Of a stretch of DNA of 64,000 nucleotides, positions 1 through 64,000 are shown in pieces. Position numbers and translations under genes: made by a program. Position 1 is the first letter of the stretch. Each line of letters opens with the position of its first letter. The stretch is from Barnesiella viscericola DSM 18177. Its GTDB lineage: Bacteria; Bacteroidota; Bacteroidia; Bacteroidales; Barnesiellaceae. The notes under the pieces are model-generated. The model was not told where the DNA came from, ran no database searches, and was given only the letters and a program-made list of their open reading frames with translations. The stretch lies in contig NZ_CP007034.1 of assembly GCF_000512915.1 (NCBI RefSeq), forward strand, positions 1,488,001 through 1,552,000, read 5' to 3'.

Positions 1-1293
1 CTCCCCTCGACCCTCCACACGACCGATACCGGCACCGGCAAGATGCACTTCACAGCCACACCCGCCGTGCTCGAAATAAGTACCGAAGCCGATCCCGCCC
101 GGGTCGACTCGGTGAATGCGTGGGTCACCCGGCAGAACATCGCCAACGGCTTTGCCGTCGCCGCGCCAACCGCCTCTGCCGCCACACTCGCCGCAGGGAA
201 CAATGCCCCGTCGCTCAACCGGTTCGAGCACTTTATCCGCGAGACCTTCGGCGAGAAGCGGGAGACGAGCCGCCACCCCCTCTCCGGCAACATCGGGGTG
301 GTAAAGGTGTGCCTCTCGCAGAAACCGGCCCCCGGCGAGACCGTCGTGCTCAACACCGTGTTCCAACGGGGTGACCGGAGCATCTTCATCACGCAAGGCG
401 AACGGCTCGAATTTACCGAGGCCAACTGGGACAAGCCGGCCTACATCGCCATACAGACCGACCCGAAGCTGAGACAGGCATCGACCGCCTCGTTCGAGGG
501 GACCTCGGGCCAGATAGCCCTGGCCTGGTCGATTACCTTCTTCGTCCTGGCCGGATTCTTCATCGCCATCGGCCTCTACCACAAATACATTCTGCCCCGT
601 CCCGCCGCCGACCGGGCCGTGTGCCGGGCCACCGCCTCGAACATCTTCCGGGAGTTCCTGGCCACCTTCGTCTCCTTCTTCCGCAAGAAACAGATCGGTA
701 TAGCCCTGCTCTTCATGCTGCTCTACCGGCTGCCCGAGGCCCAGCTGGTGAAACTCATCAACCCCTTCCTGCTCGACCCCAGGGAGATGGGCGGGCTGGG
801 GCTCACCACGGGACAGGTGGGACTGGTCTACGGCACCATCGGCATACTGGGGCTCACCTTGGGCGGTATCATCGGCGGCATCGTAGCCGCCAAAGGCGGA
901 CTGCGCCGGTGGCTGTGGCCCATGGCTTGGAGCATCTCGCTCACCTGTGCCACCTTCGTCTACCTCAGCTACGCCCAACCCGACAGCCTGTGGGTCATCA
1001 ACCTCTGTGTCTTCATCGAGCAGTTCGGCTACGGGTTCGGCTTCACCGCCTACATGCTCTACCTCATCTATTTCTCCGAAGGCGAGCACTCGACCGCCCA
1101 CTACGCCATCTGCACCGCCTTCATGGCGCTGGGCATGATGCTGCCGGGCATGGCGGCCGGCTGGTTGCAGGAGCTCATCGGCTACAAACACTTCTTCAAC
1201 TGGGTGATGATCTGCTGTGTAGCCACCATCGCCGTGTGCGCCTTCCTCAAAATCGACCCCGACTATGGCCGGAAGAAGACCGACGTGCGCTAA
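1..1293 (+). CDS. MFS permease, AmpG/MurT-like, with extracytoplasmic insert (5' partial)
   Basis: The reading frame is open from the first base of the window, so the N-terminal half is missing; about 430 residues remain. The visible part starts with roughly 165 non-membrane residues, including a beta-sandwich-like stretch with a Calx-beta-style FTEANWDKPAYIAIQ segment, followed by about seven hydrophobic segments (for example AWSITFFVLAGFFIAIGLY and the glycine-rich IGILGLTLGGIIGGIV). This matches the C-terminal half of Bacteroidetes AmpG-like major facilitator permeases, which carry a soluble insert. The genes downstream encode a BadF-type kinase and MurQ; in Tannerella forsythia an MFS importer (MurT) sits with MurK and MurQ, so import of MurNAc or muropeptides is the likely role. 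An AmpG-type anhydro-muropeptide permease is the alternative. Confidence 0.8.
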   Translation, partial: LPSTLHTTDTGTGKMHFTATPAVLEISTEADPARVDSVNAWVTRQNIANGFAVAAPTASAATLAAGNNAPSLNRFEHFIRETFGEKRETSRHPLSGNIGVVKVCLSQKPAPGETVVLNTVFQRGDRSIFITQGERLEFTEANWDKPAYIAIQTDPKLRQASTASFEGTSGQIALAWSITFFVLAGFFIAIGLYHKYILPRPAADRAVCRATASNIFREFLATFVSFFRKKQIGIALLFMLLYRLPEAQLVKLINPFLLDPREMGGLGLTTGQVGLVYGTIGILGLTLGGIIGGIVAAKGGLRRWLWPMAWSISLTCATFVYLSYAQPDSLWVINLCVFIEQFGYGFGFTAYMLYLIYFSEGEHSTAHYAICTAFMALGMMLPGMAAGWLQELIGYKHFFNWVMICCVATIAVCAFLKIDPDYGRKKTDVR

Positions 1294-1342
1294 ATAAAGC
1301 CAAAACAACCCAAAAGGTAACCCGCAGAATCAAAAAAGTATA

Positions 1343-1350
1343 TAATTTTG
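1343..1350 (+). promoter_or_regulatory. Candidate Bacteroidetes -7 box (TAATTTTG)
   Basis: A TAATTTTG sequence matching the TAnnTTTG consensus lies 90 nt before the dehydrogenase start, inside the 147-nt gap after the permease gene. No clear TTTG/TTG -33 element is present about 20 nt upstream, so this may be a weak internal promoter that lets the three downstream genes be expressed apart from the permease. Confidence 0.4.
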
Positions 1351-1386
1351 TCCTGCCGAATGCAGATTCTACAAGCGTGAAAGAAC

Positions 1387-1412
1387 CGTGACCGTTCCGA
1401 GGGAAGGTCACG
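1387..1412 (+). promoter_or_regulatory. Leader hairpin upstream of the dehydrogenase gene
   Basis: CGTGACC (1387-1393) is complementary to GGTCACG (1406-1412), and inside it TTCC pairs with GGAA around a 3-nt loop, giving an 11-bp stem with one bulged base. It ends 28 nt before the ATG at 1441 and is not followed by a T-run, so it is more likely a leader or intercistronic RNA structure, or a protein-binding palindrome, than a terminator. Confidence 0.45.
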
Positions 1413-1440
1413 TCGGTCGTATTATTTAAAATCAACCGAG

Positions 1441-4245
1441 ATGAAAGATTCAAAATACAGTGCTTATTTGAAAGAGGTCGAGAGATTCATTCCCAAAGAC
1501 CGTATTTATACCGACGAATTGCGCCGACTGGCATGGGGCACCGATGCCGGCTTCTATCGTCTGATTCCCCAGATTGTTATCCGCTCGAAAAACGAAGAGG
1601 AGGTGGCCCGCCTCTTGACGCTGGCCGACCGATACGCCCTGCCCGTGACCTTCCGGGCGGCCGGGACCTCGCTCTCGGGACAGAGCATCAGCGACTCGAT
1701 ACTGATTGTGGCCGGCAAGAACTGGGAGCACTACACCCTCTCGGACGACCACAGCCAGATTACCCTGCAACCCGGTATCATCGGGGCCCGTGTGAACGAG
1801 ATTCTGAAACCCTACGGCCGCAAGTTCGCCCCCGACCCCGCCTCGGTCAAGTCGGCCATGGTGGGCGGCATCGTCATGAACAACGCCTCGGGCATGAACT
1901 GCGGCACCCACGCCAACAGCGACAAGGAGCTGATTTCGGCCAAAATCGTTCTGGCCGACGGTACCCGGCTCGACACAGGCGACGCCGCAAGTCGCCAGGC
2001 CTTCGAGCAGAGCCATGCCCCCTTCCTGAAACATATCGCCGAGCTGCGCGACGACATACGGGCCGACCAGGCTCTGAGCGATCGTATCCGCAAGAAATAT
2101 GCCATCAAGAACGTGACCGGTCTCAACCTGTTGCCCTTCGTGGTCTACGACGACCCGTTCGACATCATCGCCCACCTCATGGTGGGTTCGGAGGGTACCC
2201 TCGCCTTCCTCTCGGAGGTCACGATGAAGACCGAGCACGACTACCCCTGCTCGGCCAGCGCCATGCTCTACTTCAACGACATCAAGGAGGCCTGTCACAC
2301 CGTGGTGGCCATGAAGCAGGGTCCCGTATTCAGTGCCGAGATGCTCGACAAGAAATCGCTCGCCTCAGTAGGCGACACCACCGGCGAGGGGCTCACTGCC
2401 GTACTCACCGAGACCAAGGCCGATACTCCCGAGGAGTTGCAGGCTCACATCGAAGCCATCAAAAAGATATTGGCACCCTTCCAGACCGCCACACCCATAC
2501 ACTTCACCGACAAGCCCGAGGAGTACTCCCGATACTGGGCCATTCGCTCGGGCATCTTCCCTTCGGTGGGCGGCACCCGTCAACTGGGCACCACCGTGCT
2601 CATCGAGGACGTGGCCTTCCCCATCGACGACCTGCCCGAAGCCACCTCCGACCTGCAAGCCCTGCTCGAACGGAACGGCTACTCCGACGCCTGCATCTAC
2701 GGCCACGCACTGGAAGGCAACTACCACTTCATCATCAGCCAGTCGTTCGACTCGCCCGAGCAGGTAGCCCGGTATGAGAAACTGATGGACGAGGTCAAGA
2801 CACTCGTCGTCGACAAATACGACGGCTCGCTCAAAGCCGAGCACGGCACGGGCCGCAACATGGCTCCCTTCGTGCGCTACGAATGGGGCGACAAGGCCTT
2901 TGCCTTCATGAAGGCGGTCAAAGAGCTGTTCGACCCCAAAGGGCTACTCAACCCCGGCGTCATCTTCAACGACGACCCGCGCTGCCACCTGAAACACTTC
3001 AAGCCCATGCCACTCACCAACCCGCACGTGGACCGCTGCATTGAATGCGGCTTCTGCGAGGTGAACTGCCTCACCTGCGGCTTCTCGCTCTCGTCGCGCC
3101 AGCGCATCGTCATTCGCCGAGAAATCTCCCGGCTGAGCCGACTGGCCACCCCCGAGAGCCTCGCCCTCATGCACACTCTGCTGAAACAATACAAATACCT
3201 GGGCAACGCCACCTGCGCCGGCGACGGACTCTGCTCCATGTCGTGCCCGATGGGCATCAGCGTGGGCGACCTCACCCACGACCTGCGGCAGGAGAATCTG
3301 CCGGCCGGCAGCCTCGGCTACAAGACGGGCGACTGGGTGGCCCGCCACTTTGCCGGTACGAAATCGAGTATCCGCCCCGTGCTCTACCTGGCCTACACGG
3401 CTCACACCCTGCTGGGCGACAAGGCCATGAGTGCCGTGGGCCGTTCGCTCCACCGCCTGGGATTCCCGCTCTGGACCCCGGCCATGCCCAAGCCCTACTA
3501 CCCGCACGCCATACCCCAGCACGAGGAGGCGTTGAAGGTGGTCTACTTCCCCAGCTGCATCAACCAGACCATGGGCCCGGCCAAGAACTCGCCCGACCCT
3601 ACACCGCTTATCGACAAGACGGTGGCCCTGCTGCAAAAAGCAGGCTACGAGGTCATCTTCCCCAAGAACATGAAGAACCTTTGTTGCGGCACCATCTGGG
3701 AGAGCAAGGGCATGATGGATATTGCCGACCGCAAGTCGGCCGAGCTGGAAGATGCACTCTACGAGGCCAGCCAGCAGGGCCGGTACCCCGTACTCTGCGA
3801 CCAGAGCCCCTGCCTGCACCGCATGCGCGAAGTGATGACCCAGGTCAAACTCTACGAGCCGGTCGAGTTCATCTACACCTTCCTGCGCGACAAGCTGCAA
3901 TTCCACCCCATCGACGACCCCGTAGCCGTGCACATCACCTGCTCGATGCGCAAGATGAACCTGGGTCAGATGCTCGTCGACCTGGCCAGCCTCTGCTCGC
4001 GCCACGTCGTCGTGCCCGAAGAGGTGGGCTGCTGCGGTTTCGCCGGAGACCGGGGTTTCACCCACCCCGAGGTGAACGCCTACGCCCTGCGCAAACTGCG
4101 GCCGCAACTCGAAAAGGCCGGTGTCAAGACCGGCTACTCCAACAGCCGCACCTGCGAGATAGGACTGGCCACCAACTCAGGGGTTCCCTACCTCTCGATT
4201 GTCTATCTGGTAGACCAATGTACAACACCCAAACCAAAAGCCTGA
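1441..4245 (+). CDS. FAD-linked / Fe-S 2-hydroxyacid dehydrogenase (probable D-lactate dehydrogenase)
   Basis: This 934-residue protein joins an FAD_binding_4 module to an iron-sulfur module. The FAD part shows the PP-loop RAAGTSLSGQS (about residues 72-82), GSEGTLA (about 250) and the C-terminal cap ending EHGTGRNMAP (about 466). Then come two ferredoxin-type cysteine clusters, RCIECGFCEVNC (about 532) and CAGDGLCSMSCP, and two CCG domains (NLCCGTIWESKG and VGCCGFAGDRGF). The layout is that of YdiJ/Dld-like enzymes, which oxidise D-2-hydroxyacids such as D-lactate or D-2-hydroxyglutarate and pass electrons to the respiratory chain. It lies inside the MurNAc operon, directly upstream of the kinase and MurQ. 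MurQ releases D-lactate, so D-lactate is the substrate I infer; the sequence alone does not fix it. Confidence 0.85.
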   Translation: MKDSKYSAYLKEVERFIPKDRIYTDELRRLAWGTDAGFYRLIPQIVIRSKNEEEVARLLTLADRYALPVTFRAAGTSLSGQSISDSILIVAGKNWEHYTLSDDHSQITLQPGIIGARVNEILKPYGRKFAPDPASVKSAMVGGIVMNNASGMNCGTHANSDKELISAKIVLADGTRLDTGDAASRQAFEQSHAPFLKHIAELRDDIRADQALSDRIRKKYAIKNVTGLNLLPFVVYDDPFDIIAHLMVGSEGTLAFLSEVTMKTEHDYPCSASAMLYFNDIKEACHTVVAMKQGPVFSAEMLDKKSLASVGDTTGEGLTAVLTETKADTPEELQAHIEAIKKILAPFQTATPIHFTDKPEEYSRYWAIRSGIFPSVGGTRQLGTTVLIEDVAFPIDDLPEATSDLQALLERNGYSDACIYGHALEGNYHFIISQSFDSPEQVARYEKLMDEVKTLVVDKYDGSLKAEHGTGRNMAPFVRYEWGDKAFAFMKAVKELFDPKGLLNPGVIFNDDPRCHLKHFKPMPLTNPHVDRCIECGFCEVNCLTCGFSLSSRQRIVIRREISRLSRLATPESLALMHTLLKQYKYLGNATCAGDGLCSMSCPMGISVGDLTHDLRQENLPAGSLGYKTGDWVARHFAGTKSSIRPVLYLAYTAHTLLGDKAMSAVGRSLHRLGFPLWTPAMPKPYYPHAIPQHEEALKVVYFPSCINQTMGPAKNSPDPTPLIDKTVALLQKAGYEVIFPKNMKNLCCGTIWESKGMMDIADRKSAELEDALYEASQQGRYPVLCDQSPCLHRMREVMTQVKLYEPVEFIYTFLRDKLQFHPIDDPVAVHITCSMRKMNLGQMLVDLASLCSRHVVVPEEVGCCGFAGDRGFTHPEVNAYALRKLRPQLEKAGVKTGYSNSRTCEIGLATNSGVPYLSIVYLVDQCTTPKPKA

Positions 4246-4253
4246 TAACCACA

Positions 4254-4280
4254 AGCCGCCCGCTCGACGCGGGAGCGGCT
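4254..4280 (+). promoter_or_regulatory. Intercistronic hairpin before the kinase gene
   Basis: AGCCGCCCGC (4254-4263) pairs with GCGGGAGCGGCT (4269-4280) across a 5-nt loop with a single mismatch. It ends 16 nt before the kinase ATG and has no following T-run. It may mark an RNA-processing or stability boundary between the dehydrogenase and murK-murQ parts of the transcript. Confidence 0.4.
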
Positions 4281-4296
4281 CCAACCCGATAAAGAG

Positions 4297-5142
4297 ATGA
4301 GCGATATGATTCTACTTGCCGACAGCGGTTCGACCAAGACCGACTGGGCGCTGGCCCACAACGGCTCGCTGGTCAAACGGATAACGACCGAAGGGATAAA
4401 CCCCTTCTTCCAGACCGAGGAGGAGATAAGCCGCATCGTTCACGAACGGCTGATACCCGCCCTCGACGGTGCGATGCCCCACGAGGTGCATTTCTACGGA
4501 GCCGGTTGTGCCTTCCCCGAGAAGAACCGCCTGGTCGAGCAAGCCATCACCCGCCATCTGCCGGTACCCGTCGAAATCGGGAGCGACCTGCTGGGAGCGG
4601 CCCGCAGCCTCTGCGGCCGTCGGCCGGGCATTGCCTGCATCATGGGCACGGGGTCGAACTCGTGCTACTACGACGGGCAGACGATTGCCGCCAACGTGTC
4701 GCCCCTGGGCTACGTGCTGGGCGACGAGGGGAGCGGCGCCGTACTAGGCCGACTGCTGGTGGGCGACTGCCTCAAAAACCAGCTGCCCGCGCCGTTGAAG
4801 GAGGCCTTTTTCAAGCGCTTCGACCTCACCCCGCAACTCATTCTGGAGCGGGTCTACAAGCAACCCTTCCCCAATCGCTTCCTCGCCTCGCTCTCACCCT
4901 TCCTCATCGAGCACATCGACGAGCCCTGCATACACAGGCTCGTCCTCAACAGCTTCAAGAGCTTCTTCACCCGTAACGTCATGCAATATGACTACCGCGG
5001 AGTAAAAGTCCATTTCACCGGCTCCATCGCCTATTACTATCGCGAGGTGCTCGACGAGGCTGCCCGCGCCCTGCAAATCGAGCTGGGGCACATCGTCAGA
5101 AGTCCGCTGGAAGGACTCGTAACCTATCACTCCAACCTGTAA
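4297..5142 (+). CDS. murK: BadF/BadG-type amino-sugar kinase (probable MurNAc kinase)
   Basis: A 281-residue ASKHA-fold kinase. The N-terminal phosphate-1 loop is LLADSGSTKTDWAL (residues 5-18); IACIMGTGSNSCYY (about 111-124) and LGYVLGDEGSGAVLG (about 137-151) are the phosphate-2 and glycine-rich adenosine segments of the BadF/BadG/BcrA/BcrD and N-acetylglucosamine kinase group. The gene starts 51 nt after the dehydrogenase and ends 11 nt before murQ. The reaction inferred from the neighbours is phosphorylation of MurNAc to MurNAc-6-phosphate in the cytoplasm, the substrate MurQ needs. Tannerella MurK is the closest functional precedent I know; GlcNAc kinase activity is an alternative or additional role. 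Confidence 0.8.
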   Translation: MSDMILLADSGSTKTDWALAHNGSLVKRITTEGINPFFQTEEEISRIVHERLIPALDGAMPHEVHFYGAGCAFPEKNRLVEQAITRHLPVPVEIGSDLLGAARSLCGRRPGIACIMGTGSNSCYYDGQTIAANVSPLGYVLGDEGSGAVLGRLLVGDCLKNQLPAPLKEAFFKRFDLTPQLILERVYKQPFPNRFLASLSPFLIEHIDEPCIHRLVLNSFKSFFTRNVMQYDYRGVKVHFTGSIAYYYREVLDEAARALQIELGHIVRSPLEGLVTYHSNL

Positions 5143-5153
5143 ACCACTACGCC

Positions 5154-5978
5154 ATGGCATTCGTCAAGATTACCGAGCAACCCTCGCTGTACGACAACCT
5201 CGAAGAGAAATCGGTGCGGGAAATCCTGCAAGACATCAACACCGAGGACCAGAAGGTGGCACTGGCCGTACAAAAGGCCATACCCCAAATCGAGAAACTC
5301 GTCACCCAAATCGTCCCCCGCATGAAACAGGGCGGACGCATCTTCTACCTGGGTGCCGGTACCAGCGGGCGCCTCGGAGTACTCGACGCCTCGGAGATTC
5401 CCCCCACCTTCGGCATGCCCCCCTCGCTGGTCATCGGGCTCATTGCCGGCGGCGACACCGCTCTGCGCAACCCCGTGGAGAATGCCGAGGACGACATGAA
5501 CCGCGGCTGGGAGGAGTTGCAGGAACATGGGGTGAACAACCTTGACACAGTCATCGGCATCGCCGCCTCGGGCACGACCCCCTACGTGGTGGGAGCCCTG
5601 CGGGCCGCTCGGGCTCACGGCATTCTCACCGCCTCCATCTCGAGCAACCCCGACTCGCCCATCGCCCACGAAGCCGACGTACCCATCGAGATGATCGTGG
5701 GCCCCGAATTTGTCACCGGCAGCTCCCGCATGAAATCGGGCACGGGTCAGAAGATGATACTCAACATGATATCAACCTCGGTCATGATCCAGCTGGGACG
5801 GGTCAAGGGCAACCGCATGGTCAACATGCAACTCACCAACCAGAAACTGGTCGACCGCGGCACCCGCATGGTGGCCGACGAGTTGGGGCTGGACTACGAG
5901 CAGGCCAAGCGGCTGCTGCTCCTGCACGGCTCGGTCAAGAAGGCTGTCGATGCCTGGCACACCTCACAAAACAAGTGA
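5154..5978 (+). CDS. murQ: N-acetylmuramic acid 6-phosphate etherase
   Basis: A 274-residue SIS-domain protein with the etherase signature GAGTSGRLGVLDASEIPPTFG at about residues 66-86, and the downstream GIAASGTTPYVVGAL, SNPDSPIAHEADVPIE and EFVTGSSRMKSGTGQKMILN blocks. MurQ cleaves the lactyl ether of MurNAc-6-phosphate, giving GlcNAc-6-phosphate and D-lactate. It is the last gene of the MurNAc operon, 11 nt behind the kinase, and is followed at once by a strong hairpin. Length and motifs match the family closely (the short, roughly 270-residue Bacteroidetes form). Confidence 0.95.
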   Translation: MAFVKITEQPSLYDNLEEKSVREILQDINTEDQKVALAVQKAIPQIEKLVTQIVPRMKQGGRIFYLGAGTSGRLGVLDASEIPPTFGMPPSLVIGLIAGGDTALRNPVENAEDDMNRGWEELQEHGVNNLDTVIGIAASGTTPYVVGALRAARAHGILTASISSNPDSPIAHEADVPIEMIVGPEFVTGSSRMKSGTGQKMILNMISTSVMIQLGRVKGNRMVNMQLTNQKLVDRGTRMVADELGLDYEQAKRLLLLHGSVKKAVDAWHTSQNK

Positions 5979-6013
5979 GGATACCCCCTTCTCCACGAAG
6001 GGCATATCCTCAC
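5975..6013. terminator. Hairpin terminator between murQ and the convergent lipoprotein gene
   Basis: GTGAGGATA (5975-5983, overlapping the murQ stop codon) pairs with TATCCTCAC (6005-6013), with further CCCTT/AAGGG pairing inside. It sits between convergent genes, so it probably acts on both, though no long T-run follows. Confidence 0.65.
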
Positions 6014-6056
6014 AACTCGTATTAGACTGAATCAGATTAAATCAGATTGTGTTGTA

Positions 6057-7499
6057 TCAATAAACTGTGTTCTGCGGGTCCATGTTGGTCCAGCCGGTCA
6101 TCCAGTTGTTGTCGGCCGTTTCGCTGGGCGAGAAGGCACCGATGTAGGAAACCTGCTCAAATCCCGAAGCTACCAGCGGGTTGCTCCAATCGGCAGCCTG
6201 AGTAGCCAGCGGGCTGTCCTGTGCAGGAATCATGCAGAAATCGGTCAGGTTCTGGGGGTTGCCTTGCAGTTTGAGGTCGGCGATAGCTGCATAAGCGTGG
6301 TTCTTGCCGTCGGCACGGTTGAAGTAGCTGTCGGTAAAGGCACCGTTATCGGTGGGGCTATACGGCGTGTTGTTCTCCCAGTATTGGGCGTCTTGGAAAT
6401 TCTTGACCATACCGGCAAAGAGGCAGTTCGATACCACCAGTTTCCCGGCCGTGGCAAAATCCTGAGTCGTCGAGTTCTTGTCGTTTTCGATGATGAGACC
6501 GAGAGGGAATCCGGCAAATACCGAGTTGAAGACTCTCAACTGTGTGTTGCGGCGCAGGTGCATGGCTGCCTGGAAGTGAGCGTCGGTATTGCTGCCGTTC
6601 ACACCGGCCTCGTCGGTATAGTTGGCGGGATCGACCACGGGACCGAAGAGCGATACGTTGGAGAATACACACGAGGTGTAGGGTTCGATGGTAGCGGCGT
6701 CGCTGCAATTATCCGACTCAAAGCCGTTGGAGGCCGACTTGTCACCGATTTTCGGGTCGCGCAGAGCGGCCAGGAATTGCAGTTTGCCCGAGAAACCGTT
6801 GTCGGTATCGAAATCGTCGTCCCAAGTACCCAAAGCCACAAGGTGCTTGCAGTTCACGTCACCGCCGAACCACTCGTAAGAGTCGTCGCCCGAGTAGGAT
6901 ACCTGTACGTAATCGACCGTCGTACCGCTGCCGACCGACCCGAAGGTGATGGCGTTAATCTCGTTGTCGACCGAATACTCGATACCGGCAAACTCGCAAC
7001 GTACATATTTCAAGATACCCGAGTTGTCGGCATTGTCGTTACCACCGTGCTGGCTGCGCACGCCACCCTCGATGGTCTGCTCGCCCTTGTTGTTCTTGGC
7101 TTTACCCAGGAGGATAATACCGCCCCAGTCACCGGGTTTGCGGTTACCGGGAGCCTGAGCCGACGTGAAGACGATAGGACGCTCTTTCGTTCCCTCGGCG
7201 ATGAGTTTACCGCCCCGCTCAACAATCAGCGTGGCTTTCGAGGCCTTTTCGCCCTTGATGACTACACCCGGCTCGATGGTGAGCGTGGCCCCGTCGGTCA
7301 CATACACAAATCCGCGCAGGTTGTAGGTATTGGGATAGGTCAAGGTCATGTCCTCCTTAATTTCATACGCATCGGAACCATCGCCCAGGTCGTAGCTCGA
7401 ACCGCTGGGAACGACGGGTTCGTCGTTACTCTCATCACAACTTACTACTGTCATAGCTGCCAAACATACGAAGGCAATCGTTTTGAATAGTTTTTTCAT
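6057..7499 (-). CDS. Surface lipoprotein with right-handed beta-helix-like repeats
   Basis: 480 residues. The N-terminus is a lipoprotein signal (MKKLFKTIAF...VVSCDES, lipid Cys at about 21) followed by an acidic stretch typical of surface-exposed Bacteroidetes lipoproteins. The body begins with AEGTKERPIVFTS and GDWGGIILLGKA motifs and is rich in short beta repeats, resembling parallel beta-helix proteins that databases often mislabel multidrug transporter. It lies 42 nt downstream of the TonB-dependent receptor on the same strand, so the two form an operon and probably act together at the outer surface, with the lipoprotein helping to capture the ligand. The ligand cannot be read from the sequence. 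Confidence 0.7.
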   Translation of the reverse strand: MKKLFKTIAFVCLAAMTVVSCDESNDEPVVPSGSSYDLGDGSDAYEIKEDMTLTYPNTYNLRGFVYVTDGATLTIEPGVVIKGEKASKATLIVERGGKLIAEGTKERPIVFTSAQAPGNRKPGDWGGIILLGKAKNNKGEQTIEGGVRSQHGGNDNADNSGILKYVRCEFAGIEYSVDNEINAITFGSVGSGTTVDYVQVSYSGDDSYEWFGGDVNCKHLVALGTWDDDFDTDNGFSGKLQFLAALRDPKIGDKSASNGFESDNCSDAATIEPYTSCVFSNVSLFGPVVDPANYTDEAGVNGSNTDAHFQAAMHLRRNTQLRVFNSVFAGFPLGLIIENDKNSTTQDFATAGKLVVSNCLFAGMVKNFQDAQYWENNTPYSPTDNGAFTDSYFNRADGKNHAYAAIADLKLQGNPQNLTDFCMIPAQDSPLATQAADWSNPLVASGFEQVSYIGAFSPSETADNNWMTGWTNMDPQNTVY

Positions 7500-7541
7500 C
7501 TTTACTTTCTTTTTAATTAGTATTATAGAAAAGGGTTTTTA

Positions 7542-10385
7542 TCAGAAACTGAATGTGATTCCCACGCTTACCGAGCGACCCGGCCGGTAGGATTTCGTCG
7601 TCTGCTCGCGCTTTTGCAGCTGTCCGGCAGCATCGACAAACTGGGGGAATTGCTTATAGACGATCTTCTCGGCCAGAATATCCTTCACACCGGCTTTCAG
7701 CTCGATGAGCTTGCCCAGCTTCTTCGAGATGGTGAAGTCGAGGCTGTTGCGGGGCATCTCGTAGGTGTCGGGGATATTCACGCTCACGTCGTGGTTGGTG
7801 CTGTTCGACTTACCTATGCCGATGATACGTTTGCCCAGCCGGTTGTAGAGCAGCGACGACATCAGTCCCCACTTCTCGTTCTGGTAGTAGAGTCCGGCGT
7901 TGATGATGTAGGGCGACTGGCCTTGCATGGGCCGGTCCTCGGTCTTGATGATGCCCGACTCGTCGAACCGCACATTGCTCTTGATCAACGTGGCATTGAA
8001 GAGCAGGCTGAAATTGCGCATGCCGATGAAATCGAGACTCTTGCGTATCTCCACCTCGGCACCCAGACTCTGGGCCGAGAGGGCGTTCTCGTAGTTGTAT
8101 CGCAGGGTTCCGCCCATGTCGATGAAGGTCCACTCGATGGGGTTGTCGAAGTGCTTGTAGAAGATACCGACGCTCACCAGCTCGCCCCGCTCGGGATAGA
8201 ACTCGTAGCGGAAGTCGAGGTTATCGATTTTACAGGTCTTCAAGTCCTCGTTACCGCCGATTTCGTTGAAGAGGTCGAAATCGTAGTAGACGGCCGGCGA
8301 CACCTCGCGGAACTCGGCCCGGTTGAGCGAACGGCCGTAGGCCAACCGCAACAGGTGCTTCTCGTTGAAATTATAGGTGGCGTTGACCGACGGCAGCAGA
8401 TCGAGGTCGACATAGTCGCGGCTGGTCTTCAATACCTGCTCGACCGACATCGATTTGTCGCGGGTGAGGCGCAACCGGTTGTATTCGAGACGCACACCGG
8501 CGTAGATATTGAAACGGCCTACGGGCAACTCGATGGCTCCGTAACCGGCGCCGTAGAGGTTGGTGGCATCGTAGGCGTTGGTCTTCTGGGTAATCTCGTC
8601 GATATAGACCTTGTCGGCACTGAGCCAGGCATCGCTCATCATCTCTTCGTAGGGGAGATAGAGGTACTCCTGACGCTCGGCCACCGTCAGATTATCATAG
8701 CGGTAGACAAACTCGCGGGGCGTGTAGCTGCGGGTGCGATACTCGCTCATCAATCCCCCCTTGACGGTCGAACGGATACTCCCCAGGTTGACCGCCCCCT
8801 TGTAGTCGACACTACCCGAAAAGAGGTGGTCGCTGAGCGACTGAAAGTAGCGCGATATTTTCTCGTTGCCCACCTTCAACTGCGACACGTCGGCCCCCTC
8901 GCTCATACCGGCCTGGTTGACAATGATACGGCGGTCGGGCTCGGTCTTGTAGGCATAGCTGTACCCCACGTTCCACGACAGGGAGTGAGCTTTGTGTTCG
9001 TCGAGGAAATGGCTGCCGGCCAACTGCCCCAGGTAGGTGAGACGCGACTGATACAGCATCTCGGTCTCCTCGCGGTAGAAGGGGCTGCTGATGTTGCGCT
9101 CGCCGGTACGCTCGGTCAGGCGGTTCTTGCCCAGCATGTTGAAGAGGTTGCGGAACTCCAACTTGTTACGGTCGCTGAAGATGAACGACCAGTTGTGCAT
9201 GGCACCCACCCGCACGTCGTTGGAGTACTGGTTGTCAATGTAGTCGTCGAGGTAGACCGGCTTGTCGGCCTCCGACGAATAGACGCCGAAGCGGGAATTC
9301 TGAATATCCTGTATCGTCTTGTAGGTGTTGCTGTAATTGATAAAGGTAGTCATACCTATCTCGGTGCCCCCCTCGGTGTCGAAGCGACGGTTGACGGTGA
9401 GCGAGAGACGCTGGTCGGGGGTGGGTATGAAACTCTTCACCCGCCAGTCGGAGTTGAACGACCGCGTGAGCCGCATCACCTCCGACGGGTCGCTGCCGGC
9501 CATATCGAGATGCGAGGGTATGCTGCTCGAAAGCGGACGTTTGCTCAGATCGAATCCCAGCCAGTCGGTAGAGCTACCGGGGTTGAGTCGAGTCTTGGTG
9601 AACTGCGTGTTGGTGTTGAACCCGGTTGTATAGTTCACCTGCACCGAGTTGCGCAACGGCAGACTCTTGGTGGCGATGCGAATGAAGCCGCCGGCAAAGT
9701 CGGCCGGAATCTCGGGCGCGGGCGATTTGTAGATAATCATGCTCTCGATTTGCGAGCTGGGCAACATGTCGAACGAGAAGACCCGGCTGTCCGATTCCAA
9801 ACTCGGAGCCGTGTTCCCGTTGATCCACACGTTGTTATATCGCTGGGCCAACCCGCGCACCACCACAAAGCGGTCGTCGAGTATCGAGATGCCCGGTACC
9901 CGCTTCACCACCTCCGAGGCGTCGCGGTCGAGCGTCTTGGCAATCTGTTGCGACGAGATACCGCTCGCCACTTGAAGCTGAGCCTTCATGCCTTCGATGA
10001 GCGACGTTTCGGTGTCGTTGCGCCGGTAGGTCGAGACCACCACCTCTTGCAGGGCGACCCCGTCCTCCTCCATCTCGATGTCGAGCGGGGCGGCACTCTG
10101 TCCTGCCGTCACCTCGACGGGAATGCGAGCCGTCTTATAAGACAAATAACGGCAAACAATCGTCTGCTTGCCGGTGGGAACATGAGTCAACTCGAAGTGT
10201 CCGTCGATGTCGGTAGCCGTCGCAACCGACGAGTTCTCGACCTGTATGGTGGCGCCTATGATGGCCTCACCGCTCTTCTTGTCCTTCACACTTCCGACAA
10301 TCGATCCGGTGGTCGCCGCATATCCAAAAATCTGGATAGAGAAAACAAAACCTAAAACAATCGTCAATAATCTGTTTTTACACAT
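7542..10385 (-). CDS. TonB-dependent receptor with carboxypeptidase-regulatory-like N-domain
   Basis: 947 residues. The protein has a signal peptide, a carboxypeptidase-like regulatory domain (GSIVGSVKDKKSGEAIIGATI, about residues 27-110), a plug domain (VVVSTYRRNDTETSLIEG... VPGISILDDRFVVVRGL, about 120-240) and a long beta-barrel ending in SVSVGITFSF, with the C-terminal Phe typical of outer-membrane barrels. It takes up a ligand across the outer membrane using TonB energy. It lacks a SusD partner; the partner here is the beta-helix lipoprotein just downstream. The promoter region carries a TACCTTTG box and a GTTAC-N6-GTAAC palindrome also found next to the hxlR-type gene, so control by that regulator is plausible. 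Confidence 0.88.
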   Translation of the reverse strand: MCKNRLLTIVLGFVFSIQIFGYAATTGSIVGSVKDKKSGEAIIGATIQVENSSVATATDIDGHFELTHVPTGKQTIVCRYLSYKTARIPVEVTAGQSAAPLDIEMEEDGVALQEVVVSTYRRNDTETSLIEGMKAQLQVASGISSQQIAKTLDRDASEVVKRVPGISILDDRFVVVRGLAQRYNNVWINGNTAPSLESDSRVFSFDMLPSSQIESMIIYKSPAPEIPADFAGGFIRIATKSLPLRNSVQVNYTTGFNTNTQFTKTRLNPGSSTDWLGFDLSKRPLSSSIPSHLDMAGSDPSEVMRLTRSFNSDWRVKSFIPTPDQRLSLTVNRRFDTEGGTEIGMTTFINYSNTYKTIQDIQNSRFGVYSSEADKPVYLDDYIDNQYSNDVRVGAMHNWSFIFSDRNKLEFRNLFNMLGKNRLTERTGERNISSPFYREETEMLYQSRLTYLGQLAGSHFLDEHKAHSLSWNVGYSYAYKTEPDRRIIVNQAGMSEGADVSQLKVGNEKISRYFQSLSDHLFSGSVDYKGAVNLGSIRSTVKGGLMSEYRTRSYTPREFVYRYDNLTVAERQEYLYLPYEEMMSDAWLSADKVYIDEITQKTNAYDATNLYGAGYGAIELPVGRFNIYAGVRLEYNRLRLTRDKSMSVEQVLKTSRDYVDLDLLPSVNATYNFNEKHLLRLAYGRSLNRAEFREVSPAVYYDFDLFNEIGGNEDLKTCKIDNLDFRYEFYPERGELVSVGIFYKHFDNPIEWTFIDMGGTLRYNYENALSAQSLGAEVEIRKSLDFIGMRNFSLLFNATLIKSNVRFDESGIIKTEDRPMQGQSPYIINAGLYYQNEKWGLMSSLLYNRLGKRIIGIGKSNSTNHDVSVNIPDTYEMPRNSLDFTISKKLGKLIELKAGVKDILAEKIVYKQFPQFVDAAGQLQKREQTTKSYRPGRSVSVGITFSF

Positions 10386-10418
10386 ATATCCTTACCTTTT
10401 TCTTTTCCTTTTCGCCGG

Positions 10419-10426
10419 CAAAGGTA
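10419..10426 (-). promoter_or_regulatory. -7 box (TACCTTTG) for the TonB receptor operon
   Basis: On the minus strand TACCTTTG matches TAnnTTTG and lies about 34 nt upstream of the receptor ATG. A good -33 element is not obvious, which would fit a promoter that depends on, or is limited by, a regulator. Confidence 0.5.
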
Positions 10427-10479
10427 TCGGTAAGGCAATACGAAGATGTGACAGATGTGTGAAGGAGCACATAACATCT

Positions 10480-10495
10480 GTTACGATTCGGTAAC
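10480..10495. promoter_or_regulatory. Palindrome GTTAC-N6-GTAAC upstream of the TonB receptor
   Basis: GTTAC (10480-10484) and GTAAC (10491-10495) form a perfect 5-bp inverted repeat with a 6-nt spacer. It lies about 54 nt upstream of the -7 box of the receptor gene and 78 nt beyond the end of the HxlR gene. An identical arrangement occurs at 10976-10991, so a shared operator is likely. Confidence 0.5.
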
Positions 10496-10573
10496 CAGGA
10501 TTTATCAAAAATGTTTCAAAAAAGGGCTATGCCCTGTCGCACAACTCAATACCGGGAGTGGTCGATGCTCCCC

Positions 10574-10936
10574 TCACGGGCGGTCGGTCTGCATCGCGGC
10601 GCGCGAAGCCAGAATATCGTCGGCATGCTCGAAGGCCCAGCCCACCACCTGGCTGAGCACCGGCATGAAACTCTGTCCCCGCTCGGTGAGGGTGTACTCC
10701 ACCCGGGGCGGTATCTCGGCATAGACCCGGCGGGTGAGCATGCCGTCCTCTTCGAGCGACCGCAGGGTGACGGTGAGCATGCGCTGCGAAATATCGCCCA
10801 GCGAGCGCTGTATGTCGTTGAAACGCATCGTGCCGTTTTCATGCAGGGTTTCAAGTACCAGAACCGACCACTTGCTACCCAAACGGCTCAAAATATCCCG
10901 CACGGGACAAACCCCGGTGTGAAGGAATGTTTTCAT
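10574..10936 (-). CDS. HxlR-family winged-helix transcriptional regulator
   Basis: About 120 residues from the ATG at 10936; an in-frame ATG at 10948 would add four residues, and the upstream extension lacks family similarity. The sequence shows the HxlR pattern: TGVCPVRDILSRLGSKWSVLVLETL at the N-terminus, the recognition region MRFNDIQRSLGDISQRMLTVTLRSLEEDGMLTR, and the wing VYAEIPPRVEYTLTERG. The Cys in GVCPVRD is the position used for redox or quinone sensing in some HxlR proteins. The gene is divergent from a cupin gene, with palindromes between them, and the TonB receptor operon lies downstream on the same strand. It may repress both. Confidence 0.88.
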   Translation of the reverse strand: MKTFLHTGVCPVRDILSRLGSKWSVLVLETLHENGTMRFNDIQRSLGDISQRMLTVTLRSLEEDGMLTRRVYAEIPPRVEYTLTERGQSFMPVLSQVVGWAFEHADDILASRAAMQTDRP

Positions 10937-10975
10937 TTTATTTAACATTTTATATCCAACTGATTCTCTGCATTC

Positions 10976-10991
10976 GTTACCTCGGTGTAAC
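10976..10991. promoter_or_regulatory. Palindrome GTTAC-N6-GTAAC upstream of the HxlR gene
   Basis: GTTAC (10976-10980) and GTAAC (10987-10991) lie 40 nt upstream of the regulator's ATG, in the divergent region shared with the cupin gene. The half-sites and the 6-nt spacer are identical to the site at 10480-10495, which points to one dimeric regulator, most simply the HxlR protein itself. Confidence 0.55.
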
Positions 10992-11062
10992 TTACCTATC
11001 TCGCTGTGCCTTCTTGCAAGGGAGGAGAGAAACAACCATCTTCGCACCACAAAAATAATAAA

Positions 11063-11077
11063 GTTATTATTAGTAAC
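11063..11077. promoter_or_regulatory. Imperfect GTTA...GTAAC palindrome upstream of the cupin gene
   Basis: This 15-nt site starts GTTAT and ends GTAAC with a 5-nt centre, and is 28 nt before the cupin ATG. It looks like a weaker relative of the two perfect GTTAC-N6-GTAAC sites nearby. Control of the cupin gene by the divergent HxlR protein would explain it. Confidence 0.35.
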
Positions 11078-11104
11078 CTATAACCAACCTTTAATTTACA
11101 GGAT

Positions 11105-11518
11105 ATGGAAACTATTCGTAAAATCGACGCGGGCGAAAAATTCACCCACGCCACGGTAGGCGACCTGAGCGCCTTTACCGGGAAACAATTCGTGAAAGAT
11201 TGTATCGGGACCACCGGTTGCGAAATCTCGTTCGGCACGCTCAATCCGGGAGAGGCCGTGCCCTTCTTCCACAGCCACAAAGAGAACGAAGAGGTCTACA
11301 TCGTGCTGCGCGGCTCGGGCGACTTCCAGGTCGACGATACCGCCTTCCCCATCGCCGAGGGCTCGATCGTGCGGGTTGCCACGCACTGCAACCGCTCGCT
11401 GCGCTGCACATCGGCCACGAGTATGCTCTACCTCTGCATTCAGGTCAAAGAGGGTAGCTTGGAACAATGCACCATGGGCGACGCCGAAATCACCGAACAG
11501 GCCACGGCTTGGAAATAA
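11105..11518 (+). CDS. Small single-domain cupin
   Basis: 137 residues with the first cupin metal-binding motif, FFHSHKENEEVYIVLRGSG (about residues 56-74; His, His, Glu), and a second, less canonical motif EGSIVRVATHCNRSLRC where one metal-binding His is expected. A cytoplasmic protein with no signal peptide. Small stand-alone cupins act as dioxygenases, isomerases or small-molecule binders, and the sequence does not say which. It is divergent from the HxlR regulator, an arrangement typical of a regulator and its target. Confidence 0.8.
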   Translation: METIRKIDAGEKFTHATVGDLSAFTGKQFVKDCIGTTGCEISFGTLNPGEAVPFFHSHKENEEVYIVLRGSGDFQVDDTAFPIAEGSIVRVATHCNRSLRCTSATSMLYLCIQVKEGSLEQCTMGDAEITEQATAWK

Positions 11519-11540
11519 CCCCCCATTCTTCCAAAACAAA

Positions 11541-11581
11541 CACAGGGCCTCTATCCCACATGAAGGGATAGAGGCCCTGTG
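11541..11581. terminator. Strong bidirectional terminator
   Basis: CACAGGGCCTCTATCCC (11541-11557) and its exact complement (11565-11581) form a 17-bp stem with a 7-nt loop, followed by ATTATTTT on the plus strand and preceded by AAAACAAA (a T-rich tail on the minus strand). It separates the convergent cupin and fucosidase genes. Confidence 0.85.
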
Positions 11582-11627
11582 CATTATTTTCCTGGCCGGA
11601 CAACCGGCTCTTATGGGAACAACACCT

Positions 11628-12923
11628 TTATTTAAGCGTCACCTTCACCACGTAGTCGATGCAATCGTCGGGTATGTCGACGGCAAAGTCGAGCACACCC
11701 TTCTTATATTTATAGTCGATGCGGGTACCCTCGCCCAGCACCTCGACACGTTTCACCTTTTGCGTCAGGGGCATACTCACCCGGTCGATAGACGCATCGA
11801 GCAGATGCACATAGAGCGTGTTGCCGTTGCGGGTGGTGATGATGCGGTCGCCATCGCGATAGCCGCCAGCCACGGTGGCATAGATCGACTCGCCATAGCG
11901 GTCGAGCCACTGCCCCATCTCAGCCAGACGGGTCAAGGCAGCCTCGGGCAACGTACCGTCGGGTTGCGGGCCGACGTTGAGCAGCAGGTTGGCCCCTTTG
12001 CCCGAGGTGCGCACCAACAGCTGGATAAGCTCCCGAGTCGATTTATACTCCTGGTCGGTCACCCGGTACCCCCACGAGTGGTTCATGGTCTGGCAGGTCT
12101 CGAGCGGCAAGGCGCTGATGTCCTGTCCCGAAAGTCCGGCTTTGTTCTCGCCCGGCACATCGCGCTCGAAAATCTGGATGTCCTCGCCCTCGAAGGGAGT
12201 CTGATGGTGGTTGTTGCCCACCAGGCAGCCGGGTTGCAGGTCGTGAATGAGCTTATACTGCTCCTCCAGCTCCCAGTTGAAGGGGACGGAATCCACGTCG
12301 TGGTCCCACCAGCCGTCGAACCAGATGGCCCCGATCTCGCCGTAGTTGGTGAGCAACTCGGTCAACTGGTTGTTCATGAAGCGATAGTATGCCGGCCAGT
12401 CGGCGCGGTCGAGCCGCTTGGTCCCCCGGCCCGTACGGCCTGCGGGATAGTCCTCGCGGGTCCAGTCGATGTGCGAATAATAGAGGTGCAGCTTGATGCC
12501 CTGGCGGTGACACTCCTCGGCCAGCTGCCGCACGATGTCTTTGCCGTAGGGCGTATTCATGATGTTATAGTCCGACCACCGGGTATCCCACATGGAGAAG
12601 CCCTCGTGATGCCGGGTGGTGAAACAGATGTATTTCGCCCCCGCAGCCTTGAAGGCCGACACCCACTGGCGGGCATCGAAACGGTGGGGATAAAAGCCGT
12701 TCATGGCCTTGGCATATTCGCGGGCGTCGACACTGGCATTGTTCATATACCACTCACCCTGTGCAAAGGTGCTGTACAGGCCCCAGTGGATAAAGATACC
12801 CAGCCGGCTCTCGGCAAACTCTTTCCTGTTCTGAAGATTCTCGGGGGTAGGTACATACTTCTGGGCCTGCGCCGACACAGACAGCAGGCAGAAGCATGCA
12901 AGCGTTGCAATCCATTTTTTCAT
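11628..12923 (-). CDS. GH29 alpha-L-fucosidase, secreted
   Basis: 431 residues with a cleavable signal peptide (MKKWIATLACFCLLSVSAQAQ). GH29 landmarks are LGIFIHWGLYS (about 41-51), CFTTRHHEGFSMWDT (about 100-114), LHLYYSHIDW and GAIWFDGWWDHD, in which Asp203 fits the catalytic nucleophile. The C-terminal beta-sandwich (about residue 340 on) is present. It removes alpha-linked fucose from glycans such as mucin or milk-type oligosaccharides, acting in the periplasm or at the surface. No SusC/SusD pair or fucose catabolic gene is beside it, so it appears to be a stand-alone enzyme rather than part of a polysaccharide-utilisation locus. Confidence 0.93.
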   Translation of the reverse strand: MKKWIATLACFCLLSVSAQAQKYVPTPENLQNRKEFAESRLGIFIHWGLYSTFAQGEWYMNNASVDAREYAKAMNGFYPHRFDARQWVSAFKAAGAKYICFTTRHHEGFSMWDTRWSDYNIMNTPYGKDIVRQLAEECHRQGIKLHLYYSHIDWTREDYPAGRTGRGTKRLDRADWPAYYRFMNNQLTELLTNYGEIGAIWFDGWWDHDVDSVPFNWELEEQYKLIHDLQPGCLVGNNHHQTPFEGEDIQIFERDVPGENKAGLSGQDISALPLETCQTMNHSWGYRVTDQEYKSTRELIQLLVRTSGKGANLLLNVGPQPDGTLPEAALTRLAEMGQWLDRYGESIYATVAGGYRDGDRIITTRNGNTLYVHLLDASIDRVSMPLTQKVKRVEVLGEGTRIDYKYKKGVLDFAVDIPDDCIDYVVKVTLK

Positions 12924-12997
12924 CTTTATCTGTTTTTAGTGTGTCATGGTTATCTGTTTGGTGCCGACGAAATGCCCGGCAATCTTTCTTTATGTAA

Positions 12998-13005
12998 CAA
13001 AAGTA
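12998..13005 (-). promoter_or_regulatory. -7 box (TACTTTTG) for the fucosidase gene
   Basis: TACTTTTG on the minus strand fits TAnnTTTG and lies about 75 nt upstream of the fucosidase ATG. A TTG occurs 24 nt further upstream, longer than the usual spacing of about 20. Confidence 0.45.
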
Positions 13006-13080
13006 AAAAAATCTTCGGAACTTCCGTACCAAGTCCATAAAAACAATGCAATGCCACCACTCCTCTCCGTGATTTACCGC

Positions 13081-13109
13081 GTCATTCCACGCCACGACGC
13101 GGAATCCAG
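13081..13109. repeat. REP-like palindromic intergenic repeat, unit a
   Basis: A 29-nt palindrome starting GTCATTCC and ending GCGGAATCCAG. It shares its ends with three units elsewhere (13133-13160, 16119-16147, 16188-16215) and with a degenerate one at 16058-16085. It lies in the gap between the fucosidase and META-domain genes. Confidence 0.6.
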
Positions 13110-13132
13110 GAATACCTGAAAGAGTTCCGTAA

Positions 13133-13160
13133 CTGGACCCCGCATCAAGTGCGGGGTGAC
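13133..13160. repeat. REP-like palindromic intergenic repeat, unit b (inverted)
   Basis: A 28-nt unit running CTGGACCCCGCATC to GTGCGGGGTGAC, the same family as unit a but in the opposite orientation and with the AATT-type inner bases replaced by CCCC/GGGG while pairing is kept. Such covarying changes suggest that the hairpin is what is conserved. Confidence 0.6.
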
Positions 13161-13292
13161 TTCCTATACCGAAACTGTAGATACAACTAATACTCTACAT
13201 AGTTACTTATCCAATATTTTAAGAAAAATGTTTTCGTCCATTGCCCACAAAACATGCCACCAAAATCCGTACTCTCCCATCTCCCAAAAAGC

Positions 13293-13333
13293 CGAAGGGC
13301 CGTCCTTCCCCCCTCGGGAAAGACAGCCCTTCG
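13293..13333 (-). terminator. Terminator-like hairpin of the META-domain gene
   Basis: CGAAGGGC (13293-13300) pairs with GCCCTTCG (13326-13333), with further interrupted pairing inside (GTC/GAC, TT/AA, CC/GG). On the minus strand it is followed by a T-rich stretch (complement of CCCAAAAAGC). Confidence 0.6.
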
Positions 13334-13360
13334 TGTATGCAATTATATCGTTACGAAAGT

Positions 13361-14140
13361 TTATTTGCTCCGTTCCAACTCGAGCACAATCGTGCCACCC
13401 TCGCTCATGAGTGCCAGACGGCCGTTGTCGAGCAGACCGTAGGAACGCACGCTGTTGAGGGCCGAGAGTACCTGATTCTCGGTATCCATGTCGGGGCAGG
13501 CCATACGGGTAGAGGCCACGTTGCCAAACGAGATGGAGTTCTCGTCGGCCCCGTCGTGGTTAATCGCACCCGAAAGCCGGTTACAACCCGAATTGCCGGT
13601 TACCCGATTGGCTGTCACGTCGAAGTTGAGTGCTGGCACGGTTTCCATGCCTTCGGGCAAAGCGGCTCCGTAGAGGCTCACCACACGCCAGTCGCCTTTC
13701 AGGCTCGATAGGGGCACGACTTCGAAACGCTTCTGCAACAGCATCACCGGCTCTTTGTCCGCTCCATACAGCACCAACGTCTTACCCGAGCACTTGAGGC
13801 TTTTCACCGAGGCCAACGCATTGAGCATGAGCCGCTCGGTCTCCATATCGGGACAAGCCATGAGGGTAGAGGCCATCTGCCCCAATTCGATTTTATTGGG
13901 TTTCGAGAGGGTCAAAGCACCCATCAGCCGGTTGCAACCGGTATAACCGTATACCCGTCCGTCTTGGGCATCAAACCCGATAAAGGGTTGCGACTCGGCC
14001 TGCACGGCCTGGCCTTGAATCTCCACTACATTCCATTCGCCGTCGAGATCGTTTACCGACACGGCATCTTTTGAGGAGCGGCACGCAGCCAACGAAAGCA
14101 CGGCAGCAGCCACAGCCACATATAAACACTTCATTTTCAT
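13361..14140 (-). CDS. Lipoprotein with two META/HslJ-like domains
   Basis: 260 residues from the ATG at 14140; an in-frame upstream extension to 14206 lacks signal-peptide character. The signal MKMKCLYVAVAAAVLSLAACRSS has a lipobox with lipid Cys at residue 20. Two copies of a META (DUF306) domain follow: the first has YGYTGCNRLMGALTL and MASTLMACPDMETE, the second VTGNSGCNRLSGAINH and VASTRMACPDMDTE. HslJ, the E. coli member, has one META domain and is linked to novobiocin and heat stress; the role of the two-domain Bacteroidetes form is unknown. It is probably anchored in a cell-envelope membrane. Confidence 0.85.
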   Translation of the reverse strand: MKMKCLYVAVAAAVLSLAACRSSKDAVSVNDLDGEWNVVEIQGQAVQAESQPFIGFDAQDGRVYGYTGCNRLMGALTLSKPNKIELGQMASTLMACPDMETERLMLNALASVKSLKCSGKTLVLYGADKEPVMLLQKRFEVVPLSSLKGDWRVVSLYGAALPEGMETVPALNFDVTANRVTGNSGCNRLSGAINHDGADENSISFGNVASTRMACPDMDTENQVLSALNSVRSYGLLDNGRLALMSEGGTIVLELERSK

Positions 14141-14203
14141 AGTTCTTTTTGTTTTAGTTTCTATTCTATATTTTCTACACGAATTTCTCGTATAAAGATA
14201 AAA

Positions 14204-14211
14204 CAAAAATA
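14204..14211 (-). promoter_or_regulatory. -7 box (TATTTTTG) for the META lipoprotein
   Basis: Minus-strand TATTTTTG fits TAnnTTTG and lies 64 nt upstream of the chosen start at 14140. This supports that start, because the alternative ATG at 14206 would lie within the promoter. Confidence 0.4.
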
Positions 14212-14320
14212 AAGGCCAATACTGCGCTACGATACATTAAATTGTCTTAAAACCGTCTCGCATTTGTATATTCTTTCTTTTCTCCCGGGGTATCGGGATA
14301 CCAAAATTCCTTTTTATTCA

Positions 14321-14328
14321 TAGCTTTG
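14321..14328 (+). promoter_or_regulatory. -7 box (TAGCTTTG) for the lipocalin-like lipoprotein
   Basis: TAGCTTTG fits TAnnTTTG and lies 35 nt upstream of the ATG at 14364, giving a leader of about 28 nt. No clear -33 element is seen. Confidence 0.5.
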
Positions 14329-14363
14329 CAGAAAGTACCATAAACCTAAAACACTTTTCAACA

Positions 14364-15020
14364 ATGAAAACAAAAATGTTCACGGCCTTGACAGCTATTG
14401 CTATTCTGGCCTCGGCCTGTCAGAACAAAGCCTCCTTGACGGGACAATGGATCGAACCGATACCGGGTAACCCCGATGCCATACAGGGTATCGACCTGAA
14501 AGAAAACGGCGAAGCATCATCGATCAACATGGCAACCCTCCAATACGAACAGTGGAGTCGGGAGGGCGACCGGCTTATCCTCTCGGGCGAAAGCATCGGC
14601 AACCACCAGACCATCGCCTTTGCCGATACGTTCGAAATCGGCAAACTCACGGCCGACAGCCTCGTATTGAAAAAGGGCGACTATGTGATGAGCCTTGCCC
14701 GTCCGCAAAGTTCGATACCGGCCACTCTTATACAACCGGCGACCCCGCTCTCCTTCACGGTGAACGGGCGATTGATCATCGGGCACGAGGTGCGCTCGTT
14801 TATTGCCGACGGCGATACGGCCGAATACTGGATTATCGACGAAACCGATTCCCTGAAGCCTCTGTACGAAAAGGCCGTCGGCGAGAAGGCAAAACCCTAC
14901 ACCGCCGTGAAAGCCTCGCTGCGAGTGGTCGACGCCGGGAAATCGGCCGAAGGATTTGCCGCCGAATACGACGGTGTCTATCGGGTAAAAGAGGTAATCG
15001 AGGTATCCCCCATGCCTTGA
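14364..15020 (+). CDS. Lipocalin-like lipoprotein of unknown function
   Basis: 218 residues. The lipoprotein signal MKTKMFTALTAIAILASACQNK has the lipid Cys at about residue 19, followed by LTGQWIEPIPG, the usual opening of the lipocalin-like proteins common in Bacteroides. An N-terminal lipocalin-like half (to about residue 115) is followed by a second beta-rich half that contains RLIIGHEVRSFIADGDTAEYWIIDE and resembles NlpE C-terminal domains. Small-ligand binding or envelope-stress sensing are both possible; nothing in the context decides. It is divergent from the META lipoprotein. Confidence 0.75.
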   Translation: MKTKMFTALTAIAILASACQNKASLTGQWIEPIPGNPDAIQGIDLKENGEASSINMATLQYEQWSREGDRLILSGESIGNHQTIAFADTFEIGKLTADSLVLKKGDYVMSLARPQSSIPATLIQPATPLSFTVNGRLIIGHEVRSFIADGDTAEYWIIDETDSLKPLYEKAVGEKAKPYTAVKASLRVVDAGKSAEGFAAEYDGVYRVKEVIEVSPMP

Positions 15021-15111
15021 CCCGACTCCCCGGCCAACTCACCCTTGAACAGACTCAAGAGAAAACGACCGGGAGAACCTCCCCCCCTTCTCCCCTTCTC
15101 CGCATACAAGC

Positions 15112-15143
15112 AGCGGCAGGCCCCCGTACGGAGTCCTGCCGCT
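15112..15143. terminator. Terminator between convergent genes
   Basis: AGCGGCAGG (15112-15120) pairs with CCTGCCGCT (15135-15143) and is followed by CTTTTCTTTA. It sits between the lipocalin-like gene and the convergent membrane-protein gene. Confidence 0.75.
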
Positions 15144-15166
15144 CTTTTCTTTATCCTTAAAAGAGG

Positions 15167-15820
15167 TTATTCTTCACCGGCGGGAGAAGCCTCTGCGGGT
15201 GCCTCGCTCTCGGCCGGAGCGGCATCGGCCACCCGATTCGAGATGCGCTTCGCACTATTGGCAATCGAGGCCATGGCCCGGTACAACTCGGCCAACAGAC
15301 GGCCCGAAACGACAATGAGGAAGCCGATAATCGGGTACATGATTATCATCACGACACCCGTGCCCCACGGCAACAGGCTGGCTCCGCCCAACTGGTTCAT
15401 CATCTCACTGCCGCCAAACAGCAGGAACAGCAGCGATGCCACACAGCCAAACAAGCCGATGTAGAAGCCCAACCACTCGCCTACGGTCTGAATAAAATGC
15501 GACACCATGGGAATGGCGACAAACTCGTTATCCTCACAAAGCAGCTCTTTCAATTTTTTCTGCCTGTTTATCCAGAGCACAAAGCTCATAATGCCCAAGG
15601 CTATCATGAGAATAAATATCAAAATGAGGGCAAAAATAACCTTCCCCGGTATATACTCGAAGACACCACTGCCTATTGCCCCAAAGATGGCCACCAACGG
15701 GAACAGCAAATTCAGGACAGCAATAGCTACATACAACCAACGGAAGGGCTCACGATAAAACGACCCGTTGTCGATAAACTGCCATAACGGCTCGAAAAAA
15801 GCAAATAACTTGTCTTTCAT
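15167..15820 (-). CDS. Integral membrane protein of unknown function
   Basis: 217 residues with four or five hydrophobic segments, including WLYVAIAVLNLLFPLVAIFG (about 28-47), VIFALILIFILMIALGIMSF (about 61-80), LGFYIGLFGCVASLLFLLF and GTGVVMIIMYPIIGFLIVV, and an Ala/Glu/Pro-rich tail. It has some resemblance to small DUF4282-type membrane proteins, but I cannot place it firmly. It is a single gene, convergent with the lipocalin-like lipoprotein. Confidence 0.65.
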   Translation of the reverse strand: MKDKLFAFFEPLWQFIDNGSFYREPFRWLYVAIAVLNLLFPLVAIFGAIGSGVFEYIPGKVIFALILIFILMIALGIMSFVLWINRQKKLKELLCEDNEFVAIPMVSHFIQTVGEWLGFYIGLFGCVASLLFLLFGGSEMMNQLGGASLLPWGTGVVMIIMYPIIGFLIVVSGRLLAELYRAMASIANSAKRISNRVADAAPAESEAPAEASPAGEE

Positions 15821-16057
15821 GATAAAAAGAAGTTTAGATGAAGGCCTTTATTCCATAAAGCATGCAAAAAGAGGCCTTTTATTTTTACATACCCTTTGTT
15901 AGACAGAAAGATAAACATAACGACAAACAAAAAGAGCCCATGTTCCCCTTTAACATTGCCAGACAGTTCCCTCCCCTGCACTTCAAATATAGTAAATCTA
16001 TTTTAACTTAGATAAAAATATGTAACTTTTTTTATACTCCCCTACCGATATTTCTCT
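15821..16057. other. AT-rich intergenic stretch without a gene
   Basis: No credible ORF on either strand. AAGGCCT near 15841 pairs with AGGCCTT near 15873 over a 25-nt spacer just upstream of the membrane-protein gene. The rest is AT-rich and leads into the REP-like cluster. No TAnnTTTG box was found for the 15820 gene. Confidence 0.4.
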
Positions 16058-16085
16058 GAATACCGCGTCGGGGGCGTGGAATGAT
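16058..16085. repeat. Degenerate REP-like unit
   Basis: GAATACCGCGTC followed by GGCGTGGAATGATG matches the reverse complement of unit a (13081-13109) with a few changes. It is the first of three units in this cluster. Confidence 0.4.
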
Positions 16086-16118
16086 GGGTGTGTCTCCCAT
16101 GCACGCAATGCGCATCAT

Positions 16119-16147
16119 GTCACCCCGCACCTCGATGCGGGGCCCAG
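16119..16147. repeat. REP-like palindromic intergenic repeat, unit c
   Basis: GTCACCCCGCACC to GATGCGGGGCCCAG: almost the exact reverse complement of unit b, located 3 kb away. It has the same compensated CCCC/GGGG inner stem. Confidence 0.6.
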
Positions 16148-16187
16148 CCAAGTGACTCTTGCGGGTATTTTCCTTTGCGGATATTCC

Positions 16188-16215
16188 CTGGATTCCGCAT
16201 CATGTGCGGAATGAC
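16188..16215. repeat. REP-like palindromic intergenic repeat, unit d (inverted)
   Basis: CTGGATTCCGCATC to GTGCGGAATGAC. Together with unit c it forms an inverted pair about 40 nt apart, mirroring the a/b pair at 13081-13160. It ends just before the hairpin that follows the tRNA gene. Confidence 0.6.
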
Positions 16216-16221
16216 CCCATA

Positions 16222-16255
16222 CAAAGAGAGCTCCAGTCTCCTGAAGCTCTCTTTG
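16222..16255 (-). terminator. Terminator hairpin abutting tRNA-Met
   Basis: CAAAGAGAGCT (16222-16232) pairs with AGCTCTCTTTG (16245-16255), an 11-bp stem that begins at the base next to the tRNA discriminator. It probably terminates the tRNA transcript. Confidence 0.65.
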
Positions 16256-16329
16256 TAGCGAGACCGGGGTATGATCCCGGGACCTCATGATTATGAATCA
16301 TGCGCTCTAACCAACTGAGCTATCTCGCC
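16256..16329 (-). tRNA. tRNA-Met (anticodon CAT)
   Basis: The minus strand folds as a 74-nt cloverleaf: acceptor arm GGCGAGA/TCTCGCT (first pair G-U), D-arm with AGCTCAGTTGGTTAGAGC, anticodon arm with loop TTCATAA (anticodon CAT), and T-arm ending CCCGGGATCATACCCCGG. The discriminator is A and CCA is not encoded. G1 and the normal acceptor pairing argue against the initiator tRNA. An elongator tRNA-Met is most likely; a lysidine-modified tRNA-Ile2 cannot be excluded by eye. Confidence 0.9.
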
Positions 16330-16370
16330 ATCATGTTTATTTTTGCATTGACCGCTTGTCAAATGCGGTG

Positions 16371-16401
16371 CAAAGATAAACGATTATTTTGGACTACGCA
16401 A
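16371..16401 (-). promoter_or_regulatory. Promoter of tRNA-Met (TTG-N20-TATCTTTG)
   Basis: On the minus strand TTG (16399-16401) and TATCTTTG (16371-16378) are 20 nt apart, a good match to the Bacteroidetes -33/-7 consensus. The -7 box lies about 42 nt upstream of the tRNA 5' end and wholly within the gap after the P-type ATPase gene, so the tRNA has its own promoter. Confidence 0.65.
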
Positions 16402-16428
16402 CAAATCGACGCATTTTTTATCAACAAT

Positions 16429-19155
16429 TTATGCCACAAGCCGGCGAATAAGTCGATAAATCTCGCCTATCCACAAAACAATCGAGGTGGCGGCAAAGAT
16501 ATAGACCCAATCCATGGGCTTCAACGGGGTCACGCTGAAGAGCGAACCGCCCAAACTCACGATGAGTATCTGCCCGGCCAGGATAATGAGGGTCACCCAC
16601 AGGAAGCCTTTGCAGGTGTTCAACCGGCTGAATGCCGACTGCACATTGCCAAAGGCCTTGGCATTGAACATATTCCAGAATTGCAGGAATACGAAGATGG
16701 AGAAGAAGAGGGTGAGTTCATATCGCGTGAGACCTTCGTGTACGGGCGTGAAATTGAAGAAATTGGCAAAGAAGAGCCGCAGGTCGAACTGGGCTATCGA
16801 GGTGACGTCGACGTGCTTGAAGTATTGCAACAGGCCGAACAACAGCAACACAAAGGCGATGCCGGTACCGATGATGCCCTTGCCCATGGCACGGGTCACG
16901 ATGTTGTCGTTCAGGTGGCGGGGCTTGTCGCGCATTACCCGCTCGTCGGGCGGCAACGAAGCCAAGGCCAGGGCGGCAAAGGTATCCATAATGAGGTTCA
17001 CCCACAACATCTGCGTGACGGTGAGAGGCGACTCGGTACCCAGGAATGCCCCGATGAGGACAATGAGACAGGCAGCCACGTTGATGGTCATCTGGAAGAG
17101 TATGAACTTCTGGATATTGCGATAGAGCGAACGTCCCCACAGCACAGCTTTGGTGATGCTGCCGAACGAGTTGTCGATGATGGTGATGTCGCTGGCCTCC
17201 TTGGCCACCGATGTGCCGTCGCCCATCGAGAGTCCCACCTGCGCGGCATTGAGTGCCGGTGCGTCGTTGGTACCGTCGCCGGTCACCGCCACCACCTCGT
17301 CTTGCGACTGCAAGAGTTTCACCAGCCGCTCCTTGTCCATGGGGCGAGCCCGGGCAATGACTTTCAGGTCGGGGATACGTTCCAGCAGGGTCTTGTCGTC
17401 GAGATTGGCAAACTCGGGACCGGTAATGATGTTGCGGTCGCCGTCCTCGGGCTTCCACAACGAAATCTGGCGGGCAATTTCGCGAGCCGTCGCCGGGGTA
17501 TCGCCCGTAACAATCTTCACCTGGATTCCGGCCTGCAAGCACTCGGCCACGGCTTCGGGCACCTCCTTGCGCACGGGGTCGGCAATGGCAGTCACACCCA
17601 GGAAGGTGAGGCGGATATGGGGGGCCAGATGCCCGGCCACGAAATAGGGCTCGTCATCGCCCACCAGCGCATAGGCAAAGCCCAGGGTGCGCATGGCCTG
17701 ATTCTGGTATTGCAACAGTTTTGCCTCCACGGCGGGACGGCTGCTCTCCATCGGCACAAGTCCCTGCGCGGTTATCTGTTGGGAGCAGAAGTTCATCACA
17801 TACTCGGGAGCCCCTTTCACATAGACTACCCGATGTTTGAGCAGCGGCGAGTCGACCACCGTAGCCATATATTTGCGCTCGGTCGAGAAGGTGAGCTGCT
17901 CCACCACATGCGCCTGGTTGCGCAACGCGGCGTAGTCGACACCCTGGTCGGCCAGCCACAACAGCAAGGCTCCCTCGGTGGGATTGCCCAGCACCTTCAT
18001 CACGCCGTTGGCCCCCTCGTCGAGGTGAGCCGTCGAGTTGGCGGCAATGCCTTCGTAGATAATTTCCTTCGTATTCGAGTCGGGTGCATAGGCAAAGTCG
18101 GCCTCGCTGACCCGCATCTGATTCTGTGTGAGCGTACCCGTCTTGTCGGTACAGATTACCGTGGCCGCGCCCATCGTTTCGCAGGCGTGCATCTTGCGCA
18201 CCAGGTTGTTGTTGGCCAACATGCGCTTCATGCTCATGGCCAGACTGAGGGTGACACTCATGGGCAACCCCTCGGGGACGGCTACCACAATCACGGTCAC
18301 GGCAATCATGGCCGTCGAGAGCAGATAGCTGCCGAAGCTGAGCCAGTCGAGCACCGGGTGGTCGGAGAGGTAGATGGCCGTGCGGGCTATCAGAATGATT
18401 GCCGCAATGACATAGCTGGCCTTCGTGATAAACGATGCCAGCGTATTGAGTTGCTTGTCGAGCGGAGTCTGGGTATTGTTTTCAATCTGCGAGCCGGTAT
18501 AGACCTTGCCATACTCGGTGGCATCGCCTACCTGCGTCACCCGCATCACGCCATAACCGCCCAGCATGGTCGAGCCGTTCATCACCGCGTTCGAGGGATA
18601 GGTCGCCTCCTTGTCAAAGTCGGCCTCGACCGTCGTCTTGGTGGCCATCGGTTCACCCGTGAGCGACGACTCGTTGACCTGTACCGAGACGGCACTCAGC
18701 AGAACACCGTCGGCCGGAATCTCGTCGCCGGCGTTGAGCATCACGATATCGCCCACCACCACGTCGCGTTTGGGAATTTCGAGGATATGACCGTCACGTA
18801 CCACCTTCACGGGCTGATCGTCGTTCACCTGGTTGAGAATATCGAACTTGCGGGCGGCACTCATCTCGAAGAGGAAGCCCACCACCGTGGCCAGCAAAAT
18901 GGCCAGGGCTATACCCGCCGGCTCGAACAGGGCCGACATGCCGGCCTCGCCCGTTGCCACGTGATAGACGGCTACCGCTATTGAGAGCAGCAGCGCCACC
19001 AGAAGGATACGGATAATGGGATCGGAGAATTTCTCCAGAAAAAGTTTCCACATGGGAGTCCGGGCGGGCGGTGTCAACACGTTCTCGCCATATTTCTCCC
19101 TACTTGCCCGCACCTCAGCGTCGCTCAGGCCGGGGTATTCCAATTTAGAGCTCAT
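16429..19155 (-). CDS. P-type Ca2+-transporting ATPase (PMCA-like)
   Basis: 908 residues with the full P2-type layout: an N-terminal cation-ATPase domain, the actuator loop with SSLTGEP (about 172-178), the M4 motif VVAVPEGLPMSVTLSLA, the phosphorylation site CTDKTGTLT, the nucleotide-binding domain, the hinge TGDGTNDAPALNAAQVG, and six C-terminal membrane helices. PEGLP in M4 is the plasma-membrane Ca2+-ATPase form, so calcium export is likely, although Mn2+ or other divalent ions are possible. It starts 59 nt after hisS on the same strand and may be co-transcribed with it. The long open frame on the opposite strand is a composition shadow of this gene. Confidence 0.92.
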   Translation of the reverse strand: MSSKLEYPGLSDAEVRASREKYGENVLTPPARTPMWKLFLEKFSDPIIRILLVALLLSIAVAVYHVATGEAGMSALFEPAGIALAILLATVVGFLFEMSAARKFDILNQVNDDQPVKVVRDGHILEIPKRDVVVGDIVMLNAGDEIPADGVLLSAVSVQVNESSLTGEPMATKTTVEADFDKEATYPSNAVMNGSTMLGGYGVMRVTQVGDATEYGKVYTGSQIENNTQTPLDKQLNTLASFITKASYVIAAIILIARTAIYLSDHPVLDWLSFGSYLLSTAMIAVTVIVVAVPEGLPMSVTLSLAMSMKRMLANNNLVRKMHACETMGAATVICTDKTGTLTQNQMRVSEADFAYAPDSNTKEIIYEGIAANSTAHLDEGANGVMKVLGNPTEGALLLWLADQGVDYAALRNQAHVVEQLTFSTERKYMATVVDSPLLKHRVVYVKGAPEYVMNFCSQQITAQGLVPMESSRPAVEAKLLQYQNQAMRTLGFAYALVGDDEPYFVAGHLAPHIRLTFLGVTAIADPVRKEVPEAVAECLQAGIQVKIVTGDTPATAREIARQISLWKPEDGDRNIITGPEFANLDDKTLLERIPDLKVIARARPMDKERLVKLLQSQDEVVAVTGDGTNDAPALNAAQVGLSMGDGTSVAKEASDITIIDNSFGSITKAVLWGRSLYRNIQKFILFQMTINVAACLIVLIGAFLGTESPLTVTQMLWVNLIMDTFAALALASLPPDERVMRDKPRHLNDNIVTRAMGKGIIGTGIAFVLLLFGLLQYFKHVDVTSIAQFDLRLFFANFFNFTPVHEGLTRYELTLFFSIFVFLQFWNMFNAKAFGNVQSAFSRLNTCKGFLWVTLIILAGQILIVSLGGSLFSVTPLKPMDWVYIFAATSIVLWIGEIYRLIRRLVA

Positions 19156-19214
19156 TGATTCTATCAGTCTATCGTTTTATTATGCTATTCTTTGCTTCCG
19201 GGAGTCCCCACCCA

Positions 19215-20576
19215 TCAAACGAAAAGGGCTATCACCTCGTCGATGGTGAGCGACGACTGCTCGCCGGTCGTCATATTTTTCAGTGCAATCTTGCCGGCAG
19301 CCATCTCGGTCTCGCCTACCAGAGCCACATATTGGGTCCCGATGGAGTCGGCATAGCTCATCTGCTTCTTCATCTTGGCAGCCTCGGGATAGATTTCGGC
19401 CCGTATATCGGCAGCCCGCAACCGCGACAGATGTCCCAGACAAGCCTGACTCTCGTTCTCGCCAAAGTTGACAAACATCACCTGGGTCGACTGCATCGAC
19501 TCCTTGGGATAGAGGTCGAGCTGATTGAGCACGTCGAAGATGCGGTCGGCTCCGAACGAGATACCTACCCCCGACACACCCGGCAGACCGAACACGCCCG
19601 TGAGGTTGTCGTAACGGCCGCCACCCGTGATGCTGCCTATCTGCACGTCGAGCGCCTTGACTTCGAGTATGGCGCCGGTATAGTAGTTGAGGCCACGGGC
19701 CAGAGTCAAATCGATTTCGAGCGTCGAGCGCAAGGGCGAGGCCGAGAGCTTCTGCAAAATATACTTCAACTCGTCGATGCCTTTGACACCCGTCTCCGAA
19801 CCGGCCAGTTCGCGACGCAACACCTGCAACTTCTCCTCGTTGCTGCCCTGCAACTGAATGATGGGCTGCAAACGGGCCACAGCCTCCTCGGGCAGTCCCT
19901 TCTCGAGCAACTCGGCATTCACCTTGTCGAGACCTATCTTGTCGAGCTTGTCGATGGCGACGGTAATGTCGACAATTTTCTCGGGAGCCCCTATCCACTC
20001 GGCAATACCGCTCAGTATCTTGCGGTTGTTCAGTTTGATGGCTACCCGTATGCCCAGACGGGAAAACACCTCGTCGATCATCTCGATAAGTTCCACCTCG
20101 TTCAGCAGCGAGTCGGAACCCACCACATCGGCATCGCACTGGTAGAACTCGCGGTAACGCCCCTTCTGCGGACGGTCGGCCCGCCACACGGGCTGTATCT
20201 GATAACGCTTGAAGGGGAAGGTGAGTTCGTTGCGGTGCATCACCACAAAGCGGGCGAAGGGCACCGTGAGGTCATAGCGCAGACCCTTCTCGCACAAGCG
20301 GGCAGCCAGCCGGTTGAGATTCCTCTCAGCCAGGTCGGCCTCGGTCACGTCGGACAGGAAATCGCCCGAATTGAGCACCTTGAACAGCAGTTTGTCACCC
20401 TCTTCGCCATACTTGCCCATGAGGGTCTGCAAGGTCTCCATGGCCGGAGTCTCGATTTGCCGGAACCCATAGAGGGCGAAAACTTGTTTGATCGTGTCGA
20501 ATATGTAATTGCGCTTGGCCATCTCGTCGACCGAGAAATCGCGCGTACCCTTGGGTATGGAAGGTTTTGCCATCAT
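19215..20576 (-). CDS. hisS: Histidyl-tRNA synthetase
   Basis: A class II aminoacyl-tRNA synthetase of 453 residues from the first of two adjacent ATGs (20576 and 20573). An in-frame extension to 20618 adds residues unlike the family. Motif 2 ([27 protein letters not shown], then [12 protein letters not shown]), the histidine-specific segment [23 protein letters not shown], and motif 3 [15 protein letters not shown] are all present, followed by the anticodon-binding domain. It charges tRNA-His. It is followed 59 nt later by the Ca2+-type ATPase gene. Confidence 0.95.
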
Positions 20577-20694
20577 ATTTCCATCAATTTTATTATTGTC
20601 ACGGGAAATTCCCCGCATTCATCTACACCCCGGCCTCCTGGCCTGGCCTCCCATTATAGCAGAGCCAACCCGTTACGGCTCGGGCTTTTGCACG

Positions 20695-20702
20695 CAAAGA
20701 TA
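20695..20702 (-). promoter_or_regulatory. -7 box (TATCTTTG) for hisS
   Basis: Minus-strand TATCTTTG fits TAnnTTTG and lies about 118 nt upstream of the chosen start at 20576. It would give a long leader. No -33 element stands out. Confidence 0.4.
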
Positions 20703-20785
20703 AGAGAAAAATGTGAGATAGTGCGCATTTGCCGGCAGATAGTTGACGGTTCGTTCTTCCCCGGTCAAAGGCTATCAAAAAAACA

Positions 20786-20821
20786 GAGGCGTCGAGTCCG
20801 GGAACTCAGACTCGACGCCTC
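20786..20821 (-). terminator. Terminator of the hexa-barrel operon
   Basis: GAGGCGTCGAGTC (20786-20798) and GACTCGACGCCTC (20809-20821) form a 13-bp stem. On the minus strand it is followed by TGTTTTTTTGATAG, a classic intrinsic terminator, 25 nt after the stop of the 20846-24244 gene. Confidence 0.9.
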
Positions 20822-20845
20822 GCTTATATCTTGTTTCGGGTCATA

Positions 20846-23800
20846 TCAGAAGCGATAGGCCGTACCCAGCGAAACGCGCCCTACCCCTATGAAGTGGTGG
20901 GTATTGAGTACACCGTCATACAGCTTGTCGTCCCACAGGGTCATCGATGGTTCTACATAAAAATCGAACGATGGCGACACATTCCAGAGCAACTGTACAC
21001 CGCCGCGGGCCACCCAGCCCACACCGCCTTCGCTGTTGTAGTTGCTCCAACCCAGACCGGTACCTACCGACCCAATCAGGTGGAAACGACGGTCGGGATC
21101 GGAATCGAGCAGCGAGGTAAAGTTGAGCAGATAGTCGGCATGGAGCGTGCCCACATTGAGCGTGCGGGACGAGTGGGGGGCGATAAAGTCGTAACCCAAT
21201 CCTACCGATACACCCGACGCTCCAGTGAACCAATGCCCGAAGGAGAGGTCGGTGCCTACCGAAACCTTGCGATATTGAGACATCATGATTGTTTCGCTAA
21301 ACAGCGACGGACCCACCGACAACGAGAAGAAATTGCGTTTCTCGGGAGCCCGGCTGCCTACGGCTGCGGATTTCCCGCCCAACTTATAGTTAAGGCCTAT
21401 CAATACACGAGCTTCGGGATCGAAATTGTTGTAGCTGTGCGGTATGTGCGAGGCTACGATTTGCGGCTCAACAAAGAGGTCTATATCCGACGATACATTG
21501 AATCGGCCCTGCATACCGGCACGCGCTCCATAGACAAACTCGTTTTTCTTCTCATAGTTACCGGCTCCGCCATAGATACCACCCAGCACAATGACGTCGA
21601 AGATGCGATTGGGGTTATAACCGGCCGTGAAGGCCGACAGGTTGAACAGATAGTCGGCCGAAAAAGCCAAGGCCATGTATTGAGGATCTTGATCATAATA
21701 ACCATAATCAACTCCTACCCGCCATGCCGAAAGCGGGGTGTACCATTTGCCAAACGAGAGGGCAGCACCATATCCTCCCGTGAAACCGTTAACCAGCCCT
21801 CGCAGCCACCGGCCCGTGTAGGCCAGCGACAGGAAATATTTGTCCGATTCGTCGTAAGCGGCATGATTGGCCCGATAATCATATTGGTTGAGTCGATACT
21901 GAATACCCACATTGACCGATGTGAGCAGATCGACCGGCATACCGGCATAGCTCTCGCGCGAGTAGTTCTTACCGAAAACGCGTACCTGCGGCTCGATGAA
22001 CAGGCCTACACCCGAACCGACATTCCACAGGCCCTGCAAGCTCACTCCCGCACCGGGATACCACCCGGGGTGATTGCTGGTTGCATAAGAGAGCACGGCT
22101 CCCACACCCACGTTGGCCTCGAAGATGCGCGACGGATTGTAGCCATACAACGTCGAATTGATATTCCACAGATAGTCGAGTTGAACAAGTCCGAATTTGC
22201 GATAGCCGGGCTCAGAGTCGCCATACACACCACCTGCCCCCGAGAGCCGAAGTCCCGATGCCGCCGTAAACCATTTACCCAAATAAAAAGTACCGGTGGG
22301 GCCCATACGGTCGAGCGGTCGGCTGAACAAGTCGTGATGCAGAATACCGGCAGCCCCTACCCCTATACCATAAAACAGATGGTCGATAAAATTCTCGTTG
22401 CGGAACTCCTCGGCCTTCTCCATGGTACCATGAGTCCGACCATATCCATAGAGATGATAGGAGAGACCCGCCGTAATAGTCGGCACCATGTCGACAGAAG
22501 AGAACAGGGAGTGCTCCCAGCGGTTGTTTTGCGCTACATTCAATCGAGGTTCGATAAAGACATCGAACATATCGTTAATCCGGAACGAGCCTTGCAAGCC
22601 CACCCCGGCACCCAAGGTGTGCTGGAAGTACCCTTCTGACGACACATAGTCATAGTTGAGACCGGCCACACCGCTCAGCGAGAAGAGGCGCTCGCGATCA
22701 TACCCCATAAAGAGGTTCGAGAAGTTGAGCAGATAATCGAGTTGCCCTCCCACGGCCCAGGTGTGATGTGTTGAATAGGGTGCATTAATCGACGACCCAT
22801 TGAGCAACAGACGGGCCCCCGAAACAGGATTCCACCAGGTGCCCAAACCGCCAAACAGGCGATAGCCCTTATTGGGTATGGGCTCGGAGAGCGACGATTT
22901 CATTACCCCGGCAAATCCGCCACCCAAGGTCAGGTAGAGGTCACCGATACCCCGGGGCCAGTCAAACTCATCACCCGTTATTGACGAACGGTCGAGCGAA
23001 GGAGCTACCGGCCGATAGGTGAAACCGGCCAACAGCGACGGAATGGGATCGACAGCACTCAGTACATCGGCCCATGCTCCATTGGTAAATACATCTACAC
23101 GAGGCTCCAAGAACAAGCCCCAGTGATCATTAAGACGAAACTCGCCATGCAATCCGGCACCCACGCTCCATCGGGTATTCAGGTGGTCGTTGACCGCTAC
23201 CGAGTGGTAACCGGCACCCACCACGCCCGACATCTCGAACAACCTTCCGGGATCATATCCCCCAAACAAAGCGTGCATGTTAAACAAATAATCGAGTTGT
23301 ACTCCGAATGAAGACTTGTCATAGGCTTGTCCGGTTTTCAAATAGCGTACCAATCCCGACAATCGCAACGACGAAACCGGCGTAAACTGATCGCCTAACG
23401 AGACCATGACCATAGCTCCCGGATCGAGCAGAAGATTCGAAGCACTCGTCAAGGTAGAGGCCAGCCCCCCTGCCGCCGAAATGAACAGGCCTTGACCGGC
23501 TCCCCAGAAGGGTTCGTGCCGACGCGTCGGAGCCGAGAGCAACCGATAACCGAAACCGGCCATGAGCGAAGCCTCCCAATCGTAACGCATCCAGGTTTTT
23601 ATCCCGTCTATTCCATCGGTGTAGATACCCACCCGGGGTTCAAGGTAGAAGAAAGTCAGCGGCGAGAAATTGAAGCGGGTCTGCATACCCAGCCGGAAAC
23701 CGCCCGCATGCGTCCAGTTTCCTTGCCGATACAACAACTGATATTCGCCACCGGCTACACCAATCAGCTCGAACATACGAGCCGGATTATCCTTGTGCAA

Positions 23801-24244
23801 CAACGAGGTGAGATTCATCAGATAGTCGGCCGAAAATCCTACAAAATATGGATTACTACCGCCAAGGCCGTTATGCAGACCGGCATTCAGGCCCAATCGT
23901 ATACCGTGAACCGGGGTGAACCAGTCACCTACCAACAAGCCTGAACGAAGGCCCAAACCGGGCGTAGCAAACAGCGAGCCGGCCGAACGATCCATAATCA
24001 GTCCGGCTTCGCCCGAAACGAAAAGGTGATCGCCAAACTTCTTTCGGGCAAACCGCTCATTCTTGGCCGGTTTCTGCAACATATAATCCAATCCGTTGAA
24101 CTGGGTTTCCTCTTTTTGTTCTTGCTTGGGTTCGGAGGTCTGACTCGACTCCTGTGCAGCCACACTTCCGGTACACAGTATTATCGCAAGTCCTGCACAT
24201 CGAATCCCTTTTACAAAACCGCTCATACTATATTTCATCTTCAT
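20846..24244 (-). CDS. Six-fold tandem beta-barrel-like outer-membrane protein
   Basis: 1132 residues with a signal peptide (to about residue 30), then a Gln/Glu/Ser/Thr-rich linker. The rest consists of six diverged repeats of about 175 residues (roughly 72-235, 251-412, 433-598, 622-785, 802-955, 970-1132). Each repeat carries, in order, a W(F/Y/N)TP-like turn, a DYLxN box (residues 140, 318, 503, 690, 864, 1037), a YxPxRxF-like box, and an EPR/EPQ/EPS box (202, 380, 565, 751, 926, 1098), and ends in a Gly/aromatic beta strand; the last ends SLGTAYRF. Each repeat has the look of an eight-stranded OmpA-like barrel or of a DUF3575-type beta domain. I do not recognise the family. It is the last gene of an operon whose first gene encodes a DUF3575 protein. 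Confidence 0.8.
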   Translation of the reverse strand: MKMKYSMSGFVKGIRCAGLAIILCTGSVAAQESSQTSEPKQEQKEETQFNGLDYMLQKPAKNERFARKKFGDHLFVSGEAGLIMDRSAGSLFATPGLGLRSGLLVGDWFTPVHGIRLGLNAGLHNGLGGSNPYFVGFSADYLMNLTSLLHKDNPARMFELIGVAGGEYQLLYRQGNWTHAGGFRLGMQTRFNFSPLTFFYLEPRVGIYTDGIDGIKTWMRYDWEASLMAGFGYRLLSAPTRRHEPFWGAGQGLFISAAGGLASTLTSASNLLLDPGAMVMVSLGDQFTPVSSLRLSGLVRYLKTGQAYDKSSFGVQLDYLFNMHALFGGYDPGRLFEMSGVVGAGYHSVAVNDHLNTRWSVGAGLHGEFRLNDHWGLFLEPRVDVFTNGAWADVLSAVDPIPSLLAGFTYRPVAPSLDRSSITGDEFDWPRGIGDLYLTLGGGFAGVMKSSLSEPIPNKGYRLFGGLGTWWNPVSGARLLLNGSSINAPYSTHHTWAVGGQLDYLLNFSNLFMGYDRERLFSLSGVAGLNYDYVSSEGYFQHTLGAGVGLQGSFRINDMFDVFIEPRLNVAQNNRWEHSLFSSVDMVPTITAGLSYHLYGYGRTHGTMEKAEEFRNENFIDHLFYGIGVGAAGILHHDLFSRPLDRMGPTGTFYLGKWFTAASGLRLSGAGGVYGDSEPGYRKFGLVQLDYLWNINSTLYGYNPSRIFEANVGVGAVLSYATSNHPGWYPGAGVSLQGLWNVGSGVGLFIEPQVRVFGKNYSRESYAGMPVDLLTSVNVGIQYRLNQYDYRANHAAYDESDKYFLSLAYTGRWLRGLVNGFTGGYGAALSFGKWYTPLSAWRVGVDYGYYDQDPQYMALAFSADYLFNLSAFTAGYNPNRIFDVIVLGGIYGGAGNYEKKNEFVYGARAGMQGRFNVSSDIDLFVEPQIVASHIPHSYNNFDPEARVLIGLNYKLGGKSAAVGSRAPEKRNFFSLSVGPSLFSETIMMSQYRKVSVGTDLSFGHWFTGASGVSVGLGYDFIAPHSSRTLNVGTLHADYLLNFTSLLDSDPDRRFHLIGSVGTGLGWSNYNSEGGVGWVARGGVQLLWNVSPSFDFYVEPSMTLWDDKLYDGVLNTHHFIGVGRVSLGTAYRF

Positions 24245-24256
24245 ACCTTATTCCTC

Positions 24257-26287
24257 TCATTCGTCTTCCTGCAACAAATCCAGTACATCACCATCGATGC
24301 TGGCTATATCACGCAACGACGGGTCTTTTTTGAATGCACTTTCCAGATAGGAAAGCGCCAACACCACTTCGTCGACACGATTGGCCGCCACGGCCTTGAT
24401 ATAATTTTCGCGAGCCGAATTACCCAACAGTTTGGCCTTTTCCCAAGCCTGGTCGTTGGCCTTAATAGCCAATAACATGAGCACCTCGTTAAAGGGCGAC
24501 TCGGCCGAAATCTCCTGTATCACCTCTTCATAACGGCCGTTCAATGCGGCCGAGTAAACCTTGGCTTTATGATAGGCTCCCGTATCGGGCAGCTCGGCGG
24601 CCAGCGAATCGGCCTGAACAAATTTCCTTACCGACAGCCAGGCAATTACCTGATTGAGGCGTGTTTCATCGGGTATCTCTTTCATGCCGAGATACGGTAC
24701 AAGCAATTCGGCATCGGGCTTACCCTGCTCGATAAGCATCGCGGCCAGGTCGGTTGCAGCAACCAGGAACTTGGGATAAACCTCCAAGGCCCGTCGGCAG
24801 ATAGCCTCACGCTCGGCCGTCGAATCGGCCATATTGTACAACCGCCAGAACTCGTTTCGAGTGAGGTCTCCACTGTTCTCCCGATAGAGTTCTTTGATTT
24901 CGTCGTCGGTGAGGTAACGGTATTGCGAAAACAACAGTTCGTAGCTTACCCGACGCAATTGCGGCAAATATTGCTCGGTAATCAACGGCCGGTAAAAAGG
25001 TAGCGCTACGACACCGCGCGACTGACGATTGGGGTCGTCGGGATATTTGTCGATAACAGCCTGTATAGCATCGGCCTCTTGACTCTTTCCATCGGCACGC
25101 AGCAGAGCTACCACCCGATCCCAGGTCTCAACCGAGGCATTCGTGCCTATTTCGAGTTGGCGGCGAGTCGACTCGTTCAACTCCTGCAACACAAGCTCCA
25201 TGGCCGACGACATACGCTGTTGGGCCAACTGCTCGTTTTTTGCATAATTACCTTCCGGCGAAGCCGTTCCGGCAATCGAGAAGCTCTTCAACCGGGCATT
25301 GGGGTCATTCTCGACCGCCCGCAATCGCGCTATCAGTTGATTCATCTCTTCCCGATTGTTTCCGTCGTTGAGATTCAATTGGCTTTTGTTTACCGGGAAG
25401 GTCAGATTCACATCTCCCTTCGTATCGCGCAACTGCATCTCGGGCTGCGGGAAGAAACTCTCGTCTTTCACAGCACTGCCGGGTATCTCATATTTCAAGA
25501 AACGCAACGGGTTGACTACCCCCCGGGCAATCACAAAGGTATCACGATACAGCACCCGGTTGTAATTCTCCATGGCCACCATCATGTCGCAACGGAAATC
25601 GTCGTTGGGATTCTCGACATAAGTCGAGTCGTTATATCCTACCAAATCGTCCTTCCGCGACGAGGAAGCCTTGATTTTCACATATTGGGCCAGCGGGTCC
25701 TGCTTCACATCGTAGTCATACATGCGCTCCTGCGTGATGGCATACTCCTGCCCGTCAAAGACAAGCGGGCTGAGAAAGATCATCTTTCCCCGTGTCACGT
25801 TATAGATACCCGGCTGGATAATCATGCGGGCATCGGTCGAAAAGAGTTCTTTGGGAATCTTCACGCGGGTCTTGATGTGAAAGTAGTTACCCTTCACCTC
25901 GATATCGGTAGGCTCGGGCACCACATTATCGGTAATACGCTTGGCCGAGACCACAACTTCTTGCAGCGCAACGGCCGAGGGTTCGAGCTCGACATTGACA
26001 GTCAACTCACCCCGCACGGCCACCTGCTTCTCTTCATAGCCCAGCGACGAGAAGAGCAAGGTGCCCTCCGAATCAATTTTCACCAGATATTTTCCATCTT
26101 CGTTGGTAACCCCAACCAGCTTGTTGGTAGCCGCATTGTAGATGCTCACCCGATACAAAGGTTCGTCATCGAGATTGGTTACCGTTCCCCGCACATTAAT
26201 TTCACGGGCCGACAACGGTAAGGTGACCGCCAAAAGCAATATACCCGCAAGAATACGCAGGTAGATTTTATTATTAAAACTCAACAT
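24257..26287 (-). CDS. Carboxypeptidase-like regulatory domain + OmpA-like + TPR-type envelope protein
   Basis: 676 residues. A signal peptide (to about 27) precedes a carboxypeptidase-regulatory-like domain (NVRGTVTNLDDEPLYRVSIYN... GYEEKQVAV, about 30-110) ending in ALQEVVVSAKR, as in TonB receptors, but no barrel follows. A beta-rich middle (about 125-310) leads to an OmpA-like domain (NLTFPVNKSQLNL... FSIAGTASPEGNYAKNEQLAQQRMSSAM, about 305-385) and an alpha-helical TPR-like tail. It probably sits in the periplasm, anchoring to peptidoglycan or organising the neighbouring beta proteins. It starts 15 nt after the DUF3575 gene and ends 12 nt before the hexa-barrel gene. Confidence 0.75.
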   Translation of the reverse strand: MLSFNNKIYLRILAGILLLAVTLPLSAREINVRGTVTNLDDEPLYRVSIYNAATNKLVGVTNEDGKYLVKIDSEGTLLFSSLGYEEKQVAVRGELTVNVELEPSAVALQEVVVSAKRITDNVVPEPTDIEVKGNYFHIKTRVKIPKELFSTDARMIIQPGIYNVTRGKMIFLSPLVFDGQEYAITQERMYDYDVKQDPLAQYVKIKASSSRKDDLVGYNDSTYVENPNDDFRCDMMVAMENYNRVLYRDTFVIARGVVNPLRFLKYEIPGSAVKDESFFPQPEMQLRDTKGDVNLTFPVNKSQLNLNDGNNREEMNQLIARLRAVENDPNARLKSFSIAGTASPEGNYAKNEQLAQQRMSSAMELVLQELNESTRRQLEIGTNASVETWDRVVALLRADGKSQEADAIQAVIDKYPDDPNRQSRGVVALPFYRPLITEQYLPQLRRVSYELLFSQYRYLTDDEIKELYRENSGDLTRNEFWRLYNMADSTAEREAICRRALEVYPKFLVAATDLAAMLIEQGKPDAELLVPYLGMKEIPDETRLNQVIAWLSVRKFVQADSLAAELPDTGAYHKAKVYSAALNGRYEEVIQEISAESPFNEVLMLLAIKANDQAWEKAKLLGNSARENYIKAVAANRVDEVVLALSYLESAFKKDPSLRDIASIDGDVLDLLQEDE

Positions 26288-26302
26288 AATTGCGAATTAT
26301 AA

Positions 26303-26851
26303 TCATTTGAATATATAGGAAAATGTGACACCCAACCGGATAGGTATCGGCGACCACCTGTACCAATTGGGGGTATCAGGCTTCTGCTCGTCTTCCCGAT
26401 ATTTAAAAGCCCGCAACCGGGCTACACCTACACCCAGCGTCGTTTCCAAATTCCAATGTCGGCTTAGCACGAATACGTAGCCATACGAGACCCCAACTCC
26501 AAAAATATCGCCTTCATAAAAATTTTTGTTAAACTTCACATTGTATAGACCTCCCAAAAGACCGACGCCTACAAAATGGCGGGCCATCGGCCGGTTGAAC
26601 CAATAGCGCAACTCCGGTTGAAGCCTCACATGCGTAGCCTTCATATCGGCAATCGTAAACGAAAACGGGTGAGTCGTTGCACTGATATCGAGAGACAATT
26701 TCTGGTTGAGGCGCATCTCCACCGCCAAATTCGGCGACAAGGTCGCCCAGTCTATCAAGTTACTTTTTAACGCAACACGTTGTGCATCAATTTGTTGAAA
26801 GTTCAGGAAAATACCTGCCAACAACAAGAAACGGAATAAAACTTTTTTCAT
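26303..26851 (-). CDS. DUF3575-family outer-membrane protein
   Basis: 182 residues with a signal peptide (MKKVLFRFLLLAGIFLNFQQIDAQ). The mature part matches DUF3575: RVALKSNLIDWATLSPNLAVEMRLNQKLSLDIS, then QPELRYWFNRPMARHFVGVG and a C-terminal strand LGVTFSYIFK. Proteins of this family are small beta-barrel-like envelope proteins that in Bacteroidetes often open operons with OmpA/DUF3868 proteins, some of them fimbrial. Here no fimbrillin gene follows. It is the first gene of the three-gene operon and has a near-consensus promoter. Confidence 0.85.
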   Translation of the reverse strand: MKKVLFRFLLLAGIFLNFQQIDAQRVALKSNLIDWATLSPNLAVEMRLNQKLSLDISATTHPFSFTIADMKATHVRLQPELRYWFNRPMARHFVGVGLLGGLYNVKFNKNFYEGDIFGVGVSYGYVFVLSRHWNLETTLGVGVARLRAFKYREDEQKPDTPNWYRWSPIPIRLGVTFSYIFK

Positions 26852-26934
26852 ATTTCAACATGATCGTTTCCGATCCCCAATCACACAAAAGATTCCGCAC
26901 TTAGAATCTTAACCCTATTGAACTAAAACGGGAA

Positions 26935-26966
26935 CAAAATTAGTTAAAACACTAATACTTACCAAA
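26935..26966 (-). promoter_or_regulatory. Consensus promoter TTTG-N20-TAATTTTG of the hexa-barrel operon
   Basis: On the minus strand TTTG (26963-26966) and TAATTTTG (26935-26942) are exactly 20 nt apart, matching both elements of the Bacteroidetes sigma-AB consensus. The start codon is about 84 nt downstream of the -7 box. Confidence 0.8.
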
Positions 26967-27065
26967 CCTTGTTCTACTTTTATCTACCTTTTTATATAAA
27001 AAAAACCGTTGCCAGACCCCCAGCAACGGCTATCGCACAATTTGTTAAAAATATACAACAATCTG

Positions 27066-27746
27066 TTAATTATCTCGACGCCCTCCCATGAATATAAGAA
27101 TGTAATACACCAATGTAGCCAGTGAGCCCAAAGCTGCAACTACATAGGTATAAGCCGCCCATTTCAAGGCATCTTGCGCCTGGTCGTGCGTGGTGGCATC
27201 GGTCACGCCCGACTGGTTGAGCCAAGCCAATGCGCGCTGGCTGGCATTGATCTCAACCGGCAAGGTGATGAAACTGAACAGGGTAGTAGCGGCAAACAGA
27301 ATAATGCCGATAAACATAATGGTCGGATAGACCTGTATGGTGAAGATACCTATCAGCAGAATCCACTGTACCCAGTTCGAGGCAAAGCTCACGAAGGGTA
27401 CCAGCGCCGACCGCAGGGTCAGGAACGAGTAGGCCCGGGCATGTTGCACGGCATGGCCGCATTCGTGTGCCGCCACGGCCGCGGCAGCCACACTGTTGCC
27501 ATAGTAAACCTCGCGACTGAGGTTGACCGTGTGGGTCGAGGGGTTGTAGTGGTCGGTCAGGCGACCATCGATCTGGGTCACCTTCACATCATTGATTCCA
27601 TTTTCCTGCAACATGCGCATGGCGATGTCGCGCCCCGTAAGCCCATAGGGGACGGGCACCTTGGAATAACGCTCAAACTTGCTTTGCAACGTACGCTGTA
27701 CGGCAAAGCTCACCAACATAATGACTATAAATAATACGTAAATCAT
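27066..27746 (-). CDS. YugP-type membrane zinc metallopeptidase
   Basis: 226 residues of the Zn_peptidase_2 (YugP) family. An N-terminal membrane helix (MIYVLFIVIMLVSFAV), the zinc motif AAAVAAHECGHAVQHARAY (HExxH form HECGH, about residues 93-97) and three further hydrophobic segments are present at the usual family length. A membrane-bound protease of unknown substrate, thought to act in envelope quality control. It is a single gene, divergent from the activase operon. Confidence 0.88.
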   Translation of the reverse strand: MIYVLFIVIMLVSFAVQRTLQSKFERYSKVPVPYGLTGRDIAMRMLQENGINDVKVTQIDGRLTDHYNPSTHTVNLSREVYYGNSVAAAAVAAHECGHAVQHARAYSFLTLRSALVPFVSFASNWVQWILLIGIFTIQVYPTIMFIGIILFAATTLFSFITLPVEINASQRALAWLNQSGVTDATTHDQAQDALKWAAYTYVVAALGSLATLVYYILIFMGGRRDN

Positions 27747-27815
27747 CTCTTTCTTTCCTTTTTAAACCCGAACATCACACGGCGAAGAGTCGTATCGTGT
27801 TCTATTTCACGGTTG

Positions 27816-27823
27816 CAAATATA
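27816..27823 (-). promoter_or_regulatory. -7 box (TATATTTG) for the zinc metallopeptidase
   Basis: Minus-strand TATATTTG fits TAnnTTTG and is about 70 nt upstream of the ATG. No convincing -33 box. Confidence 0.45.
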
Positions 27824-27979
27824 TAGGAAATCGTGTATCATATATGTTAATGCGCAAGCGGTTATAACCAAATTGTGTTAAATAGGAATATCCGAACAGA
27901 AATTCAGCATATCCGGCAAACCCGCAGAGACAAAAGCTAAAAAAAATTAAAGGCCGTTCCAATTTCGAGAATATCTGTT

Positions 27980-28008
27980 TACATTTGCGTTTGACAACAG
28001 TGTCAAAC
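27980..28008 (+). promoter_or_regulatory. Promoter -7 box and overlapping TetR-type operator
   Basis: TACATTTG (27980-27987) is a -7 box. It is followed at once by the perfect inverted repeat GTTTGACA (27989-27996), 4 nt, TGTCAAAC (28001-28008), which covers the expected transcription start. A repressor bound here would block transcription. The operon ends with a TetR-family gene, so autorepression is the simplest reading. The activase start codon is at 28052. Confidence 0.7.
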
Positions 28009-28051
28009 ATAGTAGACAACACCGATTTTTTTAACTTCAACATATCGACTC

Positions 28052-31000
28052 ATGCAAACGGCCAACTATTACAGAACCGGATTAGACGTGGGCTCTACGA
28101 CAGCCAAGATGGTCATTCTAAACCCACACGGCGAGGTAGTATTCTCGCGCTACGAGCGTCATAACGCTCAGGTAAACCAATTGCTCTGCACCTATTTCGA
28201 CGAGGCGAAAAAGCAGTTGGGCGACATCACGACTGCCATTGCCGTGACCGGCTCGGTGGGCATGGGCACGGCCGAGCAGTTACAAGCCGGATTTACGCAG
28301 GAGGTGGTTGCCGCCACCCGATATGCACAGGAAACCTATCCATCGGCCTCGGCCCTGATCGATATCGGCGGCGAAGATGCCAAAGTGGTACTCTTCCAGG
28401 GCGAGAACATAGACTTGCGCATGAACGGCAACTGCGCCGGCGGTACCGGAGCCTTTATCGACCAAATGGCTGTTCTGCTGGGCGTAAGCATCGAGCAACT
28501 GAACCGGCTGGCTCTGCAAGCAGAGCACATACACCCCATTGCCGCCCGCTGTGGAGTATTCTCAAAGACCGATATCCAGAATCTGGTGAGCCGGAACGTA
28601 CCCCTTGCCGACATCGCCGCCTCGATATTCCATGCGGTTGCCGTGCAGACAATCGTCACGCTGTCACGAGGCTGGACCTTCCGTCCGCCCATTCTGCTAT
28701 GCGGGGGGCCGCTCACCTTTATCCCCGCCCTCCGCAAAACTTTTGCCGACTATCTGCAAATTGCCGAAAGCGATTTCATTCTCCCCTCGGGAGGCAATCT
28801 GCTGCCGGCTCTGGGCTGTGCCTTGTGCGCCGATGGGAATCGCCTCACCACCCTCCCGGCCCTGTCACAAGCCATTTCACGACAGGCCGACACTCATCGC
28901 AAAGCCTCCCTGCCACCCCTCTTTTCCTCACCCCGGGAGTATGACCGATGGAAAGAGGAAAAGGCTCGCTACAACTGGCCTGTACTCCCGCTGAAACCAG
29001 GACGACAAGAGGCGGTCCTCGGCATCGACTCGGGATCGACCACCACCAAAATCGTCGTGGCTGCTCCCGACGGCTCCATTCTCTTCACCCACTACGCCCC
29101 CAACCTGGGCAATCCCATCGAGGCGGTGCGCAGGGGGCTCACCGAACTCAAACAACAGTGCGATACCCGACAGACCGAACTGGCATTCATAGGCTCCTGC
29201 TCGACCGGTTACGGCGAAGAGCTGATCAAAGCGGCATTCGCCCTCGACGGAAGCATGATTGAAACCATGGCTCACTACAAGGCAGCCAGGCAAATGGCTC
29301 CCGACGTGAGCTTTATACTCGACATCGGCGGGCAAGACATGAAAGCTATCTTTGTCAAGCAAGGAGCCATTATCCGCATGGAGTTGAACGAAGCCTGCTC
29401 GTCGGGGTGCGGCTCTTTCATCGAGACCTTTGCCCGCACACTGGGGCACAAGGTATCCGACTTTGCCCAGGCCGCCTGCACAGCCTCTCGGCCGTGTGAC
29501 CTGGGGACCCGCTGCACCGTCTTCATGAACTCGAAAGTCAAACAGGTCCTGCGCGAGGGAGCTTCCATTGCCGACATTGCGGCCGGACTCTCCTACTCGG
29601 TCGTGAAGAACTGTCTCTACAAGGTATTAAAACTGAAACACGGCAAAGAGCTGGGCGAGACTATTGTCGTACAAGGCGGCACCATGCACAACGACGCCGT
29701 CGTGCGAGCCTTCGAACTGGAAACCGGCCGGCAGGTGGTCCGCAGTAACCACCCCGAACTGATGGGAGCTTACGGGTGTGCCCTGCAAGCCCTGGAACAA
29801 CAGGCTGCACCCCGGTCTCTCGACACCCTGCTGGCATCGACCGGTTATGACAGCCGGCAGATCCAGTGCAGCGGCTGCGAGAACCGCTGCTTCGTGTGCC
29901 GCTACACCTTCCCCAACGGCAACACCTTCTACTCGGGCAACAAATGCGAACGGATATTCACCAACCGCGGCGAAAGCGAGAGACCCGGCGAGAACCTCTA
30001 CTCCTACAAATACAAGTTGCTGTTCGACCGACCTACCTCGTCCCAAGGACACCTGGTCGTAGGTATCCCCCGAGTACTCAACATGTACGAAAACTATCCC
30101 TTCTGGCATGCCCTTTTCGCCCATTGCGGCATCGGGGTAGTACTCTCCGACCTGTCGAATTTCGTCAGCTACGAAAAGGCTCTCAACACCGTCATGTCCG
30201 ACAACATCTGCTTCCCCGCCAAACTGGTACACAGCCACATACAGAATCTCGTACAAAAAAAGGTCGACCGCATCTTTCTCCCCTACGTCATCTACGAGCA
30301 CGAGAGCGACGCCAAGATGTCGAACAGCTACAACTGCCCTATCGTCGCCGGCTACTCCGACGTGATACGCAGCGCCATGTCGCCCGACATTCCCGTCGAC
30401 TCGCCGGCCATCACGTTTGCCAACCTCGAACTGCTCACCAAACAATGCACCCGCTATCTCCACACGCTGGGCATCTCACACGAGTTGGCCGACGAAGCGG
30501 TAAAACGGGCCTGGCAGTCCCAACGGCAATACACCCTCGACATTCGACAAAAAGCCGAAGCCATCGTGCGGGAGAGCCGTCAGAAGGGTGAGCCTATCAT
30601 TCTGCTGGCCGGACGCCCCTACCATACCGACCCGCTCATTCAGCACAAACTCTCCGAGATGATTGTCAATCTGGGAGTGAACGTAATCTCGGACGACATT
30701 GTGCGCGACCATACCGACATCGACACCCACGACACCTACCTCGTGAAACAATGGGCCTACATGAACCGAATCTTGAAAGCAGCCGAATGGGTGGCCCGGC
30801 AAGGCAACGACATTCATTTCGTGCAGATGACCTCGTTCGGGTGCGGCCCCGACGCCTTCCTGCTCGACGAGATACGCGACATTCTGCATCGCAACGGCAA
30901 GCCCTTCACGCTGCTGAAAATCGACGACGTGAACAACATCGGCTCCCTCAAACTGCGGGTTCGTTCGCTGGTCGAGAGCCTGCGCCAAAACAACCGCCCC

Positions 31001-32248
31001 GCCACGACCGAGGCGTTCCGCACAACCCGGATATTCCGCAAGAGCGACCGGAAGCGGAAAATCATAGCCCCCTTCATGTCGGAGTACATCACCCCCATGC
31101 TGGTTCCCCTCTTCAAACTGTCGGGATACGACGTCGAAGTGTTGCCGCCCAGCGACACCGCCTCGGCCGAAACGGGCCTGAAATATGCCAACAACGAAGT
31201 CTGCTACCCCGCCACCCTCATCGTGGGCGACATCATCAATGCCCTGCAATCGGGTCGATACGACCTCGACCATATTGCCGTAGCCATCACCCAAACCGGC
31301 GGACAATGCCGTGCCACCAATTACCTGGCTCTCATCAAACGGGCCATGCTCGATGCCGGATTCGGCCATGTGCCGGTTGTCACCCTGGGATTGGGTCGGA
31401 AAGCGGTCAACGAGCAGGAGGGGTTCAACTTGAAATGGGGCAAAATTATCTCGGTCGCCCTCAATGCCTTGCTCTATACCGACACCCTATCGAAACTCTA
31501 TCACGCTTCGGTCGTGCGCGAGCGCGAACCGGGTGCAGCCGCCCGCCTGCGCGACCAATATCTGGCCATGGCCGAGAAACCCATTCTCGACAACACCCCC
31601 TCGAAACTGGTGGAGTATGCGGATCGAGCAGCCCGGGATTTCAATGGAATATGCCTCGACAAAGAGTGCCCGAGGGTAGGAGTCGTAGGCGAGATATTCC
31701 TGAAATTCAACTCATTTGCCCATCAGCACGTTGTCCGTTTCCTCACCGGGCAAGGCATCGAGGTGGCTCCCCCCTTGCTGCTGCCCTTTTTCATGCAGGG
31801 ATTTGTCAACCGCGACAACAAGGAGTCGATGCTCTTGTTGAAACAGCACATACCCCATTTCATCTCACAGCTGGCCTACCGGCTCATCGGCAAGCGAATA
31901 GCGATGTTCAACCGGGCCGCTTCGGAGTTCCGCTACTTTGTCCCCTTTACCGACATCTACGAAGAGGCCGAAAACACCCGCAACATCGTATCGGGAGCCG
32001 CTCAATTCGGCGAGGGCTGGTTGCTCCCGGCCGAGATTATCGAGTTTACGAAACAAGGGATACACAACGTCATTTCGCTTCAACCCTTCGGCTGCATTGC
32101 CAACCACATTGTATCGAAAGGTATTGAAAAACGGCTGCGCACGCTCTATCCCGAATTAAATTTACTATCTTTGGATTTTGACAGCGGAGTAAGCAGCGTA
32201 AACGTGACCAACCGATTATTACTGTTCACCCATCATTTGAGAGCCTAA
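28052..32248 (+). CDS. 2-hydroxyacyl-CoA dehydratase activase, large fused form
   Basis: 1398 residues. Two BadF/BcrA-type ASKHA ATPase domains lie in tandem: GLDVGSTTAKMV (about 9-20) with NGNCAGGTGAF (about 126), and GIDSGSTTTKIV (about 324-335) with NEACSSGCGSFIE (about 448). The paired domains carry the Cys residues that hold a [4Fe-4S] cluster in HgdC-type activases. A cluster CSGCENRCFVC (C-x2-C-x3-C-x2-C, about 606) and a DUF2229-like region plus an HgdB-like C-terminal part (about 680-1398) follow. Such proteins drive ATP-dependent electron injection into dehydratases. No separate dehydratase subunits lie nearby, so the C-terminal part may be the partner. It is co-transcribed with the TetR gene 15 nt downstream. 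Confidence 0.85.
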   Translation: MQTANYYRTGLDVGSTTAKMVILNPHGEVVFSRYERHNAQVNQLLCTYFDEAKKQLGDITTAIAVTGSVGMGTAEQLQAGFTQEVVAATRYAQETYPSASALIDIGGEDAKVVLFQGENIDLRMNGNCAGGTGAFIDQMAVLLGVSIEQLNRLALQAEHIHPIAARCGVFSKTDIQNLVSRNVPLADIAASIFHAVAVQTIVTLSRGWTFRPPILLCGGPLTFIPALRKTFADYLQIAESDFILPSGGNLLPALGCALCADGNRLTTLPALSQAISRQADTHRKASLPPLFSSPREYDRWKEEKARYNWPVLPLKPGRQEAVLGIDSGSTTTKIVVAAPDGSILFTHYAPNLGNPIEAVRRGLTELKQQCDTRQTELAFIGSCSTGYGEELIKAAFALDGSMIETMAHYKAARQMAPDVSFILDIGGQDMKAIFVKQGAIIRMELNEACSSGCGSFIETFARTLGHKVSDFAQAACTASRPCDLGTRCTVFMNSKVKQVLREGASIADIAAGLSYSVVKNCLYKVLKLKHGKELGETIVVQGGTMHNDAVVRAFELETGRQVVRSNHPELMGAYGCALQALEQQAAPRSLDTLLASTGYDSRQIQCSGCENRCFVCRYTFPNGNTFYSGNKCERIFTNRGESERPGENLYSYKYKLLFDRPTSSQGHLVVGIPRVLNMYENYPFWHALFAHCGIGVVLSDLSNFVSYEKALNTVMSDNICFPAKLVHSHIQNLVQKKVDRIFLPYVIYEHESDAKMSNSYNCPIVAGYSDVIRSAMSPDIPVDSPAITFANLELLTKQCTRYLHTLGISHELADEAVKRAWQSQRQYTLDIRQKAEAIVRESRQKGEPIILLAGRPYHTDPLIQHKLSEMIVNLGVNVISDDIVRDHTDIDTHDTYLVKQWAYMNRILKAAEWVARQGNDIHFVQMTSFGCGPDAFLLDEIRDILHRNGKPFTLLKIDDVNNIGSLKLRVRSLVESLRQNNRPATTEAFRTTRIFRKSDRKRKIIAPFMSEYITPMLVPLFKLSGYDVEVLPPSDTASAETGLKYANNEVCYPATLIVGDIINALQSGRYDLDHIAVAITQTGGQCRATNYLALIKRAMLDAGFGHVPVVTLGLGRKAVNEQEGFNLKWGKIISVALNALLYTDTLSKLYHASVVREREPGAAARLRDQYLAMAEKPILDNTPSKLVEYADRAARDFNGICLDKECPRVGVVGEIFLKFNSFAHQHVVRFLTGQGIEVAPPLLLPFFMQGFVNRDNKESMLLLKQHIPHFISQLAYRLIGKRIAMFNRAASEFRYFVPFTDIYEEAENTRNIVSGAAQFGEGWLLPAEIIEFTKQGIHNVISLQPFGCIANHIVSKGIEKRLRTLYPELNLLSLDFDSGVSSVNVTNRLLLFTHHLRA

Positions 32249-32263
32249 CTACACGATACAACC

Positions 32264-32908
32264 ATGAGACCCCAACCTACCCGTACAGTCCCCAAAAGCG
32301 GAACCACCGAGAATATAGAATCGCGCATTATCGAAGCCGCCAAGCAAGAGTTTATCGAAAAGGGATTCGAGCAAACCTCGATGAGCGACATCGCTGCCGT
32401 CGTGGGAATAAACCGTCCCACTCTGCACTACTATTTCAGGACGAAGGACAAGATGTTTCAAGCCGTTTTTGCCTCGATTGTGAGCAATTTCCTGCCCCAC
32501 ATCGATGCCATCTTCTCCAAGCAGGAACCGTTTGAAAAAAAGTTGGGCGAGATTATCGACGTCTATTTCGATATCTTCACGGCCAATCCCCTGTTGCCCA
32601 AGTTTATCATCGGTGAGATTCATCGCGACGTCGACCACCTGATCGACACGCTTTACATCTTAAAATTTGACCAATATCTGCACCACATCGGCGAACTGCT
32701 CCAACAGGAAATCGACAGGAACCACCTCAAAAAGGTCCCCTTGCAGTTTATCTTCATGACCTTTTACAGCCAACTCACCTTCCCGTTCCTCAGCCACAAC
32801 CTTTCCAAGCGACTCTTCTTTCACGACAATCCCGAGGAGTATACCCGATTCCTGGCCGAGTGGAAACAACACATCATCGCACAAATCACCCGGCTCCTAT
32901 ATCCTTGA
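32264..32908 (+). CDS. TetR/AcrR-family transcriptional regulator
   Basis: 214 residues. The N-terminal TetR DNA-binding domain is clear: IIEAAKQEFIEKGFEQTSMSDIAAVVGINRPTLHYYFRTKDKMFQAVFAS (about 23-72), with the helix-turn-helix in the centre. The C-terminal ligand domain is all-helical and not assignable to a ligand. The gene begins 15 nt after the activase gene and is probably translated from the same transcript. The perfect palindrome over the activase transcription start (27989-28008) is its likely operator, giving autoregulation. Confidence 0.9.
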   Translation: MRPQPTRTVPKSGTTENIESRIIEAAKQEFIEKGFEQTSMSDIAAVVGINRPTLHYYFRTKDKMFQAVFASIVSNFLPHIDAIFSKQEPFEKKLGEIIDVYFDIFTANPLLPKFIIGEIHRDVDHLIDTLYILKFDQYLHHIGELLQQEIDRNHLKKVPLQFIFMTFYSQLTFPFLSHNLSKRLFFHDNPEEYTRFLAEWKQHIIAQITRLLYP

Positions 32909-32963
32909 TACGAGAGGGTGTGGCAGAGAGATTCGGCTCCCATCATGTCCCGCACAAAAAGAA

Positions 32964-32993
32964 CGACTCCGTCGAATCACTTCGCCGGAGTCG
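32964..32993 (-). terminator. Terminator at the end of the B12 operon
   Basis: CGACTCCG (32964-32971) pairs with CGGAGTCG (32986-32993), followed on the minus strand by TTCTTTTTGT. A near copy occurs at 34248-34279 after the paralogous gene. Confidence 0.8.
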
Positions 32994-32996
32994 CCC

Positions 32997-33018
32997 AAAC
33001 CCTATGGCAGTAGGGTTT
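32997..33018. repeat. Short hairpin AAACCCTA-N6-TAGGGTTT
   Basis: Perfect 8-bp inverted repeat with loop TGGCAG, between the DUF4465 gene end and its terminator. The same core with the same loop occurs at 34284-34299, next to the second terminator, showing that the whole 3' unit was duplicated with the gene. Confidence 0.6.
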
Positions 33019-33077
33019 TAACTAATCAAACATATACACTTCTATAATAGTCACTTGCACTATTCGATATATAATGG

Positions 33078-34046
33078 TCATTTCACAATTTTAAGACTCT
33101 TCCCACCGCAGCGCACGATATAAACGCCCGAGGGGGTACCGCTCAGGTCGAGCGAGGCCGTGCCTTCGACACGCTGCCGCATCACCAGGGCTCCGCGGCT
33201 GTTGTAGACGGCAGTCTCTACCGGCGCGGCCGACTCTACGCGCACCGCACTTGCGACCCGGTCGAAATATACGGTTGCCGTGGCGGCCAGCGCCTCGTCG
33301 ACCGACGCAGGAGCGGTCAATACCATCAGCCGGTCGAAGCAGAAGTAAGCCGGAGTTTTCATGCCTTGTGCTCCCGTATCGCTCGACTCCATGGTAAAAT
33401 AGAGCGACGATACTTTACCCAGGGTACTCAGATCGACCCATTTCCACGATTTGTTCAGGGTCCACTCCTCCGGCTTCTCCGAACGGTAGTCGGTCAGATA
33501 ATGTTCCACCGTACCGGTTTCGTTCCCGGTCGCATCGACTCCGTGAGCTATCAGTTTGAGCCAGGCTCCCTGCTCGAATTTGGCAGCATACGAGTTACCC
33601 TTTTGTATCGCATAGTAGGTATAGGGATTGTTGCACACATAGAAACCGGCCGTATAATAGGGAGCCGGGAAGGTAACCTCGCAGCTCCGCTCGATGGAAA
33701 GCGATTCGGCATAGGCGTCCCAGTAGGCCACCAGATAGGGAGAACCCTCACCGGCCACACCTCCCCGGGCCATGCAGCCGAACTGGTCATCGAAATTGGC
33801 CGATTCAAGTACCGTCGTCGACCGACTGGCAATAAACCCATTATAGTAAGAGGGCGACGAGGATACGTGTGAAAACCGGAATACTTGCGACTGAACGGAG
33901 GTCTCGCCTTTATACACATCGCGCCACACACCTTGTTCGTTATATTCGATAGCCTCGGCAGGCTTGGACAAATCCAACACAATCACGTCGGCCGACACGG
34001 CGCTACACAGCAAGCATACGACCAGGGCAAGGAAAATTTTTCTCAT
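33078..34046 (-). CDS. DUF4465 secreted protein with T9SS sorting domain (copy 1)
   Basis: 322 residues from the ATG at 34046 (MRKIFLALVVCLLCSAVSA signal peptide); the extended frame to 34163 has no signal character upstream. The body matches DUF4465: a GFIASRSTT segment, the QFGCMARGGVAGEGSPYLVAYWD block, VCNNPYTYYAIQKGN and SLYFTMESSDTGAQGMKTPAYFCFD. The C-terminal 75 or so residues end LSGTPSGVYIVRCGGKSLKIVK, a type A T9SS sorting domain, so it is secreted and surface-attached. DUF4465 proteins recur at BtuB-BtuG loci and may bind corrinoids. It is a diverged tandem copy of the next gene and the last of the riboswitch-controlled cluster. Confidence 0.85.
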   Translation of the reverse strand: MRKIFLALVVCLLCSAVSADVIVLDLSKPAEAIEYNEQGVWRDVYKGETSVQSQVFRFSHVSSSPSYYNGFIASRSTTVLESANFDDQFGCMARGGVAGEGSPYLVAYWDAYAESLSIERSCEVTFPAPYYTAGFYVCNNPYTYYAIQKGNSYAAKFEQGAWLKLIAHGVDATGNETGTVEHYLTDYRSEKPEEWTLNKSWKWVDLSTLGKVSSLYFTMESSDTGAQGMKTPAYFCFDRLMVLTAPASVDEALAATATVYFDRVASAVRVESAAPVETAVYNSRGALVMRQRVEGTASLDLSGTPSGVYIVRCGGKSLKIVK

Positions 34047-34247
34047 TGTCAGATTCACTTTTTCAAATTCATCATTTGGAAATTCTCTCTCGTCACACCC
34101 GCCTTCGAGGCCGGTGACATTACGATAACGCACCTGACCTGTTTTCCCCCTACTCGACTTCAAAAAATTTTTCGCTGTCCCCTTTTCCTTTCAGAGAACA
34201 AGGGTGGAGACTTCTCATGTGAGAACGCCCCGCCTGAGAAAAAAGAA

Positions 34248-34279
34248 GCGCCCCCGTCGAATCACTTCGCCGGAGGCGC
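34248..34279 (-). terminator. Terminator between the two DUF4465 genes
   Basis: GCGCCCCCG (34248-34256) pairs, with one mismatch, with CGGAGGCGC (34271-34279), and the minus strand continues TTCTTTTTTC. The loop bases match the terminator at 32964-32993. The second gene may therefore be partly separated from the rest of the operon. Confidence 0.7.
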
Positions 34280-34283
34280 CACA

Positions 34284-34299
34284 CCCTATGGCAGTAGGG
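34284..34299. repeat. Second copy of the CCCTA-TGGCAG-TAGGG hairpin
   Basis: CCCTA (34284-34288) pairs with TAGGG (34295-34299) around the same TGGCAG loop as in 32997-33018. Confidence 0.55.
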
Positions 34300-34341
34300 A
34301 CTTAACTAATAATCATATCATACACTTGTTTATCGCGTTGC

Positions 34342-35304
34342 TCATTTGACAACCTTCACGCTGTATCCGCCACAACGCACTACGTACACGCCCGAAGGAC
34401 AGACACTCAGGTCGAGGGCGGCACTGCCGTCGACAAGTTGTTTCAGCACGGCGGTTCCGTTCAGGCTGTACACGGCGGCCTCTACCGGACTGGCCGACTC
34501 AACGCGAACCACACCGCTGGTCCGGTCGTAGTAGGCTCTTACCGCAGCCGTCAAAGTCTTGTCGACCGATGCAGGTTCGGTCGATACCGTGAGCTTGTCG
34601 AGACAGAAATAACTCGGCGTATTCATACCCCACTCTCCCGTATCGCTCGACTCCATGGTGAAATAGATAGAGGCCACCTGGCCCAGCGAGCTCAGGTCGA
34701 ACCATTGCCACGAGTCGTTGAGTGTCCACTCGTCGGCGTTGGCCGAGCGATAGTCGGCCAAGTAGTATTCTACCGTACCCGTCTCGGTTCGGTTTTCGTC
34801 AAGACCGTGGGCAACCAGCTTGAACCAGTCGCCCTGTTCAAATTTACCACCAAAATCATTGCCCTTTTGGAGTACATAATAGACATAAGGATTGTTGCAC
34901 ACATAGCACCCGACGGCATAATGGGGCGACGTGATTTTCACCTCGCACGATTTCCAGTCTTCGCTTTCATTATACGTATCCCAATAGGCACCCAGATAGG
35001 GAGTACCTTCACCGGCTACTCCACCCTTGGCCATGCAGCCATACTGGTCGTCAGAGCCGGCCGAAGCCAAAATCGTGGTCACTTTGCTGGCGAAAAAGCC
35101 GCACGAATACTGAGGATAGGGAGACCGGTGTGCAAAGGTGAACACCTGCGAGGTCACCTTGGCATTCTCGTTAAACGCATCGGACCACAATCCGTTGTCG
35201 TCGTAACTGAGGGCCTCCTGAGGATTCGACAAATCCAGTACCACATTCTCGGCCGAAACGGCGCCGCAGAGGCAAACGGCCAGTGCAAGTAAAAGTTTCT
35301 TCAT
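34342..35304 (-). CDS. DUF4465 secreted protein with T9SS sorting domain (copy 2)
   Basis: 320 residues from the ATG at 35304; the frame also allows a TTG two codons earlier. A signal peptide (MKKLLLALAVCLCGAVSA) is followed by the same blocks as copy 1: GFFASKVTT, QYGCMAKGGVAGEGTPYLGAYWD, VCNNPYVYYVLQKGN, SIYFTMESSDTGEWGMNTPSYFCLD. The T9SS type A sorting domain ends PSGVYVVRCGGYSVKVVK. It follows the surface lipoprotein gene by 122 nt with no clear promoter between, so it probably lies on the B12 riboswitch transcript. Corrinoid or related ligand handling at the cell surface is an inference from location. Confidence 0.85.
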   Translation of the reverse strand: MKKLLLALAVCLCGAVSAENVVLDLSNPQEALSYDDNGLWSDAFNENAKVTSQVFTFAHRSPYPQYSCGFFASKVTTILASAGSDDQYGCMAKGGVAGEGTPYLGAYWDTYNESEDWKSCEVKITSPHYAVGCYVCNNPYVYYVLQKGNDFGGKFEQGDWFKLVAHGLDENRTETGTVEYYLADYRSANADEWTLNDSWQWFDLSSLGQVASIYFTMESSDTGEWGMNTPSYFCLDKLTVSTEPASVDKTLTAAVRAYYDRTSGVVRVESASPVEAAVYSLNGTAVLKQLVDGSAALDLSVCPSGVYVVRCGGYSVKVVK

Positions 35305-35426
35305 ATTCAATCAGTTTTAAAAGTTAATAGTATTTGTTTCCATGTATATACGGTCGGCATTTCACGACCCGAGGGCAGACCGATAACCAACGAAAGCTAC
35401 CTTCCCCCGGGACCGCGTGGACAAAC

Positions 35427-36629
35427 TCAACGTTCTTCGAGATGCAAGTCGGTCACCCCGGCCACCTCGGTCGAACATTCACCCAACCAGCCGTTGAACT
35501 GGTTGACTCCGGTGTAAATCTTCACAAAGTCGATACCCGGCAAAGCGACGGGATTCCCCGCGGCATCGACCGCCCAATCGATTTTGAAACTGGATTTTTC
35601 GCTGTTGTTGGGGTGGTTGTCGGCATAGCCCCAGTCATAGGCGTGCAGCACATAATAGGAGCCGTTGCCGCTCTCGTCGATGGCGTTGTCGGCCAGGCGA
35701 GTACCCTTGAACGTCATCGTTTCGGAGGCGAGCCACTGGGGATAATAGGGTTGCTTGTGGAAGGTCAGTTTCGAGATGTAGCCCGTGCCACCCTGATTGT
35801 CGGTCCAGCGCACGTAGGTCGCGTCGGTAATACTGGAACTGGTGCCGGGCTCGGGCGTCTTGTTCTCGTCGGGACGGTAGTAGGTGATTTCGTAGTCCTT
35901 CACCGTCGTCTCCTTGCCATACTCGCTGCCGGCCAGTTCGTACCAGGGGTCATCGGGCTGGCCGTTGCCGTTGACATCGACCGACACCATCACGATACCG
36001 GGCTCACTGCTCCCGCCGGTCGCACCCTGAGCGGACGAGGAGTAGAAGGCGTTGCCCAATATCTTGAAGTCGTATTCGCCGGGACGGTTCACGATTGTGT
36101 GGTCGAAGCCCACAACCACATAACCGCCATACCCTCCCAGGGTAATCATCGACCCGGCGTTGTAGGCCAGACGGTCCTCGGCCTTCTGCCGCATGGTCTC
36201 CTCGGTATCGCCCTCGTTGTACTCGGGCAGTTCGTTGACAAACTGTCCCGGGGCCGGACGATACTCGTAGACTCGGGTGATGTAGGGGCTGTATGCCACC
36301 TCTTCCTGTCGAACGACAATCTGCATGAGATGCTCCACGGGATTGGCGGCATCGTAGATGTTCAACTTCAACCAATAGGTGCCGGTCTGGGGTGCGACAA
36401 AGGTGTAGTCGCGGGTGGTGGCCACAATCGAATCGGTCGCGGTCGATTCGTAGGAGAGCCGCCACTCATACCGCTCGCCCGTGAATTGGGGGTGCAGGTT
36501 CAGCCGCTTCATGCGCTCCACCACATAGGTGTCGTCGAGCCCCAGCGAAACCATCGAGGGGGTGTCGTTCTGGCAGGCAGCCAGCAGCCCGAGAAAAGCA
36601 ATCGACAAAAAGTACAAAATTCGTTTCAT
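35427..36629 (-). CDS. Surface lipoprotein of the B12-uptake locus
   Basis: 400 residues. The lipoprotein signal MKRILYFLSIAFLGLLAACQND has the lipid Cys at residue 19. A PKD/Ig-like N-terminal domain follows (YEWRLSYESTATDSIVATTRDYTFVAPQTGTYWLKLNI), then a beta-rich domain with LGGYGGYVVVGFDHTI, YDFKILGNAFYSSSAQGATGGSSEPGIVMVSVDVNGNG and DPWYELAGSEYGK. Proteins like this, annotated only as cell-surface proteins, stand next to btuG in many Bacteroidetes B12 loci. It starts 5 nt after btuG ends. A role as an accessory corrinoid-capture protein (perhaps comparable to BtuH) is inferred from position; I cannot see a binding site. Confidence 0.75.
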   Translation of the reverse strand: MKRILYFLSIAFLGLLAACQNDTPSMVSLGLDDTYVVERMKRLNLHPQFTGERYEWRLSYESTATDSIVATTRDYTFVAPQTGTYWLKLNIYDAANPVEHLMQIVVRQEEVAYSPYITRVYEYRPAPGQFVNELPEYNEGDTEETMRQKAEDRLAYNAGSMITLGGYGGYVVVGFDHTIVNRPGEYDFKILGNAFYSSSAQGATGGSSEPGIVMVSVDVNGNGQPDDPWYELAGSEYGKETTVKDYEITYYRPDENKTPEPGTSSSITDATYVRWTDNQGGTGYISKLTFHKQPYYPQWLASETMTFKGTRLADNAIDESGNGSYYVLHAYDWGYADNHPNNSEKSSFKIDWAVDAAGNPVALPGIDFVKIYTGVNQFNGWLGECSTEVAGVTDLHLEER

Positions 36630-36634
36630 ATCTA

Positions 36635-37807
36635 TCAGTTAGTTTTTTTCAAAAAAGCCATGTGGGCAGGAATGTCGCCGGTGCGGGCCTTCCACTTCAA
36701 CCGTCCGTCGCGTCCGTAACAGAGCAGATTGCCGCTCGATACGTAATTCTTGGCATCGGTCACATAGATGTCGCCGTTGGCGGGGTTCACCTTCAAGCCG
36801 TAGGGAATGTCGATGTCGGCATCGGTACCGTCCTTGATAAAATTGTCAGAGACCAGTTGCCGGGTGCGCACGTCGATAATGCCATAGGTCACGCTGTTCT
36901 CCTGCGACACGTCGCTCCACGCCACACTGTACAGGTAGAGCGAATCGCCGCAAATCTCCATCTCACTGCACGGAATGTCGAGCGTATCGCTCACCTCCAT
37001 GCGCCCCGTGCGGCTCTCCTCCTCCAAGACAAAGAGGCGCGAAGGCACCGACCCGTAGTCGCCCCGCGACGATACCCACAGCTTGCCGTAGCGGTCGGCC
37101 CGAATGCGATGCAGGTTTATCCCCACGGGAATCTTGCGTATCTGAGTCATCGTGGCGATGTCGATGACCGACACCGTGTTGTCGTAGTTGGGTTTGCGGT
37201 AGCCGCCCGAATTGGCCACATAAATGAGTCCGTCGCGTATCACCAGTTCGTCGGGCTGATAGCCCACCGTCACCTCGGCCGTCACTTCGAGCGTGGCCGT
37301 GTCGACCTGAAAGACGGCACCGAGCTGGGCATTCGGGTCGATACCTACCGGCCCCACGTAGGAGGAGACGTAGGCATAGTCGCCGTCGAAGGCCACATAG
37401 CGGCAGTTGGGTATGTCGACCTGCCCGATGCGCCGGCAGGTGCGGGCGTCGAGCACCTCGACCTTGTGCGAGCAGTTGATTACGGCATAGAGCCGGGAAC
37501 CATAAATCTGTATGTCATTACCCACGTCGCCCAACTCCTTGACCACATTGGGGTTACGTTCGGCATAAAGGTTGCGGGCATATTCACCCTGCTCGAAGTC
37601 GACAAAGTCGAGCGTGCATTTGTTCGACCCCATATTCCCCTCGTTGAGCAGGTAGAGGCCGGCATAGGGCGACGAGGTGTCGAGCATACCCGGCAACGGC
37701 TCATACTCGGTGAGAATGATCACGTCGTCCTTGCGGCACGACGTGGCCAGGGCCAGCGTCGCCAGCACCACGACAAGGGTCATATATGTAGTCGGTTGTT
37801 TCATCAT
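36635..37807 (-). CDS. btuG: Surface cobalamin-binding lipoprotein BtuG (beta-propeller)
   Basis: 390 residues from the ATG at 37807, whose A is shared with the btuB stop codon (TGATG); a GTG codon lies just upstream. The lipoprotein signal ends LALATSCRKDD (lipid Cys about 24). The mature protein is a YncE/DUF5074-like propeller with repeated blade motifs: GSRLYAVINCSHKVEVLDARTCRRIGQVDI, GDYAYVSSYVGPVGIDPN, DGLIYVANSGGY and YDNTVSVIDIATMTQIRKIPVG. BtuG binds B12 extremely tightly on the outer surface and hands it to BtuB; overlap with btuB and the upstream cobalamin riboswitch support the assignment. Confidence 0.9.
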   Translation of the reverse strand: MMKQPTTYMTLVVVLATLALATSCRKDDVIILTEYEPLPGMLDTSSPYAGLYLLNEGNMGSNKCTLDFVDFEQGEYARNLYAERNPNVVKELGDVGNDIQIYGSRLYAVINCSHKVEVLDARTCRRIGQVDIPNCRYVAFDGDYAYVSSYVGPVGIDPNAQLGAVFQVDTATLEVTAEVTVGYQPDELVIRDGLIYVANSGGYRKPNYDNTVSVIDIATMTQIRKIPVGINLHRIRADRYGKLWVSSRGDYGSVPSRLFVLEEESRTGRMEVSDTLDIPCSEMEICGDSLYLYSVAWSDVSQENSVTYGIIDVRTRQLVSDNFIKDGTDADIDIPYGLKVNPANGDIYVTDAKNYVSSGNLLCYGRDGRLKWKARTGDIPAHMAFLKKTN

Positions 37808-39822
37808 CACAATTCAATCGCTATGCCGAACCGATAGTTGCGCATGGGCATCGGGTAGTTGAGCACCACGTCGTAGGCCTGGTCGAACAGGTTGTTGACC
37901 TCGGCCGTCACCTTCAACGCGACGGACTTTATCTTAAACGATTTCACCAACGAAATGTCGCTCGTGTACCACGGTTGCACATAGTTATATTCGATATTCT
38001 CCTGCTGGTTGTAGCGCTCGCCCACATAGACAAAGCTGTAATTGAGCCCCCAATCCTTGTAGGTGAGACCCAAGATGGCCGAGCCGCTGTGCCAGGGGAT
38101 ATAGGGTATCTGGTCGCGGTAGTAGTTGTCGCTGGGGCTGGTGATGTCGATGGCCTGCTGGTAGGTATACTGCACCTTGGTCATCAGCCCTATCTCGAAG
38201 GGCAGGCGGAAGGTGGCCGTGGCCTGCACGTCGACGCCCCGTATGTCGACCTTCCCGAGGTTGAGCATGGTCCAGCGGAACTGCTGCCCCTTGGGATAGG
38301 CGATAATCTTGTCGTTCACCAGGTTGTAGTAGGCGTCGACCCCGGTGTGGAAGCCCGAGAGGAATCCCGTCTTGGGAGCCACGGCATAGGTGAAGCCCAC
38401 GTTGTACTGGGTGGCGCTCTCGGGTTTCAGTGCCGCATTGCCCATGTCGGTATAGTAGAGGTCGTTGAAGGTAGGCATGCGGTAGATTTGCTTGTAGAAG
38501 GCACGCAACACCCAGTTGTATCTTTTCAACGGCTGATACGAGAGGAAGAGGGCGGGTGTCACCTTGCTCTTGTTGGGCGCCTTGGCCTGCCCCTCGGTGG
38601 TCTCGTCGACCAGCGTGGCCAGCACGCTGGCCTGCATCTTCAAGCGGTCGGCCAGCGAGAAGGCGGTGGCAGCCGAAATCCAGTGGGTGTACCGGCTGGC
38701 CGAGAGGTACTCCGACAGGCCGTTCCACTGCAAGTCATAGGCTACCGACACGTCCCAGTTGCGGAGTATCGAATACTTGTTGGCCAACGAGAAATAGACC
38801 TCGCGCTGCTTGTAGTGGTTGTCGACCCGCATCAGCTTGTCGTCGTTGTTCATGTAGTGGGTATAGTCAAAGGCATACTTGGCGTTGACCTTGATGCTGT
38901 ACTTGCGGGTAATATCCTGCTGATAGACGCCCTGCACGAAGGTGTTGCGGTCCCACAACCGCTCGCCGTTGCGCCACACGTTGTTGACAATGGCACCGGG
39001 AATGCCCCGCTCGGAGCTGTAATGGTAGACATAGGCTTTCCAGAATCCGTTGGGCAGATAGCCCTGCAAGCCGCCCTCGAAGCGCACGGCATCGATGTCG
39101 CCGTTCTGCCGGGTGGCCGTGGTGTCGTAGGCTACCTCGCCCGAGGGGGTGACCCGCTTGTAGCGGAACTTGTATTTGCCGCTCGAGCCGGTCCACTCGC
39201 TGTTGAAGGTCATGCTCACACTCTCGCTAAGTTTGTATTCAAACAGCACCGAGGGGTTGACCAAGTCGAACGACCCGGTCTTGAACGAGGCCTTCAAGTG
39301 CGACTTCTCGCCCGGCTTGAACTTGGGCCGACGGGTCGTGAGGTAGATGGAACCGGCCGAACCGAACTCGCGGGCCGACTGGAATATCTCGCTCTTCTGT
39401 CCGTTATAGAGCGAAATCTCCTCGATGTTCTCGAGCGAGAACTTGCCCAGGTCTACCTGTCCGTTCTGGGCGTTGCCCAACTGAATGCCGTTGTAGTAGA
39501 CCCCCATGTGGTTGGTACCCATGCTGCGGATATTGACGGTTTTCAAACCGCCCACGCCGCCGTAGTCCTTGATTTGCAGACCCGAGAAATAGCGTATGGC
39601 ATCGGCCACCGAGAAGCTGTTGAGCGCCTGCAACTCCTTGCCCGATAACTTTTGGGAGGGAATCACCTCGCTGTACCGGTTGGCGGTAACCATCACCTCG
39701 CCCAGGCTCTGGGTCTCTATCGAGTCGGGCGTTGAGGGTGTGACAGCCCCGGCCTGCCCCCAAAGAGCAGCCCCCACCATCGTGACCATTCCAAGCAATA
39801 CCCTGCGACAAAGTCTTTCCAT
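37807..39822 (-). CDS. btuB: TonB-dependent vitamin B12 receptor BtuB
   Basis: 671 residues. A signal peptide, a plug with LGEVMVTANRYSEVIPSQKLSGKELQALNSFSVADAIRYFSGLQIKDYGGVGGLKTVNIRSMGTNHMGVYYNGIQLGNAQNGQVDLG (about 39-125), and a barrel ending MPMRNYRFGIAIEL. It carries B12 or other corrinoids across the outer membrane with TonB. It is the first gene after a cobalamin riboswitch and overlaps btuG by one base, as in other Bacteroidetes B12 loci. Periplasmic and inner-membrane B12 genes (btuFCD) are not in the window. Confidence 0.93.
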   Translation of the reverse strand: MERLCRRVLLGMVTMVGAALWGQAGAVTPSTPDSIETQSLGEVMVTANRYSEVIPSQKLSGKELQALNSFSVADAIRYFSGLQIKDYGGVGGLKTVNIRSMGTNHMGVYYNGIQLGNAQNGQVDLGKFSLENIEEISLYNGQKSEIFQSAREFGSAGSIYLTTRRPKFKPGEKSHLKASFKTGSFDLVNPSVLFEYKLSESVSMTFNSEWTGSSGKYKFRYKRVTPSGEVAYDTTATRQNGDIDAVRFEGGLQGYLPNGFWKAYVYHYSSERGIPGAIVNNVWRNGERLWDRNTFVQGVYQQDITRKYSIKVNAKYAFDYTHYMNNDDKLMRVDNHYKQREVYFSLANKYSILRNWDVSVAYDLQWNGLSEYLSASRYTHWISAATAFSLADRLKMQASVLATLVDETTEGQAKAPNKSKVTPALFLSYQPLKRYNWVLRAFYKQIYRMPTFNDLYYTDMGNAALKPESATQYNVGFTYAVAPKTGFLSGFHTGVDAYYNLVNDKIIAYPKGQQFRWTMLNLGKVDIRGVDVQATATFRLPFEIGLMTKVQYTYQQAIDITSPSDNYYRDQIPYIPWHSGSAILGLTYKDWGLNYSFVYVGERYNQQENIEYNYVQPWYTSDISLVKSFKIKSVALKVTAEVNNLFDQAYDVVLNYPMPMRNYRFGIAIEL

Positions 39823-39955
39823 CGGACTATTTTTTTAACAGCCTCGGGAAAGGGTTGCAGCCCATAAGTTTCATGTAAACAGGCAGACGTGTACAGTGTG
39901 GCACCCGTTCCGCAGATTCACAAGCTCTACCCCCCGAAAGCTAATGACACAACGC

Positions 39956-40132
39956 ATGGCAGGTCTTCTGACTTACTCCGGTAACCGAGGCCTTCCCAAT
40001 CGTCATAATCAGTGGCTTTCAAGTATTCTCGGCACCTGTACAGGAGCTTACAGCAGCGGGACTGTTCGGGATTCTCACCCGATTCCCTTTTCATTCTACG
40101 CCCCGGACGGGGTTTCAAAACCAATGCAGGCA
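39956..40132 (-). ncRNA. Cobalamin (AdoCbl) riboswitch
   Basis: Read on the minus strand, the conserved blocks appear in order: AAAAGGGAATCGGGTGAGAA, TCCCGAACAGTCCCGCTGCTGTAA, the B12 box GAAAGCCACTG, GGGAAGGCC, then AGTCAGAAGACCTGCC. Its 5' edge begins just after the -7 box, and about 130 nt separate its 3' end from the btuB start; that stretch holds further inverted repeats which may form the expression platform. It should shut off btuB-btuG and downstream genes when B12 is plentiful. Edges are approximate. Confidence 0.93.
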
Positions 40133-40140
40133 CAAAGGTA
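40133..40140 (-). promoter_or_regulatory. -7 box (TACCTTTG) of the B12 operon
   Basis: Minus-strand TACCTTTG matches TAnnTTTG and directly precedes the riboswitch aptamer. The total leader to btuB is about 310 nt. Confidence 0.6.
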
Positions 40141-40252
40141 ACACAATTTATTGATACTGTTCCATTTTTTCCTGAAAATTATTCCAAACCAAACCACAAC
40201 ACCAATCGTTACTTCTAAAAAACAATGGATCGGACAATAAAAATAACGGTTA

Positions 40253-40276
40253 TAAATTTGTATCAATCACAAATTT
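40253..40276 (+). promoter_or_regulatory. cyd operon -7 box with overlapping inverted repeat
   Basis: TAAATTTG (40253-40260) fits TAnnTTTG and is 60 nt upstream of the DUF4492 ATG. It overlaps the left arm of the inverted repeat AAATTTGT (40254-40261), 7-nt spacer, ACAAATTT (40269-40276), which would also span the transcription start. It could be an operator for a redox or oxygen-responsive regulator, or a chance feature of AT-rich DNA. Confidence 0.4.
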
Positions 40277-40319
40277 TAGCGAATATTGCGGAATCTTTCT
40301 TCAACCGACAAGACAAACC

Positions 40320-40589
40320 ATGGAAGGAAACAAGACCTTGAAAAACGACAACGTCGTGCTGCGCGTATGGCGATTCTACCTCGAAGGATTTCGGGCAATG
40401 ACCTTGGGAAAAACACTGTGGGCAATTATCCTCATCAAACTGTTCATCATGTTTTTTATCCTCAAACTCTTCTTTTTCCCCAATATCCTGAAAACGGAAT
40501 TCGATACCGACGAGGAGCGTGCCAATGCCGTCATCGAAAATCTAACCAATCCCAATAATTCTCAACCCAATCAATCACAAGAGTTATGA
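40320..40589 (+). CDS. DUF4492 small membrane protein of the cytochrome bd operon
   Basis: 89 residues with one strong transmembrane helix (LWAIILIKLFIMFFILKLFFFP, about 33-54) and the family block VLRVWRFYLEGFRAMTLGKTLW before it. Its stop overlaps the cydA start (ATGA), so the two are translationally coupled. Small DUF4492 proteins precede cydA in Bacteroidetes and related groups and may be an assembly factor or a small extra subunit of cytochrome bd, comparable in position to CydX but upstream. Direct evidence for its role is lacking. Confidence 0.85.
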   Translation: MEGNKTLKNDNVVLRVWRFYLEGFRAMTLGKTLWAIILIKLFIMFFILKLFFFPNILKTEFDTDEERANAVIENLTNPNNSQPNQSQEL

Positions 40590-42139
40590 ACGATCTTTTC
40601 ACTCTCGTCGACTGGTCGAGGGCACAGTTTGCCCTCACCGCCATCTACCACTGGCTGTTCGTGCCCCTCACGCTGGGGCTGGGCGTCATCGTCGGTATCA
40701 TGGAAACCATCTACTACCGCACCGGCGATGAACGCTGGAAAACCATTACCAAATACTGGATGACCCTCTTCGGCGTCAACTTCGCCATCGGGGTGGCCAC
40801 CGGTATCATTCTCGAATTTCAGTTCGGCACCAACTGGTCGAATTACAGCTGGTTCGTGGGCGACATCTTCGGGGCTCCGCTGGCCATCGAGGGTATCATG
40901 GCCTTCTTCATGGAGGCGACCTTCATTGCCGTGATGTTCTTCGGCTGGAACAAGGTGAGCAAGCGCTTCCACCTGGCATCGACCTGGCTCACTGCCATAG
41001 GCGCCTCGATTTCGGCCCTGTGGATTCTGGTAGCCAACTCGTGGATGCAATACCCCGTGGGCATGAAATTCGACCCCGAGACCGCCCGCAACGTCATGGA
41101 CGACTTCTGGGCACTGGTGCTCTCGCCGGTAGCCATCAACAAGTTCTTCCACTCGGTATCGGCCGGCTGGGTGCTGGGCGGTATCTTCGTGGTGGGTGTC
41201 AGCTCGTGGTACCTGCTGAAAAACCGCGAGAACTTCCTGGCCAAGCAGAGCATTCGCGTGGGAGCATGGGTCGGCCTGGTCGGCGCTCTCGTCGTGGCCT
41301 ACACCGGCGACGGCTCGGCCTATGAGGTGGCCGACAAGCAGCCCATGAAACTGGCCGCCATGGAGGGTGTATATCATGGCAAGAAGGGGCAGGAGCTCAT
41401 CGCCTTCGGTATCCTCAACCCGGCCAAGGAGTTTAACAACAACGAGAAGGAGTTCCTCTTCGACATACCTATTCCCAAACTGCTCTCGATACTGGCCACC
41501 CGTGAAGTCGACGGCTTCGTGCCCGGCATCAACGACATTATCGACGGCGGGTACCCCGACAAGAACCTCAAAGGCGAGGAGATTATCGCCCTCTCGGCGC
41601 AGGAGAAGATGGAACGCGGCCGCCTGGCTATCGCCGCGCTGGCCGACTTCAACACGGCCCGGCAGAACAACGACACCACGGCGATGAACGAGGCCCGGGC
41701 CCGGCTCGAAGCCAACTACGAGTACTTCGGCTACGGCTATGTCGACTCGGTCGAGCAGCTCATTCCCCACGTGCCGTTCGTCTTCTACTCGTTCCACATC
41801 ATGATTATCCTGGGCGGTTATTTCATACTCTTCTTCATACTCGTTCTGGTACTCTCCTACAAGGAGAAACTGCCCAACCTCAAATGGATGCTGTGGGTAG
41901 CCATACTCACCATTCCGCTGGGATACGTCTGCCTCGAAGCGGGGTGGATTGTTGCCGAGATGGGCCGTCAGCCGTGGGTAATCCAGGACATCATGCCCAC
42001 CTTCGCCGCCATCTCGAAAATCGAGGTAGCCTCGGTACAGACCACCTTCTGGCTCTTTGCCGCCCTCTTTACCATACTGCTCATCGCCGAGGTGGGTATC
42101 ATGCTGAAACAAATTAAAAAAGGAACCGAAAAAAAATAA
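40586..42139 (+). CDS. cydA: Cytochrome bd ubiquinol oxidase subunit I
   Basis: 517 residues with the CydA hallmarks: RAQFALTAIYHWLFVPLTLGLG (heme-ligand His at about 22), the FHSVSAGWVLGG segment (second heme ligand His), KQPMKLAAMEG (proton-path and quinol residues Lys and Glu), and GRQPWVIQ near the C-terminus. A polar segment of about 150 residues between KQPMKLAAMEG and the following helix is the quinol-binding Q-loop. With CydB it reduces oxygen to water at very low oxygen, letting strictly anaerobic Bacteroidales use or detoxify traces of oxygen. Translation overlaps DUF4492, and cydB follows 9 nt later. Confidence 0.95.
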   Translation: MNDLFTLVDWSRAQFALTAIYHWLFVPLTLGLGVIVGIMETIYYRTGDERWKTITKYWMTLFGVNFAIGVATGIILEFQFGTNWSNYSWFVGDIFGAPLAIEGIMAFFMEATFIAVMFFGWNKVSKRFHLASTWLTAIGASISALWILVANSWMQYPVGMKFDPETARNVMDDFWALVLSPVAINKFFHSVSAGWVLGGIFVVGVSSWYLLKNRENFLAKQSIRVGAWVGLVGALVVAYTGDGSAYEVADKQPMKLAAMEGVYHGKKGQELIAFGILNPAKEFNNNEKEFLFDIPIPKLLSILATREVDGFVPGINDIIDGGYPDKNLKGEEIIALSAQEKMERGRLAIAALADFNTARQNNDTTAMNEARARLEANYEYFGYGYVDSVEQLIPHVPFVFYSFHIMIILGGYFILFFILVLVLSYKEKLPNLKWMLWVAILTIPLGYVCLEAGWIVAEMGRQPWVIQDIMPTFAAISKIEVASVQTTFWLFAALFTILLIAEVGIMLKQIKKGTEKK

Positions 42140-42148
42140 CTAAGCACT

Positions 42149-43300
42149 ATGGAAATGAACGAAATATTCTACCAGCACTACTGGTGGTTTCTCATCTCGC
42201 TGCTGGGCGCAATACTGGTATTCCTACTCTTCGTGCAGGGCGGACAGTCGCTGCTGGCCACGATGGGGAAAAACGAAATCGAGAAAAGTATGATGGTCAA
42301 CTCGCTGGGCCGCAAGTGGGAGTTCACCTTTACCACCCTGGTGGTTTTCGGCGGCGCCTTCTTCGCCTCCTTCCCGCTCTTCTATTCCACCAGTTTCGGC
42401 GGAGCCTACTGGCTGTGGATGGCCATTCTGTTCAGCTTCATCATTCAGGCCGTGTCGTATGAATACCGCTCCAAGAGAGGCAACTTCCTGGGCAAGAATA
42501 CCTACGATACCTTCCTGCTCATCAACGGCATCGTGGGTCCCGTGCTGCTGGGTGTGGCCGTAGGCACCTTCTTCACCGGGGCCGATTTCGTGGTCGAGAA
42601 AGGCAACCTCACCACACCGGGGTCGCCGGTCATCAGCAGCTGGACCAACGGCTGGCACGGACTGGAAGCGCTGCTCGACGTGCGCAACCTGTTGCTGGGT
42701 GTCACGGTACTCTTCCTGGCCCGCACGCAAGGTGCCCTCTACTTCATGAACAACATCAAGGACGACACCCTGTTCGAGCGTTCGCGCAAACAGGTGCTGG
42801 TCAACGGCATCGTCTTCGTGCTCTTCTTCCTCTCGTTCGTGACTGCTACCTTGCTGGCCACCGGCTACGAAACCAACCCGCTCACCGGCGAGGTATTCCC
42901 CCGCGCCTACAAGTATTTCCACAACCTCATCGAGATGCCGTGGGTAGCCTTCATGTTCCTCGTGGGAGTCGTGCTGGTGCTCTACGCCCTCATTCGCTCG
43001 GTATTCGGGCAACACTACACCCGGGGCATCTGGTTCTCGGGCATCGGCACCGTGCTGGTGGTGCTCAGCCTCTTCTTCATCGCAGGCTACAACAACACCC
43101 CCTACTACCCCTCGGTAGCCGACATGCAGAGCTCGCTCACCATCTACAACAGTTCGTCGAGCCTCTTTACCCTGGAAACGATGAGCGTCGTATCGCTGCT
43201 CATTCCCTTTGTGCTGGCCTACATCTTCTACGTATGGCGCGCCATGGACAAGAAACCCATCACCGCCACCGAGATGAAGAGCAACGAACACAAATATTGA
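42149..43300 (+). CDS. cydB: Cytochrome bd ubiquinol oxidase subunit II
   Basis: 383 residues with about eight or nine membrane helices, starting FYQHYWWFLISLLGAILVFLLFVQGGQSLL and containing the NSLGRKWEFTFTTLVVFGGAFFASFPLFYSTSFGGAYWLW block typical of Bacteroidetes CydB. It is the second subunit of the bd oxidase and is needed for heme assembly. It lies 9 nt behind cydA and is followed by a strong terminator hairpin at 43317-43352. Confidence 0.93.
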   Translation: MEMNEIFYQHYWWFLISLLGAILVFLLFVQGGQSLLATMGKNEIEKSMMVNSLGRKWEFTFTTLVVFGGAFFASFPLFYSTSFGGAYWLWMAILFSFIIQAVSYEYRSKRGNFLGKNTYDTFLLINGIVGPVLLGVAVGTFFTGADFVVEKGNLTTPGSPVISSWTNGWHGLEALLDVRNLLLGVTVLFLARTQGALYFMNNIKDDTLFERSRKQVLVNGIVFVLFFLSFVTATLLATGYETNPLTGEVFPRAYKYFHNLIEMPWVAFMFLVGVVLVLYALIRSVFGQHYTRGIWFSGIGTVLVVLSLFFIAGYNNTPYYPSVADMQSSLTIYNSSSSLFTLETMSVVSLLIPFVLAYIFYVWRAMDKKPITATEMKSNEHKY

Positions 43301-43303
43301 TTC

Positions 43304-43334
43304 TTGCGTATTCTACAAAAAGAGCTTACTTTTG
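43304..43334 (+). promoter_or_regulatory. Promoter TTG-N20-TACTTTTG inside the cyd terminator
   Basis: TTG (43304-43306) and TACTTTTG (43327-43334) have consensus spacing. The -7 box lies within the terminator stem-loop of the cyd operon, and the predicted start falls only about 15 nt before the YigZ ATG at 43359. Confidence 0.6.
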
Positions 43335-43352
43335 CACAAGTAAGCTCTTTTT
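43317..43352 (+). terminator. Terminator of the cyd operon
   Basis: AAAAAGAGCTTACTT (43317-43331) and AAGTAAGCTCTTTTT (43338-43352) form a 15-bp stem with a 6-nt loop and a T-rich 3' arm. It ends just 6 nt before the next start codon. Confidence 0.85.
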
Positions 43353-43358
43353 CTGTAT

Positions 43359-43961
43359 ATGGACGACACCTACCTGACCATATCGCGCACCTCGGAAGGA
43401 ATTTACAAGGAGAAGATGAGTAAGTTCCTCGCCTTCGCCATACCCGTCACGACGGTCGACGAGGTGAAACAGGAGCTCGAAAAGTACCAGAAGGAGTACT
43501 ACGACGCCCGCCACGTCTGCTGGGCCTACATGCTGGGACACGAGCGCACTCAATTCCGCTCGAACGACAACGGCGAACCCTCGGGCACGGCCGGGAAACC
43601 GATACTCGGTCAAATCAACTCGGCCGGTCTCACCGACATTCTCATCGTCGTGGTGCGCTATTTCGGCGGTATCAAGCTGGGCACGAGCGGACTGATTGTC
43701 GCCTACCGCGAAGCGGCTGCCGAGGCCATTGCCGCCAACGAAATCGTGGAGCGGCAGGTCGAGGACGAGGTGCGCTTCGGCTTTGAATACCCCCTCATGA
43801 ACGAGGTGATGCGCGTCGTCAAGGAGGAGGGGCCCACCATCGTCTCGCAACTCTTCGACATGGATTGCGAGATGACCCTGCGCATACGCCGCTCCCGCAT
43901 GGAGAACTTGAAAAACCGGCTGTCGAAAATCGACGGCCTGCACTTTTTTACCGAAACCTGA
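43359..43961 (+). CDS. YigZ/IMPACT-family protein
   Basis: 200 residues of the UPF0029 (IMPACT/YigZ) family. The N-terminal domain includes FLAFAIPVTTVDEVKQELEKYQKEYYDARHVCWAYMLG, RSNDNGEPSGTAGKPILGQINSAGLTDILIVVVRYFGGIKLGTSGLIVAYREAAAEAI (about 68-125), and a small ferredoxin-like DUF1949 domain follows. Family members are linked to translation or RNA binding, but the bacterial function is not settled. The ATG at 43359 gives the full family N-terminus and has its own promoter within the cyd terminator. It is followed 7 nt later by the acetyltransferase. Confidence 0.92.
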   Translation: MDDTYLTISRTSEGIYKEKMSKFLAFAIPVTTVDEVKQELEKYQKEYYDARHVCWAYMLGHERTQFRSNDNGEPSGTAGKPILGQINSAGLTDILIVVVRYFGGIKLGTSGLIVAYREAAAEAIAANEIVERQVEDEVRFGFEYPLMNEVMRVVKEEGPTIVSQLFDMDCEMTLRIRRSRMENLKNRLSKIDGLHFFTET

Positions 43962-43968
43962 CCCGACG

Positions 43969-44595
43969 ATGACCGAACAAGAAAAAATGGAGTCCGGACT
44001 GCTCTACGATGCCGCCGCTCCCGAACTGCTGGTGAAACTGCAAACGACCCGCAACAAACTCTTTGAACTCAACTACCGCCTGCTCCCTTCGCAGACCCGG
44101 GAGCGGGAACAGCTGCTCCGCGAGATTCTGGGAACAGCCCCCAAGCGCTTCAATATCGTCTCACCCTTCCTGTGCGACTACGGTCACAACATTCACGTGG
44201 GCGAGAATTTCTTTGCCAACTACAACTGCGTGATGCTCGACGAGGCCCCCATCACCATCGGCGACAACGTGCTCATCGCACCCAACGTGGGGCTTTACAC
44301 CGCCGGACACCCCATCGACGTGGAGCGACGCAACCAGTGGCTCGAATATGCCTGGCCCATCACCATCGGCAACAACGTGTGGATTTGCGGCGGGGTGACC
44401 ATCACCCCGGGCGTGACCATCGGCGACAACAGCATCATTGCCGCAGGCAGCGTGGTGACAGGCGACATACCGGCCAACGTCATTGCCGGCGGGAACCCGT
44501 GCCACGTGATTCGCCCCGTGACCGAGGCCGACCGCCAGCGCTCGTACAGCTGGCAGGAACAGCAGGAACGCAGCTCCCGAAAAAAGGGTCGCTGA
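43969..44595 (+). CDS. Maltose/galactoside O-acetyltransferase-like hexapeptide protein
   Basis: 208 residues. The N-terminal Mac domain (KMESGLLYDAAAPELLVKLQTTRNKLFELNYRL, about 5-37) and a left-handed beta-helix with LLSPF-type turns (SPFLCDYGHNIHVGENFFANYNCVMLDEAPITIGDNVLIAPNVGLYTAGHP) match the LacA/Maa/NodL group. The catalytic His is the one in YTAGHP. It transfers acetyl from acetyl-CoA to a sugar hydroxyl, probably maltose, galactoside or oligosaccharide detoxification or modification. The C-terminus beyond HVIRPVTEADRQ is a basic tail. It lies in an operon with the YigZ gene. Confidence 0.92.
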   Translation: MTEQEKMESGLLYDAAAPELLVKLQTTRNKLFELNYRLLPSQTREREQLLREILGTAPKRFNIVSPFLCDYGHNIHVGENFFANYNCVMLDEAPITIGDNVLIAPNVGLYTAGHPIDVERRNQWLEYAWPITIGNNVWICGGVTITPGVTIGDNSIIAAGSVVTGDIPANVIAGGNPCHVIRPVTEADRQRSYSWQEQQERSSRKKGR

Positions 44596-44671
44596 GAAAA
44601 TCGAAGGGGGGGGATAAATCTGCCACAACAGGCATTACGACTCGAACCGCAGGAGCCGCTTCACAATTAAT

Positions 44672-45385
44672 CTACAATATCTGTTTTATTTCGGCCAGTT
44701 CGGTCACCACATAGTCGGGTTGTTCCCCCGTCACGGGTAGCTTGTCGCGATTAAAATAGATAGCCCGCCACCCCGCGTGCATCGCCCCCAAGATGTCGGC
44801 ATCGTAGTTGTCGCCCACGATAAGGGTATCGACCGCATCGGCCCCCACCACCTGCAAGGCATAGTCGAAGAGCCGGCGGTCGGGCTTGGTAATACCGATT
44901 TCGTCGGAGAGAATCAGTCGCTTGAAATAGCGGTCGATGCCGCCCGAATGCAACTTGCGCGACTGCACCTCGGAGAATCCATTACTCAGGATATAGAGCG
45001 GATAGCCCTTGCCCGTGAGGTAGTCGAGCAGGTCGACAGCTCCCGGCACCAGCCTCTTCTGCTGGGCCAACACATCGAGATAACGATGGTTGAGCTGCAT
45101 GATAAAGTCCATATCGCCGCTCAACGCACTGCCCACCTGTCGGAACGGACGGGCAAAACGCTCGACTATCAGGAAATCTTTCGTCACCCGGTTGTGGTGA
45201 TAGGCCTCCCACAATTCATGATTAGCCTCCATATAGAGCGACTGGAACTGTTCATAGCGGGTAAACACCCGGCCGAGCGAGAACTCCCCGTACACCTGCC
45301 GCAACGACCACATGGAGTTCGCCCTGAAATCCCATATCGTATCGTCCAGGTCGATAAACAGCGTCTTGCATATCCTCTTGTTCAT
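44672..45385 (-). CDS. YjjG-family HAD hydrolase (nucleotidase)
   Basis: 237 residues from the ATG at 45385; the extension to 45433 does not fit the family. HAD motif I is LFIDLDDTIWDF, the cap is helical (C1 type), motif II is LYILSNG, motif III is the Lys in GITKPDRRLFDY, and motif IV is TLIVGDNYDADILGA. This is the YjjG/YfnB subgroup, whose known members dephosphorylate pyrimidine nucleoside monophosphates, including non-canonical ones, as house-cleaning enzymes. It is a single gene convergent with the acetyltransferase. Confidence 0.88.
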   Translation of the reverse strand: MNKRICKTLFIDLDDTIWDFRANSMWSLRQVYGEFSLGRVFTRYEQFQSLYMEANHELWEAYHHNRVTKDFLIVERFARPFRQVGSALSGDMDFIMQLNHRYLDVLAQQKRLVPGAVDLLDYLTGKGYPLYILSNGFSEVQSRKLHSGGIDRYFKRLILSDEIGITKPDRRLFDYALQVVGADAVDTLIVGDNYDADILGAMHAGWRAIYFNRDKLPVTGEQPDYVVTELAEIKQIL

Positions 45386-45430
45386 GGTCTGTTTCTTTAT
45401 ATTCCTTCCCTTATGATTCTCGCACAGGTA

Positions 45431-45438
45431 CAAATATA
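45431..45438 (-). promoter_or_regulatory. -7 box (TATATTTG) for the YjjG-type gene
   Basis: Minus-strand TATATTTG lies 46 nt upstream of the ATG at 45385. This supports that start over the frame's upstream codon at 45433, which overlaps the box. Confidence 0.45.
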
Positions 45439-45748
45439 CGATAAAATCAGTTCTATCTATACCGCTTCATCGGTCATAAAAAACTTCTTCCTCCATCTCT
45501 TAAAAATTAATGACAGCACTCGTCAGCTGATGGAATTATTTTCCACCCGACCTTATACAAAAGTCCATTCACGGGAAATAAACATTTGGCTATAAGCCTT
45601 TTATTTTCTGCAAAGCTCAAAAAAACAACTTTGTACTTTTTAGCAAACGTTCCGTTTTTGACGCATTGCCCCTAAAATTTGACGTATTGCTCGCTCTACT
45701 CCTCCCTCCTCACCTACTTTTGTTTGTAAATTATCACATCACTTCACT
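45439..45748. promoter_or_regulatory. Intergenic region with TACTTTTG box for the nuclease gene
   Basis: An AT-rich divergent spacer without a credible ORF. TACTTTTG at 45715-45722 is a -7 box 27 nt before the nuclease ATG; a TTG lies 25 nt further upstream, a wider gap than usual. Nothing else is recognised here. Confidence 0.4.
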
Positions 45749-47485
45749 ATGATAAAAAAGACACACATGTACATGGCAGGGGTATTCCTTGCTCTCTTTT
45801 GCGCCTGCGAAGAAAAGGAACAGACCGAACCCGAAATTCCCCCCGTAGAAGTTTCACTGACCGTATCGCCCCAAACACTGGTATTCGACGAAAACGATGC
45901 CTCGAAGAATGTCATCACCGTCAATACCAATGCCAACTGGAAGGCGGAGGTCGATAATACCGCATTAAAAATAGACAAGAGCGAAGGCACCAGTGGCGAG
46001 TCACGCATACAGATTACCGACGCTCCCGTAGGAGTAACCTGCAAACTGACCCTCACGACCATTCCGCAAAACGACGAAGAGGTCATCTCGCGCGAAGTGA
46101 CCATATCGAGAGCTGCCCCCATAATCGAACCCATCGAGCGAACGGTTATTTACAACAACGATTTCGATAAAGAGGTGTCCTCAAAAATCTCGAATCGATG
46201 GCCCTATCTCGACGAGTTTGACGGCTGGAAAAACGCTACGGGTACCGGGCAAGGCAGCGAAACCTACGAGCAGATGAGTGTATCGGTGCGGAACGACTGG
46301 TTCTCGGACTATTCACCCAATGCCGACTACAAACCCTACGCTTCGGGCAAGAACAATCTCAATTTCACCCGTAGTGGCAGTTACCTGGCCATCAACGGTA
46401 TCCGTGTAGGACAGGAGCGTGATTTTATCCTGCAATTCGGCAGCTCGGAAAACAAGTTGTTCGACTATGCCGACCTGATTGTCGAGGTGGGTAACGGCTC
46501 GTCGTGGGTACAGCTCGACTACACCCGAGCGCCCACCCGGGACTGGGAACTCACCACCTGCTCGTTTTCGCTGCAAAATGTTGCGGCCGACGGTACCCTC
46601 GGCATACGGTTCAGCACCACCGACGGTGCAAACCTGATGCGCATCGACGATGTACGGCTGACCGACGGTGACCCGTCGAGCCAGGTCATCGCCTTCGACA
46701 ATACGGTCTATCCGTTGCCCGAGTTACCGCTCTACGGTAGCAACGACTATGTGATTACCCACACCGGTACCCTGGGCGGGGAAACGGTGCGCAACTACAC
46801 CATGCTTTTCGACCGGGAGAAACACGCCGCCCTGTGGGTAGCTTACCCGCTGCACGCCTGCTACCGGGGTTCGAGCGGCCGGACCGAGGCTTGGGCAGCC
46901 GACCCGCTCATCGACGCGGCCTTCCAGGCTCTGCTCTATGGCAACCCCTACTGCTACTACCAGGACTATTCGCGCGGGCATCAGATTCCATCGGGCGACC
47001 GCACAATCAACGACGAGCTGAACGCCCAGACTTTCTACGCCTCGAACATGACTCCGCAAGACGGCACCTTCAACGGGGGTATCTGGGAATCGCTCGAAAG
47101 CAAGGTCCGCAACAACCTGTGCAACGACACGCTCTACGTGGTGACCGGCTGCTACTTTGGCAACGGATACACCTCGACCTACGACGGCAACTACAACGAC
47201 AGCTACGACCCCAACGCCAAGTTGTGCGCCGTGCCCACCCACTACTTCAAGGTGATTCTGCGCACCCGCTCGGGCAACAGCGGCAAGCACGTGGGCCAAT
47301 GCGAGGCCAGTGAACTGAAAGCCATCGGCTTCTGGCTCGAACACCGCAACGATTACCCCGAGGAGTTCAGCACAGACTACTGCCAGTCGGTGGAATATAT
47401 CGAACAACAGACCGGGTTTACCTTCTTCCCGAGTGTACCCGACAAGGTGAAGAAGCAGTGTGCACCCTCTGAATGGAATCTCTAA
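45749..47485 (+). CDS. Lipoprotein nuclease: BACON domain + NUC1-type DNA/RNA non-specific endonuclease
   Basis: 578 residues. A lipoprotein signal (MIKKTHMYMAGVFLALFCACEEK, lipid Cys about 20) is followed by a BACON domain (LTVSPQTLVFDENDASKNVITVNTNANWKA... TLTTIPQNDEEVISREVTISRAA, about 35-125), a jelly-roll-like middle (about 130-310), and a NUC1 endonuclease at about 335-560. The nuclease motif appears as DYSRGHQIPSGDRTIND, with the general-base His in RGH, and the Mg-binding Asn in FYASNMTPQDGTFNGGIWESLE. It would degrade extracellular DNA or RNA from a surface or periplasmic anchor, for nutrients or biofilm DNA. BACON domains often bind glycans or mucin. Confidence 0.87.
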   Translation: MIKKTHMYMAGVFLALFCACEEKEQTEPEIPPVEVSLTVSPQTLVFDENDASKNVITVNTNANWKAEVDNTALKIDKSEGTSGESRIQITDAPVGVTCKLTLTTIPQNDEEVISREVTISRAAPIIEPIERTVIYNNDFDKEVSSKISNRWPYLDEFDGWKNATGTGQGSETYEQMSVSVRNDWFSDYSPNADYKPYASGKNNLNFTRSGSYLAINGIRVGQERDFILQFGSSENKLFDYADLIVEVGNGSSWVQLDYTRAPTRDWELTTCSFSLQNVAADGTLGIRFSTTDGANLMRIDDVRLTDGDPSSQVIAFDNTVYPLPELPLYGSNDYVITHTGTLGGETVRNYTMLFDREKHAALWVAYPLHACYRGSSGRTEAWAADPLIDAAFQALLYGNPYCYYQDYSRGHQIPSGDRTINDELNAQTFYASNMTPQDGTFNGGIWESLESKVRNNLCNDTLYVVTGCYFGNGYTSTYDGNYNDSYDPNAKLCAVPTHYFKVILRTRSGNSGKHVGQCEASELKAIGFWLEHRNDYPEEFSTDYCQSVEYIEQQTGFTFFPSVPDKVKKQCAPSEWNL

Positions 47486-47560
47486 GAAATACACCTAACA
47501 ACCAACAAGACAAAAAAAGGGGACAACCGACCGCAAGTATAGGTGTTGACGCGGTCAATA

Positions 47561-47593
47561 GGGCTCTCGGCTTTTTCCCGAGGGCCCTTTTTT
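47561..47593. terminator. Terminator between nuclease and pgeF
   Basis: GGGCTCTCGG (47561-47570) pairs with CCGAGGGCCC (47578-47587), with one mismatch, followed by TTTTTT. It separates the plus-strand nuclease from the convergent pgeF gene; its T-run overlaps the pgeF stop region. Confidence 0.8.
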
Positions 47594-48398
47594 ACGATTG
47601 GAAACAGATACCGGTGAGAAACCGGCCCGAACGGACACCCAAGGCCCGGGCTGAGAAAAATTCGTCGCTATGCTCCTGCGTACAGATACCGGCCACCTCG
47701 ATGTGCGACAGTTCCACACCACAGGCCGTGAGCTCCTCGACAGCCGCAGCCCACAGGTCGACGTGCGCCCGCCGCGACGGATAGCGCCGCACCACGGCGG
47801 CCTCATCAAACCCGGCGGTCAGAAAGGCATCGACCACCTCGTCGCCCACCTCGAAACGGTCGGGTCCGATCGAGGGGCCCACGGCGGCCAACAGGCATGC
47901 GGGATTCGTACCGTAACGCCGGACCATCGACTCCACCGCCTCGCGCACGATGTGAGCGGCCATACCCCGCCAACCCGCATGCACAGCGGCACAGGCCCGC
48001 CGGTCGGGATCACAGAGCAGCACCGGCACACAGTCGGCCGTCGACACCGCTACGGCTACACCGGGGCAATCGGTCATCACGGCATCGGCCCCGTCGAGCC
48101 GCTCGCACCATTCGTCATCGGAGCGGGTCAGCCAGTCGGCTGCGACCGAAGCCACGGCCACGCCATGTACCTGATGGGGTGCCGCCAGCCGGTCATACCC
48201 CAACGCATCATGCAACCGCTGCCGATTGGCCGTTACCCGGTCGGGGGCATCGTCGGTGTACTCGCCCAGATTATCGGTCGAGAAGGGGTCGCCCGCTACC
48301 GCACCGCCGCGTGTAGTCACAAAGGTGACGACACCCGGCAGGGAGTCGAACAGCGAAAAAGAGTACCATCGGAAAGTATCGGTCGTGTGCAGAATCAT
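47592..48398 (-). CDS. pgeF: Peptidoglycan editing factor PgeF (YfiH family, laccase-domain)
   Basis: 268 residues from the ATG at 48398, which shares its A with the obg stop codon (TGATG). Family signatures are RGGAVAGDPFSTDNLGEYTDD (about 32-52), APHQVHGVAVAS, MTDCPGVAVAVSTADCVPVLLCDP (metal-binding Cys) and CAAVHAGWRGMAAHIVREAV (metal-binding His). YfiH proteins were first called multicopper polyphenol oxidases; PgeF prevents misincorporation of Ser for Ala in peptidoglycan precursors, and purine nucleosidase activity has also been reported for homologues. It is translationally coupled to obg. Confidence 0.9.
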   Translation of the reverse strand: MILHTTDTFRWYSFSLFDSLPGVVTFVTTRGGAVAGDPFSTDNLGEYTDDAPDRVTANRQRLHDALGYDRLAAPHQVHGVAVASVAADWLTRSDDEWCERLDGADAVMTDCPGVAVAVSTADCVPVLLCDPDRRACAAVHAGWRGMAAHIVREAVESMVRRYGTNPACLLAAVGPSIGPDRFEVGDEVVDAFLTAGFDEAAVVRRYPSRRAHVDLWAAAVEELTACGVELSHIEVAGICTQEHSDEFFSARALGVRSGRFLTGICFQS

Positions 48399-49534
48399 CA
48401 CCAATCCTCTTCGTCGAAATTATCATCGTCGGCCCAGTTGTCGGCCTCATCATCGAGCCCGGCACTCGTGTCGAAGTTATCCTCCTCGGCCACCCGGTGA
48501 CGGGCGTCGAGATTGCGGTGTGTCAGGGTCATCACCCGGTTGGCCTCATCGTTGAGCTGGCTCCACAAGAGATCTTTCAACTCGGTAATCCCCTGCCCCG
48601 TGACCGACGAAATGAAGACCGTGGGAATATCGGGCAGGTCGCTCTTCAAGGCTTCAAGCAGTTCGTCGTCGAGCATGTCGCACTTGGTTACGGCCAGCAC
48701 GCGCTGCTTGTCCTGCAAGTCGGGATTGAATGCCGTCAGTTCGCGCAGCAGAATCTCATACTCGCCACGGATACTGTCGGCATCGGCAGGCACCATGAAC
48801 AGGAGTACCGCATTGCGCTCGACGTGGCGCAGGAAACGCAATCCCAACCCTTTGCCCTCGCTGGCCCCCTCGATGATGCCGGGAATATCGGCCATGACAA
48901 ACGAGCGGTTGTCGCGATAGGAGACGATACCCAAGTTGGGTTCGAGTGTCGTGAAGGGGTAGTCGGCAATCTTGGGACGGGCTGCCGAGATGGTAGAGAG
49001 CAGGGTCGACTTACCGGCATTGGGGAAACCCACTAGACCCACATCGGCCAACAGCTTCAATTCGAGAATCACCGTGCGCTCGATGGCCGGCTCGCCGGGT
49101 TGGGCATAGCGCGGAGTCTGGTTGGTGGCCGACTTGAAATGCCAGTTGCCCAGGCCGCCTCGGCCCCCTTTCAACAGCACGAGCTCCTCGCCGTCCTGCG
49201 TTACCTCACACAGAAATTCGCCCGTATCGGCATCGAACACCGCCGTTCCGCAGGGCACCTCGATGGTCTTGTCTTCGCCGTCCTTGCCGAAACTGCGATT
49301 GGCACCGCCCGGCGAACCGTTGCCGGCAAAGACGTGCCGCGAATATTTCAGGTGCAGCAGAGTCCACAGATTGCGATTGGCCCGCAAATAAATATTTCCG
49401 CCCCGGCCGCCGTCACCGCCATCGGGTCCGCCCTTGGGCACATACTTGGCCCGATACAGGTGCATGGCTCCGGCACCTCCCTTGCCCGAGCGACAAAGTA
49501 TCTTCACATAATCTACAAAATTCGACTCTGCCAT
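48398..49534 (-). CDS. obg: Obg-family ribosome-assembly GTPase
   Basis: 378 residues. The N-terminal Obg fold is glycine-rich ([35 protein letters not shown], about 18-52). The G domain has G1 [12 protein letters not shown] (about 164-175), the effector loop [10 protein letters not shown]3 [16 protein letters not shown] and G4 TKCDML. The C-terminus is an acidic tail ([18 protein letters not shown]) in place of an OCT domain. A conserved GTPase of large-subunit ribosome maturation and growth control. It overlaps pgeF. In related genomes it follows adk, but here the LRR gene separates them. Confidence 0.95.
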
Positions 49535-49768
49535 AAACTGTTTCTTTTAGGATTGTGGCTGCAAAAATAACGAAAAGGTAACACTCGACCAACGAATGGG
49601 TTCATCTCTTCCCGTTTATCGCAGATTTACAGGAGAAAAAAGATAGTATAGAGACTCTTTTCTGAACGGCTCTTATACAAGTTTCAACTAATAAATTAAA
49701 TAAAAATTCAAAGTAACTCTTTTTAATAAAGATTTCACGTATAAACTTTCATACTTCACAAAATTATC

Positions 49769-49776
49769 TACCTTTG
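49769..49776 (+). promoter_or_regulatory. -7 box (TACCTTTG) for the LRR surface protein
   Basis: TACCTTTG lies 30 nt before the ATG at 49807. A TTTC 18 nt upstream is a weak -33 candidate. The box rules out the upstream in-frame start at 49774. Confidence 0.6.
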
Positions 49777-49806
49777 CAGCCGATTTACAAAAAAAACAGG
49801 ACTTTT

Positions 49807-51840
49807 ATGAAGAAATTTGCTACTCTTTTTGTCGTCTTAGCGACACTCTGGCCCTTTGCGTCAAGTGCACAGGAGGCCACGACATTCGAGGTAAACAGAA
49901 TCCAATACACCGTTACCGGTGAGAACACAGTGGGTGTATCGGACTTCAACGAAAACTACGAAGAGGGTGAATCCAAAGTCACCGAGGTGGTAATCCCCGC
50001 TACCGTCTCCTATGAGGGAAAAGACTACACCGTCACCTCTATCGAACAGTATGCCTTCCGCTGGACCTCGGACATTACCAAAATCGAGATGCCCAACACG
50101 GTTACGACTTTGAAAGACAATGCCATCTACTACAACTACGATTTGGCCGAGGTGGTACTATCGGAAAACCTCACCTCGCTGGGCCGCTACGCCCTGGCTT
50201 CGAACAGCCAAATCACCTCGCTGGCTATTCCGGCCGGTGTGACCGAAATCCCGGAAAGCTGTTTCTTCAACAGTTCGGGCTTGACCCACATCACCTTTGC
50301 CAGTGACTATACTTCGATAGGCGGTGGAGCTTTTTACAAGACAGCCATCAGCGAGATAAACATTCCCGGCAGCTGCAAGTCGATTGGCACCAATGCCTTC
50401 CAGCTCTGCCCCAACCTGGCCAAAGTCACGCTGGGCGAAGGGGTTGACTCTCTGGCCAAGGGAGCTTTCAGGGAGTGTGCCAAGTTGGCATCCATCAACC
50501 TCCCGTCCAGCCTTCGGAAGATAGGGGCATATGCTTTCCTCGACAACACATCGCTCACATCGGTAACCATTCCGGCCGGTGTATCAGAGGTTGGCGATGC
50601 CGCCTTCTCCAACACGGGCGTCACGGCCTTTGCCGTAGAGGCCGGCAATACCGCCTGCAAAGCCGTTGATGGAGTGCTCTACTCAGCCGACGGTCGTGTG
50701 CTCATGGCCTATCCCAACCAAGCTGCCGCCGAATACACGATTGCCAACGACTGCCTGGGTGTAGGCGAGGGTGCCTTCTCGCACGCCAAGGTGCAAAAGG
50801 TGATTGTTCCCGAGGGTCTGCGTGCCTTCGACGACAACGCCTTCTCCGAATCGGCTCTGGCCGAAATCAACTTCCCCTCGTCGGTAGTTCTCCTCGGCAA
50901 CCAGGCTTTTGCCAAAACACAACTGACCACACTGGTTCTCCCCGAAAACATCACGGCCGTATATGAAGGGACTTTCGCCCAATGTGAGGCGCTGAAATCG
51001 GTAACCATTCCGGCCGGTGTTCGCTCAATCGGGGCCTACGCCTTCAACGGATGCTCGGCTCTTACCGAAGTATTCTGCCTGGGAGCCAACCCTCCTCTAT
51101 TGGACTATGACGAGGGTTACGACCACCCCTTCGGCAACATCGAGGCTTCACAGGTAACGGTCTACGTGCCCAAAGGGACCCTGTCGGACTATGAAAACAG
51201 CGAATGGGGCTACCAGTTCGACAACATTGTCGAGTCGGCTACCGGCGTGCTGGCTCCCGAGAGCGTGCTCCCAGCCAACGACTCGGAACTGGAATCACTC
51301 GGCACACTCGAAATCACCTTCGCCACCGACGTCACACTGGTGGAACAGTTCCCCGCAGTAACCGTAGTAAAGGGCCAGGAGCTCGCTGGTGAACCTGTTG
51401 TAAACGAAGGGGGCTGGATGGCCTATGCCAGCGGCCAGACCGTGAACGTGTTCCCGGCCGATGAGTATCAAGAGGGAGTTCAACCCATCGCTCTGGAAGG
51501 CGGCGAAGAGTACTACGTGACCATTCCCGCCGGAATCGTCGAGAACGCCGATGGCTTCCTCAACCAGAAAATCGTGCTCCACTTCACCGGTAAAGAGCAG
51601 TCGGGTATCGCCCAAGTCGAAAGCAACGAGTGTTTCGTGACTCAAAATGCCGGACTCCTGCAAGTGGTATTAGGCTCGCTGAGCAACTGCACCGTCGAAC
51701 TGTTCAACACGACCGGCCACCTGCTCGACCGCATCGACGGGGCTCAGGGTTCGGTATCATTCCAACCCGCAGCCAGCGGTCTCTACATCGTACGTGTCAC
51801 CTCGGGTAATACCTCCAAGACATTTAAAGTGGTAAAATAA
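49807..51840 (+). CDS. BspA-type leucine-rich-repeat surface protein with T9SS sorting domain
   Basis: 677 residues from the ATG at 49807. A signal peptide (MKKFATLFVVLATLWPFASSAQ) is followed by about twelve LRR_5 (BspA/Treponema pallidum-type) repeats between roughly 60 and 420, such as ITSLAIPAGVTEIPESCFFNSSGLTHITF and VTIPAGVSEVGDAAFSNTGVTAF, then an Ig-like linker domain and a C-terminal T9SS type A sorting domain ending ASGLYIVRVTSGNTSKTFKVVK. Proteins of this type bind host matrix, mucin or other bacteria at the surface. It is transcribed opposite to the adk/obg genes that flank it. Confidence 0.9.
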   Translation: MKKFATLFVVLATLWPFASSAQEATTFEVNRIQYTVTGENTVGVSDFNENYEEGESKVTEVVIPATVSYEGKDYTVTSIEQYAFRWTSDITKIEMPNTVTTLKDNAIYYNYDLAEVVLSENLTSLGRYALASNSQITSLAIPAGVTEIPESCFFNSSGLTHITFASDYTSIGGGAFYKTAISEINIPGSCKSIGTNAFQLCPNLAKVTLGEGVDSLAKGAFRECAKLASINLPSSLRKIGAYAFLDNTSLTSVTIPAGVSEVGDAAFSNTGVTAFAVEAGNTACKAVDGVLYSADGRVLMAYPNQAAAEYTIANDCLGVGEGAFSHAKVQKVIVPEGLRAFDDNAFSESALAEINFPSSVVLLGNQAFAKTQLTTLVLPENITAVYEGTFAQCEALKSVTIPAGVRSIGAYAFNGCSALTEVFCLGANPPLLDYDEGYDHPFGNIEASQVTVYVPKGTLSDYENSEWGYQFDNIVESATGVLAPESVLPANDSELESLGTLEITFATDVTLVEQFPAVTVVKGQELAGEPVVNEGGWMAYASGQTVNVFPADEYQEGVQPIALEGGEEYYVTIPAGIVENADGFLNQKIVLHFTGKEQSGIAQVESNECFVTQNAGLLQVVLGSLSNCTVELFNTTGHLLDRIDGAQGSVSFQPAASGLYIVRVTSGNTSKTFKVVK

Positions 51841-51861
51841 TCTCCAAACAACCGCTGACAA

Positions 51862-51892
51862 AAAGGGCGACTCCGCTACGGGGCCGCCCTTT
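51862..51892 (+). terminator. Terminator of the LRR gene
   Basis: AAAGGGCG (51862-51869) pairs with CGCCCTTT (51885-51892), followed by ATTTAT. Confidence 0.7.
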
Positions 51893-51929
51893 ATTTATCG
51901 ACAGTGTTCCAAATACCTGTTCCAATAAA

Positions 51930-51957
51930 AAAGGGAGTACGGCCTCGTACTCCCTTT
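51930..51957 (-). terminator. Terminator of adk
   Basis: AAAGGGAGTAC (51930-51940) and GTACTCCCTTT (51947-51957) form an 11-bp stem with a 6-nt loop; on the minus strand TTTTATTGG continues the T-run. It lies 22 nt beyond the adk stop. Confidence 0.85.
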
Positions 51958-51979
51958 CTATTTGTATATTCCTTCCCGA

Positions 51980-52552
51980 TTACAGACTACCTATCACGCT
52001 CTTGATATTCTCAAAAATATCGTCGATGCTGCCCATGCCGGGGATTGCCCGGTATTTGTTCTCCTTCTGATAGAAATCTTTGAGGGGCTTGGTTTGGTTG
52101 TGATATACGTCGAGACGTTTTTGTATCGTCTCCAAGTTGTCGTCGCTGCGACCCGAAACCTGTCCACGTTTCAACAGGCGGTCGATCAGCTCCTGCTCCT
52201 CGACTTCGAGCCCCAACACAACATCGACCTGAGCCTGACGCTCGGCCAGCATGCGGGTCAAAGCCTCTGCCTGGGCTATGGTGCGGGGGAATCCGTCGAA
52301 TATCACACCCTTCTTGCACTCTTCGTGCGAGTCGAGCACGTGAGCCAGAATATCGACCATCAGGTCGTCGGGAATCAACTGACCTTTCGAGATATACGAG
52401 TCGGCCGTCTTACCCAGTTCGGTACCTTTGGCAATCTGCTCGCGCAATACATCACCCGTAGAGATATGGAACAAACCATACTCATTAATCAGTTTCTCGC
52501 TCTGGGTTCCTTTGCCCGAACCCGGAGCACCAAAAATTACTACATTCAACAT
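51980..52552 (-). CDS. adk: Adenylate kinase
   Basis: 190 residues. The P-loop is VVIFGAPGSGKGTQSEKL (about 4-21), followed by the AMP-binding segment FHISTGDVLREQIAKGTELGKTADSYISKGQLIPDDL and GVIFDGFPRTIAQAEAL. The LID region is short (LLKRGQVSGRSDDNLETI), the bacterial short form without a zinc finger. It interconverts 2 ADP with ATP and AMP in the cytoplasm. It starts 37 nt after hpt, forming a purine-metabolism operon. Confidence 0.96.
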   Translation of the reverse strand: MLNVVIFGAPGSGKGTQSEKLINEYGLFHISTGDVLREQIAKGTELGKTADSYISKGQLIPDDLMVDILAHVLDSHEECKKGVIFDGFPRTIAQAEALTRMLAERQAQVDVVLGLEVEEQELIDRLLKRGQVSGRSDDNLETIQKRLDVYHNQTKPLKDFYQKENKYRAIPGMGSIDDIFENIKSVIGSL

Positions 52553-52589
52553 TTTTACCTTATATTATCCTATTCAACCTTGGGTTCGT

Positions 52590-53132
52590 TCAATCTTCGG
52601 CAACCACGTAAATATCTTTCAAGTTACGTCCCTGCTCGTCATAGTCGAGACCATAGCCTACAATGAATGCGGGGGGAATTTCGAGCGCCACATAGTCGGG
52701 CTTCACGTCGCATTTCAGCGACTCGGGTTTGAAGAGCAGTGTAGCCACCTTTACCTCCTTGGGATTGTGGATATTGAGTTTCTGTATCAACTGCTGTATC
52801 GTGAAACCCGTGTCGACAATATCCTCGACCACCACCACCGTGCGTCCGGTAATATCCTGCTGCAACCCATACAGCTCTTTCACTTGGCCAGTCGACTGCA
52901 TGCCATCATACGATTTCATGCGGATAAACGAAATCTCGGCATCGACCGTAATCTCACGAAAAAGATCGGCGGCAAAAACAAATGCTCCGTTCAGTACGCA
53001 CAGGAAGAGCGGATTTTTCCCCGCCAGGTCTTCATTCATCTGCGAAGCCACACGAGCCACCGCCTCGGCAATCTTTTCTCTCGATATGTATGGCGTGAAA
53101 AAACGGTCCTTAATCTGAATTTTTGTGTCCAT
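52590..53132 (-). CDS. hpt: Hypoxanthine phosphoribosyltransferase
   Basis: 180 residues of the type I phosphoribosyltransferase fold, with the PRPP-binding motif [18 protein letters not shown] (about 102-119), [19 protein letters not shown] at about 44 and [26 protein letters not shown] near the end. It salvages hypoxanthine and guanine to IMP and GMP. The gene heads the hpt-adk operon and is divergent from nnr. Confidence 0.95.
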
Positions 53133-53153
53133 TGGTTATACTTGAATATTGCA

Positions 53154-53161
53154 CAAAGTTA
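53154..53161 (-). promoter_or_regulatory. -7 box (TAACTTTG) for hpt-adk
   Basis: Minus-strand TAACTTTG lies about 22 nt upstream of the hpt ATG. A TTTG follows only 10 nt further upstream, too close for a standard -33. Confidence 0.45.
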
Positions 53162-53270
53162 TAATAAATCACAAAAACTCCGATAACAACAGGCTATATT
53201 TTTGCAGAATCGGGTTCCCGGCTATCGCTACGGGAGGGATAAAATATTTCCCGGTCTCCATTTTTCTTGC

Positions 53271-53278
53271 TATTTTTG
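53271..53278 (+). promoter_or_regulatory. -7 box (TATTTTTG) for nnr
   Basis: TATTTTTG fits TAnnTTTG and lies 49 nt upstream of the nnr ATG. Confidence 0.45.
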
Positions 53279-53327
53279 TATCATACCTGCCCGGCCGTCG
53301 AGCCGGGAAGACTAACACCGATAACGC

Positions 53328-54854
53328 ATGAAACTGTTTACCACCCAATCGACCAAGCTGCTCGACCAGCTCACTATCGAATACGAACCCATCGCCTCCA
53401 TCGACCTGATGGAGCGTGCGGCCCAGGCACTGACCGAAGAGATAAGCAAAACCGTTTCGCCCGAACGTCACCTCTATATCTTTGCCGGCCCCGGCAACAA
53501 CGGGGGCGACGCCCTGGCTACGGCCCGACTGCTCATCGAGCGGGGCTACCGCCCTGTGGTCTACCTGTTCAACACGATGCCCAACCACCACCTCTCGGCC
53601 GACTGTGCCCGCAACCGGGATCGGTTAAAGGAGAAGGGCTGTCCCGATTTCTATGAAATCAGCAGCCAGTTCACCCCACCGGTTATCCAGCCCGACGATG
53701 TGGTCGTCGACGGGCTCTTCGGTGCCGGACTGCGCGAACCGCTCTCGGGCGGATTTGCCTCACTGGTGCGGTATATCAACGAGTCGGGGGCCTTTGTCAT
53801 CGCCATCGACATTCCATCGGGGCTGTTTGGTGAACAGAATCCCGACGCCTCGCCCGACCGGGTGATTCAGGCTGCCCTCACCCTCACCCTGCAAATGCCC
53901 AAACTGGCTTTCTTCTTTGCCGAAAATGCCCGATACACCGGCCAGGTGAAGGTACTCGACATCGGGCTACACCCCCGGGCCATCGCCGAGACCGAAACCA
54001 GCTACTACCTCACGACCGTCGACGACGTGGCTCGCCGGCTGCACACCCGGGCCAAGTTCTCGGACAAACGCGACTACGGACATCTGCTGCTGGCAGCTGG
54101 ACAATACAGCATGATGGGGGCAGCCGTGCTGGCCGCCCGGGCGGCGCTGCACAGCGGTGCCGGACTGGTATCGGTTCACTCGCCCCGCTGCGCCAATCTC
54201 ATTCTGCAAACCGCCGTACCCGAAGCGATATTCTCGCCCGACAAAGGCGAGGAACACATCGAGGAGATTCCGGCACACCCCCGCTACACTGCTCTGGCCA
54301 TAGGCCCGGGCATGGGTTGCAACACCACCTCGGTATCGGCCCTCATGCACCTGCTCAAAGAGTTGAAGCAACCGCTCGTGCTCGATGCCGACGCCCTCAA
54401 CTGCATAGCCCAGGAACAGAGCATCTTGCGATACCTGCCCTCGCGCACCATACTCACCCCGCACAGCCACGAGTTGGAACGCATGTTCGGCCCCATGAAC
54501 GACGACGCCGCCCGGCTGAAATGTGCCACCCACGTGGCCACCAAGTACGACATCATCGTCGTGTTGAAGGGTGCCCACACCGCCGTCGCCCTACCCGACG
54601 GCTCGGTACATTTCAACTCGACGGGGAACCCCGGCATGGCTACGGCAGGCAGCGGCGACGTGCTCACGGGCATCATCGGCTCGCTGCTGGCCCAGGGCTA
54701 TCCCCCCGAAGAGGCAGCCATCATCGGAGTCTTCCTGCACGGGACTGCCGGCGACATCGCCTCGCAGGAAGAGGGCGAGGAGTATGTTACCGCCGGCGAC
54801 ATCGTAACGCATCTGGGACAGGCCTTCAAACAGATAAAAGCCAACCGAATATAA
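53328..54854 (+). CDS. nnr: Bifunctional NAD(P)H-hydrate epimerase / ADP-dependent dehydratase
   Basis: 508 residues. The N-terminal YjeF epimerase domain contains YIFAGPGNNGGDALATARLL (about 46-65) and DDVVVDGLFGAGLREPLSGG. The C-terminal carbohydrate-kinase-like domain contains DYGHLLLAAGQYSMMGAAVLAARAALHSGAGLV and the signature NSTGNPGMATAGSGDVLTGIIGSLLAQG (about 427-454). It repairs the damaged cofactors NADHX and NADPHX: the epimerase interconverts R and S forms, and the dehydratase restores the S form with ADP. A single gene, followed by an independently promoted DUF4831 gene. Confidence 0.95.
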   Translation: MKLFTTQSTKLLDQLTIEYEPIASIDLMERAAQALTEEISKTVSPERHLYIFAGPGNNGGDALATARLLIERGYRPVVYLFNTMPNHHLSADCARNRDRLKEKGCPDFYEISSQFTPPVIQPDDVVVDGLFGAGLREPLSGGFASLVRYINESGAFVIAIDIPSGLFGEQNPDASPDRVIQAALTLTLQMPKLAFFFAENARYTGQVKVLDIGLHPRAIAETETSYYLTTVDDVARRLHTRAKFSDKRDYGHLLLAAGQYSMMGAAVLAARAALHSGAGLVSVHSPRCANLILQTAVPEAIFSPDKGEEHIEEIPAHPRYTALAIGPGMGCNTTSVSALMHLLKELKQPLVLDADALNCIAQEQSILRYLPSRTILTPHSHELERMFGPMNDDAARLKCATHVATKYDIIVVLKGAHTAVALPDGSVHFNSTGNPGMATAGSGDVLTGIIGSLLAQGYPPEEAAIIGVFLHGTAGDIASQEEGEEYVTAGDIVTHLGQAFKQIKANRI

Positions 54855-54874
54855 CAGAATGTAAAAACATTTTA

Positions 54875-54882
54875 TATCTTTG
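54875..54882 (+). promoter_or_regulatory. -7 box (TATCTTTG) for the DUF4831-rnhB operon
   Basis: TATCTTTG starts 21 nt after the nnr stop codon and lies 113 nt before the DUF4831 ATG. No -33 element is clear. Confidence 0.5.
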
Positions 54883-54995
54883 CATAAATCGAGCGCCCGG
54901 GGAGAGGCGAGAAGAGAGCCGCAAGACTCCTTGCCAATCTCCTCCACGGTACCGCCAGAGCCCTCGGTATAACCCGTAAAACCAACAGGAATCTT

Positions 54996-56063
54996 ATGAA
55001 ATACGCCTTCTTATCCCTCTGTCTGCTCTTAACGACGAGTGCAGGATTCGCCCAGGAGACGAAAAGACTCACCGCCGATAAACATAACGAGTACGGACTC
55101 GTATTCTCCCTGCCGCAAACGCACCTCGACCTCGAAGTCGTAGCCACCAAGACCACCCGCAAGGCCGGGCCCTACTACCAGTATGCCGAGAAATACCTGG
55201 GCATACCGGGTGCCATCACCCAAGACTCCGAGGAGTGGAGCCTCACATCGGTCAAGGTCAACCCCTACGGTGTGCCCGACCCCGACGAGGAATACCTCAT
55301 GCAGTTCAAAGCCGGCAGCAACGGCTATATCGTGCTCGACGAGAACGGACTCCTGCTCTCGATCAACACCGAGCCGGCGGTCGATTCGATTGCACCCACG
55401 GCTCCGAAAGTCAAAACGAAATCGCCCCTCGACAATAACGATTATGCCAAGGTCTACTCCGAAGAGCTGCTCATGTCGGCCTCGACCGCCAAGATGGCCG
55501 AGGTGGCAGCCAAGCAACTCTACCGCATACGCGAAAGCCGGCTGAACCTGGTGACCGGCGAAGTCGATGAACTGCCGGCCGACGGTGAATCGTTCAAGCT
55601 CGTCATTCAACAGCTCGACGAGCAGGAGGCTGCCCTCACGGCCCTCTTCATGGGTACGACCCAGACCGAGACGGTGGTGAAACACATCGACTACCTGCCT
55701 ATCGCCGAGTCGACCAACGAGGTGGTGTTCCGCATCTCCGACCTTTATGGCGTGGTCAGTGCCGACAACCTGAGCGGAGCCCCCATCTACCTCACCCTCA
55801 AAATTACCGAGGAGGGGCAACTCCCCGTCGACAACAAGGGCAATGTGAAGAAGATGCCCAAGAATGCCGTACCCTACGCCATTCCCGGGAAGGCCGAGGT
55901 GACCCTCACCGACGGCAAGAAAACCCTCTTCAAGGGCGAAGTTCCCGTGGCCCAGTTCGGTGTCATTTTCGGACTCGACCCCTCGCTCTTTACCGACAAG
56001 AAGGCCCCCTCTTGCGTCACCTTCTATCCCCAAACCGGAGCCATTCGTCAATTAGGCAAATAA
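54996..56063 (+). CDS. DUF4831-family exported protein
   Basis: 355 residues with a signal peptide ([21 protein letters not shown]). The mature sequence matches DUF4831: [50 protein letters not shown] at the start and [37 protein letters not shown] at the end. A Bacteroidetes-specific, mixed alpha/beta periplasmic or surface protein of unknown function, commonly found just upstream of rnhB; here rnhB starts 10 nt after its stop. No enzyme motif is visible. Confidence 0.85.
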
Positions 56064-56073
56064 AGCACGTCGT

Positions 56074-56670
56074 ATGCTGCTACCCTACATGAATAGCGGA
56101 GTAGTCGAGGCGGGCTGCGACGAAGCCGGTCGCGGCTGTCTGGCAGGGGCTGTCTATGCGGCTGCGGTCATCTTGCCGCCCGACTTCCGCAACGAACTGC
56201 TCAACGACTCGAAACAGCTCTCCGAAAAACAGCGCTACGCCCTGCGTCCCCTCATCGAAGAGGCGGCACTGGCCTGGGCCGTAGGCGTCGTCACCCCCCA
56301 GGAAATCGACCGCATCAACATTCTCAACGCCTCGTTCCTGGCCATGCACCGGGCTATCGAGCAGCTCACGGTTACCCCCCAACACCTGCTCATCGACGGT
56401 AACCGCTTCAAGCCCTACCCCGGCATTGCCCACACCTGCGTGGTGAAAGGCGACGGCAAATACGAAGCCATCGCGGCAGCCTCTATCCTGGCCAAGACCT
56501 ACCGCGACGACTACATGAACGAACTGCACGAAAAATACCCCATGTATGACTGGAAGTCAAACAAGGGGTATCCTACTAAGGCTCATCGGGCGGCCATTGC
56601 CCACTACGGGCCGTCGCCCTATCATCGTTTATCGTTTCAGTTGCTCGAACGGCAACTCTCTATTTTCTAA
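56074..56670 (+). CDS. rnhB: Ribonuclease HII
   Basis: 198 residues with the RNase HII catalytic motif [21 protein letters not shown] (Asp and Glu at about 15-16), [20 protein letters not shown] and the last acidic cluster [16 protein letters not shown], followed by [29 protein letters not shown]. It removes ribonucleotides from RNA-DNA hybrids and misincorporated rNMPs from DNA. It is the second gene of the operon with DUF4831. Confidence 0.95.
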
Positions 56671-56842
56671 CCTCCAAAGCCGCCGGCTCAAACAACCACC
56701 GGTCGAGCACGTGGTAAAAGGGACTCACGGCATGCACGATAGGCCCTACGAGCAGGGCCGAAACCACGGTGCCCAGTCCTACGCCGGTAATGGCCGATGA
56801 GAAAAGGAGAACCACTTTGGTTAAAAACGAAACAGTTGTTAC
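56660..56842 (-). pseudogene. C-terminal remnant of a YczE/YitT-like membrane protein
   Basis: On the minus strand the last 60 or so codons of an open frame read TTVSFLTKVVLLFSSAITGVGLGTVVSALLVGPIVHAVSPF and run to a stop at 56660. This resembles the final membrane segments of YczE/YyaS/YitT-type integral membrane proteins (GxGTxxSALLVGP). Upstream of about 56842 the frame is just the antisense of the AraC gene and promoter, so the first several helices of the usual protein are missing. It overlaps the rnhB stop region by a few bases. It looks like a gene truncated by the arrival of araC or by a deletion. Confidence 0.5.
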
Positions 56843-56847
56843 CTTTG
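56816..56847 (+). promoter_or_regulatory. Consensus promoter TTTG-N20-TACCTTTG of the AraC gene
   Basis: TTTG (56816-56819) and TACCTTTG (56840-56847) are 20 nt apart, a full consensus match. The AraC ATG follows the -7 box by only 13 nt, so the mRNA is nearly leaderless. The -33 box lies within the antisense membrane-protein remnant. Confidence 0.75.
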
Positions 56848-56860
56848 CAGAAAAACAGAG

Positions 56861-57727
56861 ATGAAAATTGCTCTTTTCGACACCCTGCACAAGATACCTC
56901 AAACCGGAGCATTCGGCAATGGAAAAGGGTTTTCGAGCAACGACAGCCTGGTTGTTGCAGAGGGATTCTTCTTTATTTTCGTCAAAAATGGAACAGCTTT
57001 CCTCTCTGATACCCATCGATGTTATCGCATAAAAAAAGAGACACTAATCATTCTCACGCCCAGCCTGAAAGCCACAATCCACGAAATGGACAATGACTTT
57101 GAGTTTACCTGCGTCTACATCACCCCCGGATATTTCGACCGGAAACCTGCCGGGCAACCCCTCTATAACCAGCTGGCCGAGTTTATACGCAGAGACCGGC
57201 TCCCCGCCTTGCCTCTGAAACCCGACAAGAGCCGCTACCTGCAACAGACCTTTGCCCTCTTCGACCACGAGTTGCGAGAGTTCAAACTCTATACCAACGG
57301 CATCATACACCACCTGTGCAGCCTCCTGATGCTGCAAACGGCCGACATCTTCGTCGAATACAACCGCTACACACAGGTCTATGTCAAACGGTCGGGCGAG
57401 ATATACCGCAAGTTCAGGAAACTGCTGGTCGAGAACTACCGACAGCACCACAACATAGCCTTCTATGCCGACGAACTGAACATCTCGACCACCTACCTCT
57501 CCCGCATCGTGAAGCACACCACCGGCAATACCGTGCGGTTTCACATCTCGGAACTCCTCTCGGCCGACGCTCGCCGTCTGCTCGAATGCACCGACCTCGA
57601 CATTAAAGAGATTGCCTCTCAACTGGGATTCTCGGACCAGTCGGTGTTCGGCAAATTCTTTGTCAAAAAGACAGGGTTGTCTCCCCTTAAATTCAGATTA
57701 AAAAAAGAGCGGGCAATCGCCCGCTGA
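56861..57727 (+). CDS. AraC-family transcriptional regulator
   Basis: 288 residues. An N-terminal cupin-like ligand domain (about 10-165) is followed by the two-helix-turn-helix AraC domain (about 195-285): HHNIAFYADELNISTTYLSRIVKHTTGNTVRFHISELLSADARRLLECTDLDIKEIASQLGFSDQSVFGKFFVKKTGLSPLKFR. It may respond to a small molecule and control a gene set outside this spot, as no obvious target is adjacent. A 7-bp hairpin (57708-57725) overlaps the stop codon. It is convergent with the broken T9SS gene. Confidence 0.92.
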   Translation: MKIALFDTLHKIPQTGAFGNGKGFSSNDSLVVAEGFFFIFVKNGTAFLSDTHRCYRIKKETLIILTPSLKATIHEMDNDFEFTCVYITPGYFDRKPAGQPLYNQLAEFIRRDRLPALPLKPDKSRYLQQTFALFDHELREFKLYTNGIIHHLCSLLMLQTADIFVEYNRYTQVYVKRSGEIYRKFRKLLVENYRQHHNIAFYADELNISTTYLSRIVKHTTGNTVRFHISELLSADARRLLECTDLDIKEIASQLGFSDQSVFGKFFVKKTGLSPLKFRLKKERAIAR

Positions 57728-57789
57728 AATCAATCGCGACAAGCGCTCACTATCCGCACTCTTACAAAGCCAAGGGAGGGGGGAAAAAA

Positions 57790-57826
57790 CGAAGAGGCCG
57801 TGACACGGAGGACACGCACCTCTTCG
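57790..57826 (-). terminator. Terminator of the broken T9SS gene
   Basis: CGAAGAGG (57790-57797) pairs with CCTCTTCG (57819-57826), with inner GTG/CAC pairing; the minus strand continues TTTTTTCCC. Confidence 0.7.
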
Positions 57827-57853
57827 CCCCTTGCGACCTCTCGGTTGTTTCTG

Positions 57854-60636
57854 CTAGTTCTTCACAATCTTCTTCACTTCCGATACACCCTCGTCGGTAA
57901 CCATTTTCAGGTAATAGATACCTGCCGGACAGGCCGTCATGTCAATCGACGTGACAGGACCCGAGACATAAACCCGTTGTCCGGCACAGTTGTACAGCTC
58001 GATTTGCGAAAGTCCGTCGCCATCGATATGCAGGATTCCACTCACCGGGTTGGGATAGGCTCTTACCGCAGCCGGTCTTACCACCTGGGTCATACCCGAA
58101 GTCACATCGGTAAAGAGCAACTTCACATCGGGCCACAACGTCCCGGCCGAGTAACCGAGGGGAACGGCTTCGGGATCGAGAACCTCGCTGTCGTCGAAGG
58201 TCGAGGTGTAACGCGAACGTTTCGGGTCGGTCGTCGCTCCATAGGTACCTCTGAAATTCACGTCATACGAGGTTGAACCTGCACTGCGCTTGTACACCAG
58301 CACAACCAGATTGCCACCCTTGTAATTATAGGGAGTCGACAAGGGGAATACCCACTCGCTGTCATCGGTAGCAATCGAGGTGGTTCCGTCGTAAACGAGA
58401 GTCATTTCGCTGGCCGGGATAGAGGTCTCTTCCAGATTTTCCAACTCGGTCTCGGTCACCCATATTTGCACGGGTACGTTTGCATAGGCCGTACCTACCG
58501 ACACGAGCGGATAGGTCAACGACTTCAACTGGCCACCGGGAATACCTATTTCGTCTTTGAAATAAATCGTTTCGCTGAGCGACTCACCCGACATGAACGA
58601 AACCGGTGTCACCAGAACACTCTCGCTGTGGTCACCCACGGATACGAACTGGCTACCCTCTGCGAGTACCGAAATCGACAAAGTGGCCGAACGGTTGTTG
58701 TCGGCATCGTTGTCGGCGGCATATTCCACCTCGGCATAAATCTGATAATCGCCGGCCTCGGTCGGGGTGAAGGTCAGGGTAAATTCGACCGATTGCATCG
58801 ACTCGATGTCGACACCCGGTTTCTCACCCAGAAGATTCCCGGCACCATCGAAGAGCTTCACCGCATAATCGGCAGCCGCCACGGCGTTGATACCCTTGTT
58901 CATCACTTGGAATGTATAGGAGGCTTCGGACTGGGCTGCCGGATAGAGATCGCCTTCGAGACTGCCGCCCACCAGGTCGTTCTGCTTCTTGTCGGTAACT
59001 GTCACATCGGCTTCCCACCCCTCATAGCGGCTCATGATGTCCGACACGAAGACAAAGGTGAGCGCACCGTCGTCACTGGTCGACTCGATCGATTCCAGCT
59101 CGGAGGGTAACGAAGAGGAGGTGTATTGACCTATCGCGGGCGACTCGACACTGGCGCCGTTGAAAATATAGAGGTAATCGCCCCACGTATCGGTTTCAAA
59201 ACTCTTAAAGGCCACATGTACCAGTCCGTCGGGATTCTCGGGACGAATGGTCAACGTATCGTTGCGCGAATTGGGGTAATAGGCATCGGGACCCGACACG
59301 TCGTAGAACTTGTATGTCTTTCCCGACTCGATAACCACCTCGTCGGTAACCATGAGAATCCAGTCAGCCGGCTTCACGATGATGGGATCGGCCGAGACTT
59401 CGGTTCCCTTACCCACATTGTTCTCGGCATAAATCGAATAGGTATAGGTACCAAATCCCGGAGTATCGGCATATGTCGTGGCCGAAGCCGGTTGGGCGAT
59501 AGTTTCGGAAGTCGTACCGTCGGAGCGGGTAATGACATAACCGGTGATGCTGGCCGGGTCGAACGTACCGCCATATTTGCCGACTTCGGGAGCCTTCCAG
59601 CTTAACAAGGCCTGGCTGTCGCCCTGTGTCACGGTGAAATCGACTACGGCACCCGGGGCATCGTCGCCTACATATACCTGCAAGTCGTCACTGTCGACAC
59701 CCCCGTCGCCCTGTGCATTGACAGGTACCAGACGATAGCTGTACAATCCGTCGGACAGAACGGATTACCCTGTGCATCGATAGCCGGGTTTTTCCAGGCC
59801 AACCGCACACTTGTGCCCTGGGGCTCCACACTGCGCTCGGTCACCCGATCGGGGGCTCCGGCCGCTACATGAATATAGGGGATAAATATACTGTTCAAAC
59901 TCTCGTCGCCCAGTTCACCCACGGCACCTATGGCCGTAGCCTTCCCGGTTGTGACATCGACCGTGTAAAGCGTGTAGTCGCCATTGTTCAGCCAGTACAG
60001 TACACCACTGTTGCGATCGAAATCCATACTTTGGGTAAAGGCGGCATCGACACCGGTCGAGCCCACCAGCGTACAAGCGGCTGTGGCCTTATCGATGATA
60101 TAGAGGTTGTCGCTGGTCGAGATACCGTACATCGTTCCCTCTACATCGCACGCCAAGGCCAGGATATAGACGGCCGTCTCCCCTTCCAGGAAAGTACCTA
60201 CCTGCGTCGTCTCGCCCGTGTGCATATCGAGAATCATCAGATCCTCGGCATTGTTGCTCACCCCATACATGGTCGAGGTGGCATAGTCGTAGGTCATCTC
60301 GACCAGATGATCCCCCTTGGTCGAAACAAGGGTACGGGTCCCGTCGTTCAAATCGATGGTATAGAGACCTTCGAGTGCCGACTGGGTACCGGCCTGCGTT
60401 ACCTGGGCATACCATTTGTAATTGTAATAGGTCCCGGCATAGACCGAACCGAGCCGGGACTGGTCGGCAATAAGTTCTACCTGAGAGGGATCGGCCGATG
60501 AAAACTTGACCGGTCCTTTCTTAACACTCGTTGGATTGCTCTCCTGCCACGTGCGATAGGCATAAATGGTGGTTTGTGCCTCTACCAGAAAAATGGAGAG
60601 GAGAGAAAAAAGAAACAGGGAGTAAATCTTCTTCAT
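57854..60636 (-). pseudogene. Broken secreted protein: beta-propeller-like / FN3 / CUB-like / CARDB / T9SS sorting domain
   Basis: Two frames abut. The upstream one (to about 59760) has a signal peptide (MKKIYSLFLFSLLSIFLVEA), a propeller-like region (YTIDLNDGTRTLVST, MYGVSNNAEDLMILDMHTGETTQVG) and the start of an FN3 domain (SVRLAWKNPAIDAQGNP), then runs into unrelated residues and stops. The downstream frame resumes in mid FN3 (SVLSDGLYSYRLVPVNAQGDGGVD), with a stop just before, and continues with a second FN3, a CUB-like region (GDYLYIFNGASVESPAIGQYTSS), a CARDB-like region and a T9SS domain ending AGIYYLKMVTDEGVSEVKKIVKN. Compared with the second FN3, about 35-40 residues are missing at the join, so a deletion with frameshift seems to have occurred, at an inverted repeat (59745-59766). 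The product would have lost its secretion tail. Confidence 0.75.
59745..59766. repeat. Inverted repeat at the frameshift junction
   Basis: AATCCGT (59745-59751), 8-nt spacer, ACGGATT (59760-59766), exactly where the two frames of the T9SS gene fail to join. A pair of near-identical 16-mers starting CCCTGTGCAT lies on each side (59709-59724 and 59768-59783). Confidence 0.6.
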
Positions 60637-60683
60637 AGGTAATAAAAGATTAGTTATACGACCTTATTTGTTTTAATTCATTA

Positions 60684-60691
60684 CAAAATTA
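60684..60691 (-). promoter_or_regulatory. -7 box (TAATTTTG) for the broken T9SS gene
   Basis: Minus-strand TAATTTTG lies 47 nt upstream of the ATG at 60636. TTG-like triplets occur upstream, but at 10-14 nt rather than 20 nt. Confidence 0.45.
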
Positions 60692-60799
60692 CAAATAAAA
60701 ACAAACAACATTAAGAGAATCGCATTACATTCTCATATTTTATTACAATCTATGAATCAACCGTTTAAAAGAAAAAAGCGTTACTTTCGTCCCCCCCGG

Positions 60800-62206
60800 T
60801 TACAACTTAACGGTCTGGAAAAGCGAGTCGATGGTAATGTATCGACGCATCTTGTCGTTCACCCGCTTGCGCAACACTCGAATGGCCGACATCGATACAC
60901 ACCGACAGGCGGCACACTCCTTGGTTCCTAACCCCAGCGAGCTTAAACAGAAGAAATAAAACTCCTCATCGGAGAATGAAAAATAGGTCACCAACAGCCG
61001 ATGCAACAGGGCATACTCCTTCCGCAACGACTCAAACAGACTGTCGCGCAGAGCCGGGGATAGGAATACCGTTCCCCCCTTGATAAAAGCCACGGTTTGT
61101 TTATAAATATCCGACTTGACAAACCGCTTGTTCCTTTGCTCCGTAATAGCGTGAATCTGCTCCACAATCTCCCGCTGCAACGACTCGCTCTTTTTCTCCA
61201 TCTCCAAGGGAGTCTCGGGAGCTTTCCCCGTTGCCCCAGGTACAGGAACCACAGCCTCCGGGGCGGGGCGGCGCACCGCATTCCTCCGTTTGAAATAGAA
61301 CAACAGCGTAACCCCGATCAACCCAACGACCATCGCCACACCTATCCCACCCAACCACAGAAAGGTGTGAATCTTGCGGGCATATTCCAGGTCCATGTTG
61401 TGTATGAGTTCACTGTAAAAAGCCGTATTGACCTTGGCCGGTTTCATGATTTTCAAAATGGAATCGTTCAACTGGGTATATCGATTCAGACAGGAACTGT
61501 CGCCGGTCATCTCATACAGAGTCTCATAAGCCGATGCCCGAGTATAGATATAACTACTGTTAGCCGCTTTGCGGGTATACCAGAGCGCCGAGTCGAGTTG
61601 TCCCGACGCATAAAAAATATTCCCCTTCACCAGGCAACTCTTATAATACGACACCTCATCGGGCGACAAGGTCTCCAACTCGGCACTGTATTTCATGGCC
61701 GAAACATAATCGCCCGTCATGAGAAAATAATAGGCCAATGCGTTTTTCGTCTTGAACAGCTCTTCTTTATCACGAATATCGGGTATCAGTTTCACGGTTT
61801 GCAACAACGACGTGTCGAGTACCCCTCCTTTATCGACACAATAGCATTTCCACAGCCCTCGATACGATTCGGAGAGTTGCGACTTCTCGGACAACTGCGC
61901 ATTATAGGCAATCGCCTTCTCAAACATTTTCTCGGCCTCCTTGTTGATTTCGCTCTTGAAAAGCAACAGTGCAATGCGATTGTAATAGGCCCCCAGTGGA
62001 GCTGCATAATGCTCATCGTCGGGATCGAGGCTCTTGATGGCCGACAGGTAACAAACAACGGCCGAATCGAGCATACTCTCTTTTTCAAAAGCCAACCCCC
62101 TTTCATAATATGCCTCGGCCCAATCAAGGCCACGGCCCTGCCTTCCACAAGAAAAGAGGGCGGCCACGATGAAACCGATCAATATATAGTAACGAGTTTT
62201 TAACAT
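60800..62206 (-). CDS. Membrane-anchored TPR protein with C-terminal DNA-binding-like domain
   Basis: 468 residues from the ATG at 62206 (MLKTRYYILIGFIVAALFSCGRQ, a lipoprotein-like signal); the extension to 62281 overlaps the promoter. The N-terminal part (about 25-290) consists of TPR-like helices (AEAYYERGLAFEKESMLDSAVVCYLSAIKSL). One transmembrane helix follows (FLWLGGIGVAMVVGLIGVTLLFYFKRR, about 304-330), and then a cytoplasmic region with a coiled-coil (EMEKKSESLQREIVEQIHAITEQRNKRF) and a C-terminal helical domain (SDEEFYFFCLSSLGLGTKECAACRCVSMSAIRVLRKRVNDKM) resembling a LuxR-like helix-turn-helix. Such proteins in Bacteroidetes are thought to be membrane-bound one-component regulators. 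No target is fixed. Confidence 0.75.
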   Translation of the reverse strand: MLKTRYYILIGFIVAALFSCGRQGRGLDWAEAYYERGLAFEKESMLDSAVVCYLSAIKSLDPDDEHYAAPLGAYYNRIALLLFKSEINKEAEKMFEKAIAYNAQLSEKSQLSESYRGLWKCYCVDKGGVLDTSLLQTVKLIPDIRDKEELFKTKNALAYYFLMTGDYVSAMKYSAELETLSPDEVSYYKSCLVKGNIFYASGQLDSALWYTRKAANSSYIYTRASAYETLYEMTGDSSCLNRYTQLNDSILKIMKPAKVNTAFYSELIHNMDLEYARKIHTFLWLGGIGVAMVVGLIGVTLLFYFKRRNAVRRPAPEAVVPVPGATGKAPETPLEMEKKSESLQREIVEQIHAITEQRNKRFVKSDIYKQTVAFIKGGTVFLSPALRDSLFESLRKEYALLHRLLVTYFSFSDEEFYFFCLSSLGLGTKECAACRCVSMSAIRVLRKRVNDKMRRYITIDSLFQTVKL

Positions 62207-62236
62207 GCCGAGCTGAAAACAAGGGTCTCTCAACCG

Positions 62237-62267
62237 CAAATGTAGAGAAAAATCCCCACCTCTCAAA
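62237..62267 (-). promoter_or_regulatory. Consensus promoter TTTG-N19-TACATTTG of the TPR/HTH gene
   Basis: On the minus strand TTTG (62264-62267) and TACATTTG (62237-62244) are 19 nt apart. The -7 box is 30 nt upstream of the ATG at 62206, which supports that start. Confidence 0.75.
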
Positions 62268-62302
62268 ATGAGAATCCGCACTCTCCTTTCTCAAAAAAAA
62301 CA

Positions 62303-62336
62303 CACAGAGCCTGTGGAATACTCCACAGGCTCTGTG
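62303..62336 (-). terminator. Terminator of the POT transporter gene
   Basis: CACAGAGCCTGTGG (62303-62316) and CCACAGGCTCTGTG (62323-62336) form a 14-bp stem; the minus strand continues TGTTTTTTTTGAG. A textbook intrinsic terminator 42 nt after the stop. Confidence 0.9.
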
Positions 62337-62377
62337 CAGACAGGAGAATCGGATTCTATTCCCCGTAAAACAAATTG

Positions 62378-63937
62378 CTATTTGGCAACCCGTTCCAACC
62401 AACGGAGCATGGCCAGCATCACACCCATCGAAACGAGACATACGACGAGGAAGACTGTCCAGCATTGCCAGATGGGCCAGGCATTGTACATGAGCGGACC
62501 TACCCACAACAGCAGGTTACCCACGGCAGTTGCTCCCAACCACAGTCCCTGGCAGAGTCCCAACAGGTGCTTGGGGGCTACCTTCGAAACGAACGACAGG
62601 CCCAGCGGCGAGATGAACAGCTCGGCTACCGTCAGGAAGAAGTAGGTAACAATCAATACCCACCAGTGTGCCTTGCTGGCCATTTGTTCGGCCACCGGCA
62701 AGAGCTTGAACTCGTCGGCCGAGGGATAACCCTTCACGGCCGAGAAGATGGCCAGGAAGAGGAAGGCCAACCCGGCAATGAACATACCGATGGCGATTTT
62801 ACGCGGCGTGGATATCTCTTTACCCCGACGGGCCAACCAGGCAAACAGAGCCATGACAACGGGGGTAAGGGTAATCACGAAGAAGGGGTTGATGGCTTGC
62901 CATATCTCGGGAGCCACGGCACTCGAATCGACAAAGTCGCGGGCGAAGAACGAGAGCGACATGCCATTCTGGTGGAACGAGAACCAGAAGAAGATAACTA
63001 CACCCAACACGGCAAACAGAGCGGCCATGCGTTGACGAATCTCCTTGGCCATGGCCCGCTTCTCTTCGGCGGTGTAGGTTTGCGACTCGACCTTGGTCTT
63101 CTTGCCCGGGGTGGGGAAACGACGTTGGTATGCGACGAAGATAACCAGCGAGATGAGCATGGCTACCACCGAAGCAATAAACGAGTAGTGGATACCCTCG
63201 TTGAAGATTTGGAGATAGTTCTGGCAAGCGACTGTCATGTCGGTCACATTACCACCCACGGCAGCCATCAAGCTATTGAGGTTGTCGAGCGCGGCCTGGC
63301 TCATCTGGGCTCCGTTGTTGATAAACTGGTGACAGAGGGCCGGGAGTTGGGCGTTATACGACATGCCGTTCACACCCAGCCACCACTCGCGCAACAGCGG
63401 AGCGACGAACGGGGCAATCAATCCGCCCACGTTGATGAAGACGTAGAAAATCTGGAAACCACTGTCGCGTTTGCTCTTGGCGAGCTTCAACGCCTCGGGA
63501 CCCTGCTTGGCAGCCTCGGCCTCGAAATCGTCGTAGAGCTGACCTACGATAGCCTGCAAGTTGCCCTTGAACAGACCGTTACCGAACGCTATGAGAAACA
63601 GGGCAAAGCAGGTAAGCGGAAGCAACCAGGCTACATTGCCGCTGGTAGCCAGAATAGGAATCGACAACAGCACATAACCGACGGCCATGATTACCAATCC
63701 GGTCTTGATCGTACCTTTGTAATTTTGGGTGCGGTCGGCAATGATACCTCCCACCAGCGCCAGCAGATAGATACCGGCATAGAAGAATGAATATATGGTA
63801 CCCGAAGTCTCCTCACTCAATCCGAATTTGGAACAGAGAAACAGCACCAGTACGGCATTCATAATGTAATAGCCGAAGCGCTCACCCATATTCGAGAGTG
63901 CCGCGGCTATCAAACCCTTAGGATGTCCTTTAAACAT
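62378..63937 (-). CDS. POT/PTR2-family proton-dependent oligopeptide transporter
   Basis: 519 residues with about twelve to fourteen membrane helices. The N-terminal motif NMGERFGYYIMNAVLVLFL (ExxERFxYY, about 16-34) defines the POT family, followed by the FYAGIYLLALVGGIIADR signature and GNGLFKGNLQAIVGQLY. It imports di- and tripeptides with protons, useful to an organism that ferments protein or peptide. No promoter is seen in the 27 nt separating its ATG from the upstream stop, so it is probably the second gene of an operon that begins outside the window. Confidence 0.92.
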   Translation of the reverse strand: MFKGHPKGLIAAALSNMGERFGYYIMNAVLVLFLCSKFGLSEETSGTIYSFFYAGIYLLALVGGIIADRTQNYKGTIKTGLVIMAVGYVLLSIPILATSGNVAWLLPLTCFALFLIAFGNGLFKGNLQAIVGQLYDDFEAEAAKQGPEALKLAKSKRDSGFQIFYVFINVGGLIAPFVAPLLREWWLGVNGMSYNAQLPALCHQFINNGAQMSQAALDNLNSLMAAVGGNVTDMTVACQNYLQIFNEGIHYSFIASVVAMLISLVIFVAYQRRFPTPGKKTKVESQTYTAEEKRAMAKEIRQRMAALFAVLGVVIFFWFSFHQNGMSLSFFARDFVDSSAVAPEIWQAINPFFVITLTPVVMALFAWLARRGKEISTPRKIAIGMFIAGLAFLFLAIFSAVKGYPSADEFKLLPVAEQMASKAHWWVLIVTYFFLTVAELFISPLGLSFVSKVAPKHLLGLCQGLWLGATAVGNLLLWVGPLMYNAWPIWQCWTVFLVVCLVSMGVMLAMLRWLERVAK

Positions 63938-63964
63938 AATGTTAGATTTTAAGTATTGAATAAT

Positions 63965-64000
63965 TTAATTGTTTTTCACTTTGAAAGCCAGGGCATACAT
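63965..64000 (-). CDS. C-terminal end of an upstream gene (partial)
   Basis: On the minus strand the frame at the window edge reads MYALAFKVKNN then TAA (stop at 63965-63967), 27 nt before the POT start. The lack of a promoter in the gap makes a co-transcribed upstream gene plausible, but eleven codons are not enough to identify it. Confidence 0.3.
   Translation of the reverse strand: MYALAFKVKNN

Follow-up and report, generated by a model that had tools for sequence, protein, structure and literature searches.

A predicted chain of six OmpA-type barrels encoded in a DUF3575 operon of Barnesiella

Introduction

Some outer-membrane proteins, the Barnesiella protein described here among them, are predicted to carry more than one barrel per chain, and Solan et al. 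are said to have found chains with eight-stranded barrels to be the commonest among such multi-barrel proteins. We know of no experimental structure of a multi-barrel outer-membrane chain. The class goes back to a prediction published in 2021 (Solan et al., PNAS, doi 10.1073/pnas.2104059118, as described in PMC11494523 and PMC8592465). In GfcD, its best known case, a periplasmic domain separates a 12-stranded from a 13-stranded barrel. An artificial tandem of OmpX reportedly acts as a single functional pore (Arnold et al. 2007, as cited in PMC6340704). Two further systems are close to the present one: Bacteroidales OmpA, whose N-terminal eight-stranded barrel is homologous to the Barnesiella unit, and the DUF3575/DUF3868/fimbrillin clusters (FimA, Mfa type V pilus), which have the same upstream pair of DUF3575 and OmpA-like/TPR genes. 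Searching the DUF3575/DUF3868 literature returned expression-table entries only and no function.

We analyzed a window of 64,000 nucleotides from Barnesiella viscericola DSM 18177 (all coordinates below refer to it), which includes a gene for a protein of 1132 residues. We consider it highly likely that this protein is a chain of separate barrels in its operon, an estimate that covers the architecture and not the platform role proposed below. A preliminary description of the locus knew of no characterised protein of this form, which appears correct as far as experiments go, although the class had already been predicted in 2021 (Solan et al., via PMC11494523). The barrel chain would be a new family within that predicted class as citing papers describe it.

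Results

The barrel gene and the features read within it are as follows, all on the minus strand.

20846..24244, minus: gene for the predicted six-barrel outer-membrane protein, 1132 aa (open reading frame, six unit-profile matches and Barnesiella relatives)
24152..24244, minus: signal-peptide-like N terminus, residues 1-31, ending AAQ (read from the sequence; hydrophobic stretch retained in relatives)
24053..24103, minus: N-terminal box, residues 48-64, beginning QFNGLDYMLQKPAKNER, ahead of barrel 1 (conserved across families)
23513..24043, minus: predicted barrel unit 1, residues 68-244 (unit profile; leave-one-out E 2e-29)
22982..23506, minus: predicted barrel unit 2, residues 247-421 (unit profile, leave-one-out; eight-stranded barrel model)
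22424..22951, minus: predicted barrel unit 3, residues 432-607 (unit profile, leave-one-out; sister of unit 2 in the tree)
21881..22393, minus: predicted barrel unit 4, residues 618-788 (unit profile, leave-one-out, tree)
21353..21853, minus: predicted barrel unit 5, residues 798-964 (unit profile, leave-one-out, tree)
20849..21349, minus: predicted barrel unit 6, residues 966-1132 (unit profile, leave-one-out; in the tree it joins the final unit of the five-unit arrays)

The protein consists of six repeats of about 175 residues each, and its full-length relatives in Barnesiella, 71-86% identical, also have six units each. The preliminary description had pointed to DYLxN and EP(R/Q/S) boxes recurring six times at spacings of 172-187 residues, and the motif positions bear this out: DYL[MFLW]N lies at residues 140, 318, 503, 690, 864 and 1037 (spacings 178, 185, 187, 174 and 173) and EP[RQS] at residues 202, 380, 565, 751, 926 and 1098 (spacings 178, 185, 186, 175 and 172). 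The Gly/aromatic strand said to end each unit is likewise present in all six as G-x-x-Y (GFGYRL, GFTYRP, GLSYHL, GIQYRL, GLNYKL and GTAYRF), the last of these running into the stop codon so that unit 6 ends in a C-terminal aromatic residue of the outer-membrane-protein type. When each unit in turn was left out, a profile built from the other five recovered it with 74-110 bits (E 6e-22 to 5e-33). Shuffled controls, 200 for each unit, reached 8 bits at best, so the six-fold repeat is far beyond chance. The units are as diverged as had been proposed, at 20-35% pairwise identity, and linkers of about 15-25 residues separate them. A long plus-strand ORF lies opposite the barrel gene (20831-22639) and is probably a shadow ORF.

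We searched for the family of a single repeat, a check that the preliminary description had suggested. Besides the arrays, the six-unit profile matches single copies in proteins of about 390 residues from many Bacteroidales, most with E 1e-11 to 1e-26. Seven of these were scanned, and all seven carry a C-terminal PF00691 OmpA domain, while two have PF13505 OMP_b-brl over the unit region; the source genome encodes its own OmpA protein of this kind (397 aa, L042). Because the unit profile finds the N-terminal part of PF00691-bearing OmpA proteins, we identify the repeat as an OmpA-type barrel domain, its family being the N-terminal barrels of Bacteroidales OmpA. PF00691 itself is absent from the 1132-residue chain by Pfam, and Pfam and NCBIfam gave only sub-threshold barrel matches to it. 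PDB sequence searches with the protein and with the unit profile yielded no useful match.

The absence of any Pfam match above cut-off would also be compatible with a soluble repeat protein, periplasmic or at the surface, built as a solenoid or from soluble barrels. We regard this as extremely improbable given the homology to OmpA barrels, the best fold matches, all to outer-membrane barrels, the C-terminal Phe, and an amphipathic strand pattern: the strands alternate hydrophobic and polar residues more strongly than any of 2000 permutations. The signal-like start and the C-terminal Phe would fit an outer-membrane location for the chain.

To model a unit, AlphaFold2 was run with 24 unit rows on unit 2 extended by the opening hairpin of unit 3, leaving strand 8 free either to close on strand 1 of its own unit or to pair with the next unit. 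The resulting model (pLDDT 78, pTM 0.69) places eight strands within the unit and a further two, at lower confidence, in the added hairpin. Structural comparison with VIA-align matched it to NspA (Z 18.5, 150 of 155 residues, 2.5 A), OmpA (Z 16.5-18.6), OprF (Z 16.5) and the Legionella Dot/Icm porin III (Z 19.0), and the top matches were all outer-membrane barrels. These matches are confined to model residues 1-175 and leave the unit-3 hairpin (192-225) outside. The prediction for a single repeat, also suggested earlier, thus returned eight strands and matches to closed barrels, and unit 2 appears to close on itself as an eight-stranded barrel, as judged from those matches rather than from hydrogen bonds. 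AlphaFold2 may, in such a unit-plus-hairpin test, prefer to close a familiar small barrel.

The preliminary description had left the choice between six small barrels and one very large one. The unit model, the homology to OmpA and changes of copy number by whole units favor the six small barrels and disfavor the large one. In the latter, the units would be sectors of a single sheet with some 48 strands, or between 40 and 64 in relatives, and the size of the pore would depend on how many unit copies the gene holds. Such a barrel would exceed any single-chain barrel known to us, for example that of SprA with 36 strands. Tandem units can merge, since the laboratory-made OmpX tandem reportedly yielded a single functional pore (Arnold et al. 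2007, as cited in PMC6340704); the units also have even strand numbers, and the full-length AlphaFold2 model, uninformative at pLDDT 25 and built from four near-identical rows (three Barnesiella relatives added), would allow a single barrel. We nevertheless judge such a barrel very unlikely. In direct competition unit 2 matched closed eight-stranded barrels without the hairpin of its neighbor, and homologous units occur singly, both in OmpA and as a free barrel of 205 residues (L074). Copy number runs from 2 to 8 in whole-unit steps in all cases examined, the units are spaced by linkers, and the polar strand face carries the D, E and R conserved in the DYL, EPR and RL boxes, an arrangement like that of small barrels whose core is packed. 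With the unit-2 model matching closed barrels and the hairpin left aside, we favor six separate eight-stranded barrels over a giant barrel or a soluble solenoid; this reading draws on one modeled unit together with the comparative evidence.

The preliminary description had mentioned neither the conserved operon nor the copy-number series and the fimbrillin link set out below. The barrel gene is the last of three, and the two genes upstream of it, on the same strand, are listed here.

24257..26287, minus: scaffold partner, 676 aa, with CarboxypepD_reg-like (32-113) and OmpA-like (297-369) domains and a TPR-like region (Pfam)
26303..26851, minus: DUF3575 partner, 182 aa, of a small barrel type (Pfam E 2.5e-50)

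The barrel gene and the scaffold gene are 12 bases apart, and the scaffold and DUF3575 genes 15. Barnesiella and other families of Bacteroidales share one gene order (DUF3575, CarboxypepD_reg/OmpA-like/TPR scaffold, barrel array), and the DUF3575 and scaffold genes lie upstream of every array with at least two units examined. We considered the scaffold as a peptidoglycan binder. Its OmpA-like domain keeps the Arg but has Ser in place of the Asp of GYAD in the genome's own OmpA, and this Ser is invariant across the scaffold partner family, which weakens that candidate; peptidoglycan binding is doubtful because of this replacement and because the domain match is weak (Pfam E 0.023). The box ahead of barrel 1 reads FNGLDYMLQKP in this protein and NALDYxLQKR, or close variants of it, in the 2-, 3-, 5- and 8-unit arrays of other families. 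In most arrays it follows the signal sequence and precedes the first barrel, so it is probably periplasmic; in some three-unit arrays (f60) it is degenerate.

Related operons of Bacteroidales contain 2, 3, 5, 6 or 8 whole units. Five-unit arrays occur in six genomes (families f29 and f61) and eight-unit arrays in two genomes of f79; the three-unit arrays of f60 and two-unit arrays of f9 share the operon order. Family f3 has as its third gene a fusion of one unit with a DUF3575 barrel, and behind it come DUF5119, an Mfa_like fimbrillin and a FimA-like protein. Across 396 genomes spread over the class, the array profile matched only within the same order, and most of its matches were single OmpA barrels. 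The barrel-chain gene can be missing, as one Barnesiella genome (G001, 95% complete) gave an OmpA-like match only. The free 205-residue barrel (L074:8630-9247) belongs to the same family and lies in the locus of a three-unit array (L074:3275-5044), which also carries two DUF3575-matching genes. In a fimbrillin locus, one OmpA-type unit and a DUF3575 domain are naturally fused (L073:7601-8854), which suggests that the two barrel families cooperate or are related.

We reconstructed the duplication history from a maximum-likelihood tree of 67 units, which contains a few long-branched rows and is weak at some of its deep forks. Unit 6 of Barnesiella clusters with the fifth unit of the five-unit arrays (support 100/98), unit 1 with their unit 1 (90/80) and unit 4, within a wider group, with their unit 3 (94/87). 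Units 2 and 3 of Barnesiella are sisters (100/98), and the sixth barrel is therefore a duplication of the Barnesiella lineage. In f79 the sister pairs 4/6 and 5/7 reveal duplication of a two-unit block (u4-u5, u6-u7). Because the tree combines positional orthology with duplications of units and blocks, copy number steps by whole units and never by hairpins in the cases examined. The unit comparisons indicate that the array is old and that copies were added later by whole-unit duplication. The duplication had been called old and kept, and both parts stand: units pair by position with those of other Bacteroidales families, and within Barnesiella dN/dS is about 0.12, a clear sign of purifying selection. 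The two-unit blocks of f79 would fit barrels that are paired or merge in part, such as three with 16 strands each, an arrangement that is highly improbable because odd-numbered arrays (3 and 5) are common and the Barnesiella u2/u3 pair arose by addition of a single unit.

The DUF3575 and OmpA-like/TPR gene pair of type V pilus loci is present in the window operon. Mfa_like fimbrillin genes lie upstream of a two-unit (L075) and a three-unit locus (L103), and another flanks a one-unit locus (L073). Among the neighbors examined, none was found beside five-, six- or eight-unit arrays, and the ORFs around the window operon, read by eye and in part scanned with Pfam, include none. Since low-copy versions adjoin fimbrillin genes, an origin from a type V pilus locus is suggested: the operon would have begun as the outer-membrane base in such a fimbrillin locus and have lost its fimbrillins later, a direction that we infer. 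Elsewhere in Barnesiella, a second DUF3575 and OmpA-like/TPR pair lies near a weak Mfa2-like anchor in a separate locus of fimbrial type (L081:3686-9568). Rather than an independent platform, the array could be the outer-membrane base for a type V pilus that is still active and has its genes elsewhere in the genome, which would fit the six-barrel architecture; the fimbrillins beside low-copy arrays and the L081 locus with its anchor speak for this, but with none among the examined neighbors of the higher-copy arrays we think it rather unlikely.

In other parts of the window, we noted by eye a 1398-residue protein resembling a fused 2-hydroxyacyl-CoA dehydratase activase of the BcrAD/HgdC type (28052-32248) and a minus-strand protein with apparently two copies of a META/HslJ-like domain (13361-14206). 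A long plus-strand ORF (16300-18984) opposite an apparent P-type ATPase gene on the minus strand is probably a shadow ORF.

Discussion

We propose that the protein would be exported via Sec and that BAM would insert its barrels singly and in turn, giving six OmpA-type eight-stranded barrels joined through periplasmic linkers of about 15-25 residues. The N-terminal box is a candidate docking site on the CarboxypepD_reg/OmpA-like/TPR scaffold. The chain might then serve as a covalent membrane platform of fixed stoichiometry that keeps the scaffold in place at the outer membrane and displays 24 extracellular loops, a role that we put forward tentatively, as one possibility.

The family is suited to testing why and how bacteria chain barrels because its relatives carry two to eight of them in the same three-gene operon. 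This natural series of 2, 3, 5, 6 and 8 units in a fixed operon opens the insertion of successive barrels by BAM to study, and could show which barrel bears the insertion signal and what purpose a covalent raft of barrels serves. Through this family, moreover, the DUF3575 and OmpA/TPR genes that stand unexplained in fimbrial loci become connected with an outer-membrane structure.

Compared with GfcD, the Barnesiella chain is a pure array of OmpA-type barrels and stands in a DUF3575 operon. Unlike Bacteroidales OmpA, it has several barrels and lacks the C-terminal OmpA domain, an OmpA-like domain being encoded instead by the neighboring gene. High-copy barrel loci differ from the fimbrillin clusters in having a barrel chain and, among the neighbors examined, no adjoining fimbrillin. 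The OmpX tandem, too, concatenates the sequence of an eight-stranded barrel, but it is an artificial duplication, whereas the Barnesiella chain consists of natural, diverged copies joined by long linkers.
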